Origin: an uncultured Kordiimonas sp.
GTDB lineage: Bacteria; Pseudomonadota; Alphaproteobacteria; Sphingomonadales; Kordiimonadaceae
Direction: 5' to 3'
Length of the DNA stretch: 64,000 bases
NCBI GenBank assembly: GCA_947503575.1
Contig: CANNDZ010000001.1
Span: forward strand, 1,302,001 to 1,366,000
Part shown: in pieces, positions 1 through 64,000 of the stretch
Layout: each line of letters begins with the position of its first letter
How positions within the stretch are numbered: the first letter of the stretch is position 1
The notes under the pieces: model-generated
What the model was told of the DNA's origin: nothing
What the model saw: the letters and a program-made list of their open reading frames with translations, nothing else
The model's database searches: none
Position numbers and translations under genes: made by a program

Positions 1-322
1 CAAATATGTGCGGGAAGAAGGGGTGCTGACCATCGAAGAAGCGGTGCGTAAAATGACGTCCCTCCCGGCGGAAAACCTGAAACTCAAGGATCGCGGTCAC
101 ATACGCGAAGGGTATTTTGCCGATATCGTCATTTTTGACCCTGAAACCATTAAGGATCATTCGACGTTCGATGATCCACATCAATATTCCACGGGCGTAA
201 ATGATGTAATCATTAACGGCATTCCGGTCCTGAAGGACGGCGAACACACGGGCGCGATGCCCGGTCGTGCGCTGCGGGGCCCGGGTTGGCTTGGCTGGAC
301 GGAGGCTGCCGCCGCGCAGTAA
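1..322 (+). CDS. N-acyl-D-amino-acid deacylase (D-aminoacylase), C-terminal part
   Basis: The gene enters from the left edge in frame (first whole codon at base 2) and only about 106 C-terminal residues are visible. They match the end of the amidohydrolase-3 / D-aminoacylase family: an EEAVRKMTSLPAE helix, GYFADIVIFDPETI, DPHQYSTGV, and INGIPVLKDGEHTGAMPGR. This is the composite beta-sandwich that closes the metal-dependent amidohydrolase. Family members hydrolyse N-acyl-D-amino acids or related cyclic amides. The metal ligands lie outside the window, so activity cannot be judged. A gap of 38 bases separates it from the next gene on the same strand, so co-transcription is possible. Confidence 0.85.
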   Translation, partial: KYVREEGVLTIEEAVRKMTSLPAENLKLKDRGHIREGYFADIVIFDPETIKDHSTFDDPHQYSTGVNDVIINGIPVLKDGEHTGAMPGRALRGPGWLGWTEAAAAQ

Positions 323-360
323 AACAACCGCTTCCCGCCAGTATTGGAGGGGGAAGCATT

Positions 361-1263
361 ATGAACACATCTTTTGTCACTAAACTGATTGGCGTAAGTG
401 CATGGTTGGTTGCCGCACCAGCGGTGTATGGCCAAGGTCAGGATTCGTCGCCCGGTGAACGCAATCTGCTAGTTTTATCAGAGCTTTTACCCGGCATCTA
501 CAGCAGCGCGAACCAAGCACTTTTTGATGCGCGCCGCGGTATTGCAGACGCGGAACGCCATGGCCGCGAAGAGTTCCGCATCGAACGGCGTGATGGTGTC
601 CATCAGTTCTCGCTCACGGGCACCATTGCGGGTCGGGGCGTTACATATGGCCTGTCACTGGTTGGCGGCCCAACGGATCAGGAACTCACGGCAAATCTAT
701 CGCAGCAGTCTGGTGATGCCTGGGTGGATTTTGAAGACTGTGAATTACGGTTCAAGCGCCGCGCCGAGCATTATGATGGAACCGCCGTTGGGACTGGCTG
801 TGAGGCTGTCGGTTTCATAGGCATGCAGGTGTCCCGCAAGGAAGTGTGGGTTGAAGTAGCGTCAAAAGCCGAACCATACTGGTACGAGCGCGCGCGCGAA
901 TTTCATTGCTACGCAGACCTGCCCGGCGTTAGCGGCGGACGCGATATTCCTTTTGAGCGCTACGACAACATTGTTTTGCATGACAAAGGGGCAACGCACA
1001 CCTTTACCACGCGCGACGAGGAAAAGCGGGAAATCAGCCTGACCCTGCAGGCGATCACCTGGCATGTGCTGAACGAAAACAACGGCAACTTTAACCGCAA
1101 TTCATTGGTGCTGTATGCATCCGAACGCTTGAAGGACGGCAGCATCAAATCGCACCCTTATACCTTCACGGAACCAAGTGCGACACGCATTGGCTATAAC
1201 TTACGCTGGATGCTGGTGAACTGCGCCATGACACCCAGAGATGAGGCCCGGCCCGAGATGTAG
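361..1263 (+). CDS. Exported CpcT/CpeT-like protein
   Basis: 300 residues with a signal peptide (cleavage likely after VYG at about residue 23). The ATG at 361 is preceded by a GGAGGGGGAA ribosome site, so the longer upstream reading is not needed. Residues about 35-150 resemble the CpcT/CpeT (chromophore lyase) fold: a LLPGIYSSANQA opening, then a DCELRFKRR...GTGCE stretch in the position of the CpcT GC...GC segment, followed by strand-forming VWVEVAS. The C-terminal half (from about 170) is an extra segment I do not recognise. CpcT proteins attach bilins in cyanobacteria, but homologues occur widely in non-phototrophs with unknown roles. It precedes two DUF1838 genes in one orientation. The family call rests on pattern resemblance only. 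Confidence 0.5.
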   Translation: MNTSFVTKLIGVSAWLVAAPAVYGQGQDSSPGERNLLVLSELLPGIYSSANQALFDARRGIADAERHGREEFRIERRDGVHQFSLTGTIAGRGVTYGLSLVGGPTDQELTANLSQQSGDAWVDFEDCELRFKRRAEHYDGTAVGTGCEAVGFIGMQVSRKEVWVEVASKAEPYWYERAREFHCYADLPGVSGGRDIPFERYDNIVLHDKGATHTFTTRDEEKREISLTLQAITWHVLNENNGNFNRNSLVLYASERLKDGSIKSHPYTFTEPSATRIGYNLRWMLVNCAMTPRDEARPEM

Positions 1264-1318
1264 GTCTGAGATATAGAAGGTTTTAAAATATTCGTGGCAT
1301 TTAGGAGAGGGGAAGACC

Positions 1319-2215
1319 ATGAAGAAATTATTATTTGGCGCACTGCTGCTAGGCGGAATGTCCGCTATGCCGCCAGGCGTTCAAGCACAAGACAGGCTTG
1401 ACTTGAATGTGCCGGAAGACGCGCTGGAAGTGCAGCGGAAATTTATTTGTTCCCGCGCGGAAGGCGACACAACCTACGGCTATTTTCAGGGCAAGATGTA
1501 TTCCCGGGTTGAAGGTGAACGCGACCGCATTCTATTCAATCTTGTTGGTGTCAATGTGCGCCAATGTAAAAATCTGGATCATCCAGAGCGCGGGCGTGGG
1601 TTCCGCAGCGTTAGCCGCGAGGTAATGCTGTATCTCGACCCCGACACCAACGAGGTTCTCAAAACATGGGAAAACCCCTGGACTGGCGAGACCCTGAACG
1701 TAGTGCATGTAGCCAACGATCCAGTGAACATGCGCAACCCAATCCATGTGTACCGCGAAGATGGTACGCCGATTACATTTAATGGCATGTTCAAGAACGG
1801 TCGGGTGTTCAGCTCTTTTAATGTGCCGCTGTTTTACAAGAACCCGCTGGGCGGGGACTATCAGGATTATATTGGCGGCACGTATCACGCGATGGAGATG
1901 TTTAATGATTATGCCTACGAGGAGGAGGTTCTCGATCGCAATAACATGAAGCTATCGCGCCTGAGTTTCAGTTGGACGCGGGTGGCGGACTGGCTGCCCT
2001 GGATGAAGATGGGCGACCGCATAGGCATTATGTTCACGTCAGTTGTTGGCGCGCGCGTTAACACTGTTGAGGATATTCCCGAACCGCTTTTAAGCGAGAT
2101 GAAAGCGAACTATCCCAAGTTTTTGACGCCGCCGCCCCTTGATGATGACAGGCCCAACGAGACAAGCTGGGTGCTGACCAAAGCCGCGATTGATGCCGAA
2201 AGGGAGAACAAGTGA
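1319..2215 (+). CDS. DUF1838 family exported protein (copy 1)
   Basis: 298 residues with a signal peptide ending near VQAQ (residue 24); the start has a GGAGAGGGGAAGACC leader. It has the DUF1838 pattern shared with two other proteins in this window: an N-terminal Cys (KFICSR), YSRVEGERDR, RQC, YLDPDTNEVL.TWENPWTGE, VANDPVN, a WLPWMKM segment near residue 225, and PPPLDDDRPNETSW near the end. The conserved Asp, Trp and Pro residues and secretion suggest a periplasmic enzyme or binding protein, but no biochemical role is established to my knowledge. It overlaps the next DUF1838 gene by one base (TGATG), so the pair is translationally coupled. Confidence 0.9.
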   Translation: MKKLLFGALLLGGMSAMPPGVQAQDRLDLNVPEDALEVQRKFICSRAEGDTTYGYFQGKMYSRVEGERDRILFNLVGVNVRQCKNLDHPERGRGFRSVSREVMLYLDPDTNEVLKTWENPWTGETLNVVHVANDPVNMRNPIHVYREDGTPITFNGMFKNGRVFSSFNVPLFYKNPLGGDYQDYIGGTYHAMEMFNDYAYEEEVLDRNNMKLSRLSFSWTRVADWLPWMKMGDRIGIMFTSVVGARVNTVEDIPEPLLSEMKANYPKFLTPPPLDDDRPNETSWVLTKAAIDAERENK

Positions 2216-3153
2216 TGCGTATTTGTTCAATGACTGGAGTAGCGTTTATGACAGCCGCCCTGGCGGCTGCTGGTCTGGCCACCGGGGTTTCTGCGCAACA
2301 GTTGGATGTGTCCGATCCGGATCAGGCCTTGATGGCCAACAATAAGTTGTTTTGCGCCAACGAGCCGGGCGAAGTTGCGCTCTATTGGTGGCAGGGCGAG
2401 GTTTATAGCCGTATTCCCGGCGAGAAAGACAAACATATCTTCAATGTGCAGGGCATGAATGCGCGTCAGTGTGGTCGCATGGAAGACGAAACCCGTGGCC
2501 TTGGCTTCCGCAGCGTTAGCCGTGAGATGATGATTTATCTGGACCCTGAAACCAACGAAATCCTGCGGACCTGGGATAACCCCTGGACGGGCGAGGAGGT
2601 TGAGGTGCTGCATGTTAACAATGACCCGGTCAATAGCCGTGGCCCAAGCTGGGCGCGGGATGAAAACGGCGAACCGCGCGCGACGTTTGACCCCGATCTT
2701 GTCATTAACGGTACGGTATTGCGTGGTGGCGGCGCGGCACGGCTGTTTTACAACAATCCGCTGGCGGGGGATTATCAGGACTATGAAGGCGGCAAGTATC
2801 ATGCAGCCGAGTTTTTGACCATGGCTTACCCATTGGCGGATGCGCTGGATGCCAGCAAAACAGCCATTCAGGATGCTGTGATCAGTTGGGGTCGTATTTC
2901 GGGCTGGCTGCCATGGATGAAAATGCGCGGGCGGTCAGGTCTGATGGTGCATTACACGCATGGTATGCGTCTTCACAAATGGGAAGACATGCCGGATGTG
3001 CTGCGGGTCGAGATTGAAACCAACTGGCCCAAATATCAAACGCCGCCACCGGTGGATGATGCCCGCCCCAATGACACTACCTGGACGGTGTTCAAACGCT
3101 GGATTGATGAAAAGCGGGACCGCGGCGAAGTGCCAAAACAAGGGCCGCGCTAA
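2215..3153 (+). CDS. DUF1838 family exported protein (copy 2)
   Basis: 312 residues from the ATG at 2215; a GTG at 2212 is the only slightly longer choice. A signal peptide ends near VSAQ. It repeats the copy 1 motifs: FCANEPGE, YSRIPGEKDK, RQC, YLDPETNEIL.TWDNPWTGE, VNNDPVN, WLPWMKM and PPPVDDARPNDTTW. It carries a somewhat longer segment between the NDPVN motif and the FYNNPLAGDYQDYEGG motif than copy 1. The tandem pair looks like a duplication with divergence, possibly acting on two related substrates or as a heteromer. The operon ends in the terminator just downstream. Confidence 0.9.
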   Translation: MRICSMTGVAFMTAALAAAGLATGVSAQQLDVSDPDQALMANNKLFCANEPGEVALYWWQGEVYSRIPGEKDKHIFNVQGMNARQCGRMEDETRGLGFRSVSREMMIYLDPETNEILRTWDNPWTGEEVEVLHVNNDPVNSRGPSWARDENGEPRATFDPDLVINGTVLRGGGAARLFYNNPLAGDYQDYEGGKYHAAEFLTMAYPLADALDASKTAIQDAVISWGRISGWLPWMKMRGRSGLMVHYTHGMRLHKWEDMPDVLRVEIETNWPKYQTPPPVDDARPNDTTWTVFKRWIDEKRDRGEVPKQGPR

Positions 3154-3172
3154 AAGGCCTGTAAGCTAAAAG

Positions 3173-3206
3173 AAAAGCCCGTCGGTGTTATCATCAGCGG
3201 GCTTTT
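3173..3206. terminator. Bidirectional rho-independent terminator
   Basis: AAAAGCCCG pairs with CGGGCTTTT (9-bp arms, 16-nt loop), giving a U-run in both directions. It lies between the convergent DUF1838 copy 2 and the PepSY gene and can end both transcripts. Confidence 0.8.
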
Positions 3207-3227
3207 GTATTTTCGCCTGCGGCTACG

Positions 3228-4754
3228 TTACAGCCATTTTTTTCTGAGCCAGATAATCGGCCCGGATAGCGCCAGCATGATGGCAAGCACGGTGATGATG
3301 TCGTTGAACCATCCCCATTGGTCATGGAATATCACGCCTGCATGAATGTCTGCCGCAAACAGATAAAAGGGTGTGCCCGGGGCGGCGTTTCTGAACGATA
3401 CGCCTGAATCCACCATCGGCTCCGCTCCTTCCGCAAAACTGCCCCTGAAGATGGCCTTGCTGTTTTTAACGTACCAGATGTCATCGCCAGCCCTTGCGGC
3501 TGCGGTGATGGCGCGCTGTGGCCCTTCGATTTTGGTCCAGGTATCCTGATCATCCTGCCGCCAGAAATTACGGCCCCCGCTGAACGCTGCGAACACGCGG
3601 TCACCAACACGGAACAAACCGCCACCCGTCATATTCATCGAAGGGGGCAAGGGCAGGGATGTTTCCACCCGCCAGCTTTGGCCCCGGTCCCGGCTTTCCA
3701 GAATGCCAAATCGTGTGGTCATTTGCAGGCGATCCGGGTCCCCCGGAAAGGCAACCGCACCGCGTATAGTGTGCCCGAACGAGGTTGCCTGATAAGCAGG
3801 CGGCAGCGAAGCGCGTTCTACTTCCATGCCCCGTGACCAGGGGATGAAATCCAGAATATGGTTCATTGGAATGGCGGTTGTTGTGATGATCAGGATGGGG
3901 ATAAGGGCAATAAAACCAACAATGGGCGCATGCCCCCGAAACAGCCAGCGGTATATCTTCTGACGTTTGCTGCCGGGTGTTTTGTTTTTCTTCCAGCGTT
4001 TTGGCAGCCACCAGCTTAAGACACCAGTGATGCCCAATATTATCATGCCAAATCCGGCAATGTCGTTAAGCCACAAAGACCCGGCGCCGGGCAGCGTGCC
4101 ATGGCCAAAGTGCAGATCCATCATCACGCGGTAAAACGGCAGTTTTTCTGACAGGCCGGTGACATTGGCCTCAATGTCAATCGGGGCAACCTGGCCGGAC
4201 GCGATGTCAAAAGTGATGAGCTCGCTTTCGTCCAGTACCGCCAGCAGAGTGCCCGGTGCCGCCCCTTCAGAAATGGACGATACAAACTGTCCCAAAAGGC
4301 CCAAGCGCTTAGCGGTGAGGCCATAATCTGTCACCTGCCATATGCCGTCATCCGTGGCGAGTATCAGGTCATTCAGGTTGCCGGTATGGGACCCCAGCAT
4401 GCGCTTGACTTGCGGGGTGCCGGATGCGCCGACAAATTCAATATCGTTCCAGGTGGTGCCTTTGTCGTCGCTGTACCAAAAGCCGCGTTCAGAAGCGCCG
4501 ATAAACCGGCTTTCCTCTGCGTTAACGGCGATATACCGCATGATGGTAGCGGGGGCGATGCGTTGTACCCGCGTGGATGACCACTCTGCCGGTGTGGGTG
4601 TTTGCGCGGTCCAGCGCCATTCAGGGTGGTCAAGGATAATCCCTGTCGCGCACAACAGCGTTAGCCAGACAACAGCACCAAGGCCGGCCCAGCGGTGTAT
4701 TTTTAGAAAGAATTGATACGGCCTTAGTTTGATCCAAGGTTTTTTGACCGCCAT
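3228..4754 (-). CDS. PepSY-associated TM protein with Asp-box motifs
   Basis: 508 residues. N-terminal helix at about 18-40 in the PepSY_TM context (FFLKIHRWAGL...TGIILDHPEW), two helices at about 232-255 and 275-297, and a C-terminal helix at 480-505. The family sits in the inner membrane, often beside TonB receptors, and is linked to ferric-chelate reduction. Unusually, both large extracytoplasmic segments carry sialidase-type Asp boxes (SDDKGTTW near residue 95 and SRDRGQSW near 345), suggesting beta-propeller blades inserted between the helices. It lies 86 bases downstream of the TonB receptor on the same strand, behind a likely partial terminator, which supports a joint uptake role. Confidence 0.8.
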   Translation of the reverse strand: MAVKKPWIKLRPYQFFLKIHRWAGLGAVVWLTLLCATGIILDHPEWRWTAQTPTPAEWSSTRVQRIAPATIMRYIAVNAEESRFIGASERGFWYSDDKGTTWNDIEFVGASGTPQVKRMLGSHTGNLNDLILATDDGIWQVTDYGLTAKRLGLLGQFVSSISEGAAPGTLLAVLDESELITFDIASGQVAPIDIEANVTGLSEKLPFYRVMMDLHFGHGTLPGAGSLWLNDIAGFGMIILGITGVLSWWLPKRWKKNKTPGSKRQKIYRWLFRGHAPIVGFIALIPILIITTTAIPMNHILDFIPWSRGMEVERASLPPAYQATSFGHTIRGAVAFPGDPDRLQMTTRFGILESRDRGQSWRVETSLPLPPSMNMTGGGLFRVGDRVFAAFSGGRNFWRQDDQDTWTKIEGPQRAITAAARAGDDIWYVKNSKAIFRGSFAEGAEPMVDSGVSFRNAAPGTPFYLFAADIHAGVIFHDQWGWFNDIITVLAIMLALSGPIIWLRKKWL

Positions 4755-4786
4755 CTACCGCACCCCCAAATGGTGAAACTGTCTAG

Positions 4787-4813
4787 TAAAAAGGGCGGGG
4801 AAGGTCCCCACCC
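4787..4813 (-). terminator. Terminator after the TonB receptor gene
   Basis: On the minus strand GGGTGGGGA pairs with TCCCCGCCC (one G-U pair, 3-nt loop) followed by TTTTTA. It sits 28 bases after the receptor stop and before the PepSY gene, so it may reduce rather than abolish read-through. Confidence 0.7.
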
Positions 4814-4840
4814 ATGATATTTATCTGATTTTCAGCCAGA

Positions 4841-7387
4841 CTAGAAGTCGTAGCTGAGGGCGATACCAAACTCGCGTTGGCGCGGCGGTGTAACCGCAAA
4901 ATCACGAGCGAAGGTGCCGCGAATGCCGGACGTGCGCACCTGACTTGGGATAAAGAAGAACTGGCGGAAATCCGCAAGGCGGGTCACTACTTCCGGCGTA
5001 TCCTCTTTGGTCAGATTCTTGGCATAGAAGGTCACGCGCAGGTCGTCCCAGGTAAAGCCAATGTTGGCGTTAATCTTGTTCGTGCCGCCCACGAACGCCA
5101 GGTTTGCTGCCTGAACAAAGCGCCTGCTTTCATACTGATAGTCAACGTTCATGAACAGGTTCATCCGGTCGTTCACTTCGTAGGTGAAGTTCGGCGAAAT
5201 GGTCAGCATATGCTTCGGCGTTTGAGGCAGTTGATTGCCTGCCGTCTGGCCATCCGGGTCGGTGTTATCAACAACATCAACCCTGCCATCTTCGCGGGTG
5301 CCTGTTATTTCAACGCCGGGCAGTTCCACGAAAGAGAAGGTAGACAGGTCAAAACGCTCCAACACGCCGTCACCATTGATGTCAACAATCTGGCCTGGCT
5401 CTGCCGGGCCTGTGAACACGCCATTTGTATCCTGCAAATCGCGGAAGTTTTCATCCAGATAGTCGGTGAATTCCGCATCTGAGTAGGCGTAGGTTATCCG
5501 CAGGTCAAAACCTTGCGTGACCCGTGCGTTTAGCTCCAGCTCAAAGCCTTTCACTTCGGATGTACCCGCATTCAAAATCGGCGAAACGGTTGACTGCGCG
5601 TCCGACCCTGCCTGTTGCAGGGCTTCTGATGTGGTCAGGGGTTGTGCTGTCCAATCGATGTAATACACAGATGCATCATACCGGACACGGCCCCCAAACA
5701 ACGCACCCTTGGACCCTAATTCGTAGGACCAGACTTTGGATTCGTCAAACTGGCCTCTGCCATCCGCGACAAAGTTGGCGCGGTCCGCTGCGTCAAAATC
5801 GGCATCATAAAACGCCTGGTTATAGCCACCCGGTTTGTTGCCGCGTGCCGCCGATGCATAGAGGTTAACCTCTTCGCTCACGTCGTATCGTAAAGCAAAA
5901 CGCGGCAATGTGGCTCTGAAGACCAGGTCACCGGGGTTATCAAGTGCCTCTGGTGTTAGCGGGTCATCGAAGCCCGCACCGGCAAGATGAATGGTTTCTT
6001 CCTGCCACCGCAGCTCTGCGGAGAACACAAGGTCATCCATGATGTCATAATCAAGGCTACCAAACACTGCGAGGTTTTGGATGAAGCTTTCATTTTCCAC
6101 TAGCACAACGTCGCTATCGACCGGAGCCGGGTCCGTTAGCGGGTTCCAGGATGTGTCGAAGTCATCGCCTTCTGAATCCTTGAAATAATACCCACCAACC
6201 AGCCAGCGCAAGCGTTGGTCATCAGGGCTTGCCAGACGCACTTCCTCAGAAAAATATTTCTGACTACCGCGACCAAAAGAGGCAAACCCGCCTGGGTTCA
6301 CAGCCCCAAACGCGTTTTGGAAATCAAAGTCCGTGTACCCCGTCAAGGAGGTGAGCGTATAGCCATTGATGTCATAATCAACAATGGCGGTCAGGCGGAA
6401 GCTGTCGCGACGGACACCGTCCACGGTCACGCCGTTGGTGCCGCTCAAGTCATAATAATAGCTGCTGAAGCTGTCGATTTCGCCGCAATAATACCCGCGT
6501 GTCCGGGTGGGTTTAAAGAAGCCAGGTGCTGGGTCAAAACAGTTGATCTGATCTTCACCAAATGTGCTTTCGTCATCATCACCGCCGTTCCACAGACCGT
6601 AGGCAAAGCCACGGTCCCGGTCTTCCGAGTAGGCCATGTCCACATACACGCTCAGGGTGTCGGTTGGGGTCCAGTTGATCTTGGCCCCGACCATTTTGGT
6701 TTCCTCGTCGCCCAGTTCCTTTCGGCCATTGACATTGTTAATGAAGTCGCCGCCGAATGTGTAAAACGAGCCGTTTACTTCAACAGCAAGCTTGTCCTCG
6801 ACAATGGGTGCCTGAACAAAACCGCGCAGCTCATAATGATCATGGTCGCCCGCTTCGGCCATGACCCGGCCTTTAAACTCGTTCCCTGGCCGTGCAGTAA
6901 TGAAGTTGACCGCACCAGAAAATGTTCCCCTACCAAACAGGGCTGACTGTGGCCCCCGAACCACTTCAACGCGTTGCACGTTATTCAGATCATACGACGT
7001 GATCGGCCCAGATACATAAACACCGTCCACAAAAAAGGACGCGTTGGGTGACCCCAAAATGTTTGACATGCCCCGGATCGATGGGCGGTTGTTGGCGCCC
7101 CCGGTTGCACGCCCAAATCCCTCACGGAACGAAAAGCCGGGTGTCAGAAGCGCAAGGTCCTGAACATCCTGAATTTGTGATCTTTGAATGGCATCGGCTG
7201 TGAACGCCGTAATGGCAACAGGTACGTCCCGTAAATTTTCTGACCGTTTCCGCGCCGTTACAATTATTTCCTCTAGCGACAGCGCATCGTCATCAGCAGA
7301 TGCGTCCTGCGCGCTTGCCGACCAACTTGTTGCGGTTGCTGCCAAGCTCAGCACCGCAGTCGTCGACATAAGTTTTCTGATAAGCAT
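4841..7387 (-). CDS. TonB-dependent outer-membrane receptor
   Basis: 848 residues from the ATG at 7387, which follows an AGGAAGGGGAACC ribosome site; a 33-base longer reading lacks one. Signal peptide to about residue 27 (SASAQ), then a TonB-box-like EEIIVTARKRSENLRDVPVAI, the plug domain (VQRVEVVRGPQSALFGRGTFSGAVNFITARPG at about 130-165 is the classic plug motif), and a 22-strand barrel ending in a terminal Phe (LSYDF). It belongs to the large pesticin/catecholate-like receptor group that in Sphingomonad-type bacteria imports many organic substrates as well as iron chelates. A 20-bp dyad shared with other catabolic genes lies about 150 bases upstream, so it is more likely a substrate receptor than a pure iron receptor. 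Confidence 0.93.
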   Translation of the reverse strand: MLIRKLMSTTAVLSLAATATSWSASAQDASADDDALSLEEIIVTARKRSENLRDVPVAITAFTADAIQRSQIQDVQDLALLTPGFSFREGFGRATGGANNRPSIRGMSNILGSPNASFFVDGVYVSGPITSYDLNNVQRVEVVRGPQSALFGRGTFSGAVNFITARPGNEFKGRVMAEAGDHDHYELRGFVQAPIVEDKLAVEVNGSFYTFGGDFINNVNGRKELGDEETKMVGAKINWTPTDTLSVYVDMAYSEDRDRGFAYGLWNGGDDDESTFGEDQINCFDPAPGFFKPTRTRGYYCGEIDSFSSYYYDLSGTNGVTVDGVRRDSFRLTAIVDYDINGYTLTSLTGYTDFDFQNAFGAVNPGGFASFGRGSQKYFSEEVRLASPDDQRLRWLVGGYYFKDSEGDDFDTSWNPLTDPAPVDSDVVLVENESFIQNLAVFGSLDYDIMDDLVFSAELRWQEETIHLAGAGFDDPLTPEALDNPGDLVFRATLPRFALRYDVSEEVNLYASAARGNKPGGYNQAFYDADFDAADRANFVADGRGQFDESKVWSYELGSKGALFGGRVRYDASVYYIDWTAQPLTTSEALQQAGSDAQSTVSPILNAGTSEVKGFELELNARVTQGFDLRITYAYSDAEFTDYLDENFRDLQDTNGVFTGPAEPGQIVDINGDGVLERFDLSTFSFVELPGVEITGTREDGRVDVVDNTDPDGQTAGNQLPQTPKHMLTISPNFTYEVNDRMNLFMNVDYQYESRRFVQAANLAFVGGTNKINANIGFTWDDLRVTFYAKNLTKEDTPEVVTRLADFRQFFFIPSQVRTSGIRGTFARDFAVTPPRQREFGIALSYDF

Positions 7388-7533
7388 GGTTCCCCTTCCT
7401 GCTATCGTCGCGTTTTGCAAGGCTTAAACGGGATGAAGGACCGGGCAAACAGTCCCGCCTTGTCAGAAACGCTCAATTTTCCTCATTTCCATCCACCGCC
7501 ATTAGGGCCTGTCAGAGCGGTTTCGTCAATCTT

Positions 7534-7553
7534 ATGATATATCAATAGAACAA
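7534..7553. promoter_or_regulatory. 20-bp dyad, site 1 of 10
   Basis: ATGATATA-TCAA-TAGAACAA agrees with TTGTTATA-N4-TATAACAA at 13 of 16 arm positions. It lies upstream of the TonB receptor. A separate inverted repeat, TTTCA-N5-TGAAA, lies next to it at 7574-7588. Confidence 0.55.
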
Positions 7554-7726
7554 CTTGGCGCAGAACAGTTAGGTTTCATATATTGAAAGCATATATAAAA
7601 CAGAATGTTAGCGATTTTGAGGATCGATAAAAACTTGACGCAATGTTGCAAAAATGTCGCACACTAAACGTACAAAAACCGCAATTCTGTACTATTATTG
7701 TCGACTCAAGTGGGTGTTTTTATGCT

Positions 7727-8641
7727 TTAGCGTGGGGGAAGCGGAATGAATTCGTCGTCGCCGTCAACCATTTTGAAGCCCCCTGATTGCCAGCGTTTTT
7801 TGGCCTCTTCAATCATTTCAATATCTGTATGGGCAAAATTCCACCACAGCCGCCTGGGGTGCCTGAGCCGGTCGCCGCCGATCAACGCCAGATGCGCACC
7901 TGATGATGTCTCAACCGGGACAGGCTCTCCTTCACGCAGAACAATCATCGTGGCTTCGTCAAATTCTTCATCGCCGAGCTTTATGGTGCCCTCTATTACA
8001 TAGATGGCGCGTTCTTCGTGGTCAGCGGGCACCTCCAGTGTTGCGCCTGCATCAATCTTAACATCAGCGTATAAAGTCTGGCTGTAAACAGCCACCGGCG
8101 ATGTTGCGCCCCATGCTGTTCCTGCAACCACCGTTGCCAGAGCCCCGTCAAGGTTCACTGTTGGGATATCTGATGCTGCATAATGCTGAAAAGATGGATC
8201 AATGTCCTGTTTGTCGGCGGGCAGGGCCATCCATACCTGTAATCCCAGAAGGCTATGGCCCTTTGCCCGCACGTCGTCTGGCGTGCGCTCTGAATGCACA
8301 ATGCCGTCCCCGGCGGTCATCCAGTTTACCTCGCCAGGGCGGATGGGTTGCACATACCCAAGGCTGTCGCGGTGCATAATTTGACCTTCAATCAACCATG
8401 TCAGCGTGGACAGGCCAATATGGGGATGTGGTCGCACGTCAATGCCGGTGCCGGGCGCAAAGGTTGCGGGACCCATTTGATCAAAAAAGATGAAAGGACC
8501 AACGGTGCGTGCCTCAGTGGATGGCAGGGCGCGCCGCACCTCAAACCCGCCAATGTCTTTTGCCTTTGGCCGAATGACGGTTTTGATGCCAGAACATGTT
8601 TTGCTTTCACATGCCGCGTCGGCTGACTCATGGAAGCTCAT
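7727..8641 (-). CDS. Pirin family protein (bicupin)
   Basis: 304 residues, the usual pirin length. The N-terminal cupin holds the metal-binding set of the family: HPHIGLST (two His, near residue 73-75) and later a DGIVHSE motif (His and Glu, near 117-119). The PirinC domain follows. Pirins are iron-binding cytoplasmic proteins; some have quercetin 2,3-dioxygenase activity, others act as redox-sensing regulators. The start has AAAGGAGACATGAT before it. It is divergent from the molybdenum hydroxylase genes. A dioxygenase role in the local catabolic pathway is possible but unproven. Confidence 0.88.
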   Translation of the reverse strand: MSFHESADAACESKTCSGIKTVIRPKAKDIGGFEVRRALPSTEARTVGPFIFFDQMGPATFAPGTGIDVRPHPHIGLSTLTWLIEGQIMHRDSLGYVQPIRPGEVNWMTAGDGIVHSERTPDDVRAKGHSLLGLQVWMALPADKQDIDPSFQHYAASDIPTVNLDGALATVVAGTAWGATSPVAVYSQTLYADVKIDAGATLEVPADHEERAIYVIEGTIKLGDEEFDEATMIVLREGEPVPVETSSGAHLALIGGDRLRHPRRLWWNFAHTDIEMIEEAKKRWQSGGFKMVDGDDEFIPLPPR

Positions 8642-8773
8642 ATCATGTCTCCTTTCAGGCTTGTATAACGCGGCTATACCATGCCGATCACATTTTAATG
8701 ACAGATCACTCAGTAGCCCTATATGATAGATACCAGTGTTTATCGGGGCACGATTGATCAGGAGAGTATAGGG

Positions 8774-9238
8774 ATGGAATTTTCGTTAAAAGTCAACGGC
8801 GAGACACGGGTTGTCGATGTTGAACCGGACACCCCGCTGTTGTGGGTGCTGCGGGATGAGCTTGGCTTTAAAGGCGTGAAATTTGGTTGCGGCGTAGCCG
8901 CGTGCGGTGCCTGTACCGTGCATATGGACGGTACGGCGACCCGTACCTGTGTTTACCCCGTTGAAGCCGCTGCAGGCAGCGATATTACCACCATTGAAGG
9001 CTTGGCCGTTGATGGGGTGCTGACCGATGTCCAGCAAGCCTGGATTGAAGAACAGGTGCCCCAGTGCGGCTATTGCCAGTCCGGTATGATCATGGCGGTC
9101 AGTGCGCTTCTGGCGGAAACGCCTAACCCAACCGACGAGGACATCAACGCTGCCATCACAAATGTGTGCCGGTGTGGCAGCTATCCGCGTATCAAAAAAG
9201 CGATCCAGACTGTGATCAGCGAAAGGGGTGCAGCGTAA
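8774..9238 (+). CDS. (2Fe-2S) subunit of isoquinoline-1-oxidoreductase-type Mo-hydroxylase
   Basis: 154 residues from the ATG at 8774 ([10 protein letters not shown]); the longer upstream reading is not family-like. An N-terminal plant-ferredoxin domain has [16 protein letters not shown] and a fourth Cys in TRTC; the C-terminal helical domain has CGYCQSGM and CRCGSY, the two [2Fe-2S] sites. It relays electrons from the molybdopterin subunit. Its stop overlaps the large-subunit start by one base (TAATG). The complex hydroxylates N-heterocycles or oxidises aldehydes in this family; no separate FAD subunit is present, as in IorAB-type enzymes. Confidence 0.93.
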
Positions 9239-11445
9239 TGGCAAGCCAAAAGAAAAAGCTCACGCGCCGTAAGTTCCTGTTGGGCACGGGTGCTGTTGTA
9301 GGTGGCGGTCTTGTGCTTGGGTATGCGGCGCTTCCGAACCAGACCAAAGACATCGCCGCCAAGTATAAGGGGAACGGCCAAGTACTTTCTGGCTGGATCA
9401 AAATTACGGCCGATAACAAAATCACGGTGATCGTACCTCATGCTGAAATGGGGCAGGGTGCGCATACTGCCCTTCCAATGATGGCGGCGGAAGAACTGGA
9501 TGCCGACTGGGACCTTGTGTCCATGGAAGAGGCACCTGGCATGCCAGAGTTTGCCAACCAGCCGCTTGCCGAAGGCTTTATTGTTGGCGATAAATTGCCG
9601 AATATTTTGGCACCATTGATTAACAAGGCGTTTTATTCCATCACGCAGGCAATGGACCTGCAAATTACCGGTGGGTCAACGTCGGTTCGGTTCACAGGGC
9701 AATATGGCATGCGTGTCGCCGGGGCAGCAGCGCGTGAGATGCTGATGAAAGCCGCCGCCAAAGAATGGGATGTGCCGCTTGGTGACCTAAGTACAGAAAA
9801 AAGCCATGTGTATCACCGCGCGTCCGGGCGTTCCGCAACATATGGCTCGCTTGCGGATGCAGCTGCCGAATTTGACCCGAACCCTACACCCACACTTAAG
9901 GCGAAAGCGGACCACACCCTTGTTGGTACCCGCACGGTAAAACGACTTGATGTGCCGTCCAAAGTGGACGGCAGCGCGCGGTACGGTATTGATGCCGAAG
10001 TGGACGGCATGCTGTATGCGGCGATTGCCCGCGTGCCGGTGCACGGCGGTATGATTACGTCCCTTGATGACGCGGCAGCGCTTGCCATGCCGGGGGTGAA
10101 GAAAGTGTGTAACCTTGGCTATGCCCACGCGGTGGTTGCAGACAAATACTGGCGGGCAAAAAAGGCGCTTGACGCTGTGGATATTGAATTTGACGGAAAC
10201 GGCAACGAAGGGTTGAACACCGATGCGATCTTTGCCCGGTTTGCCCGTGATCTGGAAACCAGCGAACTGGAATATGACATCGACGAAGGCGACTTCAGCA
10301 CAGCATCGGGCCGGCTTGTTGAAGCGGAGTATGCGGTGCCATATTTGGCTCACGCCTGTATGGAGCCGATGAATTGCACGGCCTGGGTGCGTGACGGCGT
10401 CTGCGATGTTTGGACGGGGACACAGGCCCCTTTGATGGCGCGCACTGCTGCCGCGACAGCCGCGGGGCTGGAGCCGGAACAGGTAACAGTGCATAACCAT
10501 ATGCTGGGCGGCGGTTTTGGTCGCCGCATTCACGCCGAAAACGACTATGTTGCGCCAGCGGTTGAGATCGCAAAAATGGCCGGCGCCCCGGTTAAGACGA
10601 TCTGGAGCCGCGAGGAAGATATGCGGTTTGATGAATACCGCCCTGCTGTAGTCAGCCGGTTTGCGGCAAAGCTGGACGACAGCGGTAAACCGACGGCTTG
10701 GCAAAACCGGTTTTCTGACAAACGGGAGCCAGTGGAAGCGCCGCTTATTCCCTATGCGGTGGAAAATCAGTCCATTGGTTACGTTAAAAGCCAAAGCCAC
10801 CTGAAGCTTGGCCCGTGGCGCAGTGTTGACCATTCGCAGCATGCTTTTTTTACCGAAAGCTTTATTGACGAACTGGCGCATGCGGCGGGTGCTGATCCCT
10901 TGCAATATCGCTTGTCTCTACTGACCGATGCGCCGCGCCATGCTCACGTGCTGAAAACGGCAGCGAATGCTGCCGGATGGTACACTGGCGTGAAAGATGG
11001 CCGCGCCATGGGGCTTGCGGTGCATGAAAGCTTTGGCTCGATTGTGGCGCATGTTGTTGAAGTGTCCGTTGGCGGCAACGGTATGGTGCAGGTGCACAAA
11101 GTTACCTGCGCGGTGGATTGCGGCGAGGCTATTAACCCTGACAATATTGAATCACAAATCGAAAGTGCGGTTATTTATGGCATGACAGCAGCCTGTTACG
11201 GCGAAATAACCATTGAAAACGGGCAGGTGGTTGAAGGTAATTTCCCAGACTATGAAATGGTTCGCCTGGCAGAGGTGCCGGGCATTGACGTCCATATTAT
11301 CGAGTCTGGGGCACCGCTTGGTGGTCTTGGGGAGCCAGGCTTGCCACCCATTGCACCGGCGATAACAAATGCACTGTATGTCCTGAGCGGCCAGCGGGTG
11401 CGCAAGTTGCCGATCAAAAACTATGAGTTTGCCGCAACCGCTTAG
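9238..11445 (+). CDS. Molybdopterin-binding subunit, Tat-exported (IorB-like)
   Basis: 735 residues from the ATG at 9238, coupled to the small subunit. The N-terminus carries a twin-arginine signal (LTRRKFLLGTGAVVGGG), as usual for IorB/aldehyde-dehydrogenase members without an FAD subunit, so the heterodimer is probably folded in the cytoplasm and exported to the periplasm. Molybdopterin motifs visible: MGQGAHTALP, GGGFGRR, and GLGEPGLPP near the end, whose Glu is the conserved active-site base. The substrate cannot be read from sequence: N-heterocycle hydroxylation or aldehyde oxidation. No XdhC/MocA-type maturation factor is present in the window. Confidence 0.93.
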   Translation: MASQKKKLTRRKFLLGTGAVVGGGLVLGYAALPNQTKDIAAKYKGNGQVLSGWIKITADNKITVIVPHAEMGQGAHTALPMMAAEELDADWDLVSMEEAPGMPEFANQPLAEGFIVGDKLPNILAPLINKAFYSITQAMDLQITGGSTSVRFTGQYGMRVAGAAAREMLMKAAAKEWDVPLGDLSTEKSHVYHRASGRSATYGSLADAAAEFDPNPTPTLKAKADHTLVGTRTVKRLDVPSKVDGSARYGIDAEVDGMLYAAIARVPVHGGMITSLDDAAALAMPGVKKVCNLGYAHAVVADKYWRAKKALDAVDIEFDGNGNEGLNTDAIFARFARDLETSELEYDIDEGDFSTASGRLVEAEYAVPYLAHACMEPMNCTAWVRDGVCDVWTGTQAPLMARTAAATAAGLEPEQVTVHNHMLGGGFGRRIHAENDYVAPAVEIAKMAGAPVKTIWSREEDMRFDEYRPAVVSRFAAKLDDSGKPTAWQNRFSDKREPVEAPLIPYAVENQSIGYVKSQSHLKLGPWRSVDHSQHAFFTESFIDELAHAAGADPLQYRLSLLTDAPRHAHVLKTAANAAGWYTGVKDGRAMGLAVHESFGSIVAHVVEVSVGGNGMVQVHKVTCAVDCGEAINPDNIESQIESAVIYGMTAACYGEITIENGQVVEGNFPDYEMVRLAEVPGIDVHIIESGAPLGGLGEPGLPPIAPAITNALYVLSGQRVRKLPIKNYEFAATA

Positions 11446-11467
11446 GCGCTAAGAACCGGTTTCATTT

Positions 11468-12058
11468 TCAGAGATCCAGCGGACTGGTGACAACACGTGT
11501 GCCGTCCGCGTGGCTCAGGACAAGCAGCCCCTCTTTTTGAAGGGTGGTAAGCGCGGCCGCTGGGGCAAACTTACCAGTGTTGTGTGCGCTCGGTTTTTGA
11601 CCAAGCTTTGTCATACGGTCAAGCCAGCCATCAAGTGCAGGATCGCAAGCCAACGAAGATCGGCGCGGAATTAACCAACTGGCGGCACACAGGTCCGCAA
11701 GACCCGCCGCGTTACCCTGCAGGAAAGTTCTGCCATCGTTCATTTGCCGGGAAACCAGGGCGGCATTGGCATGTATGCTGTCTGGTGTGTCAGCTGTGGT
11801 TTGTATCATCTTGGCGCGCCAATGCAGTAAGGCAAGCGGCATGCCGACGTTGCCGTTGGGAAACAGGCTGGGCGTTGGTGCAGCCGATTCCAGTACCAGC
11901 AGGATAGCGGCCAAACCAGAGGCGCGCCCGCCATCCCATTCCATGGTTGCGGGGTCTTCCGGCTTTGGGGTCATTTTATGGTATGACAACTGTTTCAGTG
12001 CACATGCGCTGGTCAGCAAAATGTCGTCTTCAACGGAACTGGTCAGCAACCGGATCAT
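11468..12058 (-). CDS. Glutathione S-transferase-like protein (tentative)
   Basis: 196 residues from the ATG at 12058, preceded by AAAGGGG; a GTG two codons earlier is less likely. The N-terminus (IRLLTSSVEDD) could be the first strand of a thioredoxin fold. The segment FLQGNAAGLADLCAASWL near residue 115-135 resembles the N-capping box region of GST C-terminal domains. The rest is too divergent for a firm family call and a catalytic Ser/Cys is not obvious. It is convergent with the Mo-hydroxylase operon. Confidence 0.4.
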   Translation of the reverse strand: MIRLLTSSVEDDILLTSACALKQLSYHKMTPKPEDPATMEWDGGRASGLAAILLVLESAAPTPSLFPNGNVGMPLALLHWRAKMIQTTADTPDSIHANAALVSRQMNDGRTFLQGNAAGLADLCAASWLIPRRSSLACDPALDGWLDRMTKLGQKPSAHNTGKFAPAAALTTLQKEGLLVLSHADGTRVVTSPLDL

Positions 12059-12151
12059 GCACACCCCTTTCGGCTGGTGCGCATTCTATAGCGCAGTCAT
12101 TGCAGGTTAACCAGCGATACAGCCGTAAATCTGTTGCAAGGTTTTCTGTGT

Positions 12152-13543
12152 CTAGGCGACTTGTGCGTGCCGACCACCTGCAGGCGCCAGGTATGCGTCA
12201 AACGCTGCACATGCCAGCCTGACAGCCTGTCGGGCATTGGCCGTAACCGTAATGGTAAAGCCATCAACCTCAACAAGGCCTTCATTTTGCAGCGTATCCA
12301 GTTCCCTGAAAGCATCCGCGAAGCCTGTAATGTCAACGCCTCTTGCTGTGCAATGTGCCTCCAGGTCAATGGCGCCGTAACACATTAGTTCTTCGATAAT
12401 AGACCGCCGCAACCGGTCATCATCGGTTATGGTTTTGCCCTTCACTATGGGCAAATTGCCCTCGTCAATTGCCCGGTAATAGCTGCGGGTATCCGCACAG
12501 TTCTGGTAATAGCCTTCATTGAGAGACCCAATAGCCGACACACCAAGGGCGATCAAATCTGTTGCGCTATCGGTGGTGTAGCCCTGAAAGTTGCGACTGA
12601 GTGTGTGGTTTTTCAGGGCGTGCCGCATTGGGTCGTCCGAGCGGACAAAATGATCCAGGCCAACGGGTTCAAAGCCAAAGGTTGCCAGCTGATCTGCGCC
12701 CGCGTCAAACTGCTCTAGGCGTTCCCGAGAACCCGGAAGGGCAGTTTCGTCTATTAGCCGCATATGCTTTTTCATCCAGGGCACATGGGCATAGCCAAAC
12801 AGCGTAATGCGCGTTGGTGCCAACGCTTTTGCAAAGTTAACATTGGCTCGGATTTTCTTTTCGGTTTGATGGGGCAGGCCATACAACAGGTCAAGGTTGA
12901 TATGCTCTATACCATAGTCACGAACCAGTTTGATGGCACCATAGACTTTGAAGAAGGGTTGCCGCCGATTTACCGCTTCCTGCACATCTTCGTGAAAATC
13001 CTGAATACCAAAACTGACACGGTTTACGCCGCCTAGTGCATAAGCTGCAACTTTGGCTTCGGTCACTTCGCGGGGGTCAAGCTCTATGGCGATTTCAGCG
13101 TTTTCGCTCACATCAAAGTGGTCATTAATGGTTTGCATAATGCGGCTGAAGTCAGCAGGCGATAACCGGCTGGGTGACCCGCCGCCAAAGTGGATGTGAT
13201 CAACAGTTTTGCGCACGCCCGTTTGCTGTGACACCATTTCCATTTCACTCAGCAGATAGTCGACATAGTCGCTTACTGGTGTGTATTGACGGGTGGCCTT
13301 GGTATTACAGCCGCAGTACCAGCACATTTTTCGGCAAAACGGAATGTGGAGATACAATGAAATGCCACGGTCACCGTCCAGGGTTTTCATCCAGCCTTTT
13401 ACCGTGTCTGCTGTCACATCGTCAGAAAAATGCGGCGCGGTTGGATAACTGGTGTAACGGGGGGTGTTTCTGTTATGGCGCAGCAGCGCATCATGGATCT
13501 GGTTCACGGATAGGCTCCTGCGATGAAAGGTCATTGGCTGCAT
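12152..13543 (-). CDS. hemN: Oxygen-independent coproporphyrinogen III oxidase HemN
   Basis: 463 residues, typical for HemN. Radical-SAM cluster Cys at 70, 74 and 77 in HIPFCRKMCWYCGC (CX3CX2C), the HemN-specific PRYTSYPTAPHF at about 28-38 and a GGGSPS SAM-binding motif. It decarboxylates coproporphyrinogen III to protoporphyrinogen IX without oxygen, in the cytoplasm. The region upstream contains a symmetrical FNR-type box 28 bases before the start, the expected anaerobic control for hemN. A small unknown gene is divergent from it across the same box. Confidence 0.95.
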   Translation of the reverse strand: MQPMTFHRRSLSVNQIHDALLRHNRNTPRYTSYPTAPHFSDDVTADTVKGWMKTLDGDRGISLYLHIPFCRKMCWYCGCNTKATRQYTPVSDYVDYLLSEMEMVSQQTGVRKTVDHIHFGGGSPSRLSPADFSRIMQTINDHFDVSENAEIAIELDPREVTEAKVAAYALGGVNRVSFGIQDFHEDVQEAVNRRQPFFKVYGAIKLVRDYGIEHINLDLLYGLPHQTEKKIRANVNFAKALAPTRITLFGYAHVPWMKKHMRLIDETALPGSRERLEQFDAGADQLATFGFEPVGLDHFVRSDDPMRHALKNHTLSRNFQGYTTDSATDLIALGVSAIGSLNEGYYQNCADTRSYYRAIDEGNLPIVKGKTITDDDRLRRSIIEELMCYGAIDLEAHCTARGVDITGFADAFRELDTLQNEGLVEVDGFTITVTANARQAVRLACAAFDAYLAPAGGRHAQVA

Positions 13544-13570
13544 CCTATTCCGAAATTACCCCTGCCTTAC

Positions 13571-13584
13571 TTGACCAAAGTCAA
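13571..13584. promoter_or_regulatory. FNR-type box between hemN and the gene at 13648
   Basis: TTGAC-CAAA-GTCAA, a perfect dyad close to the FNR/FixK consensus TTGAT-N4-ATCAA. It lies in the divergent promoter region of hemN. A canonical FNR with the matching recognition helix is encoded at 27541-28263. Confidence 0.85.
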
Positions 13585-13647
13585 CATATCGACGCGCGCG
13601 ATGAGTCACACTGCCGGTATCAATTGGGGAAGTATGGGGTGACCGAC

Positions 13648-14082
13648 ATGGCACTGCCGGACGACGCAAAGCTAGCACGCAAGACAAGAGACTGGCCGCC
13701 AATTAAGCTTGAAAGTGCTATGCATGATGAAGAGCCATATCATGAACTTTTGCTGCGATATGTTAGAATTTGCAACAAGGTTTTAGCCGCCAACCGGGAC
13801 CGGTTTCCGTATCGCCAAATGTGGTCAGCGGGAGAGCGCGCCTTGTCTGGAAAGCCTGTTGTCCTTGCATTGTATAACAATGGTCTAAGGGCGTATGCCG
13901 TTGTTGCGATGGGCGAAAATGCGATTACGGTTGAAAATATCGAACCAGCCAAAATGGCAGCAGAAAACCGTTTATTGCCGACCTATCCGGTACAAATGGA
14001 TTATGTGATGGACGTGGTTGCCAAGCCAGACCGGTATGTTGCGGACCCGTCTTTGATCAACTGGGACTGGTTGATCCACTGA
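13648..14082 (+). CDS. Small protein of unknown function, FNR-linked
   Basis: 144 residues from the ATG at 13648; the frame is open far upstream but that part overlaps hemN antisense and is not coding. No signal peptide or membrane helix. Visible features: a helical HELLLRYVRICNKVLAANRDRF segment at about 32-55, a GKPVVLALYNNGLRAYAVVAMGENAITVENIEP middle, and a WDWLIH end. I do not recognise the family. Its promoter region shares the FNR-type box with hemN, so expression under low oxygen is likely. Confidence 0.7.
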   Translation: MALPDDAKLARKTRDWPPIKLESAMHDEEPYHELLLRYVRICNKVLAANRDRFPYRQMWSAGERALSGKPVVLALYNNGLRAYAVVAMGENAITVENIEPAKMAAENRLLPTYPVQMDYVMDVVAKPDRYVADPSLINWDWLIH

Positions 14083-14149
14083 TCATTGCAGTCATCTTTT
14101 AATCAAGGGTTTTTGACACTGGTTGGTGGCAAAGGCTGTTGGGCTGACG

Positions 14150-14902
14150 TTAGTCGTTTGCCTGAATGTCGGCGCAGGGGTACTCGTTCGAGCAGGCATT
14201 GCACGAATAGCTCGAGATAACATCAATGCTTGGAATTTTAACCAACGCCCCTTTCACTTCGATGTCGGTTTCCTGCCGCAGTTTATTCAAAGCGCGGGAA
14301 AATGTTTCCGATTTCATGCCCAGACGCGCGGCAATCAGTGACTTGTCATAAGGCAGCTTAAAGTCGATGCACTCGGCGCTGGGTTGGTTGCAATGACGGA
14401 GCAAAAAGCACCCGATGCGCTGCGACGCGTTTTGTAGTGTCAGGCTTTCAATTTCCCGGCTTTGCCGCTTGCGGTGACGGGACATGGACGCCAGCAGTGC
14501 CAGGGCAACAGGTTGTTCGTCATTAACCGCTTTTTTCAATAAGCTGCTGGGAAGGCGCAATACTTCAACTTTTTCTGCAGCAGAAGCACAGTAAGAATGC
14601 AGCCCGTCTTCAAAAATAGCTGTTTCCCCCACCATTTCACCGCGAGTTGCCATATCAATTACGGCTTCTGCGCCATCCATGGTTTCCCGGAACAGTTTTA
14701 CCCACCCGGACAGCATCACAAAAAACCATTCTGCGGGGTCTTCCTGCATGAACAGCGCTTCGCCTTTTTCAAGGGTCAGGAACTGGCCCGCTGCGGCAAG
14801 GGATTTAATGGTGCTTTCGCTCGCATCCTTAAAAAGAGCAAGCTGCTCGATGACGGCAGGTGCATTTTGCTGCTCAAACTTTATTGCTGTAACAGAACCC
14901 AT
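14150..14902 (-). CDS. Crp/Fnr-family regulator with C-terminal cysteines
   Basis: 250 residues. Cyclic-nucleotide-binding fold at about 20-140 (GEALFMQEDPAEWFFVMLSGWVKLF), a long dimer helix, and a Crp-type winged helix with SLIAARLGMKSETFSRALNKLRQE at about 190-215. There is no N-terminal iron-sulfur Cys cluster. Instead the C-terminus ends with C234, C237 and C243 (SCNACSNEYPC), which could bind a metal or respond to redox. The recognition helix has ETFSR, compatible with TTGAY half-sites. It may compete with or complement the FNR for the dyads in this window. Faces away from the amine oxidase region across a long non-coding stretch. Confidence 0.85.
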   Translation of the reverse strand: MGSVTAIKFEQQNAPAVIEQLALFKDASESTIKSLAAAGQFLTLEKGEALFMQEDPAEWFFVMLSGWVKLFRETMDGAEAVIDMATRGEMVGETAIFEDGLHSYCASAAEKVEVLRLPSSLLKKAVNDEQPVALALLASMSRHRKRQSREIESLTLQNASQRIGCFLLRHCNQPSAECIDFKLPYDKSLIAARLGMKSETFSRALNKLRQETDIEVKGALVKIPSIDVISSYSCNACSNEYPCADIQAND

Positions 14903-15365
14903 ATTCCCTCACACATATTCCCTGGCAGCTCTGAATGATCAAAAGATAAACAGACGCAAATTTACATGGGTAAAACAGCACATCTCGTGTGCACTAACGT
15001 GTTTTTCCCTGACATAACCTCAAGTGCATTTTATGCTAATAATTTTAGATTCACTACATTTTTCGTCGCGATTTTCCATGTTTTTGCTCTTTCGGTTAAT
15101 AGGTTTTGCCTATTGCTCTAAAGAAAATTGCGGCTTTTCGGGATCAGTCCGCGCGCGTTCCTGGGGTGCATTCACCCGCTTTTACCGGGCAAAATGCTCT
15201 GGCCGCGTCAGGCGGGAAATGATGCGGTAAAATGATTGAATTGAGCGAGCGAGAGCACAAGCGGAAAAAACTGAGCATGCTTTGAAAAAGTCAGGCCCAG
15301 AGAATCCCGATCAAGGCCCATAATCAAGGCCCATGGGCACGGCGTTGCCGCCTCATTATCCCTTC
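14903..15365. other. Non-coding stretch between regulator and amine oxidase gene
   Basis: About 460 bases without a convincing gene. Short open frames lack ribosome sites and family-like sequence. A 13-bp direct repeat (ATCAAGGCCCATA, 15310-15335, two copies, the last base differing) lies near its right end, next to the 17-bp tandem repeat. The left end should hold the promoter of the Crp/Fnr gene. Confidence 0.5.
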
Positions 15366-15433
15366 AGCCTGACTATCCCCTAAGCCTGACTATCCCCTAA
15401 GCCTGACTATCCCCTAAGCCTGACTATCCCTCC
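15366..15433. repeat. 17-bp tandem repeat, four copies
   Basis: AGCCTGACTATCCCCTA repeated at 15366, 15383, 15400 and 15417, the last copy diverging at its end. It runs into the last codons and the stop of the amine oxidase gene, so the stop codon lies inside the final unit. Probably slipped-strand duplication of the 3' end. Confidence 0.9.
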
Positions 15434-16887
15434 AGCCGATCGATCACTTCAAAGGCGGCGCGTTCGCCCGACTCCATCGCACCTTCCATACCGCGGTCCA
15501 ACTGCGCCGTGTGCTCTCCGGCAAAGAAGATATTGCCAACAGGTGCACCAATGGTTGGGACGATATCCCGCACCTGGCCGGGCGCCCAGGCAGCATAGGT
15601 GCCGCCAGCAAACGGGTCTTGTTGCCAGGACCACATGCGCACCGGGCGGATCGCACCTTTGGTTGCAGGCCGCGCTTTGTGAATTTCAGAAAGCAGCAAG
15701 GCCATGGCGTCCGCCTCTGCAATGGCATCCAGCGCTTTGGCTGTCATGCCGGTTGACCATGTTTTGAGGTAGGCGGGCCCATCGTCTGCCCCCGCCGCGA
15801 CAAACAGCCGACCAGCGGGTGTGTCGGTCCAGCAGGTCAGCGGTAGTTCATCGATTTCCCAAAACGGTTTTTCGATCGCAAAAAAGCCCTGATAGACCCG
15901 AGAGTATGGCACAGCACCGATCGCCGCCCTTCGCTGCGCGGGCATGGAGGCGTCAAAAGCAACCTTGCTCAGCGCTTTTAGCGGCAGCGTAATCACCACC
16001 GCTTTTGCTCGCACGGTCTGACCAGTTGCGCTGGTCAGAGTAACTTGGCCTGCCGCTTGTTCCACACTGGCAAGCCTGAAGCCACGGCGTACCTCTGTTT
16101 TCAATTGCTGCGCCATGCCAATGGGAATGCGCTGATTGCCGCCTTTTATTTGGAAGGTCGGCGATGTGCCGGGTTCCATGAAGGCAAACTGCCGCCTGAT
16201 CCAGGCCGCATTATAAAAATGCATCATAGCCGAAATCGCATCACCGCCATCGCCGTAGGTGGTGTTAATGTCGGTTAGCAGGCGAACCTGCTCATCGGTC
16301 AACCCGGTTTGATTCAGCGTCGCTGACAACGACACATCGTAGGGATGATACTCCGCGTCCAGCCAGTCTTCTGCATTTTTAACCGGGTTCAATCGTCCTA
16401 TCAGCCCGCGCAGGCGCTCCCACGGGTATTGGCTGCGATTATCATCATCAAATGGGTTCAGCGGGCTGTTGCCCCACGCAGTTTTATCGGCAAACGTTTG
16501 CCCCCGATACATCATGGTTGTGCCGCGTCGCTGTAAAACCGCGTTGGATGCGCCGGGGTTGTAGCGCGATAAGCCCAAGTCATCGGCAGCTGCCACCATG
16601 CGCGCATAGCCATTGCCGATGGATTGCCCGCCCAGTTCCTGCACGCCGTTCATATCGGTCAGGGAATAAACCCGTCCGCCAACCCGGTCTTGTGCTTCCA
16701 GAACCAGTACCTTCAGCCCTTGATCCTCAAGGTGCCGTGCAGTATTCAGCCCCGACAGGCCGGCCCCAACAACGGCGACATCGCAGTCAAGATTGCGCGC
16801 AAATGCAAGCGAGCCAATAGCAGGGGCTGCAATGGCGGCGGCACTGCCCAGCAAAAAACGGCGGCGGTTGGTTGTTATCGGTTTCAT
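15424..16887 (-). CDS. Tat-exported flavin monoamine oxidase family protein
   Basis: 487 residues. A twin-arginine signal (TNRRRFLLGSAAAIAAPA) precedes a Rossmann FAD site (VAVVGAGLSGLNTARHLEDQG then VLEAQDRVGGRVYS). The C-terminus has the second FAD-contact motif (IFFAGEHTAQLDRGMEGAMESGERAA). The family oxidises amines or related substrates with oxygen; the exact substrate is open. Export places it in the periplasm with the Mo-hydroxylase. The upstream region, shared with a divergent VOC gene, carries one copy of the 20-bp dyad and an FNR-like dyad. Confidence 0.9.
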   Translation of the reverse strand: MKPITTNRRRFLLGSAAAIAAPAIGSLAFARNLDCDVAVVGAGLSGLNTARHLEDQGLKVLVLEAQDRVGGRVYSLTDMNGVQELGGQSIGNGYARMVAAADDLGLSRYNPGASNAVLQRRGTTMMYRGQTFADKTAWGNSPLNPFDDDNRSQYPWERLRGLIGRLNPVKNAEDWLDAEYHPYDVSLSATLNQTGLTDEQVRLLTDINTTYGDGGDAISAMMHFYNAAWIRRQFAFMEPGTSPTFQIKGGNQRIPIGMAQQLKTEVRRGFRLASVEQAAGQVTLTSATGQTVRAKAVVITLPLKALSKVAFDASMPAQRRAAIGAVPYSRVYQGFFAIEKPFWEIDELPLTCWTDTPAGRLFVAAGADDGPAYLKTWSTGMTAKALDAIAEADAMALLLSEIHKARPATKGAIRPVRMWSWQQDPFAGGTYAAWAPGQVRDIVPTIGAPVGNIFFAGEHTAQLDRGMEGAMESGERAAFEVIDRLEG

Positions 16888-16977
16888 GCGGTTCTCCCCA
16901 AAACACAGCGTTGATTACTTAACTTTATGGTCGGCTTCACAGCGCGCCTAAGACATAGATCAAGCCTCTCGTTTAAA

Positions 16978-16997
16978 ATGATATAACTCTATACCAT
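16978..16997. promoter_or_regulatory. 20-bp dyad, site 2 of 10
   Basis: ATGATATA-ACTC-TATACCAT, 12 of 16 arm positions agree with TTGTTATA-N4-TATAACAA. Lies in the divergent region between the amine oxidase and the VOC gene; its centre is 30 bases from the FNR-like dyad. Confidence 0.5.
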
Positions 16998-17010
16998 TTA
17001 TTGACCTCTA

Positions 17011-17024
17011 TTGACATACGTCAT
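17011..17024. promoter_or_regulatory. FNR-like dyad
   Basis: TTGAC-ATAC-GTCAT, one base short of a full TTGAC-N4-GTCAA dyad, 59 bases before the VOC gene start. Confidence 0.5.
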
Positions 17025-17082
17025 GTTGGGTAATGGGGTAACTGGCGCACCATGTTGCGCTAATTGAAGACAATGGGATCCG

Positions 17083-17994
17083 GTGATTTTGACACAAGGG
17101 TTTGACCGTGAAGGACTGATCAAAGCCGCAACTGTAAGTGCCGCTGATGCGCCTGCGCTAGCGCAAACCTACACGCATCATCTGGGCTTGAAGGTACTTG
17201 AAAAAAACATTGTTTCAGAAGGGCTTGCCGCTAGTTGGGGCACGCCCGGTATGACGGGGAAAGCCAGTTACCTGATGGCTTCTGATAGCGGTACGCCCAT
17301 CTATATCCGCATCGTTGAAAACCCGGACATGCCGCCATACACGCCCCTGCGATCTTACGGCTGGAACGCGATGGAAATATGCGTTCAAGATGTGGATGCC
17401 CTGTATGCAAAGCTGAAAAATTCACCTTTCACCATCATTGGCCCCCCGAAAGAGCTGGAGATCGCCTCTATCATCTATCCGATGCAGGCAGTTGGTCCGG
17501 AAGGCGAAGTGCTGTTCCTGAATGAAGTGCGCGGTAGCTTGCCAGACCATGATCTGCCAAAAGCAAAAGTGCCGGTTGATCATATTTTTATCATGATTTT
17601 GGCCACCCCGGACCGCGAAAAGGCGCTGGAGTTTTACACCAATAAATTGGGGTGGGACCGGGGCGACAGCTATAACCTCACTTACACCGTTATCAATAAG
17701 GCGTTTGGGTTTGGGCCTGACCATAAAACTGACATCACCACCACGTGTGTTGGGCGGCTGGTGAACAACGAGATTGACCAGTATCCCCCCGGCACTGTGA
17801 TGCGGGACAGCGCGACAGGTATGCTGCCACCGGGCATTGCAGCTGTCAGCTATATGGTTAAGTCGCTGGATACCCTTGATGTTGATTTTATAAGCGCACC
17901 GCAGGCGCTGGGTGGCGCGATGTATGGCGGCCAGCGGTCAGCCTGTTGCATTGGTGCAGCGGGCGAGCTTATTGAACTGATTGAAATAGGCTAA
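17083..17994 (+). CDS. Two-domain VOC (glyoxalase/dioxygenase fold) protein
   Basis: 303 residues starting at a GTG. Two VOC modules: residues about 10-150 (AATVSAADAPALAQTYTHHLGLKVLEKNIV) and 160-300 (VDHIFIMILATPDREKALEFYTNKLGWDRGDSY). The second module keeps the usual first-strand His (VDHIF) and a C-terminal GELIELIEIG with Glu. The family includes extradiol dioxygenases, glyoxalases and isomerases; the substrate is unknown. Five bases separate it from the methyltransferase gene, so they form one transcript. Confidence 0.8.
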   Translation: MILTQGFDREGLIKAATVSAADAPALAQTYTHHLGLKVLEKNIVSEGLAASWGTPGMTGKASYLMASDSGTPIYIRIVENPDMPPYTPLRSYGWNAMEICVQDVDALYAKLKNSPFTIIGPPKELEIASIIYPMQAVGPEGEVLFLNEVRGSLPDHDLPKAKVPVDHIFIMILATPDREKALEFYTNKLGWDRGDSYNLTYTVINKAFGFGPDHKTDITTTCVGRLVNNEIDQYPPGTVMRDSATGMLPPGIAAVSYMVKSLDTLDVDFISAPQALGGAMYGGQRSACCIGAAGELIELIEIG

Positions 17995-17999
17995 CCCCG

Positions 18000-18887
18000 A
18001 TGGGATCAGCAAGCAAAACGGCAGAAATGGTGGCAGCAGTGCGCGCAGCCTATCATTATGGCCCTGAAGCAACTTTGTTTGACGACCCCTATGCTGTGCG
18101 CATGGTGGGCCTCTTTTATCGCCTGAAATGCAGCGTGCCGTTCCTGCGGCAGCGGTATATGCGGCAAGGCATGTTCAAGCATCTGAAGTCGTCGCTTAGT
18201 GTGCTATCTCGCGCGCGCTACTGTGAAGATCGGCTTGCCAAAAGTATAGCGGACGGCGTGTCGCAATATGTTTTGTTAGGAGCAGGCCTTGATACCTTTG
18301 CCCTACGCGCGGATACACAATTTACCGGTGTAACGGTGTTTGAAGTTGATACGCCGGACAGTCAGGCGGAAAAACGCAAGAAGGTTCAATCCTGTGGTCG
18401 CAAACCTTTTGTTGAGCATAGGTTTGTGCCTGTCGATTTTACGTGCGAGCAGGTTGAAGCAAAGTTGTTGGAGGCTGGGTTTGACCCGGACCAGAAAAGC
18501 TTTTTCAGTTGGCAGGGTGTTCTGATTTATCTGGATAAAGACACGATCTCGCGGTCGCTTAAAGGGTTGGCGACCATTTCTGCCGCAGGCAGTTTTTTGA
18601 TTGTGGACTTTATGGATGCTCGCCTGTTCGATGAAGGCTTTTTGCGCACCATCCCGGACACGGCGGCTGACTTGAAGCGTTTGATGGCCTATACCGCGGC
18701 GCGCGGGGAGCCCATTGTATCCGGGTTTCTACCAGATGAGTTTGCTGCGCTGGCCGCAACAGCAGGCTGGAACATGATACACACCATTTCGTCAAAAGAT
18801 CATGCTGCGCCTTATCTGGACGGGGAGCCAGATTATCGCTGGCCGACCGAGTATGATCATTTGGTAACCTTGCAGCGCGTGCAGTAA
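18000..18887 (+). CDS. SAM-dependent methyltransferase, LCMT/TIGR00027 type
   Basis: 295 residues. An N-terminal SKTAEMVAAVRA...FDDPYAVRMVG segment and YVLLGAGLDTFALR near residue 90-105 are typical of the leucine carboxyl methyltransferase-like family; EVDTPDSQAEKRKKV follows as the acidic loop binding SAM ribose. Such enzymes methylate carboxyl or hydroxyl groups of small molecules. It lies in the same operon as the VOC protein and in front of the TRAP transporter genes. Three short repeats begin at its stop codon. Confidence 0.87.
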   Translation: MGSASKTAEMVAAVRAAYHYGPEATLFDDPYAVRMVGLFYRLKCSVPFLRQRYMRQGMFKHLKSSLSVLSRARYCEDRLAKSIADGVSQYVLLGAGLDTFALRADTQFTGVTVFEVDTPDSQAEKRKKVQSCGRKPFVEHRFVPVDFTCEQVEAKLLEAGFDPDQKSFFSWQGVLIYLDKDTISRSLKGLATISAAGSFLIVDFMDARLFDEGFLRTIPDTAADLKRLMAYTAARGEPIVSGFLPDEFAALAATAGWNMIHTISSKDHAAPYLDGEPDYRWPTEYDHLVTLQRVQ

Positions 18888-18926
18888 GGTCTGTGCATTA
18901 AAGTCTGGGTGGTAAGGTCTGGGCAG
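18885..18926. repeat. 14-bp imperfect tandem repeat, three copies
   Basis: TAAGGTCTGTGCAT, TAAAGTCTGGGTGG and TAAGGTCTGGGCAG follow one another. The first TAA is the stop codon of the methyltransferase. The same arrangement of short repeats at a stop codon is seen at 15366-15433. Confidence 0.75.
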
Positions 18927-18951
18927 GAACATAGTTTTGAAGGAATCAACA

Positions 18952-20019
18952 GTGTTCAAGTGGGGGAGCAGTTTTATTGCCGCAGTTTTGGCGATAGCCA
19001 TCGCGGCTATGCCAGCCAGCGCGCAATCGAAAGAACCCAGGGTTAAGGTCACGGTGGGGGCATTTGCGGCACCTGGTACGCCGTGGGACAAAGACTGGCA
19101 AACCTTCAGGCGCAATGCCGAAGGGCGGTCAAATGGCGATGTGGCCATTAAATTGCTGATCCGGGGTGAAACCGGCGGTGAACCTGTCACCATGAGCAAC
19201 ATTCGCCGTAACCGTTTGCAGTTTGGCGGCTTCACCATTGGTGGGGCCTCTGCCATCGTGCCCGAACTATCGGTGTTGCTCACGCCGTTTTTCTTCAAGG
19301 ACCGACAGGAACTTGATTATGTGATGGACGAACATCTGCTTGATGTGTTCCAGCCGCTGTTTGCCGAAAAAAATCTTGTTCTGATGCGTTGGGTGGATGT
19401 GGGCTGGCTGAATTTCTTTGGCAAAACACCCATCTTGAAACCGGAGGATGCTCAAGGCTATGCGCTGCGTTCACAAGCATCGGAAGCGTCACAGGTTCTG
19501 ATGAAATCGCTGGGCGGTGATATGATACAAATGCCGTTCCCCGACCTTATCCCGGCGTTGCAAACCGGCCTTGTGAAGGGCGGCGACACCAATATGGTGC
19601 TGTATGCTATTACGGGGCTGGGCAAAGAAGCTCCGCATCTGACACTCACGCGCCACGCATATGATACCGGCGTCGTTGTGGCCAATTATAAATGGTTCAG
19701 CGGCTTGAGCGAAACAGACCAGAGCCTGATCAACAATGCCTTCCCAACGTCTGCCGAAGCGCGTGCCGGTGTGCGGGCCATGACGCAATCTTTGGGCGGT
19801 ATGGTTCAGGCCGACCCGGATATCACGATCCACCAATTGTCTGATGCAGATCGTCAAGCCTGGGTGGAGGCAACGGCAGGCAATTCTGAGCGCATCATTG
19901 CCGCAGTGGGGGGGCAGTCTCAGATGATTTATGATGCCATGCTGCGGGGGCGTGCAGATTACCGCGCGCGGCTTGCTGCCGGGCAATTTGAAGCCACCGC
20001 TGCCGAGGGAGCAAATTGA
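18952..20019 (+). CDS. dctP: TRAP transporter substrate-binding protein DctP
   Basis: 355 residues from a GTG at 18952, chosen because GAAGGAA stands 6-7 bases before it; a TTG 15 bases upstream is less likely. Signal peptide to about residue 24 (PASAQ). The DctP fold is shown by GTPWDKDWQTFRRNAEGRSNGDVAIKLL and the W-V-D-V-G-W-L-N-F-F-G segment near residue 150. It delivers a carboxylate-type ligand to the DctQM channel. First of three overlapping genes. Confidence 0.92.
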   Translation: MFKWGSSFIAAVLAIAIAAMPASAQSKEPRVKVTVGAFAAPGTPWDKDWQTFRRNAEGRSNGDVAIKLLIRGETGGEPVTMSNIRRNRLQFGGFTIGGASAIVPELSVLLTPFFFKDRQELDYVMDEHLLDVFQPLFAEKNLVLMRWVDVGWLNFFGKTPILKPEDAQGYALRSQASEASQVLMKSLGGDMIQMPFPDLIPALQTGLVKGGDTNMVLYAITGLGKEAPHLTLTRHAYDTGVVVANYKWFSGLSETDQSLINNAFPTSAEARAGVRAMTQSLGGMVQADPDITIHQLSDADRQAWVEATAGNSERIIAAVGGQSQMIYDAMLRGRADYRARLAAGQFEATAAEGAN

Positions 20020-20576
20020 TGGAGTTTGCCCGCACTTTCTTGCGCGTTGTCTCTAAAGCAGAACGGGCAGTGACCCTGCTCGCGTTTGTTATTATGACAC
20101 TGGTCATTATCGCTGATGTATTCAGCCGCAAAATAACTGGCGTCGGGATTGCGGGTGCGCCGCGTATCGGCGTGTTTGCGATGATTGCAACGGCTTTTGT
20201 CAGCTTTGGTTTGGCGTCAGACGCGCGCCGTCATTTGCGGCCAAAGTTCGCGGATGGCTGGTTCCCCGAAAGCTGGAACGCCGCGATAACGTGTGCGCAG
20301 GAACTGCTTACCGCCGCCTTTTGCCTTGCCTTCGCGGTTGTGGGCGTTGGCGTGGTGATGGAAACCTATACGCTGGGGGAGACAACACGCATGCTGCGCA
20401 TCCCGGTGTGGCCCATGCAGGCGATCATTCCGCTGGTGTTTTTTATTGCCGCCATCCGCCACAGCATTTTTGGCCTTATTCCCGATTTGCGACCAAAACT
20501 TGAAGATGCTGCCAGTCTTGATGCCGTGCCAGCAAACCTGAAGGTGGAAACGGGTCAGGCGGGGGATAAAGCATGA
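20019..20576 (+). CDS. dctQ: TRAP transporter small permease DctQ
   Basis: 185 residues, start ATG overlapping the dctP stop by one base. Four predicted helices (about 15-35, 50-70, 90-112, 130-150), with the DctQ-type VIIADVFSRKITGVGIAGAPRIGVFAM. Forms the membrane partner of DctM. The stop overlaps the next start by four bases (ATGA). Confidence 0.92.
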   Translation: MEFARTFLRVVSKAERAVTLLAFVIMTLVIIADVFSRKITGVGIAGAPRIGVFAMIATAFVSFGLASDARRHLRPKFADGWFPESWNAAITCAQELLTAAFCLAFAVVGVGVVMETYTLGETTRMLRIPVWPMQAIIPLVFFIAAIRHSIFGLIPDLRPKLEDAASLDAVPANLKVETGQAGDKA

Positions 20577-21832
20577 GCGCTCTTCTCCTCTCGGGCTCGT
20601 TAATCGGGATGCTGCTCTTGCGCCAGCGCATTGTCATTATGCTGATGTTTGCCGCCGCCTTCAGTTATCTGGTGTGGGGCGATGGTCGGCTGGATTATGT
20701 CGTGCTGGATGCGTGGGCGGCAGCAGATCAGGAAGTGTTGCTGTCCATCCCGCTGTTTATCCTGGCGGGCAATATTATGTCGCGTGGGTCCATCGCGCGA
20801 AGGTTGATTGCCATCATGCGCGAAGCCATGAACCCCATCCCCGGCGGGTTGGCGATTGCCACTGTATTGTCCTGTGCGTTTTTTGCCGCCATTTCCGGGT
20901 CCAGCACAGTGACCCTGATTGCGGTTGGGTCTGTAATGTACCCGGCTTTGATTGAGGCGGGATATAGCAAAAAATTCGCGCTGGGGGCGCTCTGTGCGGC
21001 GGGCACGCTCGGTATCATTGTCCCGCCTTCGATCCCGCTTATCCTCTATGGTGTGATGACGGAAACGTCGATTGCGGATCTGTTTAAGGCCGGGATTGGC
21101 CCTGCCATCCTGTTGACCAGTATTTTCATTGCCTATTCCATGGTGGTGAACTGGTCCAAGGAACGCGCGCCCTTTGATGCGGGCGCGCTGTGGGGTGCGC
21201 TGAAAAACGGCATTTTTGCGCTCTTTATGCCTGTGGTTATTTTGGGCGGTATTTACGCCGGACTGTTTACAGCGACAGAGTCGGCGGCGGTGGCGGTGTT
21301 TTATGCTGTACTGGTGGAACTGTTTGTCCACCGGGACATGACGGTTGCAGAACTCAAAGACACATCGCTCGAAACCGCGACCATGATGGGCAGCCTGTTC
21401 CCGTTGCTGATGATGGCTCTGTCGATCAATACTTTTATGGCGTATGAGCAGATCCCCGCAGAACTGGTTGGCTGGATGACCGGCCTTGTCTCGGACCCTG
21501 TTTCCTTCCTGCTGATTACGATGGTGCTGTTGCTGGCGGTTGGCTGCTTTATGGACATCGGCTCAGCAATCCTGATTATCTCGCCGCTTCTTTTGCCGCT
21601 GGCGTTAAGCCAGGGCGTGGACCCGGTACATTTTGGTGTCATCATGATCACCAACCTTGAAATTGGGTATCTCACACCGCCGCTGGGCCTGAACCTGATT
21701 GTGGCGATGACCGCCTTCAAGGAAGATTTCTGGCTGATCGCCAAATCAGTGCTGCCGTTTTTGGTGTTGATGCTGATTGGCCTGCTGATCGTCACCTTCA
21801 CGCCGTCACTGTCGCTTTTCTTAGTTAAGTAG
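20573..21832 (+). CDS. dctM: TRAP transporter large permease DctM
   Basis: 419 residues, about 12 helices. Family signatures: SIPLFILAGNIMSRG near 60, FAAISGSSTVTLIAVGSVMYPALIEAGY near 105, GTLGIIVPPSIPLILYGV near 145 and GYLTPPLGLNLIV near 365. Sodium-driven import of a carboxylate brought by DctP. Followed after 9 bases by a flavoprotein gene, which suggests that the imported compound is its substrate or a downstream product. Confidence 0.94.
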   Translation: MSALLLSGSLIGMLLLRQRIVIMLMFAAAFSYLVWGDGRLDYVVLDAWAAADQEVLLSIPLFILAGNIMSRGSIARRLIAIMREAMNPIPGGLAIATVLSCAFFAAISGSSTVTLIAVGSVMYPALIEAGYSKKFALGALCAAGTLGIIVPPSIPLILYGVMTETSIADLFKAGIGPAILLTSIFIAYSMVVNWSKERAPFDAGALWGALKNGIFALFMPVVILGGIYAGLFTATESAAVAVFYAVLVELFVHRDMTVAELKDTSLETATMMGSLFPLLMMALSINTFMAYEQIPAELVGWMTGLVSDPVSFLLITMVLLLAVGCFMDIGSAILIISPLLLPLALSQGVDPVHFGVIMITNLEIGYLTPPLGLNLIVAMTAFKEDFWLIAKSVLPFLVLMLIGLLIVTFTPSLSLFLVK

Positions 21833-21841
21833 GACTGAACC

Positions 21842-23413
21842 ATGGACGCTTCCCTTAAAGACCGTTTGATCCAGATTTTGGGCGCAGACAATTTGCTGAT
21901 GAGTTCAGCAGATCGGGCGTTTTATTCGCAGGATGTCAGCAAGCGCGCCGAGTTCGTGACCAATGCCGTCATACGGCCTGGTAACACGGAAGAACTGGCT
22001 GCAGCTATTAAGGTTGTGGTGGAAGGCGGATACTGTGTTTTTCCGCGTGGTGGCGGCATGAGCTACACCAGCGGGTACCTGCCCAGCAACAATAAGGCGG
22101 TTACCATTGATATGGCACGCATGAACCGCGTGCTGGAGATCAACACCACCGACATGTATGTCACGGTAGAATCCGGGTGCCGCTGGGTGGATTTGCACGA
22201 AGCCTTAAAGGGCAAAGGCGTGCGGCCCCCGTTTTGGGGTACGCTGTCGGGCATTCGCGCCACCGTTGGCGGTAGCATGAGCCAAAACAGTATCTTTTTT
22301 GGCTCCGGTGTGCACGGCACAGCCGCCGACAGCGCCACCGGGTTCGAGATTGTGCTCGCCGATGGCAGCATCCTGAAAACCGGGGCGGGCGCGCAGGTGA
22401 ATGCCAGCCCATTCCAGCGCCATTATGGCCCGGACCTGACAGGCATTTTCACAGCGGATGCGGGCGCACTGGGCTTGAAGGCCACAGTGACCATGAAGCT
22501 GATCCGCGACCCGGCGCACAAGCGTTTTGCCTCCTTTGATTTTGCGGATTACCGCTCGCTTTTTGCGGCGGCAAGCGAAGTCTCCCGCCAGGGTTTGGCA
22601 ACCGAAAGCTTTGGCTTTGACCCGTATCTGCAAAGCCAGCGCATGAAACGCCAAAGCCTCGCCAGCGACGTGAAGTCACTGACTAATGTGATGAAATCCT
22701 CAGGTGGGGCGCTTAAGGCGCTCAAGGACGGCGCAAAGATCGCCCTGGCTGGCCGCAGTTTTATGGATGATGCCCAATACAGCTACCACTTTATGACTGA
22801 GGCGCACAGTGCAGCAGGCGCGGACGAAGCGCTAAAGGGCATAGAGAAAATCTGTTTGGAGGCGGGCGGTAAGCAGCTTGAAAACTCAATCCCGAAAATC
22901 ATCAGCGCCAACCCGTTCACGCCCCTGAATAATATGGTGGGCCCGGAAGGCGAACGCTGGTTGCCGGTGCATGGGCTGGTGCCACATTCCAAAGCGCCCG
23001 ACATGATGGCAGCCATCGAGCAATGCTTTGCTGACCACGGCGATGCGCTTGCTGAGCATGGTATCAACACTGGCTATCTGATCGCCACCGTTGGAGCCAG
23101 CACCTGTGTTCTGGAACCTGTGTTTTTCTGGCCTGATGAACGCATGGAAATTCAGGACGAGGTTGTCGAAGACAGCGCTAAGAAAAACTTCAAGGACTTT
23201 GGCGCCCGCCCTGAAGGCTTTGCTACCGTGATGAAAGTGCGCGCGGCGCTGAACGAGCTGTTTTTGGCACATGGTGCTGTTCATATGCAGATCGGCAAGG
23301 CGTATCCCTATCGGGATGGCCTCGAACCCGCGACCTATGCGGTGGTGGAAGGACTGAAAAAACAGCTCGACCCAACCGGTCAGATGAATCCGGGTGCTCT
23401 TGGTTTGGTATAG
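21842..23413 (+). CDS. FAD-linked oxidoreductase, VAO/4-cresol-dehydrogenase-like
   Basis: 523 residues. FAD-binding PP-loop region at about 55-85 (FPRGGGMSYTSGYLP), the second FAD motif RATVGGSMSQNSIFFGSGVHGTAADS at about 140-165, and a C-terminal oxidase domain ending QLDPTGQMNPGALGLV, as in glycolate/D-lactate dehydrogenases and vanillyl-alcohol-oxidase relatives. It would oxidise an alcohol, hydroxy acid or phenol. No signal peptide, so cytoplasmic. Same operon as the TRAP genes. Confidence 0.88.
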   Translation: MDASLKDRLIQILGADNLLMSSADRAFYSQDVSKRAEFVTNAVIRPGNTEELAAAIKVVVEGGYCVFPRGGGMSYTSGYLPSNNKAVTIDMARMNRVLEINTTDMYVTVESGCRWVDLHEALKGKGVRPPFWGTLSGIRATVGGSMSQNSIFFGSGVHGTAADSATGFEIVLADGSILKTGAGAQVNASPFQRHYGPDLTGIFTADAGALGLKATVTMKLIRDPAHKRFASFDFADYRSLFAAASEVSRQGLATESFGFDPYLQSQRMKRQSLASDVKSLTNVMKSSGGALKALKDGAKIALAGRSFMDDAQYSYHFMTEAHSAAGADEALKGIEKICLEAGGKQLENSIPKIISANPFTPLNNMVGPEGERWLPVHGLVPHSKAPDMMAAIEQCFADHGDALAEHGINTGYLIATVGASTCVLEPVFFWPDERMEIQDEVVEDSAKKNFKDFGARPEGFATVMKVRAALNELFLAHGAVHMQIGKAYPYRDGLEPATYAVVEGLKKQLDPTGQMNPGALGLV

Positions 23414-23421
23414 AGGCTAAT

Positions 23422-24552
23422 TTAGTCTGTGGTGCTTTGCCCTAGAGAGAACGGACGAACCCGCGTTACCATCTGATGCAGGTATTTGCCAGGTTGTTCG
23501 TTGATGATAATATGAGCTGAATGCTCGAAAGCCACATATTCTTTATGCGGTGCTTCCAGTGTTTCAAACCAGGGACCAACAAGGCTTGTTGGTGTTTGCC
23601 AGTCATGATCGCCCTGAAATATGAACATTGGCACTTGGTAAGTCGTGCCGAATTCTTTGCGAAAGTCTCGGCCGTATAGGTCATTCATCAGTTCTTCAGT
23701 TGCTTTGCTGGCACCTGCAACCATGCTTAGTGCGTCCTGCAGTCCCATTTCAGGTGAAAACAAGGAATCGCTGAATAAATCTGATGTAAACAAGTTGTTC
23801 GATTTCGATGCATGAATCGAGGTTTTGTAGGTGATGAGCGGAGCCTGGATGGCAATGATACGCTCCATAAAGCCATCAACGTCTCCCTTGGGTGGCCACT
23901 CATCCTGTAACGCTTCGAGATTGTTTATGGTTTCGGTGTCGGCAGTTTTTCGCGCAGCGTTCAGCAGCAGGCGCTTGCTTTCATCGAACCCTGCGTTCCA
24001 TGCCAGAGCTTGCCCCACACCAACATAGGCGGCAATAAGGTCAGGGCGTTTCTTAATAACCCCGAGGCCGAGCATTGACCCCCAGCTGTGCCCAACCAGA
24101 GTGACCCTCTCTATGTTGAGATGGGTTTGTAAATATTCAATCAACTCAACGGTATCTGCGACCATGAGGTCATAACTGTTCGGGTTGCCTTGTGTTGATC
24201 TGTAGGGCGAACGCGGCGTACCGCGCTGGTCCCACTCCACCAGAGTGTAATATTCGGTCAACGGTCTCAAACTTCTGTATGACACGCCTGTTTGCGGCGA
24301 CCCTGGACCGCCATGCAAGTCGAGCATTACAGGGTTTGCCTTGTCCCGGCTACGGATGCGAACATATTGATCAGTGCCACCAAGGGACACCATGATGGCT
24401 TCGTCAATTCCCTGTGGAGAGTTGAACCAGTTTGCGTCGTCGTTGAATGACTTGCCTGTATCGACAATGAACCAGGCCCCCGCAGTCGCGCCAACCACAA
24501 GCAACAGAAACGGCAAGACAAGATATCTGCCAAACATTCTTGCGATTTTCAT
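23422..24552 (-). CDS. Membrane-anchored alpha/beta hydrolase, proline-iminopeptidase-like
   Basis: 376 residues. An N-terminal hydrophobic helix (residues about 8-30) anchors or exports the protein. Family motifs: HGGPGSPQ (oxyanion region), WDQRGTPRS and nucleophile elbow GHSWGS, in the spacing of the S33 prolyl aminopeptidase group. It may be an exported amidase or esterase rather than a peptidase. Convergent with the flavoprotein gene, 8 bases away. Confidence 0.85.
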   Translation of the reverse strand: MKIARMFGRYLVLPFLLLVVGATAGAWFIVDTGKSFNDDANWFNSPQGIDEAIMVSLGGTDQYVRIRSRDKANPVMLDLHGGPGSPQTGVSYRSLRPLTEYYTLVEWDQRGTPRSPYRSTQGNPNSYDLMVADTVELIEYLQTHLNIERVTLVGHSWGSMLGLGVIKKRPDLIAAYVGVGQALAWNAGFDESKRLLLNAARKTADTETINNLEALQDEWPPKGDVDGFMERIIAIQAPLITYKTSIHASKSNNLFTSDLFSDSLFSPEMGLQDALSMVAGASKATEELMNDLYGRDFRKEFGTTYQVPMFIFQGDHDWQTPTSLVGPWFETLEAPHKEYVAFEHSAHIIINEQPGKYLHQMVTRVRPFSLGQSTTD

Positions 24553-24630
24553 AAGCCGGTCCCTCTGTCAGTGCTTTGGTAGAAGTGCAAGCCCGGAACC
24601 TACTGCGGATTAAGAAACCTGTCTAATCCC

Positions 24631-25653
24631 TCAGGCTAATTTAATGATGGTTTTGCCGAAGTTTTTGCCGTTCATCAGGCGGGCAAAGGCTTCTGGCGCG
24701 GCCTCTATGCCGGTGCTGACATCTTCCAGGAAATGCATCTTGCCCGCTGCGATCAGCTCAACAAATGTGCCGATCATATCATCCATCTGGTCCCAGAAGT
24801 CATACACAACAAGGCCGCGCACGGTTGCCCGCGCCCTAATGAACGCAGCAGGGTTAGGGCCGGTGATGGGCTCGCCGCTGTTGACCTGTGAAATCAGCCC
24901 GCACAGGATCACCCGGCCACCAACCGCAAGCCGCCACGCCGCTGCATCCAGTGTTTCGCCGCCAACATTGTCAAAGTAAATATCCACGCCGTTCGGGCAC
25001 AAGCGGTCAATGCCGTCCGCCACCAGTTCCTGCTTGTAGTTGATGCAGCCATCGAAACCGGCGGTTTGTGTAAGCCACTGGCATTTGTCCGCACTTCCTG
25101 CGATGCCAATGACCGTACAGCCAAGCGATTTGGCATACTGCCCCACCATGGAGCCAACGGCACCTGAGGCGGCGGACACAACAACCACGTCGCCTTCTTT
25201 GGGCTCGCCCAGATGTTTCAGGCCCGCGTAGGCCGTCAGCCCAGGCATGCCCAGCACACCCAGTGCAAGCGACGGCGGCGTGATACGCGCATCAAGCATG
25301 CGGGCGCCGTCCGGGCGCAATGGGTCCACTATGGGCGTGAGTGTGCTGTAGGTTTGCCAACCACCGGGCACAAGAATGCGGTCACCCGGCTTAAAGTCAG
25401 GGTGTTTGCTTTCTAACACCTCTGAAACCGTTTCGCCCTTAAGCACATCGCCGGGTGCAATGCTGCCGGACATATGCCGCCCGGCAATTTGACTACGCAT
25501 ATAAGGGTCAAGCGACAGATACAGATTTTTGCATAAAACCTCGCCGTCGCTTGGCGGCACCAGCGCCGTTTCCGCTACCACAAAATGATCAGCGCTCGGG
25601 ATACCGTCAGGCGTTGCCTTCAGGCGGACTTGCTGGTTCATCGGCTCGGTCAT
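24631..25653 (-). CDS. NADP-dependent MDR oxidoreductase (PTGR/2-alkenal reductase type)
   Basis: 340 residues of the zinc-free MDR family: SLDPYMRSQIAGR near 45, LGMPGLTAYAGLKHLGEPKEGDVVVVSAASGAVGSMVGQYAKSLG (nucleotide site near 130-175) and YFDNVGGETLDAA. Reduces the C=C bond of alpha,beta-unsaturated ketones or aldehydes with NADPH. Divergent from the nitrilase homologue; a 20-bp dyad lies 18 bases before its start. A second member of the family is at 37006. Confidence 0.9.
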   Translation of the reverse strand: MTEPMNQQVRLKATPDGIPSADHFVVAETALVPPSDGEVLCKNLYLSLDPYMRSQIAGRHMSGSIAPGDVLKGETVSEVLESKHPDFKPGDRILVPGGWQTYSTLTPIVDPLRPDGARMLDARITPPSLALGVLGMPGLTAYAGLKHLGEPKEGDVVVVSAASGAVGSMVGQYAKSLGCTVIGIAGSADKCQWLTQTAGFDGCINYKQELVADGIDRLCPNGVDIYFDNVGGETLDAAAWRLAVGGRVILCGLISQVNSGEPITGPNPAAFIRARATVRGLVVYDFWDQMDDMIGTFVELIAAGKMHFLEDVSTGIEAAPEAFARLMNGKNFGKTIIKLA

Positions 25654-25670
25654 GGCAGGCTCCGCTTTAA

Positions 25671-25690
25671 ATGCTATATCACTATATCAT
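25671..25690. promoter_or_regulatory. 20-bp dyad, site 3 of 10
   Basis: ATGCTATA-TCAC-TATATCAT, a nearly perfect inverted repeat; 12 of 16 arm positions agree with TTGTTATA-N4-TATAACAA. Between the MDR reductase and the nitrilase homologue; centre 29 bases from an FNR-like dyad. Confidence 0.55.
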
Positions 25691-25702
25691 TTTAAGTTAA
25701 TC

Positions 25703-25716
25703 TTGATGTAAAACAA
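25703..25716. promoter_or_regulatory. FNR-like dyad (imperfect)
   Basis: TTGAT-GTAA-AACAA, one base off the FNR consensus, 51 bases before the nitrilase-homologue start. Confidence 0.4.
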
Positions 25717-25767
25717 GTGATATTCCATCTGGTTCCGCTATAGTCGGGCAAATTTATGGGGTGATGT

Positions 25768-26826
25768 ATGAGCGAACAGAAACTCTTGGGACCCAGCTTT
25801 TATGCGGCGGCCCTGCAAACAACATGTGATGCAGTAAACGGTCTGGCATCAAAGGATGAAGCCCGTGCCTCGATGATGCAAACCATCAAACGGCTTGCGG
25901 GTGAAATTCAGGCGACTAAACGCTTTGTCGGCCCCGACACCAAAATTATTGTACTGCCCGAATATGTGCTAACTGCCTATCCGCTGGGGGATACAGTACC
26001 CGGCTGGGCAGATAAAGCGGCCATTGATGTGGACGGGCCAGAGTATGAAGCTTTGGGCAAAATCGCGCAGGATAACGATATTTATCTGATGGGTAACGCC
26101 TATGAGCGGGACGCGCATTTCCCCAACCTGTATTTTCAGGCGTGCTTCATTATCGGCCCCAACGGCGACGTTGTGCTGCGTTACCGGCGGTTAAATTCCA
26201 TGTTTGCCCCAACACCCCATGATGTGTGGAACATGTATCTGGATATTTACGGCCTGGACGGGGTGTTTCCGGTTGCGAAAACCGACATTGGTAATCTGGC
26301 GGCAATTGCATCAGAGGAAATTCTGTACCCTGAGATTGCGCGGTCGCTGGCGCTGCGCGGTGCGGAGGTGTTTTTGCATGCCACGGGCGAAATGGGGTCT
26401 GTGTCTGACACGCCGAAAGCCATTGCGCGCAAGGCCCGGGCGCTGGAGAACCTGGCCTATGTCATATCCGCCAATGCGGGCGGTATTCGCGGGCACGAAC
26501 TGCCGTTTTCTGCCACCGACGGGCGGTCTTCAATCGTTGACTATAAGGGCATTGTGCAGGCGGAAAGCGGCTGGGGCCAGACCATGACAGCGCACGCCTG
26601 TATTGACCTTAATGCGCTCAGGAAACACCGCCGCCGCCCCGGCATGAGCAACATGCTGGCCCGGCAGCGGCTGGAGTTGTTCGCAGAAACCTATGCCACC
26701 CTGGGTACGCAGCCTGCCAATAGTTTGTTGGAGGCGGATGGCAGCGTCAAAACGCCTGACCGCGCGCATTTTATCGGTGCTCAGCAGGCATCAATTAAAA
26801 AAATGGATGAAGACGGCGTTATCTAA
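25768..26826 (+). CDS. Nitrilase-superfamily protein with altered triad
   Basis: 352 residues. The carbon-nitrogen hydrolase fold is clear: LPEYVLTAYPLG with the catalytic Glu at 65, the YRRLN motif at 139-143, and IASEEILYPEIARSLALRGAEVFLHATGE at about 180-205. In ordinary family members the second motif supplies Lys and the third supplies Cys (ICYDxRFPE). Here the equivalents are Arg141 and Ser182, read directly from the codons. The enzyme is therefore either a distinct subfamily with a different mechanism or inactive for amide hydrolysis. Its own promoter region carries the shared dyad, which argues it is functional. Confidence 0.85.
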   Translation: MSEQKLLGPSFYAAALQTTCDAVNGLASKDEARASMMQTIKRLAGEIQATKRFVGPDTKIIVLPEYVLTAYPLGDTVPGWADKAAIDVDGPEYEALGKIAQDNDIYLMGNAYERDAHFPNLYFQACFIIGPNGDVVLRYRRLNSMFAPTPHDVWNMYLDIYGLDGVFPVAKTDIGNLAAIASEEILYPEIARSLALRGAEVFLHATGEMGSVSDTPKAIARKARALENLAYVISANAGGIRGHELPFSATDGRSSIVDYKGIVQAESGWGQTMTAHACIDLNALRKHRRRPGMSNMLARQRLELFAETYATLGTQPANSLLEADGSVKTPDRAHFIGAQQASIKKMDEDGVI

Positions 26827-26899
26827 TCGGCCTCACCATAACCGTTGCATGCCTTTGGTTGCCCGCGCTAGATTATAGGTGAGGAAGTAAGGGGGCATT

Positions 26900-27490
26900 A
26901 TGGTTTTATCCAGACTATTATTTCGCGGGGAAGGGCGCCAGCCCAGCCTGTTTCTTGAACTGATTGTGGTTGCGCTGGGTGTTATTTTGGCGCTGGCGGC
27001 AGAAGAATATTGGGCTGATCAGGAAAGGCAGCGCCTCATCAACCAAAACTTGCAGGCCGTCGGTGCGGAACTTCAGGCCAACGAAGTAACAATCAGGGCG
27101 TCGTACGAGTACCATGTTGAAGCGGCCCCCAAAAGCTTTGCAGCGCTCGATTACATAGAAAGCACGGGACAATACGCCGATGCCAGCTGGTACACTGGAT
27201 TTCAGGTGCCACTTTTGCGGCATGCTGCGTTTGATACCGCGCTTCAAATGGGTGTTTGGGCCGAAACGGCGGTTCCTGTTACTGCCGCCGTTAATGAAGC
27301 ATATGCCTGTTTTGAACGGATCGAAAACACAGCGGACGCCTACCAACAGGCTTTGGCAGGAACACGCCGTACAGACGGTGTTCGGTTTTTCAATATAATA
27401 GGTTTTGCTTACAGCCAGCTGTCTGGCGATGAGGAGCGCTGCTTTAAAGCCATCAACGCCGCAATGGACGCCTTGAAGACCGGAGAATAG
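26900..27490 (+). CDS. Membrane-anchored protein of unknown function
   Basis: 196 residues with a GTAAGGGGG ribosome site. One N-terminal helix (about 17-37, FLELIVVALGVILALAAEEY) is followed by a soluble, largely helical periplasmic domain with two widely separated Cys. Similar short anchored proteins are common in alphaproteobacteria but have no assigned function. Not obviously linked to its neighbours. Confidence 0.65.
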   Translation: MVLSRLLFRGEGRQPSLFLELIVVALGVILALAAEEYWADQERQRLINQNLQAVGAELQANEVTIRASYEYHVEAAPKSFAALDYIESTGQYADASWYTGFQVPLLRHAAFDTALQMGVWAETAVPVTAAVNEAYACFERIENTADAYQQALAGTRRTDGVRFFNIIGFAYSQLSGDEERCFKAINAAMDALKTGE

Positions 27491-27540
27491 GTAGACGAAA
27501 CCTTACCTGTGCTGAAACGCGAGATTGGCGCAGTTTTGAG

Positions 27541-28263
27541 TTACTGGCCGTTGGGATAATATTCCGCGATATCTTCCAGCCGCTCGCGCTGTTTGATGAT
27601 GACATTGTTGGGATCAGGCAGTTCAATCAGGCCTTCCCGTTTGATTTTGGAAAACACACGGCTGACGGTTTCAACCGTGATGCCTAGATAGTCTGCAATG
27701 TCCACCCGTGTCATCGGCAAGTGCAACGTCTCGCGCGGTCCAAGCGCCGCTTTTTGCCGGTGTTCCATATGCAACAGAAAATACGCCAGTTTTTCGCGGG
27801 CATTTTTGCAGCCCAGTACAAAAACCTGATCAAGCGTGGTGGCGAGCACACGCCCGCCGATACGTCTTAAGCGATGTTCCAATTCGGGGTGGCGCTCCAT
27901 CAGGGCGTCAAGGTCCCGAATATGCCAGCGGCAGGCGTTCAGGCGGCTAAGCGCCTTGGCACTCACGCTCGCAATAGCGTCCGGCAACAGACCTGCAAAA
28001 TCACCCGGAAAAAGAAATGCCATAATCTGGCGCCGGCCGTCGCTGGACAGCCGCTCCAAAAGCCCGATGCCTGTGCTGATGTTATACACATAGTCGCTGG
28101 GGTCTTCTTCTTCAAAAAGATAGCCACCCGGTTTAATTTCAATGCGGGTTGCGATAGCGTCCAGCTCATAAATCGCTTTTTCATCAAGCGCAGAACACAG
28201 CCTGCTTTTGCGGGCCGGGCAACTGTGGCACAGAATTTTACCGTCGTGCGACACTGGACGCAT
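27541..28263 (-). CDS. fnr: FNR-type oxygen-sensing regulator (FnrL/Anr)
   Basis: 240 residues. Cluster ligands expected for a [4Fe-4S] FNR: C12, C15, C23 and C111. The effector domain, dimer helix and a winged helix follow, with VDIADYLGITVETVSRVFSKIKREGLI at about 190-216, containing the E-SR recognition pattern for TTGAT. It activates or represses genes when oxygen falls. The dyads at 13571, 31163, 53766 and others in the window are its likely targets. It stands alone, convergent with the unknown membrane-anchored gene. Confidence 0.92.
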   Translation of the reverse strand: MRPVSHDGKILCHSCPARKSRLCSALDEKAIYELDAIATRIEIKPGGYLFEEEDPSDYVYNISTGIGLLERLSSDGRRQIMAFLFPGDFAGLLPDAIASVSAKALSRLNACRWHIRDLDALMERHPELEHRLRRIGGRVLATTLDQVFVLGCKNAREKLAYFLLHMEHRQKAALGPRETLHLPMTRVDIADYLGITVETVSRVFSKIKREGLIELPDPNNVIIKQRERLEDIAEYYPNGQ

Positions 28264-28394
28264 GCCTCATTCTCCGAACGCGGGTTTAGTTGCAAACGGT
28301 ATCAGAAAAAAATTTAAACAGGAACATAGTTTCAGGGTGTGCTCCTGCACCGCCTCTTTGGCTTTATACCCGTAATCTTCCATCGCTGTTTTCC

Positions 28395-29120
28395 CTATAG
28401 CCCCAGCCCAACAATGGCAAAGCCGCACAGGGCAATTGTGCCGCCTGCAATGGCATGGGTATAGTGCTGCAGGGTTGCCGTCGGCATGAAGGTCAGGCCA
28501 CTGAAAACGGCCATCGCAATGCCGGTCATGGTGGCAACCGTGACCAGCACGAAGGTGCCCACAACCATCGTCATGCCGATTACCGAGGATGTTGCAGCCG
28601 GATACAGCATCAGCGGAATAAGCGGTTCGCAGGGGCCCAGCACAAAAATGATAAAAATCGACCAGGGAGCCAGCGCAAGTTTGCTGCCCGCTTTTTCAGG
28701 TGCGTCATGCACGTGCATGTGGTTGCCCCGGTGGCTGTGCGCGTGATCGTGGGCGGTACCGTCTGCGTGCACATGATAGTGGCTGTGCTGTTTCTGGCGG
28801 TTGGCGCGCCGTATGCCCCACACAAGATACAGCAGTCCAAAAGACATAAGCGCCCACGCCGCCAGGTCGCCGCGCATGACTTCTATCACTTCCATGCTTT
28901 CAAGCGCGAAGCCCAGCGATAAGCCAATAAGGCCAAGTGCAATGGACCCAACCGAATGACCAAGTCCGCACCCAATGGTCACAAGCGCCATTTTGTGTGC
29001 TGTCCAGCCCCTTGCTTTGCCGAGAGCGACAAAAGGCAAATAGTGATCCGGGCCAATCAGCGTATGCAAAAACGCAATGGAGGCGGCTGTGGTGACAAGC
29101 ACCAACAGTTCTGGTGACAT
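28395..29120 (-). CDS. NicO/UreH-type metal exporter-like membrane protein
   Basis: 241 residues, six predicted helices. The first helix contains HTLIGPDHYLPF, the His/Asp motif of the NicO family (nickel/cobalt exporters), and the middle loop (about 115-140) is very rich in His (HSHYHVHADG, HDHAHSH), a typical metal-binding loop. GPCEPLIPLM on helix 4 is also conserved in the family. Probably exports or handles Ni, Co or a related metal; specificity cannot be told. The neighbours give no hint. Confidence 0.8.
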   Translation of the reverse strand: MSPELLVLVTTAASIAFLHTLIGPDHYLPFVALGKARGWTAHKMALVTIGCGLGHSVGSIALGLIGLSLGFALESMEVIEVMRGDLAAWALMSFGLLYLVWGIRRANRQKQHSHYHVHADGTAHDHAHSHRGNHMHVHDAPEKAGSKLALAPWSIFIIFVLGPCEPLIPLMLYPAATSSVIGMTMVVGTFVLVTVATMTGIAMAVFSGLTFMPTATLQHYTHAIAGGTIALCGFAIVGLGL

Positions 29121-29267
29121 TGTATTCCTTTGTTCGATCCCACCCAGATGGCAAGCACCCCTGGCCGCGTTTCATCTTACGGCGCATTGTGGGCAGTTAA
29201 AATCCGTTGATTAGCCTACCGCGCGGACCATGGCATGTGTCAACGGGTTTGTGGTTTTTGGCAGAGC

Positions 29268-30707
29268 TTAATCAAGGTTGGCGTTGGCTTCATCAAACAC
29301 AGTGATGGGGGCGACCTCTGCTGTGTTCACCATCATAGATTGGCGGCGGAAAAAGCGCAGGAAGCCGGAGCGTCCCATGCGCGATGCCCCCATGCCCGAC
29401 AGCTTGAACGAGTTTTTTTCGGCTTCATGCATCATGCCGGTCAAGGAGCCATCATTGATGCTGATGCCGCCAGCCTCTATTTGGCGGCCAACAGCAATGG
29501 CTTCTTCGGCAGTTGCGGCATATACCGCACCGCTCAGGCCGTAGTCGCTGTCGTTTGCCATGGCAATGGCTTCATCAACCGTGTCAAACGGGATAACAGG
29601 TAAAAGCGGGCCGAATGTTTCCTCGGTCATTATTTTCATGTCAGGTGTCAGACCGGTTATCACCGTGGGGCGGCACCAGTTGCCGCCGTGCTTTTCAATT
29701 TTACCGCCTGTGTGAATGGTTGCCCCTTTTGAGCGCGCATCTGCAATCTGGCCCTCGATGATGCTGGCCTGTTTGTCAAAGATGATCGGCCCAATGTGCC
29801 CGGAATGGATATTGGGCGCGTTGATGGTGACCTCACCAGCTTTCGCGACCAGTTTCTCCAGAAAGTCATCAAAAATCGGGCGGGCAACATAAATGCGCTC
29901 TATCGACTGGCAGGCCTGGCCGGTGTTCAGCACCGATGCCCGCAGCAGCGATGTGCTGGCGCGGTCCACGTCTGCGCTTTCAAGCACAATCGCGGGGTCC
30001 TTGCCGCCAAGTTCAAGGCACGAGGGGATGAAGTTGCGCGCCGCTTGCTCGCCGACCTTCCGGCCCGTTGCCACGCTGCCGGTAAAACACACCATGTCCA
30101 CGTTATCAACCAGTGCAGCGCCGGTTGTCCCATCACCGTCGACGATAGCGAGCACATCCTTAAGCCCGTCAATGCCGGCAATGACGTCGCGCACGGGCGC
30201 TGCAAACCTGGGGGTTACTTCGCTGGGTTTGATGATAACGGCTGCGCCGGCCATCAGGGCGGGCAGGGCGTCTATGAACGACAGCGTCAGCGGGAAATTC
30301 CACGGGCTTATAACACCCACCAGCTTGTAAGGCCGGTAGCCCACCGAATATTCGATAAACGGCATTGCGCCTGCGCGGCCCGTGTCGTCGGTTAATTCGC
30401 TGGCGGCTTTCACCCATCGCTCGATTGCGCCGGGGATGCCATCTATTTCCATGGCAGAGATATAGCTGCGGCCTGTGTCATCCGTAAGCGCAGACAGAAT
30501 GTCTGCCTTGTTTGCGACGATGGCTTTTCCAAATGCCCGCAAAATATCTGCGCGGCCTTCAAACCCCTTGGCTTCCCAGGCCGGTTGCGCGGCCCGCAAA
30601 CCTTTGCAGGTGGCAGCCACATCGACCGGGCTTACGGGGTCAATCGTATAGTCTATTTCACCGCTGTGGGGGTTTCTGACCGGTAAACTCTTATCAGGCA
30701 GGCTCAT
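29268..30707 (-). CDS. NAD(P)-dependent aldehyde dehydrogenase
   Basis: 479 residues, usual length. Active-site residues present: Asn137 in ISPWNFPL, Glu232 in LELGGKDP, Cys266 in NTGQACQSIE; FTGSVATGRK is the coenzyme loop. Oxidises an aldehyde to the acid in the cytoplasm. It is downstream of a DUF1330 gene in a two-gene operon whose upstream region has the shared 20-bp dyad and a perfect FNR box. Confidence 0.94.
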   Translation of the reverse strand: MSLPDKSLPVRNPHSGEIDYTIDPVSPVDVAATCKGLRAAQPAWEAKGFEGRADILRAFGKAIVANKADILSALTDDTGRSYISAMEIDGIPGAIERWVKAASELTDDTGRAGAMPFIEYSVGYRPYKLVGVISPWNFPLTLSFIDALPALMAGAAVIIKPSEVTPRFAAPVRDVIAGIDGLKDVLAIVDGDGTTGAALVDNVDMVCFTGSVATGRKVGEQAARNFIPSCLELGGKDPAIVLESADVDRASTSLLRASVLNTGQACQSIERIYVARPIFDDFLEKLVAKAGEVTINAPNIHSGHIGPIIFDKQASIIEGQIADARSKGATIHTGGKIEKHGGNWCRPTVITGLTPDMKIMTEETFGPLLPVIPFDTVDEAIAMANDSDYGLSGAVYAATAEEAIAVGRQIEAGGISINDGSLTGMMHEAEKNSFKLSGMGASRMGRSGFLRFFRRQSMMVNTAEVAPITVFDEANANLD

Positions 30708-30740
30708 GACGTATCTCCGAAAGGGGACCTAAGTGGTAGG

Positions 30741-31037
30741 CTAGTCCAGCGCTTCAACAAGGCGCACCCGGACAGTTGAATTGCCTTCCCGCAGCTTCTT
30801 TGCCTCGGCGTATTCTGGTGAATGCCAGAAGGTTTTTGCAGCCTCAAACGAAGGCCATTTTGATATAACAACTTTGGTCTCGTCAGGCCAGTCCCCTTCC
30901 AGACATTCGCTGACCCGCGCACCGCGCGCGACATACTCTCCGCCAAACTGTGTTACCAGTTCGGCTGCGCGCTCGCCGTATGCCCTAAAGCTTTGCATAT
31001 CTTGAATTTCTGCGAGTATGATCATGTAGGCTGCCAT
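30741..31037 (-). CDS. DUF1330 family protein
   Basis: 98 residues from the ATG at 31037, which has AAGGAG nine bases before it. A ferredoxin-like alpha/beta barrel of the DUF1330 family: AYMIILAEIQDMQSFRAYGERAAELVTQFGGEYVARG and VVISKWPSFEAAKTFWHSPEYAEAKKLREG. The family has no firm function but is often beside catabolic dehydrogenases. First gene of the ALDH operon. Confidence 0.87.
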   Translation of the reverse strand: MAAYMIILAEIQDMQSFRAYGERAAELVTQFGGEYVARGARVSECLEGDWPDETKVVISKWPSFEAAKTFWHSPEYAEAKKLREGNSTVRVRLVEALD

Positions 31038-31125
31038 GCTGGTTAACTCCTTCTGGGTGCCCTGCAACAGGGCGTGCTACAAGGGTGTTACTGTCTTTGG
31101 GTGATGATTTGCCAGCACCTTCGAA

Positions 31126-31145
31126 ATGATATATCAATATATCTG
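31126..31145. promoter_or_regulatory. 20-bp dyad, site 4 of 10
   Basis: ATGATATA-TCAA-TATATCTG with the perfect core GATATAT-CA-ATATATC. Arm agreement with the TTGTTATA form is 11 of 16. Between the DUF1330/ALDH operon and the GntR gene; centre 34 bases from the FNR box. Confidence 0.5.
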
Positions 31146-31162
31146 GCTTGATCACAGGGGCG

Positions 31163-31176
31163 TTGATCAATATCAA
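31163..31176. promoter_or_regulatory. Consensus FNR box
   Basis: TTGAT-CAAT-ATCAA is identical to the FNR consensus. It lies between the DUF1330/ALDH operon and the GntR gene, 86 bases before the GntR start. Confidence 0.8.
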
Positions 31177-31262
31177 TGGTTTGAAACAGGGTGCTTTGCC
31201 GCCATTTTTGTGACTGGGAACGTCAAAATTGTGGCTCAAGGGCAGGAAGCTCAGGGGATAAA

Positions 31263-32075
31263 ATGAGTAAAAACAGAAATGGCGGCGTTGTGTTTTCCGC
31301 AACTGAACGGGTAAACGAAAACCTGCCAACACCCTTGTATCACCAGATATATGTGCTGCTTCGTGAAAAAGTCGTGTCGGGTGATTACCCCGAAGGCACG
31401 CTTATCCCCAGCGAGCATGAACTGGAAAAGATTTTCAACGTGTCCCGGATTACGGCCAAGCGCGCGCTAGATGAACTGGCGGCGGATGGTTTGGTGGCGC
31501 GTCAGCGCGGGCGCGGGACGGTGGTTACCTTTTCAGCGCCGGTACCCTCAAAAAGCGCTGAGTCCATGGATGGTTTGATGGAAAACCTGTTGACCATTGT
31601 GTTGGAAACCCAGGTAACAATCCACGAGTTTGACTATGTTGCCGCCCCTCCACGAGCGGCCGATGCGCTTGAGGTCGCGCCGGGCACTAAAGTCCAGCGG
31701 GCAATCCGGGTGCGTCACAAGGACGACACGCCATTTTCGTATGTTGAGACATACGTGCCCGAGGAAATAGGTCGATCTTTCAAACGCGAGGAAATGGAAA
31801 ACCAGCCATTGTTGGCTTTGCTGGAACGGGCGGGGGTGAATATTTCCCGCGCGCGTCAGTCTATGACCGCAACGCTTGCAGATGGCAAAACAGCATCCAT
31901 GTTAAGCGTCAATGTGGGTAGCCCGCTTTTGAAAGTGACGCGCGTTGTGTTTGACAGCGACGACCGGCCCGTAGAGTTTATTACCGTCTTATACCGGCCT
32001 GACCTGTACCAGATGAACATGACCCTTTCCCGCGTTGAAGGGGAAGAGTCGAACTTCTGGAAAACTGAACATTGA
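31263..32075 (+). CDS. GntR-family regulator, HutC/UTRA type
   Basis: 270 residues from the ATG at 31263 (GGGGATAAA before it). N-terminal winged helix (about 25-95: LYHQIYVLLREKVVSGDYPEGTLIPSEHELEKIFNVSRITAKRALDELAADGLVARQRGRGTVV) and a C-terminal UTRA ligand domain (about 115-260). HutC-type regulators sense small organic ligands, often pathway intermediates. It is the only one-component catabolic regulator in the window and has a shared dyad in its own upstream region, so it is one candidate for the protein binding the dyads, though the dyad does not look like a typical GntR operator. Confidence 0.9.
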   Translation: MSKNRNGGVVFSATERVNENLPTPLYHQIYVLLREKVVSGDYPEGTLIPSEHELEKIFNVSRITAKRALDELAADGLVARQRGRGTVVTFSAPVPSKSAESMDGLMENLLTIVLETQVTIHEFDYVAAPPRAADALEVAPGTKVQRAIRVRHKDDTPFSYVETYVPEEIGRSFKREEMENQPLLALLERAGVNISRARQSMTATLADGKTASMLSVNVGSPLLKVTRVVFDSDDRPVEFITVLYRPDLYQMNMTLSRVEGEESNFWKTEH

Positions 32076-32114
32076 TATGGTGCGCCGGCTTGGCGCACCA
32101 TCGTATTTTAGTCT

Positions 32115-32321
32115 TTAAAATCTGGCCGTCACTTCAAGGCGAACTGTGCGGGGTTCGCCGGGGAAGTGGCCCGTGCGCGAGATAAACCCACTTTCAGCAT
32201 CCAAGAGCCAGTCAATTTCATGAGATACGGTTGCAAGTGTGCCGGTAATCAGCACAAAACTGAGCAGGATGGATAATTTCAGGCCTACCCACCTGTGGAG
32301 GTCTAACCATACACGTTTCAT
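32115..32321 (-). pseudogene. PepSY-TM / TonB-receptor fusion remnant
   Basis: 68 residues. The first 42 (MKRVWLDLHRWVGLKL...SHEIDWLLD) are the typical start of a PepSY-associated TM protein with one helix. The remaining residues (GHFPGEPRTVRLEVTARF) read as the last strand and terminal Phe of a TonB receptor. The simplest reading is an in-frame deletion that joined the beginning of a PepSY gene to the end of a downstream receptor gene. It follows the methyltransferase-like gene by 6 bases under a Fur-type box, as expected for a former iron-uptake operon. Confidence 0.7.
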
Positions 32322-32327
32322 AAACTG

Positions 32328-33029
32328 TTACCGGGATCCGCGAGAAAGTTTTGGGAAAACACGACCCGTTGAAGCCTTGTAGCTGTCATAGCTTTCGCCA
32401 AAGGTCTCTCGCATCATTGCTTCTTCTTTTGGGATGCGGGTTACATACATAAGCAGGAATACCGGCACGACCAAAGCACCCGCGATCCAATTCTGGATCA
32501 GCAGCGGCTGGGCCAACACAGATATCCAAATGGCGGCATACATGGGGTGACGCATACGGGCGTAAACACCGCCAGTTACAAGGCCGTGATCTTCCCGAAT
32601 TTCCAGGCCAGGGCTCCAGTTTTTGCCTAGGTCCGCATGTGACCGCCAAAACAGCCAAAGCATCGGCACCTGAGCGATAAGCCCCACCATCATTGCCCAA
32701 GATGGCAGACTGTAGTCTGCAAATGAAAAGACCCTGGTGGCCAGTTCGATATAGGGCAGCAGCCCCATGGCTATAAACATCGCAAACAGGACAGCGGTTT
32801 CGATGATGTCCTTTTTATCGTCAATAATTTCGTTGTTTTGATTCTGCTTGCTGTGAGGGATGCGAATAGCGGTCATACAGATTGCCGAAATGAACCATGC
32901 AATTTCGCCAAGTGATCCATGCCTCAGGCCGTATCCAGCCGCAAGAAGCACTGCAATACCAATCAGGTTCGGTAAAAAACTTCCGGTTTTCTTTAATATG
33001 GATTCCTGGGGCTGGGTTGTCTCTGACAT
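32328..33029 (-). CDS. ICMT-like membrane methyltransferase
   Basis: 233 residues with five to six helices. The C-terminal catalytic part has GVYARMRHPMYAA near residue 165-177 and EEAMMRETFGESYDSYKASTGRVFP at the end, the signature of isoprenylcysteine carboxyl methyltransferase / PEMT-like proteins that methylate small or lipid substrates with SAM in the membrane. Prokaryotic members have few proven substrates. First gene behind a Fur-like box and followed by the PepSY/receptor remnant. Confidence 0.85.
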   Translation of the reverse strand: MSETTQPQESILKKTGSFLPNLIGIAVLLAAGYGLRHGSLGEIAWFISAICMTAIRIPHSKQNQNNEIIDDKKDIIETAVLFAMFIAMGLLPYIELATRVFSFADYSLPSWAMMVGLIAQVPMLWLFWRSHADLGKNWSPGLEIREDHGLVTGGVYARMRHPMYAAIWISVLAQPLLIQNWIAGALVVPVFLLMYVTRIPKEEAMMRETFGESYDSYKASTGRVFPKLSRGSR

Positions 33030-33138
33030 TGTATTTCCTTGTGTCCGCTACAAGCCCGATGCAAAACACCATAGCGATGAAAAGCACGCGGGGTTGGTGG
33101 GTATCCCTCTTGATACTTCAAAGAGAAAGCTTCTTATT

Positions 33139-33157
33139 AATACTAATAATCATTATT
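33139..33157. promoter_or_regulatory. Fur-type box
   Basis: AATACTAATAATCATTATT agrees with the 19-bp Fur consensus at 15 positions. It is 110 bases before the ICMT-like gene and points to former or present iron control of that operon. Confidence 0.65.
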
Positions 33158-33190
33158 AATATCAATATAAAACTAAAAAAAGCGAAACAT

Positions 33191-33218
33191 AAAAAAAGCC
33201 GGCTCGCAGGAGCCGGCT
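33191..33218 (-). terminator. Terminator of the second TonB receptor gene
   Basis: Perfect 9-bp stem AGCCGGCTC / GAGCCGGCT with a 4-nt loop, followed on the minus strand by a seven-base T-run. It lies about 140 bases after the receptor stop. Confidence 0.85.
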
Positions 33219-33359
33219 GATGAGTATGTGGTCGTTTTCGTTTCTCCGGGAGGAGTGTCCTAGGCGATAACTGCGCATTCAGTTTTGGTCGATCACGCCT
33301 GGACCATACTCAGAACAGAAACAGAGGGTGGCTTCGGGCCGATGCCCGAAGCCAATAGC

Positions 33360-35786
33360 TTAAAACGAGTAGTTAAAGCGGATGCCAAACTGCGTTTTGC
33401 GGCGGAAGGCAACATGGATGCTTTCCCGCGTGAAGTCGAAGAAGTTTGCACCAAAGGGCGGCGCCAGGCGGACATCTGCGCTGGTGTCGGCAATATTGTT
33501 GGCCGATGTTGGCGCATTTTCACCAAGCAGGTTGGTAATAAACGCTTCAACAGACACATCGTCTACCCGGAAACCGGTCCGGATGTTTACATCCAGCGCT
33601 GTTTGTGTTTCCGCGAGGTTGGTGTTGCTGTCAAAGAAACTGCCTGTAAAGAAAGTGTCCAGACGGGTGAACCAGACCGGATCATCCATGCCCATAAACT
33701 TGCCTTGAATTGGCTTTTCGTATGTCAGGTTTGCAGACCACGCCCACTTGGGGAAGCGAGGCGCGCGCTGGCCTTCCACATTGGCATCAGGACCAAACAC
33801 GTCGTTAAAGTCACCCGCGCCGCCATCTTCAGGGAAGCTCGCGATCTTGGCGTCAATATATGATACAGACCCCTGGAACGTCAGCTCTTCGCTAAGGTTA
33901 ACGGTGGTGTCCAGCTCAAAACCATAAATGTTGGTTGTGGCCCCATTGCCAGTAAAGGCAACTGTACGAACCGGGTTTGGCGCTGTTGGATCGGTTTCGG
34001 CAATGAAGTCGAAGCCAGAGAAGATCTGATCACTGCGTTTCATGTAGAACGCCGCCAGGTTCATAACGCCGCGCTTGTCGTTGAAATACTGTTTCCAACC
34101 GATCTCGAAGTTTTCCAGTTTTTCTTCATCAAACGTTGTGCTGATGCCGGGGTTCCGCTGCCTCAACTCTGCCAGTTGTTGTGCATCCAATTCTGCCACC
34201 TCGGCATTAAAACCACCTGGCAGGTTACCAACGCTATAGTTGGCATACAGGGTTGTTTCGTCGTTTGGCGTATAGTTCAAAACAACTTTTGGCAGGAATG
34301 TATTGAACGAGGCATTCCCGTTTGCAACAGCGGCATTTGAAATTTGGTCATTCTGGTACCGGCCTTCAAAAATGATCTCAAGATCATCATTGATCTGGTA
34401 ATCAAGAATGGCGAACACGCCTTTGGTTTCTGCGCCTGTTGCGTTTGCCGGGGCAATCACACCCGCGAACCAGAAATCCAGCAGGCCATCATAAAAGCCA
34501 CCGGTGGTCAGGATGTCGATATCCAGATAGTTACCACCAACTGTCCAGGTCAGCCTGTCATTCAGCGCTGTACCAGAAAGACGGGTTTCTATGCTTATAT
34601 CTTCCAGTTCCTGGGCGCCAGAGGTATTGAAGCCATAGGTGCCTGTGCTGTCAAAGTCACCGAAGAACAAATATTCTTCTTTATTATAGCCAAACAGCAC
34701 ATCCAGCGACATGCCATTGTCAAAATCGTAACTTGAATCGAGGCTACCCCGGAAGGCTTCGCGTTTCAGGCCAAAGCCGTCAAGATCATTGAGCGTCAGA
34801 CCCAGCGATGTGGCCTCTCCAAGGTTGGCAAGAGCCGCCAGAGCAAGGTTAAAGTCTTCCCGTGTCGTGTTGGCACCAAGTTCATCTTCTGTCGGAATTC
34901 GCAGCGTTCCCTGGAATGCGGTTTCTGTTGTGCCACCACCATCAAGCGGGAAGCCGCCAAAATTATGCTCTGCAAGGCCACCAATGCGCGCCACAGCGGC
35001 TGGGCCATCATCATCTTCATAATACAGGCCGCGTGCCTTGATACGGAAATTGTCATTGGGCTTAAACAGCAGCGTACCTGCAATAGACCATGTGCTTTCC
35101 CGGCCCAGTTCCTGGCTAGTATCGTTGGAATTGCGGTAATGCCCACCAACATAATCATAACTGGCGTTTATCCGGCCTGTCAGATTGTCGGTGATCGCGC
35201 CTTCCATGCCAAACTGGCCCCGGTATTCGTCGCGTGTCGCGGCAACGCCGGTCATGTTGAAGGCCAGCTCCTCGCCTGGGTCTTTAGTAATATAGTTGAT
35301 CGCACCGGCAAACGTGTTCCGGCCAAATAGCGCCGATTGCGGCCCTTTGATAATCTCTACGCGTTCCAGTTCCTGAACGCCGATACCCTGAATGCCGCCA
35401 GACACATAAATGCCATCAATAAAAATGGCCGCTGTCCGTAACAATGGGTCACTGTTGTCAACGGTAATACCACGGAAACGAGGCGATGTTGCTATCCGCG
35501 CATTCCGGTCATTAAACCCCTCGATGAACAGGCCCGGGGTTGCCCGCGCAACGTCCAGAATGTTGTTAAAGCCCGCATCAAACAATTGCTGGTTGCTGAA
35601 AGCAGAAATTGCAATTGGCGTATCTTGCAGGCTTTGTTCGCGCTTGCGCGCTGTAATCGTGATTTCGTCAATGGCAAAACCGTCGTCAGCGGCAGCATCC
35701 TGTGCTGTCACCGCTGTTGAAATACTTGGGACCGCAAGCACCATGCTCATCGCTGCAGACGCCAAGAGTTTCTGTTTGTGGATCAT
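33360..35786 (-). CDS. TonB-dependent outer-membrane receptor
   Basis: 808 residues. Signal peptide to about residue 28 (STAVTAQ), TonB-box-like IDEITITARKREQSLQDTPIAI, plug motif ERVEIIKGPQSALFGRNTFAGAINYITKDPGE near 130-160, and a barrel ending FGIRFNYSF. Same receptor group as the one at 4841-7387 but with a clearly different barrel, so probably a different ligand. A 20-bp dyad lies 121 bases before the start. Confidence 0.93.
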   Translation of the reverse strand: MIHKQKLLASAAMSMVLAVPSISTAVTAQDAAADDGFAIDEITITARKREQSLQDTPIAISAFSNQQLFDAGFNNILDVARATPGLFIEGFNDRNARIATSPRFRGITVDNSDPLLRTAAIFIDGIYVSGGIQGIGVQELERVEIIKGPQSALFGRNTFAGAINYITKDPGEELAFNMTGVAATRDEYRGQFGMEGAITDNLTGRINASYDYVGGHYRNSNDTSQELGRESTWSIAGTLLFKPNDNFRIKARGLYYEDDDGPAAVARIGGLAEHNFGGFPLDGGGTTETAFQGTLRIPTEDELGANTTREDFNLALAALANLGEATSLGLTLNDLDGFGLKREAFRGSLDSSYDFDNGMSLDVLFGYNKEEYLFFGDFDSTGTYGFNTSGAQELEDISIETRLSGTALNDRLTWTVGGNYLDIDILTTGGFYDGLLDFWFAGVIAPANATGAETKGVFAILDYQINDDLEIIFEGRYQNDQISNAAVANGNASFNTFLPKVVLNYTPNDETTLYANYSVGNLPGGFNAEVAELDAQQLAELRQRNPGISTTFDEEKLENFEIGWKQYFNDKRGVMNLAAFYMKRSDQIFSGFDFIAETDPTAPNPVRTVAFTGNGATTNIYGFELDTTVNLSEELTFQGSVSYIDAKIASFPEDGGAGDFNDVFGPDANVEGQRAPRFPKWAWSANLTYEKPIQGKFMGMDDPVWFTRLDTFFTGSFFDSNTNLAETQTALDVNIRTGFRVDDVSVEAFITNLLGENAPTSANNIADTSADVRLAPPFGANFFDFTRESIHVAFRRKTQFGIRFNYSF

Positions 35787-35906
35787 GTCCTTCCCCTCCG
35801 TTAAGGAACTGTCGATACGAATACTCCCCGGCCGAATGTTTTAAGGCACTTTTGCGCAATAAGATTGCGCACACGCCGACATTTCAGCACTAATTAATTT
35901 GTACTA

Positions 35907-35926
35907 TTGATATAATACTATGTCAA
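35907..35926. promoter_or_regulatory. 20-bp dyad, site 5 of 10
   Basis: TTGATATA-ATAC-TATGTCAA, 13 of 16 arm positions agree with TTGTTATA-N4-TATAACAA. Upstream of the second TonB receptor. Confidence 0.5.
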
Positions 35927-36074
35927 TTAAAACGCCCCAAATTCCTGCGGCTGATGCGCTGTCGCCGGATGCTGTGATGAAAAAAGCACATGGAGCCTAT
36001 GCATTGGGTGTAAATCATTGTGCATCAATGGCTTTGCACCAGCGTTGGCAGGGCCGTTTGCCTGCGTCTGGCCG

Positions 36075-36890
36075 TTAACCATGGTCCTTAAGTATCTTGA
36101 GCGCGACCTCAAGGCATTGGCTGTAGTCATTGCCGCGATATGTTTTTTGAGTTTTTGGCAGGTGATCCATGCATGTGAACAAAGGGTCCTGAGGGGACGA
36201 CATAACCAACAGGTTATCCGTGGGCAGTAACCCATCTGCTACCGGATCAAATGCAAAGGCTGCATTATAAGGGCCGATGTAATTGTTGCCTGCCAGCAGC
36301 AGGTCATTCACCATTGCCTGGCATTTCTCTGCTGAATATGCCGGCACATCAATGCGGGAGGTATCATCCTGTCTGTACCACGGAAAAAATTCGGCCTGTT
36401 GCATGAACCGCTGCCACAGCCAGGTCATATGGCTGCCGTCTGCTTTGGGAACAATTGGCGGGCAATAGTTTGCCAGCAAATCGTCCCGCTCCGGCCCGCG
36501 GAAAACCGACAGACCATGCGCTACCGCAAATGTGACGCGGTCCGGGTACAGGGCCGCTGTGGCTGTTGCAATACTGGCACCTGTATGAAAGCCATAAATA
36601 CACGCTCGGTCCAGACCAATGGCATCAAAAAATTCAACCAATGCTGCGGCATAGGCGGCCATGGCTGGTATCTCGTCGGGCAGTGGGTCTGACATGCCGT
36701 TGCCGGGGTTGTCCGGCGCGATAACCGTGAAATCGCGCGCCAGCGTGTCGATCAGGTCCGCATATTCCGCCGATGTGCGCGGGGACTGATGCAACAGTAG
36801 CAGCACCGGCCCTTCTGCTGCCGGGCCAGGCCCCGCAATGCGGTAATGAATTTGGCCAAAGCTTACATCAGCATATCGGCGTTTGTGCAT
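36075..36890 (-). CDS. Alpha/beta hydrolase-fold protein with GFHTG elbow
   Basis: 271 residues. The fold is recognisable: LLLHQSPRTS oxyanion region, APDNPGNGMSD, and YGFHTGAS where the nucleophile elbow G-x-S-x-G should be. The central residue is His102, not Ser. A second protein of this kind occurs at 57307-58095 with the same elbow, so this is a subfamily feature, not a sequencing error. Function unknown; it may be a lyase or cofactor-free enzyme rather than an esterase. It faces the MDR reductase gene across a region with a perfect 14-bp palindrome. Confidence 0.8.
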   Translation of the reverse strand: MHKRRYADVSFGQIHYRIAGPGPAAEGPVLLLLHQSPRTSAEYADLIDTLARDFTVIAPDNPGNGMSDPLPDEIPAMAAYAAALVEFFDAIGLDRACIYGFHTGASIATATAALYPDRVTFAVAHGLSVFRGPERDDLLANYCPPIVPKADGSHMTWLWQRFMQQAEFFPWYRQDDTSRIDVPAYSAEKCQAMVNDLLLAGNNYIGPYNAAFAFDPVADGLLPTDNLLVMSSPQDPLFTCMDHLPKTQKTYRGNDYSQCLEVALKILKDHG

Positions 36891-36940
36891 GATTATCCCC
36901 TGCGCTCCGTTCAGAGTGGCGTGGCGGTGCGCCCGCGTGA

Positions 36941-36954
36941 ATGACCTAGGTCAT
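36941..36954. promoter_or_regulatory. Perfect 14-bp palindrome, FNR-like core
   Basis: ATGACCT-AGGTCAT is fully self-complementary. Its core TGAC-N4-GTCA matches the FNR/Crp-type core, with the outer bases changed. It lies in the divergent region between the hydrolase and the MDR reductase, 52 bases before the latter. Confidence 0.55.
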
Positions 36955-37005
36955 GGAAGGCGAAGGCCTGTTTTGCAGGATACCCCTCCAAAGGGAGACA
37001 AAGGC

Positions 37006-38031
37006 ATGAGCGAAACCGTTAATCGTCAGTGGTGTCTGGCAGAGCGCCCCATCGGCAGACCGGTGCAGGAAAGTGATTTTACCCTCAAGGAGGGAACGGT
37101 CCCCACACCCGGTGAGGGGGAGTTTGTGGTGCGCACGCGCTATCTGTCGGTCGCGCCGGTTATGCGCAACTATATGATCGATGGTGCTGGCATTGAAAAG
37201 CCGCTGGCCATTGGTGATGTGATGCGCGGGCGCGGCGTCGGTGAAATTGTGACCAGCAAAAACGCGGACTGGCCCGTCGGCACCATCGTGCAAGGCAAGC
37301 TTGGCTGGCAGGACTATGCGCTTGGCACTGGCGCGCCCGGTACGCTGATGTTCCCCATCCGGCAGAAGGTGGCGCCTATCGCTACCGGTCTTGGTGTGCT
37401 GGGCATGACCGGCTTTACCGCTTACTGCGCGCTTAAGGACATTGGCACCCCGCGCAAGGGCGAAACGGTGGTTGTCTCCGGTGCGCTGGGCGGTGTGGGC
37501 AACATTGCGGTGCAGCTTGCCCGCCTTATGGGGTGTCGGGTTGTCGGCATCGCCGGGTCGGATGAAAAATGCCGCGTGCTTGAGGACAAACTCGGTTGCC
37601 ATGCCACCATCAACTACAAAAACGGGCAGGTGGACGAAGACCTGAAAACCGCCGCGCCGGACGGTGTGGACATCTTTTTCGATAATGTTGGCGGCTCCAT
37701 TTTGGATGCCGTGCTGCTGCACCTCAACCGCTATGCCCGCATCATCTGCTGTGGCCGGATTTCTGAATATCTGAACGACGAACCCTATAAGCTCAGGAAC
37801 TGGGGGCAGGTGGGCCACATGCGCGCCAAAATGCAGGGCTTTTTTGTCTATGACTATGAACCCATGTTCGAGGAAGCGGAGCGCGTGATGGCAAACTGGA
37901 TCGCCGCCGGGGACCTGACGTATCAGGAAGACCGGCTCGAAGGCCTGGAAATGATGCCCACCGCGCTGATGCGGCTCTATGAAGGTAAGAACGTGGGCAA
38001 ACAGATTGTTCATGTGTCGGGGGATGCGTAG
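37006..38031 (+). CDS. NADP-dependent MDR oxidoreductase (PTGR type)
   Basis: 341 residues from the ATG at 37006, with GGGAGACAAAGGC before it. LGMTGFTAYCALKDIGTPRKGETVVVSGALGGVGNIAVQLARLMG forms the nucleotide site near 135-180 and FFDNVGGSILDA follows. C=C reductase of the same family as the gene at 24631, but with higher GC and different surface residues, so probably a separate acquisition. Two MDR reductases suggest more than one enone or enal intermediate. Confidence 0.9.
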   Translation: MSETVNRQWCLAERPIGRPVQESDFTLKEGTVPTPGEGEFVVRTRYLSVAPVMRNYMIDGAGIEKPLAIGDVMRGRGVGEIVTSKNADWPVGTIVQGKLGWQDYALGTGAPGTLMFPIRQKVAPIATGLGVLGMTGFTAYCALKDIGTPRKGETVVVSGALGGVGNIAVQLARLMGCRVVGIAGSDEKCRVLEDKLGCHATINYKNGQVDEDLKTAAPDGVDIFFDNVGGSILDAVLLHLNRYARIICCGRISEYLNDEPYKLRNWGQVGHMRAKMQGFFVYDYEPMFEEAERVMANWIAAGDLTYQEDRLEGLEMMPTALMRLYEGKNVGKQIVHVSGDA

Positions 38032-38061
38032 CAGCCATCCCAAACCCCTTGACTGAACAGA

Positions 38062-38106
38062 GGGCACCCCCGACAGCGGGCACCCCGACAGCAGACACTC
38101 CGGGCG
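38062..38106. repeat. 15-16-bp degenerate tandem repeat
   Basis: GGGCACCCCCGACAGC, GGGCACCCCGACAGC and a degenerate third unit follow the stop of the MDR gene by about 30 bases. Confidence 0.6.
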
Positions 38107-38252
38107 TCAGCACACGCTTGCCCCCTAAACCAATTATATAGGTCGCTCAGGCGGCTGTTGCTTTGACGGTGCGCAAAAGGGTGATACCAAAGGGCATAAG
38201 GGGCTGAAACGGATCACAAACTACTGGATCACAAATCTATAGGGGGACTGTC
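38107..38252. other. Non-coding region before the esterase gene
   Basis: Together with the repeat on its left this makes about 220 bases without a gene. GGATCACAAA occurs twice 15 bases apart (38211 and 38226). No clear promoter or operator was seen. Confidence 0.4.
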
Positions 38253-39200
38253 ATGGTAATGCTGGAAACTAACCACGCGGGCGCACGCGCGTCTCAATTT
38301 GGCGTCAAAACATTTGTTGTTGCCGTCGCTATTCTGCTGCTCGCGCAGTGGATGGGGTCGGCCGCGCTCGCGCAAGATGTAACAGAGCATCTTGATCTGG
38401 CGTACTTTGAAGGCGAAGGCTTCAGCGATGAAAAGCACCGCCTTGACCTGATCATCCCGGCAGGCCAGCCTGCCATCGCAACTATGTTATGGATCCACGG
38501 CGGGGCCTGGGCCTTTGGGGACCGCAAGAACGACCTGGAGCTCGCCCGTGCCTTCGCCCGCGAAGGGGTGGCCGTCGCCTCCATGTCATACCGCCTGAGC
38601 CGCGGTGACTGGCGCGGGGAGGAATTCCCCTCAACCGGTGTTCAGCACCCGGAACATATCAAGGATGTTGCAAGCGCGTTTGCCTGGCTGCACACGAACG
38701 CAGGCAACTATGGCCTTGATACCAGCAATCTTTTCGTCAGCGGGTTTTCGGCAGGCGGGCACCTGTCGGCCCTTCTTGCGATGGACGAACGCTACCTCGC
38801 GGCCCATGGCTTGTCCGTGTCGGATATTCGCGCCGCCATCCCCGTTGCCGGTGGCTATGACATGGAAGATTATTATGTCGCGATTGAAGAGGGCATGGGC
38901 CAGGATGTTGCCATCGGCCATGTGCTCGGCGTGTTCGGCCCGCGGGAAAGCCTGCCGGATGCATCGCCGCTCACCTATTTGCAGGGCGCATCCATTCCCA
39001 TGCTTGTGTTGACCGAAGGCCAAACCATTAATTACACCAAGGTCTTTGACGATGCGGTTGCTGAAAGCGGCAAAACCGACCTGATCCAGTTCAGCTACTA
39101 TAACGAGGAAACGCATGCATCCCTTTTGGGGAGCCTGAGCCTCGCGGAAAGCCCGGCGAGAGATGAAATGATCAGCTACATCTCCTCCATGGTGGAATAG
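38253..39200 (+). CDS. Exported alpha/beta hydrolase (BD-FAE/esterase type)
   Basis: 315 residues with AGGGGG before the start. Signal peptide or anchor at about 20-45 (ending ALAQ). HGGAWAFGDRKNDLELA (oxyanion HGG) near 78-94, nucleophile elbow GFSAGG near 168, and a late Asp/His pair typical of the hormone-sensitive-lipase-like or BD-FAE group. Hydrolyses esters in the periplasm. High GC compared with the defence genes to its right. Confidence 0.87.
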   Translation: MVMLETNHAGARASQFGVKTFVVAVAILLLAQWMGSAALAQDVTEHLDLAYFEGEGFSDEKHRLDLIIPAGQPAIATMLWIHGGAWAFGDRKNDLELARAFAREGVAVASMSYRLSRGDWRGEEFPSTGVQHPEHIKDVASAFAWLHTNAGNYGLDTSNLFVSGFSAGGHLSALLAMDERYLAAHGLSVSDIRAAIPVAGGYDMEDYYVAIEEGMGQDVAIGHVLGVFGPRESLPDASPLTYLQGASIPMLVLTEGQTINYTKVFDDAVAESGKTDLIQFSYYNEETHASLLGSLSLAESPARDEMISYISSMVE

Positions 39201-39216
39201 GCAGGGGCCCCAAGCT

Positions 39217-39259
39217 TAAAACTGATCACCTAAAACTGGCCACCTGAAAACTGGTCACA
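39217..39259. repeat. 14-bp imperfect tandem repeat, three copies
   Basis: TAAAACTGATCACC, TAAAACTGGCCACC and TGAAAACTGGTCACA follow each other just after the esterase stop. Confidence 0.7.
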
Positions 39260-39263
39260 GGTT

Positions 39264-39289
39264 GCCCGCATTGCGGGGCGGGCTCTTTT
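39264..39289 (+). terminator. Terminator after the esterase gene
   Basis: GCCCGC pairs with GCGGGC (8-nt loop) and is followed by TCTTTT. Confidence 0.55.
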
Positions 39290-39433
39290 AAGCTGCCTGT
39301 GCAAGCTCGGCGTCATCTGCCGTTAGGGCTGTACCTCGCCAGTGTTTTCGCCAATACTGCTCATAAGGTTTGCATAACCAAAAATATCCTTGTTACCCCG
39401 GCACACAAATGGATAGAGCAGCTTAGTAACACC

Positions 39434-40504
39434 ATGGCACCATCACCCCGCGCCCCACACCGCTTTTGCCTTTTCGCCCTATGGCTCATGGTTTTTTCCG
39501 CGCCGCTGATCGCGGATGACGCCATCGCAGACGACGAATGTGGCCTAACCTTCACCAGCGCGCAATTGGACCAGGACCTGTTCCTCGACCCCATCCCCGG
39601 CGCAAACGAAGACCGGGACTATACAATGGGCCTGTTCGTCCGGTTCAGCAGTTGCCGAACGGCGTCCAGCTGGTTTTCAGGCCATGAAGCCCAGCATTTA
39701 CTGCTGGACGCGCTCTCCATCGGGGATGCGCAAACAAAGTTCCGCTACAGCACCGCGTTTGAAAGCTTTAATTACACACCCGATGACCTCCCGGCGGAAG
39801 CCCCCCTTTTTGAAGACAGGCCCTACAGCTCCATTTTGCAGGTCACCAACAGTGTGGTGGCCTTCAAAAACGCCGAGCGCTCCGCGACAGAAGTCAGCCT
39901 TTCCCTCGGGTTTCTGGGCTTGCCGGTCAGCGAATGGACCCAGGCTGGCTTTCATTACGCCGTCCGCACCGTTTTCCGCAGCGAGGAACCTTTCGACCCA
40001 AAGGGATGGAATAACCAGATATCCAACGGCGGGGAGCCCACGGCAAAACTGGCGGTAAACTGGTTTCACCGCCAAAATGTGCGCGCTGACTGGCTTGATA
40101 TCATTTATTCAACCGGCGCCACCCTCGGGTATCAAACAGGCGCGAACGTGGGCGTTTCTGCGCGGTTTGGCCTGCTGAACAAGCAAAAACCCGTTTGGCA
40201 ATCAGGCCGGGCAAGCGGCTACGAAATTAAAAAAAGCCCTCAGCGGGAGCTATACGGCATCGTCACAAACCGGGTTAATTTTGTTGGCTATAACGCCCTG
40301 TTGCAGGGGCAGTTCAAAAGCAACGTGCATGACCTGTCCGCCTCTGAGGTGGAGCGGTTTGTTTTTGAAAATTCGATTGGGGTTGGCTGGAAAAACGAGC
40401 GGCACGACTGGCTTTTTTCCTGCACGCGCCGCAGCGCGGAGTTTGATTTGCCGGAGCGCCGAAGCCATTTCTTCTGCGGCCTAAACTTCGCACGTCTCCT
40501 GTAG
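39434..40504 (+). CDS. LpxR-like lipid A deacylase family outer-membrane protein
   Basis: 356 residues from the ATG at 39434, the first that gives a signal peptide (about 1-28). The family (LpxR, DUF2219) is indicated by NEDRDYTMGLFVRF near 58-71 and DRPYSSILQVTNSV near 123, equal to the DRxYTNG and DRPYAG motifs, and by strong beta-barrel periodicity to a C-terminal NFARLL. LpxR removes the 3'-acyloxyacyl group of lipid A in the outer membrane. The N-terminal ND catalytic pair is less clear here (DQD), so activity is uncertain. Confidence 0.75.
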   Translation: MAPSPRAPHRFCLFALWLMVFSAPLIADDAIADDECGLTFTSAQLDQDLFLDPIPGANEDRDYTMGLFVRFSSCRTASSWFSGHEAQHLLLDALSIGDAQTKFRYSTAFESFNYTPDDLPAEAPLFEDRPYSSILQVTNSVVAFKNAERSATEVSLSLGFLGLPVSEWTQAGFHYAVRTVFRSEEPFDPKGWNNQISNGGEPTAKLAVNWFHRQNVRADWLDIIYSTGATLGYQTGANVGVSARFGLLNKQKPVWQSGRASGYEIKKSPQRELYGIVTNRVNFVGYNALLQGQFKSNVHDLSASEVERFVFENSIGVGWKNERHDWLFSCTRRSAEFDLPERRSHFFCGLNFARLL

Positions 40505-40842
40505 GGTCTGGCCAGAATAGCGCCCAGATTTCGGATACACACTAGGTACACGGGCCGCGCGCAAACTAGCATGCATGACAGTATTCGAGCTCGTATGCGG
40601 GGAAGCAGAGCGTTTTATTGCGAACCGAGTCTCGGTCAGGGACCTATCTTGCTGAAAAATACCTATTGAAAGCGGGTGTTTCTTTCCAGATCAAAATGAG
40701 CTCTAGAATCGATAAGAGATAGTTATCGATAATAAATGAAATCCCGATTAGCCGAGTTTGATCTTGTGTATATGATACAATACTGATTACCTATAGTAGT
40801 GCGGTCACACCCTTTTAGCTTTAAACTAATTAGAGGCCAACA
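40505..40842. other. AT-rich regulatory region of the defence operon
   Basis: 338 bases without a gene. Base composition drops sharply compared with the LpxR gene on its left, marking the edge of the defence island. It holds the inverted repeat at 40708-40730 and an imperfect dyad near 40764. Confidence 0.5.
40708..40730. promoter_or_regulatory. Inverted repeat before SIR2 gene
   Basis: ATCGATAA and TTATCGAT, 8-bp perfect arms separated by 7 bases, 113 bases before the SIR2 start. A candidate operator for the defence operon. Confidence 0.45.
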
Positions 40843-42102
40843 ATGTCAGATACCGAGCATAATCCTGATCGCTATATGTCTGAGTTGCGTCAATTGCTTA
40901 CGCAGGGACGAAAGAAGATTGGTTTTTTGATTGGGGCGGGCGCATCAACTTCGCTGCTTGTAAACGCTGATGGCGAACTCGACTCAGGGGGCGAACCTCT
41001 AATTCCTCATATCGCAGGACTAACGGCAAAGGTGCTAGCCGATCTTTCAGAGGACGAAAAAGCCGTCATCGTCGAGCTGAAAAAAGAGTTGGGAACGAAT
41101 GCCAACATTGAAGCGATTTTGACCAAAGTACGACTTCTGGAACAGGCCATAGGAACATCAAAGATTCATGGGCTAGATGCCTCAGGCTACGAAATGCTGG
41201 GCCAAGAAATTTGTCGTAAAATAGGCGCTTATGTAAATGCCAATCTTCCCATCGGAACAACGCCTTTCTCAAACCTCATTGCTTGGATATCAGGTACTGA
41301 TCGCCAGCACTCTGTCGAGATTTTTACACCCAACTACGACCTACTACTTGAGCAAGCTTTTGAACGAGTGAGGATGCCATATTATGACGGTTTCTCCGGT
41401 GGGCATCGGCCTTTTTTTGATGCTGCCAGTGTAACTCTAGATGGTCTACCGGCACGTTGGTCCAAAATTTGGAAAATTCATGGTTCGCTGGGGTGGGATA
41501 TAGAAGGAGGCTCAGTCGTCAGGACAGGCGATAGATTGGCAACGAAACTGATATATCCAGACCACCTCAAGTATGATGAGATTACCAAGATGCCATACTC
41601 TGCGCTGTTTGATCGGCTGGCGCAGTTTATTAGGACTCCTGATAGCTTATTGATTTGTGCTGGTTTTTCCTTTTTTGATGCACACATTACAGCTGTTATC
41701 GAAGAAAACTTGGCTGCAAACGCTCATGCTGCGGTAATAGGCTTCCAGTATCAAAACGTTAGTAACGAACCGTATGCCACAAACCTCGCACGCCGCCGTC
41801 CCAATATGAGCGTCTACGCCAGAGATGGTGCTATCATTAATGGGGTTCAGGGCATATGGCGAACAGGTGACCCACCAAATGATGAGTGGGCGACAATTAG
41901 AAGGTCATTCTGGAAGTACGCAAATGGTGACGAACCGTCAGAGTTTCTGCTGGGCGACTTCGCTAAGCTATCTCAGTTCTTGGCGCTCGCTCAGGCACAG
42001 AGGCTAACAGTTAAGGCTCCAGAAGAAACAAGCAGTGAGGCTCCTACAGAATCAGGAGATATCGACCAACAGATAGATGCCCAAGGTACTCTTGATGCTT
42101 GA
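40843..42102 (+). CDS. SIR2-domain NADase-like effector of SIR2-HerA defence
   Basis: 419 residues. SIR2 signatures in order: GFLIGAGAST near residue 28-37, FTPNYDLLLE with Asn164, KIHGSLGW with His213, and LLICAGFSFFDAHI near 270. Asn164 and His213 are the catalytic pair needed for NAD+ cleavage in defence SIR2 proteins. The C-terminus is acidic and low-complexity. The gene overlaps the HerA ATPase gene, the arrangement of the two-gene SIR2-HerA (Nezha) anti-phage system, where NAD+ depletion aborts infection. Low GC and codon use (AGA, ATA, TTA) differ from neighbours, a sign of transfer. Confidence 0.9.
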   Translation: MSDTEHNPDRYMSELRQLLTQGRKKIGFLIGAGASTSLLVNADGELDSGGEPLIPHIAGLTAKVLADLSEDEKAVIVELKKELGTNANIEAILTKVRLLEQAIGTSKIHGLDASGYEMLGQEICRKIGAYVNANLPIGTTPFSNLIAWISGTDRQHSVEIFTPNYDLLLEQAFERVRMPYYDGFSGGHRPFFDAASVTLDGLPARWSKIWKIHGSLGWDIEGGSVVRTGDRLATKLIYPDHLKYDEITKMPYSALFDRLAQFIRTPDSLLICAGFSFFDAHITAVIEENLAANAHAAVIGFQYQNVSNEPYATNLARRRPNMSVYARDGAIINGVQGIWRTGDPPNDEWATIRRSFWKYANGDEPSEFLLGDFAKLSQFLALAQAQRLTVKAPEETSSEAPTESGDIDQQIDAQGTLDA

Positions 42103-43888
42103 GCATGATCCCACATACTTAGGAAAAATATCGAGTGTTTCAGGGTCTTCGGTAACTGTTGACTTGGCTCGGTCCGTTGATTCGGGCATCTCATTGGTAG
42201 AGGGGCACGCGTATAGGATTGGCCAGGTTGGAAGTTTTGTAAGAATTCCTCAAGGCTATCAGGACCTCTACGGCATTGTGGCGGAGATTGGAGCGACGTC
42301 GCCTGACAATGAAGACGGGCCTACAGGGCGATGGTTAAAGGCGCAGTTACTAGGGGAGGCCTTGGGAGGGAGCTTCCAAAGGGGAATTAGCTATTTCCCC
42401 AATGTCGATGACCATGTACATCTCGCCACTGAGACTGATCTTTCCAAGATTTATCGTTCAGAGATAAAGGGCCAAGTCAAAATTGGAACGCTGTCTAGTT
42501 CCGAAAGCATATCTGCAAAGCTATCTCTAAATGAGTTGGTGACTCGCCACTCGGCTGTCCTGGGCTCTACAGGCGCTGGTAAATCAACCACAATTGCTAG
42601 CATTCTAAGGTCAGTTGTAGGAGGTGCAGGAGAAAACCCCACCGGAGAATATGATAGCGCCAGAATACTGTTGTTAGACCTTCATGGTGAATATTCTAAA
42701 GCTTTGAGCGACGTTGCTGACGTGTTCAGTGTTCATCCTACAGATCAAGAACGCCAACTCCGAATTCCTTATTGGGCTTTGGAGGGCCGCGATTTAATTC
42801 AGACATTATGCGGTAATCTTGATGAGAAGAGAGAGCTCGCGTTCACGGATAAAATCTTTGAATTAAAGCTAAAATCTCAAGAGGAAAATGATTTTGAAGG
42901 GGTGGATGTCACTACATTGACGGTCGATACCCCCATACCCTTCAGTATCAAGAAGCTTTGGTATGAGCTCATCGATTTTGAAATTTCAACTTTTAAGGGT
43001 CCACAGCGCGACGAACCCGCTTTGCTTGATGAAGGGGATGCAGAAACGCTTCTGCAGCCAAAATACGAGCCACATGCAATGGGAAGCGCTGGGCCATTTC
43101 TGAACCAACAAGCCAAGGGGATACGGCGGCAACTAGACTCTATCAGGTCTCGGTTACTCGATCGGCGATATGATTTTCTTCTCTCACCGGGACCTTGGGA
43201 ACCTGCCTTAGACGGTGCGGTAGAATCCGATTTAGATGAACTGCTCTCTCAGTGGCTGGGTGGGCAGAAGCCTATTAGCATTCTAGATCTGTCAAGTGTT
43301 CCAAGCACCGTCCTTGGACACCTTGTCGGCTCTATATTGAAAACAATCTTTGAAGCAGTCTATTGGGGAAAAAATCACGCAGAAGGGGGTATTGAACGGC
43401 CACTTCTTGTTGTCATGGAGGAGGCCCATCGATACTTGTCTGGTGACAAAGAGACCCTTGCGACTAAGACCGTACAACGTATCGCTAAGGAAGGTCGAAA
43501 GTACGGAGTCGGTGCAATGCTTGTTAGTCAGAGGCCCTCAGAAGTGGATGAGACGATTTTATCACAGTGTGGAACCTTCGTATCTTTGCGAATGGGAAAC
43601 CCAAGAGACCGCAGCAGGATCAAAGGCGCGCTCCCTGATAATTTGTCTGGATTGCTTGATGTCTTGCCCGTCTTACGAACAGGTGAAGCCATTATTGTCG
43701 GGGAAGCTGCTCAGCTACCTATGAGATGTAGAGTAAATCTGCCAAAAGAAGAGCATCGTCCGAGAAGTAGTGACCCCGACGTGCATTCTGCTTGGTCAAA
43801 AGCTGATAAAGCTGGTGAAGACTATTCTAGGCTGGTCAAAACTTGGCGTGCTCAAGGAAACATCGAGACTGAAAAGCAGGGAGTATAG
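42077..43888 (+). CDS. herA: HerA-like ATPase of SIR2-HerA defence
   Basis: 603 residues. An N-terminal HAS-barrel (about 15-75: LGKISSVSGSSVTVDLA...YRIGQVGSFVRIPQGYQDLYGIVAEIG) is followed by the FtsK/HerA ATPase domain with Walker A GSTGAGKSTT at about 163-172, DLHGEYS near 200, Walker B LLVVMEEAH near 445 and an arginine-rich end. HerA hexamers translocate DNA or gate the SIR2 partner. The ATG at 42077 overlaps SIR2 by 26 bases; an ATG at 42095 with AAGG before it is a good alternative start. Confidence 0.92.
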   Translation: MPKVLLMLEHDPTYLGKISSVSGSSVTVDLARSVDSGISLVEGHAYRIGQVGSFVRIPQGYQDLYGIVAEIGATSPDNEDGPTGRWLKAQLLGEALGGSFQRGISYFPNVDDHVHLATETDLSKIYRSEIKGQVKIGTLSSSESISAKLSLNELVTRHSAVLGSTGAGKSTTIASILRSVVGGAGENPTGEYDSARILLLDLHGEYSKALSDVADVFSVHPTDQERQLRIPYWALEGRDLIQTLCGNLDEKRELAFTDKIFELKLKSQEENDFEGVDVTTLTVDTPIPFSIKKLWYELIDFEISTFKGPQRDEPALLDEGDAETLLQPKYEPHAMGSAGPFLNQQAKGIRRQLDSIRSRLLDRRYDFLLSPGPWEPALDGAVESDLDELLSQWLGGQKPISILDLSSVPSTVLGHLVGSILKTIFEAVYWGKNHAEGGIERPLLVVMEEAHRYLSGDKETLATKTVQRIAKEGRKYGVGAMLVSQRPSEVDETILSQCGTFVSLRMGNPRDRSRIKGALPDNLSGLLDVLPVLRTGEAIIVGEAAQLPMRCRVNLPKEEHRPRSSDPDVHSAWSKADKAGEDYSRLVKTWRAQGNIETEKQGV

Positions 43889-43890
43889 GT

Positions 43891-44100
43891 ATGGATAGAA
43901 CACCAGTAGTTTCATCTAATGTTGGTTCAGTCGGATACGACGAGTATAGCGAGACTATGGAAGTAGAATTTCTAAGTGGCGACGTTTACCAATACTTCGG
44001 TGTTCCGCTCCACCTCTATGAACAGATGATGAGTGCGCACTCTATAGGCGGCTTTCTCAACACATATGTTAAAAGCCAGTATGGATATGCGAGGGTCTAA
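43891..44100 (+). CDS. KTSC-domain small protein, third gene of the defence operon
   Basis: 69 residues, starting 2 bases after the HerA stop. Almost the whole length is a KTSC domain: SSNVGSVGYDEYSETMEVEFLSGDVYQYFGVP...AHSIGGFLNTYVKSQYGYARV. KTSC proteins occur in phages and beside defence or RNA-processing genes; a role is not proven. The tight spacing and equal base composition make it part of the SIR2-HerA transcript. It could be an accessory, a sensor of infection or an inhibitor of SIR2. Confidence 0.88.
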   Translation: MDRTPVVSSNVGSVGYDEYSETMEVEFLSGDVYQYFGVPLHLYEQMMSAHSIGGFLNTYVKSQYGYARV

Positions 44101-44180
44101 TACGCATTTTTGCTGAGGCTTATGGCCAAGAGTGGGTGTTGTATTCTTCATGCGCATGCCCTCCAAAACCCCACATCGAA

Positions 44181-45485
44181 TCACGCCGTACGCAAGTCAT
44201 CCTCATGCAGGGTGTAATAATATATCGCCAGCAAGCTCAGCCCCATGCATAGGGCAGGCACAATGCCCACGGTGAAATACAGCCCGCTGATCGCCTCTGG
44301 CGATTGCACGTCTGCCCCGCGCTGGTAGCCGGTGAAGGCAAGGATCGCCCCCAAAATCTGCGCCGCAAGGCCGGAAGTTATTTTTTCTGTCAGGCTGTAG
44401 CTGGCGGCAAACACACCGTTGCGGCGCTCCCCAAACCGCCTGAAATCATCATCCATAATGTCCTGCAACATGCCGTTGCCCATCAGCAGCATCCCGCCCG
44501 ACAAAATGCCAAACAGCACCGCGCGGCCATAAAGCTGGGGCAGGGGCTCCTGTGGCTCCGCCAGCAGCCAGGTCAGCGTCACCAGCGTATACAGCACGGT
44601 TGCCAGCATATAGCCCTTGCGCTTGCCAATAGCGTTGGCCAGCCGGGTCCACAGCGGCATCACCAGTGTCCAGGTCAGGGTGGTGATCATGCCATAGATG
44701 CCCAGCATCGTCACGTCATACGCCAGCGCTGCCGTAAAGAAAAACACAAGGCTGCCCGCCCCCACCGCCAGCCCCAGCAAATGCAATATTTTGATCAGCA
44801 GCAGCATTTGGTAGCTGCGGCCCCTGATAATGGACCTGATTTGCTGCCACAGGGCGGCGGGCGGTTCGGTGCCTGCATGGTCGGGCGCGCCCTTCAGGCT
44901 GAGGAAGCTGCCAAAAAATGCCGCGAAAATGGCGATGGCCATAACAACCGCAAGGCCGCTGTAGCCCGCAGCGCCGCCGCCCAGCCTGCCCAGCAACAGG
45001 GGCGCGAGCGAAATGCCAAACAGGGTGCCCAGCGCAATCGCGCTGGAGCGCACGCCCACCATGCGGGTGCGCACATCCGGGCTTTTGGTCATTTCGGCCG
45101 GCATGGAAAGGTAGGGAACGTTAAACAGCGTATAGCCCACCGCGCTGAGCGCCAGCAGGCTGACGACCGCCTGTGTGGTGCCGCCCGGCCCCGCGCTAAA
45201 GAGGCTGTAGGCCGCCAAAGGCGTGATGATCGCCGCCGCCAGCAGGTAAGGCCGCCGCCTGCCCATGGAGGTTTGCGTGCGGTCCGACAGCCAGCCAACG
45301 GGCATGTCTGTCATCACATCCACCAGTTTGGTGAGCAGAACGATGGAGCCCGCCAGCGCAGGCTCAATACCGACCACGCGGATAAGATACGCCATCAGCA
45401 GCACATTCAGGGTGTTGTGCACAACCGCGAGCCCCACGGAGCCAAGCCCCCAGCCCCAGATGTAGGTTTTTTTCAGTGCGCTCAT
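44181..45485 (-). CDS. GPH-type (MelB-like) cation symporter
   Basis: 434 residues, about 12 helices. The GPH signature is seen near residue 55-80: DVMTDMPVGWLSDRTQTSMGRRRPYLLA. Such carriers import glycosides or related small molecules with Na+ or H+. High GC. It is divergent from a methyltransferase gene, and the best copy of the 20-bp dyad lies midway between the two starts. Confidence 0.88.
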   Translation of the reverse strand: MSALKKTYIWGWGLGSVGLAVVHNTLNVLLMAYLIRVVGIEPALAGSIVLLTKLVDVMTDMPVGWLSDRTQTSMGRRRPYLLAAAIITPLAAYSLFSAGPGGTTQAVVSLLALSAVGYTLFNVPYLSMPAEMTKSPDVRTRMVGVRSSAIALGTLFGISLAPLLLGRLGGGAAGYSGLAVVMAIAIFAAFFGSFLSLKGAPDHAGTEPPAALWQQIRSIIRGRSYQMLLLIKILHLLGLAVGAGSLVFFFTAALAYDVTMLGIYGMITTLTWTLVMPLWTRLANAIGKRKGYMLATVLYTLVTLTWLLAEPQEPLPQLYGRAVLFGILSGGMLLMGNGMLQDIMDDDFRRFGERRNGVFAASYSLTEKITSGLAAQILGAILAFTGYQRGADVQSPEAISGLYFTVGIVPALCMGLSLLAIYYYTLHEDDLRTA

Positions 45486-45536
45486 ATAGCTGCCACCCCC
45501 CGTGACATTGAATTACTGGTAGTCTTTTCGTCTATA

Positions 45537-45556
45537 TTGTTATATATCTATAACAA
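45537..45556. promoter_or_regulatory. 20-bp dyad, site 6 of 10 (perfect)
   Basis: TTGTTATA-TATC-TATAACAA, a perfect inverted repeat with 8-bp arms that defines the consensus used here. It is about 52 bases from both divergent starts (GPH symporter and methyltransferase). Confidence 0.75.
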
Positions 45557-45608
45557 CTAAGCAACCTGAATTGCCGCCTGAATAGCTGTCTGAAATGAGA
45601 AGGTTCCC

Positions 45609-46724
45609 ATGTCCCGCGAGTTGACCCACGAGTTGATGCCACAGGCCGACCATGACGGCACAAGCCGCCGCCTGGCGGTGCTCGCCATGAAGCGGGCAGT
45701 GGGGGCCGTGTTGCAGCCGGCCCTGATGCAGGTGTTTGAGGGGGAGGTGAAACCCGCAGCCGAGCAAGCGCTGGGCAGGCCGGTTGAAACCGCCGCTGAT
45801 TTTCGGGACGCATTGAAAACGCACACGCTTTATAAGGCGTGGTCCAGCATCAACCGGGCGGCGCAGCACCGTATGTGGGCCATGCTGGCAGAGCAGATTG
45901 ACGCGGATTATGACCGCATTGCCCAGAGTGTTCAGGCCGCGCGGGCGCAGCAACCCGTTGCAAACCTTAATGTGCCGGATGGGTTTGAAGCGCCAGACTA
46001 TATCCGGCAGGCGGACATTCATTGCCAGCCGGGTGGCTATTTGCTGGACCGGTTTGCGGGCGATGTGGGCGCGGGGCTGCTCTATGAGATGGGCGGCAAT
46101 ATTTATGCGATGGGGCAGAACATTGGCGCGAAGGATTCAAAAGCCCAACGGATTATCGCTTTCATCCGCGAAGAATTCCCGGACCTGAGACCAAAACGCA
46201 TTCTGGAGCTGGGGTGCTCCGCCGGGGCGCAAACCAGTTATTACCCTGCGGCGTTTCAGGGGGCGGAGGTTCATGCCGTTGATATCTCCCCCGCCATGCT
46301 GCGGTACGCGAGGGCGCGCGCTGATGTGCTGAAGGCCACCATTATCTTCCATCTGGCGGACGCAGCCGACCTGCCGTTTGAGGACGGGGCGTTTGACCTG
46401 ATTGTCTCTCACAATATGTTGCATGAAACGGCGGCGGCGCACCAATTGCCGGTGATGCAGGAATGCGCCCGCGTGCTCGCGCCCGGTGGATTGTGTTTGC
46501 ATCAGGATGTTGCTGTGCAACTGGACCAGTTGCCGCCGTTCATTCAGTTTTTATCGGAATGGCAAAAAGACAATAACGGCGAACCGTTTTGGCTGGATTA
46601 TGCCAGTGCCGATGTGCCGGATTTGATGGTGCAGGGGGGATTTTCAGAAACGGCGGTTAAGGCGCATTATCTCGACCAGCTTGACGGACCGTTGCAGTGG
46701 TATGTGGTGACGGCGCAAAAATAG
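45609..46724 (+). CDS. SAM-dependent class I methyltransferase with N-terminal extension
   Basis: 371 residues. The methyltransferase core begins near 195 with ILELGCSAGAQTSYYPAAF (SAM glycine loop), then VDISPAMLRYARARAD and LPFEDGAFDLIVSHNMLHE. The first 190 residues are a helical extension I do not recognise; it may be a substrate domain. GAGAAGGTTCCC precedes the start. Divergent from the GPH symporter, sharing the perfect dyad, so co-regulated with uptake. Small-molecule O- or C-methylation is likely. Confidence 0.85.
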   Translation: MSRELTHELMPQADHDGTSRRLAVLAMKRAVGAVLQPALMQVFEGEVKPAAEQALGRPVETAADFRDALKTHTLYKAWSSINRAAQHRMWAMLAEQIDADYDRIAQSVQAARAQQPVANLNVPDGFEAPDYIRQADIHCQPGGYLLDRFAGDVGAGLLYEMGGNIYAMGQNIGAKDSKAQRIIAFIREEFPDLRPKRILELGCSAGAQTSYYPAAFQGAEVHAVDISPAMLRYARARADVLKATIIFHLADAADLPFEDGAFDLIVSHNMLHETAAAHQLPVMQECARVLAPGGLCLHQDVAVQLDQLPPFIQFLSEWQKDNNGEPFWLDYASADVPDLMVQGGFSETAVKAHYLDQLDGPLQWYVVTAQK

Positions 46725-46796
46725 GGGCCGGTGACCTTTTTGGGATCGTTTTCGTCCCTTTTTGAGCTGTTTTCGTACTTTTTTGCCGGGATTTCG

Positions 46797-47090
46797 TTAT
46801 TTTTTTGCGGCAGACGCGACCTTTTTCATCAGATTTTTCATATAATCGCCGTGGGATTGCAGCCTTTCGCTGATGCCTTCCGCATTTGGGGTGTAGCTGT
46901 CTATCGCATCATCCAGCCCCGGATGCAGGGTTTTTGCGGTCGCCAGACGGTCCCGCAGCACGCAATTTTCTTCTGCGATTTCAAGCACTAACGCCAGCAG
47001 GTCATCGGTCACCGGGTCGTCGAAATACCGCAGCCTCTCTGCCGTTGCGGCATCCGCGATGGATTTCAGCGATGGACTATCAGATGTCAT
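46797..47090 (-). CDS. Small protein of unknown function coupled to CoA-transferase
   Basis: 97 residues from the ATG at 47090, which overlaps the CoA-transferase stop (TAATG). Mostly helical, with a coiled-coil-like LLALVLEIAEENCVLRDRLATAK at about 30-55 and a Lys-rich end. No signal peptide or membrane helix. The tight coupling suggests a helper of the CoA-transferase, but the family is not recognised. Confidence 0.7.
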   Translation of the reverse strand: MTSDSPSLKSIADAATAERLRYFDDPVTDDLLALVLEIAEENCVLRDRLATAKTLHPGLDDAIDSYTPNAEGISERLQSHGDYMKNLMKKVASAAKK

Positions 47091-48280
47091 TAATCGCACC
47101 GCACCGTACCAGCCGCCGCCAGTTCTTTGATCTCAATATCGCTGTATCCCAAGGATACCAACACTTCCACCGTGTGCTCACCAATTTTTGGCAGGTCTTT
47201 TCTAAGGCCCGGCCGCGCGCCGTCCATCTCAATCGGCATCGCTGGCAGCTTCGCTTTGTCGCCGCTATCAAGTGTTACCTCAACCATGCCGCCCGCGGCG
47301 TTCAGGTGCGGGTCATCAATCAGGTCTTCGGGTTTGGCGATGGGCGCATAGGGCAGGCCGGTGGTCTCCAGCTTTGCCATAAGGTCCGCTTTGCTGTAGC
47401 GCCGGAACAGGGCGCGCACCGTTGGGATGAGGCTGTCCCTGCGTTTCACCCGCTCGGGGTTGGTGGCATAGTCGGGGTTGTTGGCCATTTCAGGCAAGCC
47501 AAAAGCTTCGCAAAATGCCACCCACTGCGTGTCGCTCACGACACCGACAAACACATTGTCATCATCCGCTGTTTCAAACACATCATACACGGCCCAACTG
47601 GAAATGCGGGCAGGCATGGGCTGCGCCGGGGTGCCTGTGACCGCATATTGTGCCATATGCTGCCCCACTAAGTAAGCGGTTGTTTCATAAAGAGAACTTT
47701 TTACATACTGGCCTTTTCCGGTGCGATGGCGTTCTTCAATAGCCGCCAAAATGGCGATCACGCCAAACATGCCGCCCGTTACATCAATCACGCTTGCACC
47801 CGCGCGCAGCGGCCTGCCGGGCGGGCCTGTCATATAGGCCAGGCCGCCCATCATTTGGGCCACTTCATCAAGAGCGGTGCGCTGCTCGTAAGGACCTCTC
47901 AGGAACCCTTTTTCGGAGCAATAGATCAGCCGTTCATTGACGGCTTTCAGGTCATCATAGCCAAATCCCAGCTTTTCCATGGCACCCGGCCTGAAATTTT
48001 CGATGACCACATCAGCGTTTTTGATAAGTTTGCGCGCAATGTCTTTGCCCGTGTCGGACTTCATATCCAGGCAAATGCTGCGCTTGTTGCGGTTGTACAT
48101 GGCAAAATAGCCAGCCCCCGCGCCGACCAAGCGCCGCGTATTGTCACCTTTTGTTGGTTCGATCTTGATAACATCAGCACCAAGGTCCGCCAGCATAACC
48201 CCGACGGTTGGCCCCATCACCATGTGGGTAAATTCAATGACCTTAATGCCCGAAAGTGGCAGGTGCTGTGTTTCCGCCAT
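47090..48280 (-). CDS. Family III (CaiB/BaiF) CoA-transferase
   Basis: 396 residues. Family motifs: IKVIEFTHMVMGPTVGVMLADLGADVIKIE at the N-terminus, NRNKRSICLDMKSDTGKD, VVIENFRPGAMEKLGFGYDDL, and the catalytic Asp138 in ALDEVAQMMGGL. These enzymes move CoA between carboxylic acids (oxalate, carnitine, benzylsuccinate, citramalate and others). It is divergent from a lyase of the HMG-CoA family across a region with a good dyad; together they could activate and cleave an alkylmalate-type acid. Confidence 0.93.
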   Translation of the reverse strand: MAETQHLPLSGIKVIEFTHMVMGPTVGVMLADLGADVIKIEPTKGDNTRRLVGAGAGYFAMYNRNKRSICLDMKSDTGKDIARKLIKNADVVIENFRPGAMEKLGFGYDDLKAVNERLIYCSEKGFLRGPYEQRTALDEVAQMMGGLAYMTGPPGRPLRAGASVIDVTGGMFGVIAILAAIEERHRTGKGQYVKSSLYETTAYLVGQHMAQYAVTGTPAQPMPARISSWAVYDVFETADDDNVFVGVVSDTQWVAFCEAFGLPEMANNPDYATNPERVKRRDSLIPTVRALFRRYSKADLMAKLETTGLPYAPIAKPEDLIDDPHLNAAGGMVEVTLDSGDKAKLPAMPIEMDGARPGLRKDLPKIGEHTVEVLVSLGYSDIEIKELAAAGTVRCD

Positions 48281-48376
48281 GGTGCCCCTTCATTCCCCAC
48301 GATTTCCATCAAGTCGACAATTTCTGGCAGGCCTGTATGGTGGTCCGCTAATTGCCCCTTGATCACAAAACCTCAA

Positions 48377-48396
48377 TTGTTATATCAATAGAGCAA
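48377..48396. promoter_or_regulatory. 20-bp dyad, site 7 of 10
   Basis: TTGTTATA-TCAA-TAGAGCAA, 14 of 16 arm positions. Lies between the CoA-transferase and the lyase gene, 97 and 86 bases from their starts. Confidence 0.6.
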
Positions 48397-48481
48397 TTAA
48401 AGGAATGGTTCAACCGGAAATCCGATCCTATCATGCCTTAAGCTGTGGAAAGATACCTGATTTTCAGGCAGGAGTAATTGT

Positions 48482-49429
48482 GTGCACCATCCTAATATTG
48501 ACATTGAAATCAGCGAGGTAGGCCTCAGAGACGGCCTTCAAAGCATTGACCGGATTATGCCGCTGGAGGCTAAAAAGGCCTGGATAGCCGCAGAGGCAGC
48601 CGCTGGTGTGCCAGAGATTGAGGTTGGTTCATTTGTACCAGCCAAGATATTGCCGCAACTCGCTGACACAGCCGAGGTTGTTGCTTTTGCTAAAACAATT
48701 CCGGGTCTGACAGTGGCGGTGCTGGTGCCTAATTTTCGCGGCGCGGAAAACGCGATGCAGGCAGGTGCCGATAAAATCACTATTCCGCTGTCTGTCAGCG
48801 AAACTCATAGCCTTAAAAACGTGCGGCGCACCCATGCCCAGATGCTGGACGAGGTGTCCCGTATCGCCCAATTGATTAATGGGTTGCCCGCCGACAAAAG
48901 GCCGGTGTTTGAAGGGGGTCTGTCAACGGCTTTTGGCTGCACTCTTGAGGGTCCTATAGCCGAATCCACGGTGGTGGCACTGGCTGAGGCATTGATGGAG
49001 CGTGGTTGCACCGAAGTGGGCCTGTCGGACACCACGGGGTATGCGAACCCTGGTCAGGTGAAGCGATTGACCAAGGCCGTAAAAGCCGCGGTTGGGGACG
49101 ACAAACTCACCGGCCTTCATTTGCACAACACACGCGGTGTCGGGCTTGCAAACGTGATGGCGGCGCTTGATGTTGGTATCACCACGCTGGATGCCTCGCT
49201 CGGTGGGATTGGTGGCTGTCCTTTTGCCCCAGGCGCAAGCGGTAATATTGTGACCGAAGATCTGGTTTATATGCTGGACAGCATGGGACTGAAAACCGGC
49301 ATAGACCTTGATCAGCTGCTTGCTGTGCGCACTATTGTCGAGGGGGCCTTGCCGGGTGAGCCCCTGTATGGTTTTACGCCCGACGCCGGTCTGCCGAAAG
49401 GCTATCCAAAGGGCTATCAGCCTGCTTGA
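48482..49429 (+). CDS. HMG-CoA-lyase-like aldolase
   Basis: 315 residues from a GTG with CAGGAG before it. TIM-barrel HMGL family: EVGLRDGLQ near residue 11-20 (catalytic Arg/Asp and metal ligand), GLHLHNTRG near 218 (metal His), and the active-site loop GGIGGCPFAPGASGN with Cys246. It would split a 3-hydroxyacyl-CoA (HMG-CoA or citramalyl-type) into two smaller products. The neighbouring CoA-transferase and LeuCD-like genes favour an alkylmalyl-CoA substrate over leucine degradation. Confidence 0.92.
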   Translation: MHHPNIDIEISEVGLRDGLQSIDRIMPLEAKKAWIAAEAAAGVPEIEVGSFVPAKILPQLADTAEVVAFAKTIPGLTVAVLVPNFRGAENAMQAGADKITIPLSVSETHSLKNVRRTHAQMLDEVSRIAQLINGLPADKRPVFEGGLSTAFGCTLEGPIAESTVVALAEALMERGCTEVGLSDTTGYANPGQVKRLTKAVKAAVGDDKLTGLHLHNTRGVGLANVMAALDVGITTLDASLGGIGGCPFAPGASGNIVTEDLVYMLDSMGLKTGIDLDQLLAVRTIVEGALPGEPLYGFTPDAGLPKGYPKGYQPA

Positions 49430-49452
49430 ATGAATTAAACTGGAGCATCGAC

Positions 49453-49791
49453 ATGCCTGACGCTGACCCCAACCGCAAACTGTTCGTGATGGCTGTCTGT
49501 ACAGATCGCCCCGGGCAGGAGGCGCAGGACGCGCGCCTTGAATTCATGCAAGGCCATCTGGATCATGTGGAGTCGATCCTCGACCATATCCTTGTTGCAG
49601 GGCCGGTTTTTGCCGACGATGGGAAAACCATAATCGGGTCGACCCTTATTTATAAGACTGATGATAAAGCACAGGCCCGCGAATGGCTGGAAGCCGACCC
49701 CTATTTCAAAGCGCCCATCTGGCAGTCTGTAGAATTTCATTTGTTCAGGGGCGCGTTGGGCGGCGCGGTTGGCGGTGTAACTTATCGTTAG
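49453..49791 (+). CDS. YciI-family protein
   Basis: 112 residues from the ATG at 49453, with CTGGAG before it; an overlapping TTG start is less likely. The YCII fold is seen in KLFVMAVCTDRPGQEAQDARLEFMQGHLDHVESILDHILVAGPVFADDGKTIIGSTLIY and the DDKAQAREWLEADPYFKAPIW end. YciI proteins have a ferredoxin-like fold with His/Asp active residues and often sit in degradation operons. Second gene after the lyase. Confidence 0.9.
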   Translation: MPDADPNRKLFVMAVCTDRPGQEAQDARLEFMQGHLDHVESILDHILVAGPVFADDGKTIIGSTLIYKTDDKAQAREWLEADPYFKAPIWQSVEFHLFRGALGGAVGGVTYR

Positions 49792-49794
49792 GCC

Positions 49795-50412
49795 CTACAG
49801 GCGCGCCCATGGGTGGGTAGTAAAACGCTTTTGTTCAAAAGCTTTTATTTGATCTTCCACCATCAGTGTACGGGCGATTGGGTCCAGGCCGTCCATCAGC
49901 GTTTGGCGTTTGTTATCTGAAACCTTAAAGGCATGGATTTGCCCGGTTGGATCGCTGATCGTTTGAGCGACCAGATCAACGGTAAAAATACCGGCTGCCC
50001 CGCCGATAGCGAGGTCAGCCAGAACTGCCACCTGATCGGCTTGTAATGTTACCGGCAACAAGCCGTTCTGGATGCAGTTGCTTTCAAATATTGCGCTGAA
50101 AGACGGCGCGATGATAGTCCTGATGCCATATTCAGCCAGCGCCCAAACGGCATGTTCCCGCGAAGAACCGCAGCCAAAGTTTTCCCCCGCAATCAGGATT
50201 TGGGTGCCAAGATACTTGGGCTGGTTAAGCACGAAATCCGGGTTTTGTTTGCGGGCATCAATATCCTCATACCGCCATCCGGCAAAAAGCCCGATAGACA
50301 GGCCTTTTTTTGAAACACGTTTCATTTCACGCGATGGAATAATTATGTCTGTGTCGATGTTGACCCGCATCAAAGGCGCTGCAATGGCCGTTATGGAAGT
50401 GAATTTTTCCAT
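49795..50412 (-). CDS. LeuD-like small subunit of an aconitase-family hydratase
   Basis: 205 residues from the ATG at 50412. DTDIIIPSREMKRVSKKGL near 22 and ENFGCGSSREHAVWALAEYGIRTIIAPSFSAIFESNCIQNGLLPV near 75-120 are the swivel-domain motifs. With the large subunit it forms a [4Fe-4S] hydro-lyase. Sequence alone does not separate isopropylmalate isomerase from citraconate or dimethylmaleate hydratase. No leuB or leuA is near and the genes sit behind a DUF1838 gene, so a catabolic role is likelier. Confidence 0.9.
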   Translation of the reverse strand: MEKFTSITAIAAPLMRVNIDTDIIIPSREMKRVSKKGLSIGLFAGWRYEDIDARKQNPDFVLNQPKYLGTQILIAGENFGCGSSREHAVWALAEYGIRTIIAPSFSAIFESNCIQNGLLPVTLQADQVAVLADLAIGGAAGIFTVDLVAQTISDPTGQIHAFKVSDNKRQTLMDGLDPIARTLMVEDQIKAFEQKRFTTHPWARL

Positions 50413-50413
50413 A

Positions 50414-51871
50414 TTAATTAACAACTTCCACAGTGCGTGCGGCAGGTATGGCGTCTTTTGGCGTGTCTGCCCCTATGTCCCGAAAGCTGGCGATTTTTCC
50501 TTTAATTGCCGACGCTGCAACTGTGGCGGGGCTTGCCAAGTGGGTGCGGGTTTTAGGGCCCTGACGGTTTTCAAAATTGCGATTGGTGGTCGAAATCACG
50601 CGTTCCTGATCGTCAAAGCTTTCGCCGCCCGCATAAAAACACATGGAACACCCTGGTAGACGCCATTCAAACCCCGCGTCCTTGAAAATGCGGTCCAGTC
50701 CTTCATCTTCTGCAGCGGCTTTCACCGCCATGGACCCCGGTACGCAGATGGCTTTGACACCTTTAGCGATATGCCGCCCTTTCAGAACAGCCGCCGCCCG
50801 GCGCAGGTCGGAAAGCCGCCCATTGGTGCAGGACCCAATGAATGCACCGGTTATCGGTACGCCCGCCAGGGGTGTCCCGCTTTCCAGGCCAATGTAATCC
50901 AGTGCTTTGCGGATGCTTTCGCTACTTGCGCACCCTTGGGTGTTGGTTGTTAGGGGAACTGTGTCTGAAATTTCTATCGCATGTTCGGGACTGGTGCCCC
51001 AGGTCACGGTTTCTTTCAGGCGGCTGACATCAATGGCGATATCGCGGTCAAATGCGGCACGGTTATCGCTTTTCAGCGTCTGCCAATATGTCTGCGCTTC
51101 AGCCCAGGCATCGCCTTTTGGCGCATAGGGTTTTCCCTTTAAAAACGATATGGCCTTTGCATCAGGCGCAATGACCGCCGTAAAGGCTGATAATTCGACG
51201 CCCATGTTACACAGGGTCATGCGGGCTTCCATATCCATGGCGTCTACCACGGGACCGCAAAATTCAATGGCGTGACCAGTGGCACCCGCCGCGCCCAATT
51301 CGCCGATAATATGCAGGATAACATCTTTCGCCGTAATGCCAGCAGGCAGGGTGCCCAGGATGGCGATGCGCATTTGTTTGGGCTTTGCCACACGCAGGGT
51401 GGAAGTCGCGAGCGCATGTTCTGCTTCTGTTGATCCGATACCCCACGCAAGTGCGCCAAATGCCCCTTGCGAGCAGGTGTGGCTGTCCGGGCAAACCAAG
51501 CTTAGGCCCGGTAAAACAATGCCTTGTTCGGGCGAAATAACATGGACGATGCCTTGGTCCTTATCGTTGATGTCAAAAAGCTTTATGCCAGCCCAGGCGC
51601 AGCCTTCGCGCATGGCTTTTATAAAGTCTTCGCCACTTGGCATCAGCGTTGTGTCACCGCGCCCTTCATGGGTGTCTACAATATGGTCCATGGTACCGAA
51701 TACATGATCAGGAAAGCGGACTTGCCTGCCGCTTTCCTCCAGGCTTTTGAGCGCAACACTGCCTGTGCGCTCATGGATAAAGACCCTGTCGATGTACAGA
51801 AGTGCATTGTTGCCACCAAGGTTGGTGACAACATGCGCATCCCACAATTTATCGAACAGGGTTTTTGCCAT
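50414..51871 (-). CDS. LeuC-like large subunit of an aconitase-family hydratase
   Basis: 485 residues. TLFDKLWDAHVV at the start, VCPDSHTCSQGAFGALAWGIGSTEAEHALAT near 125-155, GSCTNGRLSDLRRAA near 345 and GCSMCFYAGGESF near 405 give the three cluster Cys. Forms the hydratase with the small subunit one base downstream; 19 bases separate it from the DUF1838 gene. It would add water to an unsaturated di- or tricarboxylate. Confidence 0.92.
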   Translation of the reverse strand: MAKTLFDKLWDAHVVTNLGGNNALLYIDRVFIHERTGSVALKSLEESGRQVRFPDHVFGTMDHIVDTHEGRGDTTLMPSGEDFIKAMREGCAWAGIKLFDINDKDQGIVHVISPEQGIVLPGLSLVCPDSHTCSQGAFGALAWGIGSTEAEHALATSTLRVAKPKQMRIAILGTLPAGITAKDVILHIIGELGAAGATGHAIEFCGPVVDAMDMEARMTLCNMGVELSAFTAVIAPDAKAISFLKGKPYAPKGDAWAEAQTYWQTLKSDNRAAFDRDIAIDVSRLKETVTWGTSPEHAIEISDTVPLTTNTQGCASSESIRKALDYIGLESGTPLAGVPITGAFIGSCTNGRLSDLRRAAAVLKGRHIAKGVKAICVPGSMAVKAAAEDEGLDRIFKDAGFEWRLPGCSMCFYAGGESFDDQERVISTTNRNFENRQGPKTRTHLASPATVAASAIKGKIASFRDIGADTPKDAIPAARTVEVVN

Positions 51872-51890
51872 AGCTGTTCCGATTTAGGCC

Positions 51891-52817
51891 TTAGTTGTGG
51901 CCGCCGCGCGGCAGCTTGCCACCTTCAACCCGTTTCTTGAAGTAGGTCCAGCTTGTCTCGTTCGGGCGGTCATCATCCCCCGGAGGTGGTGCTGTGTAGG
52001 TCGGTTCTTTTTCAGCAATATAGCGTTTCATAACATCGGGCAGGTCGTCAAACGAATCCACTTTCTGGCCGGCAGCATGAATGTAGATAATGCCTTCGCG
52101 GCCCTGCATTTCCATCCAGGGCAACCAGTCTGAAATACGCACCCAGCCAACTTTAACATCGGCTGTATCTGTGCTGTCGCTGGTCAGGCTTTCGATGTCG
52201 CCCATAAAGTTAAACAGTTCTGTTGCATGGTATGCACCGCCCACATAGGCCTGATATTCGCCGCCCAATTCGTTGTGATAGAACAGCGGAATAGGGGCTG
52301 TCATAAACCAGCTATCGCCTTGGTTGCGGGCAAACCATCGCGCGCGCGGGTTGCCATCATCGTCATACGGGAAGCTGGGACGCTGGTTCACAGGGTCATT
52401 GGCTACATGGATCACATCGACAGTTGTGTCGGTCCAAGGGTTGTCCCACTTTTCCATGGGTTCGCCGGTTTTTGGGTCCAGATACAGCAGGATTTCTTTT
52501 GAAACGAGCCGGTAGCCGGTGCCTTTTTTGCCGCCGTCGATGGATACGCAGGTTCGAATATTCATGCCCACGGTGCCAAACATGCGTTTGTCGGCCTCAC
52601 CCATGCGGCGGGAAAACACAGACCCTTCCCATGTGTAGACAACAGGTTTGTTATCTTCGGTTGAGCATTGGATTTTCCGGTTAGCGGCGGTTGCGCCCTC
52701 GGGTGTGTTCAGGTCTATTGGTGCGGCTGTTGCTGCTGTCCCGGATAGTCCGGCAAGCACTGCGGCGGCCAAAGTTGTTTTTAGAGCAGAAAGCCCCGAT
52801 TTCATCATCCCCATCAT
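51891..52817 (-). CDS. DUF1838 family exported protein (copy 3)
   Basis: 308 residues with CAGGAGA before the first of several clustered ATGs. Signal peptide to about residue 31 (TAATAAP). Same pattern as copies 1 and 2: FSRRMGEADKRM, RTC, YLDPKTGEPME.WDNPWTDT, VANDPVN, WLPWMEM and PPPGDDDRPNETSW. First gene of an operon with leuC- and leuD-like genes, which ties the family to the same pathway. The dyad at 52850 lies 33 bases before its start. Confidence 0.9.
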   Translation of the reverse strand: MMGMMKSGLSALKTTLAAAVLAGLSGTAATAAPIDLNTPEGATAANRKIQCSTEDNKPVVYTWEGSVFSRRMGEADKRMFGTVGMNIRTCVSIDGGKKGTGYRLVSKEILLYLDPKTGEPMEKWDNPWTDTTVDVIHVANDPVNQRPSFPYDDDGNPRARWFARNQGDSWFMTAPIPLFYHNELGGEYQAYVGGAYHATELFNFMGDIESLTSDSTDTADVKVGWVRISDWLPWMEMQGREGIIYIHAAGQKVDSFDDLPDVMKRYIAEKEPTYTAPPPGDDDRPNETSWTYFKKRVEGGKLPRGGHN

Positions 52818-52835
52818 TTGATGTCTCCTGTCTGC

Positions 52836-52849
52836 TGGATTTGGATCAA
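52836..52849. promoter_or_regulatory. FNR-like dyad (imperfect)
   Basis: TGGAT-TTGG-ATCAA, one base off the consensus, directly next to dyad site 8 in the DUF1838-leuCD promoter. Confidence 0.35.
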
Positions 52850-52869
52850 ATAGTATATTGATATAACAA
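52850..52869. promoter_or_regulatory. 20-bp dyad, site 8 of 10
   Basis: ATAGTATA-TTGA-TATAACAA; the right arm is perfect and the left arm matches at 5 of 8. Before the DUF1838-leuC-leuD operon. Confidence 0.5.
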
Positions 52870-52930
52870 TAGGATCAATTGATTCCGTCGCTTTGGCCAA
52901 AAATGTTTTTAACTGTATCAGCCTGAGCAT

Positions 52931-52961
52931 AAAAAAGGCAGGCACGATGCCTGCCTTTTTT
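52931..52961. terminator. Bidirectional terminator
   Basis: Perfect 14-bp arms AAAAAAGGCAGGCA / TGCCTGCCTTTTTT around a 3-nt loop, giving a T-run in both directions. It ends the membrane-protein gene (stop at 52981) on the minus strand. Confidence 0.9.
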
Positions 52962-52980
52962 GGGTGCGATGGACTGTAAC

Positions 52981-53700
52981 TTAGAACGCTTTGGTAACCC
53001 CGACAAACGCCATGGTGCCGATGCTAACCCAATATAGGTAGGCAGCCTTTCTGGCTTGTTGCAGGGTGCCGTAGATGTGGTCTTCTACTTCATCATTAGG
53101 TCCGTCTGCTTCCAGTTTGCGGAAGGCGCCAACCCAGTCCGTCATCACATAGCGCAGGTAAAGCCCGATAATCAGGATGAAGCCAAAGAAGGCCATTTTG
53201 AACCCAAACCAGTATTGCCCCGCTTCTTCACCCGTGAACAACACATTGCCGGTAAAGATGGTGTATAGCCCGGCAAACATCAGCGACGGGATCAGCACCC
53301 AGCGGATTTTGTTGTCGATTTGAGTAAGGCGCACATATTTTTCCGTGCCTGCGTTTTTGAAAGCACCCCAAATGAGGAACCACCACCAAGCGGCAGTTGC
53401 CACCCACGCGACATACACCCAATTACCGGAAATCGGAGACAGGCCGTAGTTGTTGGCCATGTGGAAGCCAACCGGCAAGAGCCATATGATGGCGGACCGG
53501 GGCAGGATATCAATCATCACTGCCGTTTTCATGTGGCGTCTGCGTTCTTCCAGCGTCAGAGTGCGGTCTGCGACAAAAGTTGACGCGTTGAACACGCCCC
53601 ATTCACCGCCCAGCCAGTATGCGGCCAGGATGATATGCGCCCAGCGCAACACATCATGGAACGGGATTTCCATGCCCAAGAAGTTCAAATATGTATCCAT
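52981..53700 (-). CDS. Integral membrane protein of unknown function
   Basis: 239 residues from the ATG at 53700 (GGGGACTTAGG before it); the longer frame upstream runs through the promoter elements. About five to six helices, with a His in the first helix (RWAHIILAAYWLGGEWGVF) and a second His pair position in LLPVGFHMANNYG, a pattern seen in CopD- or cytochrome-like membrane proteins of the DUF2269 type, which could bind haem or metal. Its promoter region, shared with an MFS transporter, holds an FNR-like box and a very good dyad. Confidence 0.7.
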   Translation of the reverse strand: MDTYLNFLGMEIPFHDVLRWAHIILAAYWLGGEWGVFNASTFVADRTLTLEERRRHMKTAVMIDILPRSAIIWLLPVGFHMANNYGLSPISGNWVYVAWVATAAWWWFLIWGAFKNAGTEKYVRLTQIDNKIRWVLIPSLMFAGLYTIFTGNVLFTGEEAGQYWFGFKMAFFGFILIIGLYLRYVMTDWVGAFRKLEADGPNDEVEDHIYGTLQQARKAAYLYWVSIGTMAFVGVTKAF

Positions 53701-53765
53701 CCTAAGTCCCCTGTTGGTCACTCGTTTACAGGGGAACAATTTCTGGCTGGGGGTGGTTTTTTGCA

Positions 53766-53779
53766 TTGATGCACGTCAA
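53766..53779. promoter_or_regulatory. FNR-type dyad
   Basis: TTGAT-GCAC-GTCAA, a full dyad with mixed half-sites, 66 bases before the membrane-protein start and 31 bases (centre to centre) from dyad site 9. Confidence 0.65.
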
Positions 53780-53793
53780 TGGTCTGGTAAAAG

Positions 53794-53813
53794 TTGTGAT
53801 ATCGTTATAACAA
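53794..53813. promoter_or_regulatory. 20-bp dyad, site 9 of 10
   Basis: TTGTGATA-TCGT-TATAACAA, 15 of 16 arm positions. Divergent region of the membrane protein and the MFS transporter, 50 bases before the latter. Confidence 0.7.
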
Positions 53814-53862
53814 GTAACGAATTGTGAGAGATATCAGCTTGCCACCATGGGGAGAATGGCAC

Positions 53863-55227
53863 ATGAGCGATACGTCAAATTCCACAGAACAAGGTTTGGT
53901 AGAGGCACAGAGTGCCGGGGATTATCCCAGCGCGGGCTACGGCTGGTATGTAGTCGTTTTGCTGACGATTGCTTATATTTTTTCCTACATCGACCGGATT
54001 GTTTTGGGCCTTGTGCTGGAGCCGATGAAAGCTGACCTGGGTCTCACCGATACCAATATGGGTCTGCTTGGTGGAGCCGCCTTCGCGATTTTTTACGCCA
54101 CCATGGGCATACCGCTTGGTTGGTTGGTGGACCGCAAGCCGCGTAAATTTATTGTGGCGCTGGGGGCTATTCTTTGGTCTGCCGCCACAATGGCGACAGG
54201 CGTTGCGCGGGGATTTGCCCAACTGTTTGTTGCACGTATGGCGGTTGGTTTTGGCGAGGCTGCGCTGAGCCCCAGCGCCATGTCGCTGATTTCTGATCTG
54301 TTTGCACCAGAGCGCCGGGCGAAAGCGATTGCCTTTTATTCCATGGCGCTGGGTGTTGGATCTGCGATCGCTTATCTGGTTGTTGGGGCCATCCTTGACT
54401 ATGCTGAAACAGCAGATTTGTCATATCTGGCATTTCTGGGTGTTGATAAACCCTGGCAGGTGGTTTTCCTGGCTGTTGGCTTCCCAGGTATTTTGCTAGG
54501 GCTGCTGTTCCTGACCGTCAAGGAACCAACACGCAAGCAAACCAAACTATCCGCAACAGACGGTCAGGGGGCGGCGACTTTCCGGCAAACCCTTGATTAC
54601 ATCTGGCAGCACAAATTGCCCTTGTTGGGCGTGACCGTAATGGTTTCAGGCATGACGGCCATTGCCTACACAGGCATGTGGTTACCGCCTTTGTTTGAGC
54701 GGACGTGGGGTTGGAGCGCTGCAACCTTCAGCAGCTATAATGGCTCCGTTCTTCTGTTTCTTGCGCCAGCTTCTATTTTGTTCTGGGGGTGGGTTATCGA
54801 CCATTTTAACCAGAAAGGCCGGCATGACATGCCGTTTGTGATCACACGGGCAGGGCTTGCTGTTCTGGTTATCGCCAGTGTTGTCTTCCCGCTGATGCCT
54901 GACGTCTGGACGGCCTTTGTGATCTCACAGGTTGCCAATGTTGGTTTCACGATGGTGACAGCAGGCGGTATTACTGCGTTGCTGGCGATTTTGCCCAGTG
55001 AGCTGAGGGGGCAGGCGGTTGCCATGTATTATATGTTTATCAGCATGACAGGCTTGTTGATCGGCCCTTCGGTCGTGCCGTTGTTTACGGATTATATTTT
55101 TGGCGACGAAAGTCAGATACGCTACTCGATGGCGCTGGTGCCGCTGCTGTACAGTGGCACAATTCTGCTGTTTTCCGGTATTATTGGCAAAGCCTACCGG
55201 GCGGAGCTGGCTAAATTCACGGATTAG
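53863..55227 (+). CDS. MFS transporter, spinster/ACS-like
   Basis: 454 residues from the ATG at 53863 (GGGAGAATGGC before it). Twelve helices; the MFS loop motif is GWLVDRKPRKFIVALG near residue 90-105 and YIDRIVLGLVLEPMKADLGLTDTNMGLLGGAAFAIFYATMGIPLG precedes it. Related carriers move aromatic acids, sphingolipid-like or organic-anion substrates. Position at the head of the VOC cluster and the dyad upstream suggest it imports the pathway substrate. Confidence 0.9.
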   Translation: MSDTSNSTEQGLVEAQSAGDYPSAGYGWYVVVLLTIAYIFSYIDRIVLGLVLEPMKADLGLTDTNMGLLGGAAFAIFYATMGIPLGWLVDRKPRKFIVALGAILWSAATMATGVARGFAQLFVARMAVGFGEAALSPSAMSLISDLFAPERRAKAIAFYSMALGVGSAIAYLVVGAILDYAETADLSYLAFLGVDKPWQVVFLAVGFPGILLGLLFLTVKEPTRKQTKLSATDGQGAATFRQTLDYIWQHKLPLLGVTVMVSGMTAIAYTGMWLPPLFERTWGWSAATFSSYNGSVLLFLAPASILFWGWVIDHFNQKGRHDMPFVITRAGLAVLVIASVVFPLMPDVWTAFVISQVANVGFTMVTAGGITALLAILPSELRGQAVAMYYMFISMTGLLIGPSVVPLFTDYIFGDESQIRYSMALVPLLYSGTILLFSGIIGKAYRAELAKFTD

Positions 55228-55242
55228 GGAAGCCCCAAAATC

Positions 55243-55707
55243 TTAGCCTTCCAGGCGCTGGTTCAGCTCAAAAAAGTGACCGTCGGGGTCAAAAACGCCG
55301 ACGGATCGCACTTTCACCACACCGCCATCAGCGCCAGGATACTCTGCTTCAGAGAGCGGCGCGCGGATGACGCAGTCCAGCGCCTGTGCCTTTGCAAACG
55401 CGTCTTCTGCGTCTTCAACGGCGGCCACAAAAACCGGGTTTCCGAAGTCAAAGTCATACGGTATTTCAGGTGCCTTCGGTTTTGGGTCCAGCCACTCCAG
55501 CAAGCCAATCATACCAATCACCGGGTCATCGCCCTTCATAATCACCAGCCGGGTTACATCGTCCTTTTTGCCGCCGGGTAACAGGTTACCGGTCAGGGTG
55601 ATTTCATTGTCGTAATATTTAGACATGCCCATCACGCCCTCATAAAAGGCGATTGATTTTTCCATGTCCCGAACTTTGAGCGTTGTGCGTTTGATAATGG
55701 CGGTCAT
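55243..55707 (-). CDS. VOC-family protein
   Basis: 154 residues, one VOC module pair: RTTLKVRDMEKSIAFYEGVMGM at the start and KVRSVGVFDPDGHFFELNQRL at the end. The C-terminal Glu ligand is kept, while the usual first-strand His is replaced (RTT). Tandem paralogue of the next gene, in the same operon. Role in this pathway unknown; lyase, isomerase and dioxygenase activities occur in the superfamily. Confidence 0.87.
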   Translation of the reverse strand: MTAIIKRTTLKVRDMEKSIAFYEGVMGMSKYYDNEITLTGNLLPGGKKDDVTRLVIMKGDDPVIGMIGLLEWLDPKPKAPEIPYDFDFGNPVFVAAVEDAEDAFAKAQALDCVIRAPLSEAEYPGADGGVVKVRSVGVFDPDGHFFELNQRLEG

Positions 55708-55728
55708 GTTGGTTCCTTGTAAATTCGC

Positions 55729-56202
55729 CTAGAGGCGCTGATTGCATTCAAAAAAGTGGCCATCCGGGTCAAAAAGACCAACAGACCGAACCTTAACGGT
55801 GCCTCCAGCGGCGGCTGGATATTCGGTTTCTGTCAGGGCGGAGCGGATTTTGCAGCCCAGTGCCTTCGCCTTTTCATACAGGGCCTGTGCATCCGGGCAT
55901 TGCACCACAAAAACCGGCTGACCAAAGTCAAAATCATATGAGACTGGCGGCGGAGATTGCGGTGGGTCAAGCCACTTCAGCAATCCGATCATGCCAATAA
56001 CAGGGTCCTGGCCTTTCATGATGACCAAATGGATTTTGTCGCCGGGTTTTTCCCCGGGCAGGAAATGACGATCAAGCAAAACCTCATTGTTGTAATACTG
56101 CGTCATGCCAATTACGCCTTCATAGAAAGCGATGGCTTTATCCATATCGCGCACCCGAATGGTGGTACGCTTTAAAAAGGGTTCATCGAGCGGCATTTCC
56201 AT
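55729..56202 (-). CDS. VOC-family protein
   Basis: 157 residues, close paralogue of the gene at 55243: RTTIRVRDMDKAIAFYEGVIGMTQYYNNEVLL and KVRSVGLFDPDGHFFECNQRL. The acidic ligand (FFEC) is kept. Twenty-one bases from its partner, so a duplicated pair that may form a heterodimer. Its promoter region is shared with a divergent VOC gene. Confidence 0.87.
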   Translation of the reverse strand: MEMPLDEPFLKRTTIRVRDMDKAIAFYEGVIGMTQYYNNEVLLDRHFLPGEKPGDKIHLVIMKGQDPVIGMIGLLKWLDPPQSPPPVSYDFDFGQPVFVVQCPDAQALYEKAKALGCKIRSALTETEYPAAAGGTVKVRSVGLFDPDGHFFECNQRL

Positions 56203-56231
56203 GGCGTCTGTGCTTTACTCAAAATGCTTAA

Positions 56232-56259
56232 ATGTTATATAAGTATATCTATATAACAA
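56232..56259. promoter_or_regulatory. 20-bp dyad, site 10 (two overlapping registers)
   Basis: Register 56240-56259 (TAAGTATA-TCTA-TATAACAA) and register 56232-56251 (ATGTTATA-TAAG-TATATCTA) each agree at 13 of 16 positions. Lies between divergent VOC genes and partly over the ribosome-site region of the right one. Confidence 0.5.
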
Positions 56260-56270
56260 AAGGGAAGGCA

Positions 56271-56753
56271 ATGACACAAATCACCGATGAAAAACCGCCA
56301 GTTGAAAAACCGCCTGTACGGTTCCAGCGTTCCAACTATATCGTGAGCGACCTTGATCGTGCATTGCCGGTCTATACGGATGTGCTGGGGCTGGACCTTG
56401 TGTTTGTCAAAGACTCAGCAGAAGACAGCTATTCTTATGAAGTGTTTCAAATTGACCGGTCCGCCAAAATGCGATTTGCTGTTCTGGGTACGCCCACACA
56501 GCCCAATTGTATGGCGCTTACCGAACTTAAGGGGATCGATCTGGCCGATGTTCCCTTGCCAAGCCGGTCAGCTATTGTGCTTGAATGTACAGACTTTGAC
56601 GGCGTTATGAGGAGGGCCAAAGCCGCGGGCCTGACGGTGTTTGAAGAAGGCAATCTGGTCACCAAGGATGGCCGCAAAGGCCGGGAGCTTGGGTTTCTCG
56701 ACCATGACGGCAATCTGATCGTGATTTACCTTATTCTGGAGCACCCTGAATAG
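56271..56753 (+). CDS. VOC-family protein, cytoplasmic
   Basis: 160 residues from the ATG at 56271 (AAAGGGAAGGC before it). FQRSNYIVSDLDRALPVYTDVLGLDLV begins the first repeat; the last strand reads FLDHDGNLIVIYLIL and has no Glu at the metal position. Both usual metal ligands therefore seem absent, as in binding-type or non-metal VOC proteins. The following gene is an exported version of the same protein. Confidence 0.87.
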   Translation: MTQITDEKPPVEKPPVRFQRSNYIVSDLDRALPVYTDVLGLDLVFVKDSAEDSYSYEVFQIDRSAKMRFAVLGTPTQPNCMALTELKGIDLADVPLPSRSAIVLECTDFDGVMRRAKAAGLTVFEEGNLVTKDGRKGRELGFLDHDGNLIVIYLILEHPE

Positions 56754-56754
56754 A

Positions 56755-57294
56755 ATGCAGGGGCTTTTTAATATTCGCAACTTGTGGCGGCTTGCTCCCT
56801 ATGCGTTTTTTTGCGCATTGATGGTTGGTGGCGCGCAGGCGGTGGCGCAGGATGAAGTTCGTTTCCAGCGGTCCAACCACCTTATATCTGACCTTGATAC
56901 AGCGCTCAGTGTTTACCGTGATGTTTTGGGCCTGAAGCTTGTTGCCGTCCGCGCTTTACCAAAAGGCGGGTATGCGTATGAGCTTTTTCAACTGCCCGCA
57001 GAGGCAGACCTGCGTTTTGCGGTTTTATCATCGGATAGCCAATCGAACATACTGGCGCTGACTGAGGTCAAAAATACTTCGTTTTTTGAAGCAGGCGGGC
57101 AGTCTGCCCTCTCTCGGGTCGGGATAGTGCTGGAAGTACAGGACTTTGACGGCGTGATCGCGCGCGCCAAAACTGCCGGACTAACCATGTTCGCGGAAAA
57201 TGCATTTACCACATCAGATGGCGGCGCAGGCCGACAGCAGGGATTGCTGGACTTTGATCACAATCTGATCGTCATTTACCAGATCATCAAGTAA
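56755..57294 (+). CDS. VOC-family protein, exported paralogue
   Basis: 179 residues, one base after the previous stop. Signal peptide at about 1-33 (AQAVAQ), then a domain parallel to the preceding protein: FQRSNHLISDLDTALSVYRDVLGLKLVAV and FDHNLIVIYQIIK. A cytoplasmic and a periplasmic copy side by side suggests that the same ligand is handled in both compartments. Confidence 0.87.
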   Translation: MQGLFNIRNLWRLAPYAFFCALMVGGAQAVAQDEVRFQRSNHLISDLDTALSVYRDVLGLKLVAVRALPKGGYAYELFQLPAEADLRFAVLSSDSQSNILALTEVKNTSFFEAGGQSALSRVGIVLEVQDFDGVIARAKTAGLTMFAENAFTTSDGGAGRQQGLLDFDHNLIVIYQIIK

Positions 57295-57306
57295 CAGGAA
57301 CGTGGC

Positions 57307-58095
57307 ATGAACGTCATCAAAAAGTCTTATCTGGATTGTCGGTTTGGCCAGCTACATATGCGGAGCGCGGGCGAAGGGGGCGTGCCGCTTGTTTGCTTTC
57401 ACATGAGCCCTTATTCAGGCCTGCATTATGAGCCTTTTATGGCGCATATGGCTTCCGACAGGTTGGTTCTTTGCCCCGATACACCGGGGTATGGCGGGTC
57501 CGATATGCCGCTTGATGTGCCCACCATGGAAGACTATGCCGCCGCCATGATTGATATGCTGAATGGGCTGGGGCTGGACACCGTTGACCTTATGGGTTTC
57601 CATACAGGCACCTTTGTTGCCCTCGCACTAGCGCATGCCGCCCCTGACCGTGTTCGGAAACTGGTTTTGCCGGGTATTCCCTACACAGATGCAGACGGGC
57701 GCGCCAAACGGCTTCAAATGTTTTCTGGCGACCGGCCTTACTTCACTGAAGATGGCTATGTGCAAAAACGCTGGGATATGGGGTTGAAAGGCCGGGGTGC
57801 TCAATCCGATGCCCGATTTATCGCCTTGTTTGCTGAAAGCGTTCGCACGGGTGTTGCGGGTATGAACAAAGGTTTTGCTGCCGTATATCGTTATGACCCT
57901 GATGTCGCCATCGCAGCATTGAACAAACCAGTCTTTATCCCGGTGCCAGATGAAATGCTGGCGGACAGTAGCCGGGCTGCGGCGAAGCTGTTCAAAAACG
58001 CAGACCTTGAAGACTGGCCTGACATGAAAGGCGACTTGTTCGACGTCGCGAGCGATGAGGTTGCCACAAAAATCAAAAGATGGCTCGACCAATGA
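57307..58095 (+). CDS. Alpha/beta hydrolase-fold protein with GFHTG elbow
   Basis: 262 residues. VCFHMSPYSGLHYEPF, CPDTPGYGGSDMP and MGFHTGTFVALALAHAAPDRV; the residue at the nucleophile position is His99 instead of Ser. Related to the protein at 36075-36890 by the same elbow and N-terminal pattern (FGQLHMRSAGEGG versus FGQIHYRIAGPG). Located in the VOC operon, its stop overlapping the next gene by four bases (ATGA). Confidence 0.83.
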   Translation: MNVIKKSYLDCRFGQLHMRSAGEGGVPLVCFHMSPYSGLHYEPFMAHMASDRLVLCPDTPGYGGSDMPLDVPTMEDYAAAMIDMLNGLGLDTVDLMGFHTGTFVALALAHAAPDRVRKLVLPGIPYTDADGRAKRLQMFSGDRPYFTEDGYVQKRWDMGLKGRGAQSDARFIALFAESVRTGVAGMNKGFAAVYRYDPDVAIAALNKPVFIPVPDEMLADSSRAAAKLFKNADLEDWPDMKGDLFDVASDEVATKIKRWLDQ

Positions 58096-59108
58096 AACAC
58101 CTGATCATTTTACTGGTAACACTTGTATGCGTGGTCGCTAACGCCGCTGCAGACCAACAGGTGACAGGGGGCTATCATGAACTATTGATCGTGACGGCAG
58201 ACCGGGATAGCTGGAAAAATAGCTATGTCCCCATAGCAGGTTGGGAAGTGCGCGATGAGGGCTCTGTTGACCCCGGCTGGCTTGAGCTGTGGGGCATTAG
58301 CACCTCGGCGCAGTATACAGTGATCGGCAATCCGGGCACCCAACGCGGCTTTATCAGGTTCATTGAATTTGACGGCGAACCCGGTGACTTTATCCGCCCC
58401 AACGGCCAGTCCTGGGACACGGGCGGATTGTTTGATTTTAATATGCGGGTTGCCGATATGGCAGCTGCACGACAGGCGTTAATGAATGCCGGGTGGGCAG
58501 CCCCAAGCGAGCCTGTACAGTTTTCTTTTGGTCCCTTTGTGGTGCAGGAGTGGCTGCCGCGCGGTTTGGATGGTGTTCGGCTTGCGGTGATAGAGCGGAT
58601 GCAGCCGCCGCTGGAAGGCTGGCCGCATATGAAGAAGTTTTCACGTGCGTTCAATGCAACCATGATTGTTGCAGACATCAAAGACGCCCGGCGGTTCTGG
58701 CGCGAAGGCATGGGCTTCAAGTCCTACATTGAGCACAAGGCGCCTTCAAAGGAAGCGGGGCCTAATGTGCTCGGTATCCCTCATAATATGGCGACAGAGG
58801 TAGTGCGCGACGTGTCCATCTTGCACCCTGATGGTAAAAACGAAGGCAGTATTGAACTGCTCGCTTACGAGGGCGCAACAGGGGCTGATTTTTCTGCCCG
58901 AACCCAAATGCCAAATCGCGGCTTGTCTCGTTTGAGGTTCCCCGCAACCGGCCTTGGCGCAGTGCGAGAGCGGATAGCGACACTTGGATACCCGGTTTCC
59001 GGCATCGCACGCGGTTTACCGATGTCTGGCGTTGGTCCCGTCGACGTGTTTGTTGCCACTGCGCCCGGTGGCACGCAAATCGAGATTTACGAAACAGTCA
59101 GTAACTGA
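58092..59108 (+). CDS. Exported two-domain VOC-like protein
   Basis: 338 residues from the ATG at 58092. Signal peptide to about residue 20 (ANAAA). Two VOC-like halves: HELLIVTADRDSWKNSYVPIAGWEVRDEG at about 29 and FNATMIVADIKDARRFWREGMGFKSYIEH at about 190; the end GTQIEIYETV carries a Glu in the metal position. Last gene of the operon that began at 56271. A periplasmic dioxygenase or isomerase is possible. Confidence 0.78.
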   Translation: MKHLIILLVTLVCVVANAAADQQVTGGYHELLIVTADRDSWKNSYVPIAGWEVRDEGSVDPGWLELWGISTSAQYTVIGNPGTQRGFIRFIEFDGEPGDFIRPNGQSWDTGGLFDFNMRVADMAAARQALMNAGWAAPSEPVQFSFGPFVVQEWLPRGLDGVRLAVIERMQPPLEGWPHMKKFSRAFNATMIVADIKDARRFWREGMGFKSYIEHKAPSKEAGPNVLGIPHNMATEVVRDVSILHPDGKNEGSIELLAYEGATGADFSARTQMPNRGLSRLRFPATGLGAVRERIATLGYPVSGIARGLPMSGVGPVDVFVATAPGGTQIEIYETVSN

Positions 59109-59122
59109 AGATTTGCAGCCAG

Positions 59123-60046
59123 TTATTTCTGGCTTTGCCACAAATCCAGTATCTCGCCGGGGGTCGCGCTCCAGACATCACCACTTTCCATGATCTCCTC
59201 CAGCACCGCTTTCAGGGCATGAATGCGGAATGGCTGGCCAATAACATAGGGGGTCAGCGACAGGTGCAGAATGCGACCCCCATAGGTTTTGCCTTCGGTC
59301 CGCAGCAAGTCAAAAGCTGCCAGAATTTGTTCGCGGTAAGTGTCTTCATTTTGGCCTAATGTCACCATCAGGTGTCGGTCATCCAGTTCCATTGTGTGCG
59401 GCATGGCAACAATTGGTCCCGCTTCTGTTGTCATGCCATAAGGCATGTCATCATTGACCCAGTCACACACATAAGAAATGCCGTGTTCGGCTAACAGTTT
59501 CAGCGTGTTTTCGCTTTCGCTGCGGGCAGGTGAAAACCACCCAGTCGGTTTTTTACCGGTAGATTTTTCCAGCATCACAAGCGCATCCTCGATCTGCTGT
59601 GCTTCCTCGCCCTTATCCATGCCACCATAATGAATTTTATTCATATCAATGCCGTGGGCGATGATTTCCCAGCCTCGCTTCTGGACCGCATCCAGCAGAG
59701 CGGGATAGCGTTCTGCGATCTTGGCGCTCATCGGCGTAGATGCTTTAACGCCCAGCGCGTCCAGCACTTTCATAATACGGAAAACACCGACCCGGTTGCC
59801 ATAATCCCGGGTGGTGTAGGTCCTGTAATCCGGGTAGGGCGTGACCATGTGGCCGGGGGCGCGGAACGGCCCTTCGTTCGGTGTCAGCGGGAAAAATTCA
59901 AGCGCCACGGTAATCCACAGTGCAACCGATTTGTCACCCGGCCAGGTAACCGGCTGACGGTTAAACAGGTTTGACCAAGGATACAAGTCATGGTCCATGC
60001 CATGGCGGCGATGCGGGTATTTCAGATAATCATCAGGAAGCGACAT
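59123..60046 (-). CDS. NodB-fold deacetylase/allantoinase-like protein
   Basis: 307 residues of the PuuE-type branch of polysaccharide deacetylases: WPGDKSVALWITVALEFF near 35, DYGNRVGVFRIMKVLDALGVKAST near 80-105, EIIAHGIDMNKIHYGGMDKGEEAQQIEDA and TGWFSPARSESENTLKLLAEHGISYVCDWVNDD. No signal peptide. Members of the branch act on cyclic ureides or other C-N bonds rather than chitin. Translationally coupled (TGATG) to a paralogue upstream. Confidence 0.85.
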   Translation of the reverse strand: MSLPDDYLKYPHRRHGMDHDLYPWSNLFNRQPVTWPGDKSVALWITVALEFFPLTPNEGPFRAPGHMVTPYPDYRTYTTRDYGNRVGVFRIMKVLDALGVKASTPMSAKIAERYPALLDAVQKRGWEIIAHGIDMNKIHYGGMDKGEEAQQIEDALVMLEKSTGKKPTGWFSPARSESENTLKLLAEHGISYVCDWVNDDMPYGMTTEAGPIVAMPHTMELDDRHLMVTLGQNEDTYREQILAAFDLLRTEGKTYGGRILHLSLTPYVIGQPFRIHALKAVLEEIMESGDVWSATPGEILDLWQSQK

Positions 60047-60969
60047 CAGCTTGCCTTCTTTTGTGCAGCATTGATGCTGGTCAGCGCATCATCATAACAG
60101 TTTGCCAGGTAAAACTCTGCGATCTCGGCGGCTGTGGTCACCCAAACATCTTGCTTGTGGCCTGTAATATAATCCAGCACTTCACGGAACGGCCCCATCC
60201 GGTGCGCCCGCCCGATCAGATACGCATGCAAGGGTATGCACATAACTGTGCCGCTATCCACGCCTTCTTCCAGTAGCGTGTCGAACTGCCGTTTCAAAAG
60301 GTCGGCATACTGGCGCGCGCTTTGGCCATACACGTTGAAGGCATAATGGTCGTTGACCTCTAGGCTGTAAGGCATGGACACCAGTTTTTTGCTGGATTTG
60401 GTTTTGAGCGGTTGAGGCTGGTCATCCTGAAACAGGTCACAGCTATACCAGAAATCATTTTCTGCCAGCAGGTCGATGGTGTGTTCAGTGTGGGTAAGGG
60501 CTGGGGCCAGATAGCCACGAATGCGTTGCCCGGTTGCGGCCTCAACCGTTTTAATCGAGTCTGTAAGGATCGCTTGTTCCTGATCGCGGTCCATGCCGTA
60601 AATGTAGCGGGTGTTATAGATACCATGGCTGAAAAACTCCCACTTGCGCGCGGCGCAGGCCTCAATAATTTCCGGGTGATGCTGGCACATGGCAACCGAC
60701 AGGGAAATAGACCCGCGCACGCCAAATTCATCCATCATTTCCATCAACCGCCAGTGGCCAACCCGGTTGCCATGGTCGCGGTAGCTGTAGGGCGTGATGT
60801 CAGGGTAGGGACGCGGCCAGCTCTTGCGCTGCGGGTTTGCGGGTGGGTTCAGCTCATAAAATTCAATGTTGGGCGCAACCCAGAAAGCCACTTTTTTACC
60901 GCCCGGCCACACAATTTTTGGGCGGTTCTCATATGGCCAATAATCATAAAGCCCTGGATCATACTTCAT
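60046..60969 (-). CDS. NodB-fold deacetylase/allantoinase-like protein (paralogue)
   Basis: 307 residues from the ATG at 60969 (GAAGGCAAGCTC before it). Same order of motifs: WPGGKKVAFWVAPNIEFYELNPP, DHGNRVGHWRLMEMMDEFGVRGS, EFFSHGIYNTRYIYGMDRDQEQAIL and RGYLAPALTHTEHTIDLLAENDFWYSCDLFQDD. The duplicated pair and the adjacent isochorismatase-family hydrolase resemble sets that open cyclic amides and remove a carbamoyl group. Substrate not known. Confidence 0.85.
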   Translation of the reverse strand: MKYDPGLYDYWPYENRPKIVWPGGKKVAFWVAPNIEFYELNPPANPQRKSWPRPYPDITPYSYRDHGNRVGHWRLMEMMDEFGVRGSISLSVAMCQHHPEIIEACAARKWEFFSHGIYNTRYIYGMDRDQEQAILTDSIKTVEAATGQRIRGYLAPALTHTEHTIDLLAENDFWYSCDLFQDDQPQPLKTKSSKKLVSMPYSLEVNDHYAFNVYGQSARQYADLLKRQFDTLLEEGVDSGTVMCIPLHAYLIGRAHRMGPFREVLDYITGHKQDVWVTTAAEIAEFYLANCYDDALTSINAAQKKAS

Positions 60970-60985
60970 GAGCTTGCCTTCTTTC

Positions 60986-61675
60986 TCAACCGTTGTAGGC
61001 CGCGATCTGGTCAATCACGTCCTGTACTTTTACGACGTCTGCATACTTTAGCTGCAGGTCGGTCAGATTGGCGAAATGATAGCTTTCATGCTTGTCGGCC
61101 ACGCATTCTATGGGCACGATGGCGCGGTATCCATGGCTTAGGGCGTCCACCGCTGTCGCCCGTACACAGCCAGAAGTGGAGCCGCCGGTAATAACCACAG
61201 TATCCACGCGGTGCCACGTCAGGAAGGAGGCTAGCGGCGTTTCAAAGAAAGCGGACGGCATGCGTTTTGTGTAAACCGCATCCACTTTTTCGTCGATGGT
61301 TAGCCGGTCATCAAACGCGTGTCGGTCAGAGCCATATTTGATGTTCTGCAGGCTGTCAGGTGTATTGGTCCGCGTGCCCCAAACGCCTGCGTCTGCGGCG
61401 TTGTCCATGTAGGCGACATGTGTCCAAACCACCGGCAACCCCTTGGCGCGGGCAAGGCCGGATATTTGGTTGATATAGTCCATTTGCCCCGGGTCGGTGA
61501 TATAGGCGGTTTTTGGGAACAGATCAGGTCGCGTATAGCCCTTCTGTGGATCCACATTCACAATCGCCAGTTTGCCGCCAAAGCCGAATTTTGCGCGCGC
61601 CGGGTTAGCCCAGACATCCTCAAAAATTTCACGGGCGGTCTTGTCAGACGTCACCATGGTTGGCTCGTTTGCCAT
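60986..61675 (-). CDS. Isochorismatase-family cysteine hydrolase, N-carbamoylsarcosine-amidase-like
   Basis: 229 residues. Catalytic triad Asp42 (NVDPQKGY), Lys137 (YTKRMPSAFF) and Cys170 (GGSTSGCVRATAVDALSHGYR). The TSGCVRATAVDA stretch is like that of N-carbamoylsarcosine amidohydrolase. It hydrolyses a carbamoyl or amide bond. First gene of the operon with the two NodB-fold genes, 16 bases apart. Confidence 0.92.
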   Translation of the reverse strand: MANEPTMVTSDKTAREIFEDVWANPARAKFGFGGKLAIVNVDPQKGYTRPDLFPKTAYITDPGQMDYINQISGLARAKGLPVVWTHVAYMDNAADAGVWGTRTNTPDSLQNIKYGSDRHAFDDRLTIDEKVDAVYTKRMPSAFFETPLASFLTWHRVDTVVITGGSTSGCVRATAVDALSHGYRAIVPIECVADKHESYHFANLTDLQLKYADVVKVQDVIDQIAAYNG

Positions 61676-61746
61676 TCTGTATCCTCAATCTGATTGCGGG
61701 TTCATATTGCCAGTATGCATCGAAGCAATCGCTGTGTCTTTTCTCA

Positions 61747-61760
61747 ATGATACACATCAA
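61747..61760. promoter_or_regulatory. FNR-like dyad
   Basis: ATGAT-ACAC-ATCAA, one base off the FNR consensus, in the divergent region between the isochorismatase operon and the symporter operon. Confidence 0.5.
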
Positions 61761-61819
61761 TGGCAACAGGCTTGATTTCGCTCAGTTTTTCCTCTGCAAT
61801 ACAGGCTGGAGGTGGAGCT

Positions 61820-62344
61820 TTGTCTAACGCAATGAAATTGCTGCTGATCAACTTGTTGATCGTGCTGGGCGCGACAGTATGGATTGCCCTTATCCCTGAA
61901 CCAACCGGAGCTGCCGGAATGGCACATAAGAGCATTGCAGGTATGCGCAAGGGCGGTGATGGGCTTGCGCGATTGTCAGCCATATTTGTTCCGGCGCTTC
62001 TGCTCCAGTATGGGACTTTGTCTGCCATCTTATCGTTGATTTTGGTGCCGTTATGGCGGGGACCACAGGGAAAAAGTGCCGCAGCTTTCATTCATGCCGT
62101 TTCGGCCCTTTCAGTGGTGGTGTGGCTTGCGATTATGTTCACATATAAAGGCACACTCGAAGGTGACGACATGCCTTATCTTCTGGGTTTTCCGCTCCCA
62201 TCCGCCCTAACTGTTTATGCCGTTTGGGGCGTGGGGTTACTTCTTTCCTTTCTGTATGTCTTTGGTTTTGAAAAATATGTTTACACCAAAGAAGACCGGG
62301 AGGGCTTTGAAGCGCTCTTGAAAGATCAGGCGAGGGATACCTGA
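61820..62344 (+). CDS. Small membrane protein coupled to the symporter
   Basis: 174 residues from a TTG at 61820, chosen because GGAGGTGGAGC stands directly before it; the ATG at 61832 is the alternative. Four predicted helices, with a soluble Lys/Asp-rich end (YTKEDREGFEALLKDQ). The stop overlaps the symporter start by one base (TGATG). Possibly a dedicated partner subunit of the symporter; the family is not recognised. Confidence 0.7.
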   Translation: MSNAMKLLLINLLIVLGATVWIALIPEPTGAAGMAHKSIAGMRKGGDGLARLSAIFVPALLLQYGTLSAILSLILVPLWRGPQGKSAAAFIHAVSALSVVVWLAIMFTYKGTLEGDDMPYLLGFPLPSALTVYAVWGVGLLLSFLYVFGFEKYVYTKEDREGFEALLKDQARDT

Positions 62345-63840
62345 TGGAAGAGTTGCGTCAGCCCATCATCCTGGGGTCTGTTGCCTTTTATATGGTGCTA
62401 TGCATTGGCATTGGCCTGTGGGCGATGCGTAAAACCAAATCGGCAGGAGACTTTTTTGTTGCAGGCCGCAGCCTTGGGCCGATTGTTGTCGGGCTTGCTG
62501 TGTTTTCTAGCTCCCTTTCGGGCTTTGGGTTTGTTGGCGGGCCGGGCCTTGTGTATGCGACGGGCCTCAGCTCCTTATGGATGAGCACGGTAACGGCCTT
62601 CGGCTTTGCAATCGGGTTTTTCCTGATCGCCAAACGTATTCGCATGATCGCTGAGGTGCGCGACACGCTCTCGCTGCCTGATATTGTTGCCGCACGCTAC
62701 AACAGCGAGCTGGCGCGCGGGCTCACGGGCGTGACCATCCTGCTGGGTGTCATGGGGTATATGGCAACGCAAATCCTGGCGATGGCGATGGTGTTGAAGG
62801 CGCTGCTCTCGGCCACACCCATGTTCGCGGACATCAGCCTCGTCACCTGTGCTGTCATCTCAACTTCTGTCCTCATCTTCTATTCGGTGACCGGCGGCAT
62901 CATCGCGTCCGTTTATACAGACCTTGTGCAGGGCTCGATCATGATTGTGGCGGGAGTGCTTGTCGTCATCACGGCGGCGACGGTGCTTGATGGCGGCATG
63001 ACAGAGGTCAGCCAAATCATTTTTGCTGACGACCCGGAAGCTATTATGCCCTTTGGCACCGTGGGTGCGGTGGGTGTGCTCAGTTGGTTTTTCCTCTTTG
63101 GTTTCGGTCTCGCGGGCCAGCCGCACATCATCACCAAAATGATGATGAACCGGCGCATTGAAGACAATAAAATCATCCTGCCGATGTCCATGCTCGGCTA
63201 TGCCGTTGCGGTTTTGCTTTGGGTGTCGGTCGGCTTGGTGATGCGCGCGGTGGTGGTGGGCGATATGCTAACGCCCCTTGAGGCCGCAGATCAGGCAGCG
63301 CCCGTTTTCCTGTCGCAGTATGCGCACCCCTTGCTCGCAGGCATTGTGTTTGCAGGGCTGTTTGCGGCCATTATGTCAACCGCGGACGCCTTCCTGAACA
63401 TCGGTGCGGCGGCCGTGGTGCATGACATTCCAAAGGCGGTGCGCGGTATGGCCATGAAGGCGGAGCTTGCATCCGCGCGCTGGGCGACCGTTATCATATC
63501 CCTGATCGCAACAGGTTTTGCGCTTTATGCCCACTACGGCAGTGGGCAGCTTGTCGCGCTTCTGGGTGCGTTTGGCTGGGGCACATTTGCCGCCGCTATC
63601 GTACCGGTGGTTGTGATTGGCCTGAATTGGAAACGTGCGACCCGCCCGGCGGCTATCACGGCGATTGTTTTCAGCCTTTTGATAAACTTGGCATTTCAGA
63701 TATTTGGTTGGTCGCTGCCTTATGCCATGCACCCGGGTTTTTTGGCGCTCCTCGTTTCCATGATACTCTTCATTCTTGTCTCGCTTGTGACCCCGGAAGA
63801 AGAAATTACTAAAGACATCAACCGCATCATGGAGTTGTGA
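62344..63840 (+). CDS. Sodium:solute symporter (SSS family)
   Basis: 498 residues with about 13 helices. SSS features: AGDFFVAGRSLGPIVVGLAVFSSSLSGFGFVGGPGLVYATG near 35-75, a central GQPHIITKMMMNRRIEDNKI near 260, and FAAIMSTADAFLNIGAAAVVHDI near 340-365 (the Na+-binding helix 8 region). Imports an organic anion or ureide-like compound with Na+. Divergent from the ring-opening hydrolase operon, suggesting its substrate feeds those enzymes. Confidence 0.92.
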   Translation: MEELRQPIILGSVAFYMVLCIGIGLWAMRKTKSAGDFFVAGRSLGPIVVGLAVFSSSLSGFGFVGGPGLVYATGLSSLWMSTVTAFGFAIGFFLIAKRIRMIAEVRDTLSLPDIVAARYNSELARGLTGVTILLGVMGYMATQILAMAMVLKALLSATPMFADISLVTCAVISTSVLIFYSVTGGIIASVYTDLVQGSIMIVAGVLVVITAATVLDGGMTEVSQIIFADDPEAIMPFGTVGAVGVLSWFFLFGFGLAGQPHIITKMMMNRRIEDNKIILPMSMLGYAVAVLLWVSVGLVMRAVVVGDMLTPLEAADQAAPVFLSQYAHPLLAGIVFAGLFAAIMSTADAFLNIGAAAVVHDIPKAVRGMAMKAELASARWATVIISLIATGFALYAHYGSGQLVALLGAFGWGTFAAAIVPVVVIGLNWKRATRPAAITAIVFSLLINLAFQIFGWSLPYAMHPGFLALLVSMILFILVSLVTPEEEITKDINRIMEL

Positions 63841-64000
63841 TGAATCTGTTTAACCCCATAAAGCGCCATTACTTGATCATCACGCTCTTTGTATCAATTG
63901 GCTTTATTGGCGTGCTCACAGCAGTCGAATACAATTATTCGTACACCTCAGTTTCACTAATGATGTGGGCCGCAGTTTCATGGGGGTTAATGTTCTGGTC
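63840..64000 (+). CDS. N-terminus of a membrane protein, cut by the window edge
   Basis: Starts at an ATG overlapping the symporter stop (TGATG). The 53 visible residues contain two hydrophobic segments (about 11-27 and 40-53) with no recognisable motif. Same operon as the symporter; function cannot be judged. Confidence 0.6.
   Translation, partial: MNLFNPIKRHYLIITLFVSIGFIGVLTAVEYNYSYTSVSLMMWAAVSWGLMFW

Follow-up and report, generated by a model that had tools for sequence, protein, structure and literature searches.

The nitrilase superfamily is defined by a Glu-Lys-Cys catalytic site, and annotation pipelines label proteins such as the one described here nitrilase-related carbon-nitrogen hydrolases. 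Its aliphatic amidase/formamidase branch is represented by the solved structures 2uxy, 2plq, 5g3o and 2e2k. Serine has been placed at the nucleophile position of this fold in the mutants HpAmiF C166S, MtCPA C158S and human beta-ureidopropionase C233S. The last of these is inactive (PMC10741476), and the reactivity of MtCPA C158S is strongly diminished (PMC4812014). In the beta-ureidopropionase work, a second active-site acid is counted as a member of the catalytic tetrad (PMC10741476).

Here we describe a natural nitrilase homologue in which the Lys and Cys positions are occupied by Arg and Ser (Glu-Arg-Ser, hereafter E-R-S). It lies in a 64,000-nucleotide stretch of Kordiimonas DNA, which was analysed as a whole and is called the window below. 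An initial sequence-only reading of the window had proposed that an intact gene with a plain nitrilase-family fold encodes an E-R-S triad (Arg141; Ser182, codon TCA), that the gene has a shared regulatory module, and that a new activity is possible.

A nitrilase-fold protein with Glu-Arg-Ser at the catalytic positions

The gene is a single intact reading frame, and its features are as follows.

25768-26826, plus strand: E-R-S nitrilase homologue, 352 aa, with a PF00795 match and an AlphaFold2 model
25960-25962, plus strand: Glu65 codon, catalytic base/acid position (LPEY), invariant in 91/91 clade proteins
26188-26190, plus strand: Arg141 codon (CGG), Lys position of the solved formamidases and aliphatic amidases, by alignment, 91/91
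26221-26223, plus strand: Asp152 codon (TPHDVW), second active-site acid position by alignment, invariant in 91/91
26311-26313, plus strand: Ser182 codon (TCA), Cys nucleophile position by the same alignment as Arg141, 91/91

A Pfam profile search matched residues 23-288 of the protein to PF00795 (CN_hydrolase) with 98.3 bits (cut-off 23.2), and the nearest solved proteins by sequence were formamidases and aliphatic amidases. The AlphaFold2 model, built on 51 clade sequences, had a pLDDT of 93.5 and a pTM of 0.92. The best solved match to the model was the aliphatic amidase 2uxy (VIA Z 32.1, rmsd 2.7 over 291 residues; Foldseek E 1e-21), and formamidases were also among the best solved matches. 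The family fold that had been read from the sequence is borne out by the profile match and by the model, in which the protein has the predicted alpha-beta-beta-alpha fold of the nitrilases. The scores against the NCBIfam equivalogs were 74.3 bits for formamidase (NF009803, cut-off 406) and 60 bits for aliphatic amidase (NF009802, cut-off 427).

Alignment with the solved formamidases and aliphatic amidases confirmed the proposed triad: the catalytic Glu is present as Glu65, the Lys is replaced by Arg141 and the Cys nucleophile by Ser182, and the Ser of the Helicobacter pylori formamidase C166S mutant structure falls on Ser182. In the same alignment Asp152 stands opposite the second Glu and is read as the kept second active-site acid of the superfamily. 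The E-R-S proteins have in common with the aliphatic amidase/formamidase branch the fold, the catalytic Glu, a second acid (Asp in E-R-S) and the PEY and PE..R motifs, but differ from it in that every member has Arg for Lys and Ser for Cys, identity is only about 20%, and they have invariant residues of their own. They resemble the engineered mutants in having Ser at the nucleophile place of the same fold; however, those mutants keep the Lys, whereas in the E-R-S clade Arg and Ser occur together and are fixed by selection. By fold and profile the protein is a member of the nitrilase superfamily, but it lacks two of the defining catalytic residues.

The E-R-S proteins form one conserved clade across phyla

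Scanning a single genome for each species yielded at least 561 relatives; 80 of these were retained. Glu65, Arg141 and Ser182 were invariant in 84/84 clade proteins and, in a later set, in 91/91; Asp152, Glu183 and Glu184 were likewise invariant in the 91. Since one scan pattern included the Ser itself, pattern-free whole-protein searches were also run, and all of the 14 members that they returned were E-R-S (14/14). Six codons are used at Arg141 and five at Ser182 across the clade, indicating that the residues are kept, not the DNA. Many Nostoc sequences are near copies of one another, and 54 representatives remain below 88% identity. In score against the window protein the clade is set apart by a wide gap (members at least 337 bits, next relatives at most 147 bits).

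Members were found in eight phyla: Pseudomonadota, Cyanobacteriota, Acidobacteriota, Bacteroidota, Bacillota, Chloroflexota, Actinomycetota (Nonomuraea) and that of one MAG named Kapaibacterium. Prevalence was patchy. The gene was present in 7/29 Kordiimonadaceae genomes, in 9/146 cyanobacterial genomes and in 3/398 Pseudomonadota genomes (the window's own included; two further matches fell outside the clade). The count was 4/247 in the Acidobacteriota sample, 4/321 in the gammaproteobacterial class sample and 1/251 in the Chloroflexota sample, each including the genome around which the sample was drawn. Viral contigs gave 44 pattern matches, none of them a relative.

About 21 positions are fixed in the clade and nearly absent from its Glu-Lys-Cys and Glu-Lys-Ala relatives. 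These include Y66, S144, E183, I185, E208 and K217, which the alignment places in or beside the active-site motifs.

The sequence-only reading had named two findings that would speak against it, a conserved Cys brought into the pocket from another part of the chain and a change confined to this strain with signs of decay. Neither was found. The most conserved Cys column in the 91 proteins was C20 (56/91, 62%), so a replacement Cys from elsewhere in the chain was rejected. Between close Kordiimonas relatives dN was 0.05-0.08 against a synonymous proportion of 0.67-0.77, which is near saturation; these values point to strong purifying selection on the intact gene and, together with the 91/91 conservation across phyla, led us to reject strain-specific decay. 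Since both objections failed, the suggestion that a new activity is possible is a reasonable one. Two findings go beyond that suggestion: the retention of both acids, Glu65 and Asp152, and the constant partnership of the gene with an aldehyde dehydrogenase.

No description of the E-R-S clade or of the Glu-Lys-Ala clade was found in the open-licence papers searched. As far as these papers show, the cross-phylum group had previously gone unremarked. Its members always have Arg and Ser for the usual Lys and Cys and are co-inherited with a dedicated aldehyde dehydrogenase, so that their chemistry is probably one that has yet to be assigned.

Loss of the catalytic Cys in neighbouring lineages

The Glu-Lys-Cys and Glu-Lys-Ala relatives (L016, L018, L019, L169 and others, with an [ST]PHD motif) have the PxD motif in common with the E-R-S proteins at about 30-37% identity. 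They differ in that the Lys is kept and the Cys is either kept or replaced by Ala, and they occupy separate clades in the tree. For this tree the three triad columns were removed, 21 E-R-S rows were sampled and a quick method was used. The E-R-S rows formed one clade with a support of 100 on a long stem (0.81 changes per column). The Glu-Lys-Ala rows formed a second clade (support 97) among the Glu-Lys-Cys relatives. Several outgroup branches are long, so that the deep order is uncertain, while the two clades are well supported.

The Glu-Lys-Ala clade comprises L018, L019, L111, L116 and L169-L182 (Haladaptatus, Tsukamurella, Chloroflexota) and carries the motif MANEGSYPE/LAIEGAYPE. On these sequences it lost the catalytic Cys independently, and since this second, separate clade also lacks the Cys, loss of this residue appears as a recurrent event in this branch of the nitrilase fold, which makes it a testable evolutionary question.

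Other unusual sites were seen in the alignment. Two proteins from Novosphingobium plasmids (L110, L117) have Gln-Lys-Gly at the triad, in which the Lys alone is unchanged, and single odd triad rows are also present. In Chloroflexota, L186 and L187 have tandem nitrilase domains, an intact Glu-Lys-Cys domain followed by one without its Glu and Cys. The window's own genome encodes a further CN_hydrolase-like protein (L007, G000:C1:161340-162065) that seemingly lacks the Cys; it reads Glu-Lys-Val in an uncertain alignment and sits on a very long branch.

An aldehyde dehydrogenase is the most constant neighbour

The neighbourhood of the gene in the window contains the following features.

16976-16999: second exact operator-like copy, upstream of the VOC, methyltransferase, TRAP and FAD-oxidase genes; conserved in L020-L022
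17083-17994, plus strand: VOC/glyoxalase-fold protein
18000-18887, plus strand: LCM-type methyltransferase
18937-21832, plus strand: TRAP transporter (Pfam confirms DctP; the two membrane subunits, small and large, are predicted)
21842-23413, plus strand: FAD-linked oxidase (PF01565/PF02913), in the same 7/29 genomes
24631-25653, minus strand: NADPH-dependent alkenal/'curcumin reductase'-like protein, divergent from the E-R-S gene
25669-25692: 24-bp palindrome resembling an operator, in the divergent promoter region ahead of the E-R-S gene
29268-30707, minus strand: aldehyde dehydrogenase (PF00171), the constant partner; closest solved chain 4h7n
30741-31067, minus strand: DUF1330 protein
31124-31147: 4-mismatch operator-like copy, with the DUF1330/aldehyde dehydrogenase genes on one side and the GntR gene on the other
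31191-32075, plus strand: GntR/UTRA regulator; the start may be ATG 31263

Over 82 loci, the most constant neighbour of the E-R-S gene was the aldehyde dehydrogenase. A member of the same subfamily was encoded no more than 10 kb away in 42/82 loci, and in 30/82 it stood immediately downstream, with a median gap of about 70 bases; four overlapping pairs were counted by hand, and L024 and L082, which have a different aldehyde dehydrogenase, were excluded. In 18 of the 24 genomes whose locus has no nearby copy, the subfamily is encoded elsewhere. Among the Kordiimonadaceae, the genomes that encode the aldehyde dehydrogenase are exactly the seven with an E-R-S gene, and the same holds for the FAD-linked oxidase; the 22 others have neither (0/22). 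For each gene such a coincidence would arise by chance once in about 1.6 million draws, a figure that is inflated by relatedness. The window aldehyde dehydrogenase scored 529 bits against 4h7n, which we take to be from Anabaena variabilis, and 217 bits against the second-best solved chain; its closeness to a solved structure makes this partner a handle for finding the pathway.

A candidate operator and regulon

The 24-bp palindrome AAATGnTATAnnnnTATAnCATTT occurs exactly at 25669-25692 and again at 16976-16999 in a scan of the window, where 0.02 matches with at most 3 mismatches are expected by chance. The site beside the E-R-S gene is exact in L020 and L022 and has one mismatch in L021 and L027. 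The three Kordiimonas relatives L020-L022 have the palindrome at matching places and, in addition, one 4-mismatch copy each in the distal flank, which resembles the window's copy beside the GntR gene. The shared regulatory module that had been proposed is real. The GntR/UTRA protein probably reads the palindrome. Since the palindrome copies are shared and are conserved in relatives, one GntR-type regulon probably takes in the E-R-S gene and the FAD oxidase gene, and probably also that of the aldehyde dehydrogenase. A further, weak copy with 4 mismatches (35905-35928) lies upstream of a TonB-receptor-like gene (33360-35786, minus strand), which may join the regulon.

Proposed function of the E-R-S protein

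The conservation and the neighbourhood suggest that the E-R-S protein is most likely a functional enzyme that has been re-tooled and belongs to a catabolic pathway involving an aldehyde. Some kind of catalysis is favoured because every member retains both acids, which canonical members require for catalysis, and because the pocket motifs have gained invariant residues of their own. As the best explanation we tentatively put forward a neofunctionalised nitrilase-fold clade with predicted Ser182-based catalysis, placed in a GntR-controlled catabolic cassette.

In this proposal, Glu65, Arg141, Asp152 and Ser182 would form the active-site quartet. Ser182, at the nucleophile elbow, would have Glu65, aided by Asp152, as its general base, and Arg141 would hold the charge and the oxyanion or, alternatively, an anionic group of the substrate. 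The intermediate would be an oxyester, not a thioester, and would then be hydrolysed. As substrate we would expect an ester, a lactone, a thioester or an activated amide, and no nitrile. The dedicated aldehyde dehydrogenase would act before or after the E-R-S enzyme, and a GntR-type repressor would control the cassette. The role of Ser182 as the nucleophile is the preferred, unproven mechanism; a serine oxyester is the simplest proposal because a fixed Ser stands at the nucleophile elbow beside a fixed Glu base. The losses caused by engineered Cys-to-Ser changes in canonical members count against reading the protein as a Ser182 hydrolase, and the Ala or Gly found for Cys in neighbouring lineages suggests that this protein may do without a nucleophile.

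The protein might instead be a non-covalent enzyme (hydratase, lyase, isomerase or decarboxylase), in which Glu65 and Asp152 would serve in acid-base catalysis, Arg141 would anchor a carboxylate, and Ser182 and Glu183 would only hold substrate or water. The invariance of both acids agrees with this, as do the typical use of Arg as a carboxylate anchor, the P-x-D motif retained by nearby lineages with Ala or Gly for Cys, and the aldehyde dehydrogenase and FAD-oxidase neighbours, which suit carbon catabolism, not nitrogen release. However, Ser182 is never Ala, Gly or Thr in the 91 proteins, and we know of no lyase or isomerase in the nitrilase fold; we regard this alternative as rather unlikely. 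It is also doubtful that the protein is a pseudoenzyme, that is, a non-catalytic carrier, sensor or scaffold with a small ligand or the aldehyde dehydrogenase as its binding partner. Although the C-to-S and K-to-R changes both strike catalytic residues, the partner is constant, and the domain fusions of L186 and L187 imply that inactive partners exist nearby, a scaffold need not retain Glu65 and Asp152 in every sequence, and many clade-specific invariant residues fall, as judged by sequence motif, in the active site. An ordinary amidase or nitrilase that tolerates both changes would match in fold and length (aliphatic amidase and formamidase) but is very improbable, since Cys-to-Ser mutation leaves known members with little or no activity and the NCBIfam scores are far under the cut-offs, and the E-R-S proteins form a separate clade on a long stem.

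A wider reading would be that a large, widespread branch of the nitrilase fold has abandoned thiol catalysis and that in this clade a Glu-Arg-Asp-Ser site, perhaps joined by the clade-specific Glu183 and Lys217, catalyses a reaction not seen before in the superfamily, as part of an aldehyde-linked catabolism common to heterotrophs and cyanobacteria; we hold this to be quite possible, if short of probable. With the fold and both acids kept and Arg and Ser fixed, the clade would represent either a second chemistry in this fold or a stable binding role.

Other neighbours of the E-R-S gene

Further recurrent neighbours were the alkenal reductase, the VOC protein, CaiB, DUF1838, DUF3598 and DUF4437; the CaiB, SAM methyltransferase and VOC clusters are broad families, so that their counts are weak evidence. 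Over the 82 loci the neighbours do not converge on one substrate. A carbamoylase role, considered from hydantoinase-like and HyuA-like neighbours, was not relied on, since these occur in just 12 and 8 loci; the name HyuA was given from sequence, not from a profile. In the Acidobacteriota L061, L072 and L096, a HyuA/oxoprolinase-like gene of about 690 aa immediately precedes the E-R-S gene; a search of these three genomes for the usual aldehyde dehydrogenase subfamily did not find it. In the Nostocales L055, L058, L063-L067, L073, L081, L086, L088 and L093, the genes for the E-R-S protein and the aldehyde dehydrogenase have an RCC-reductase-like gene (PF06405) upstream or close by.
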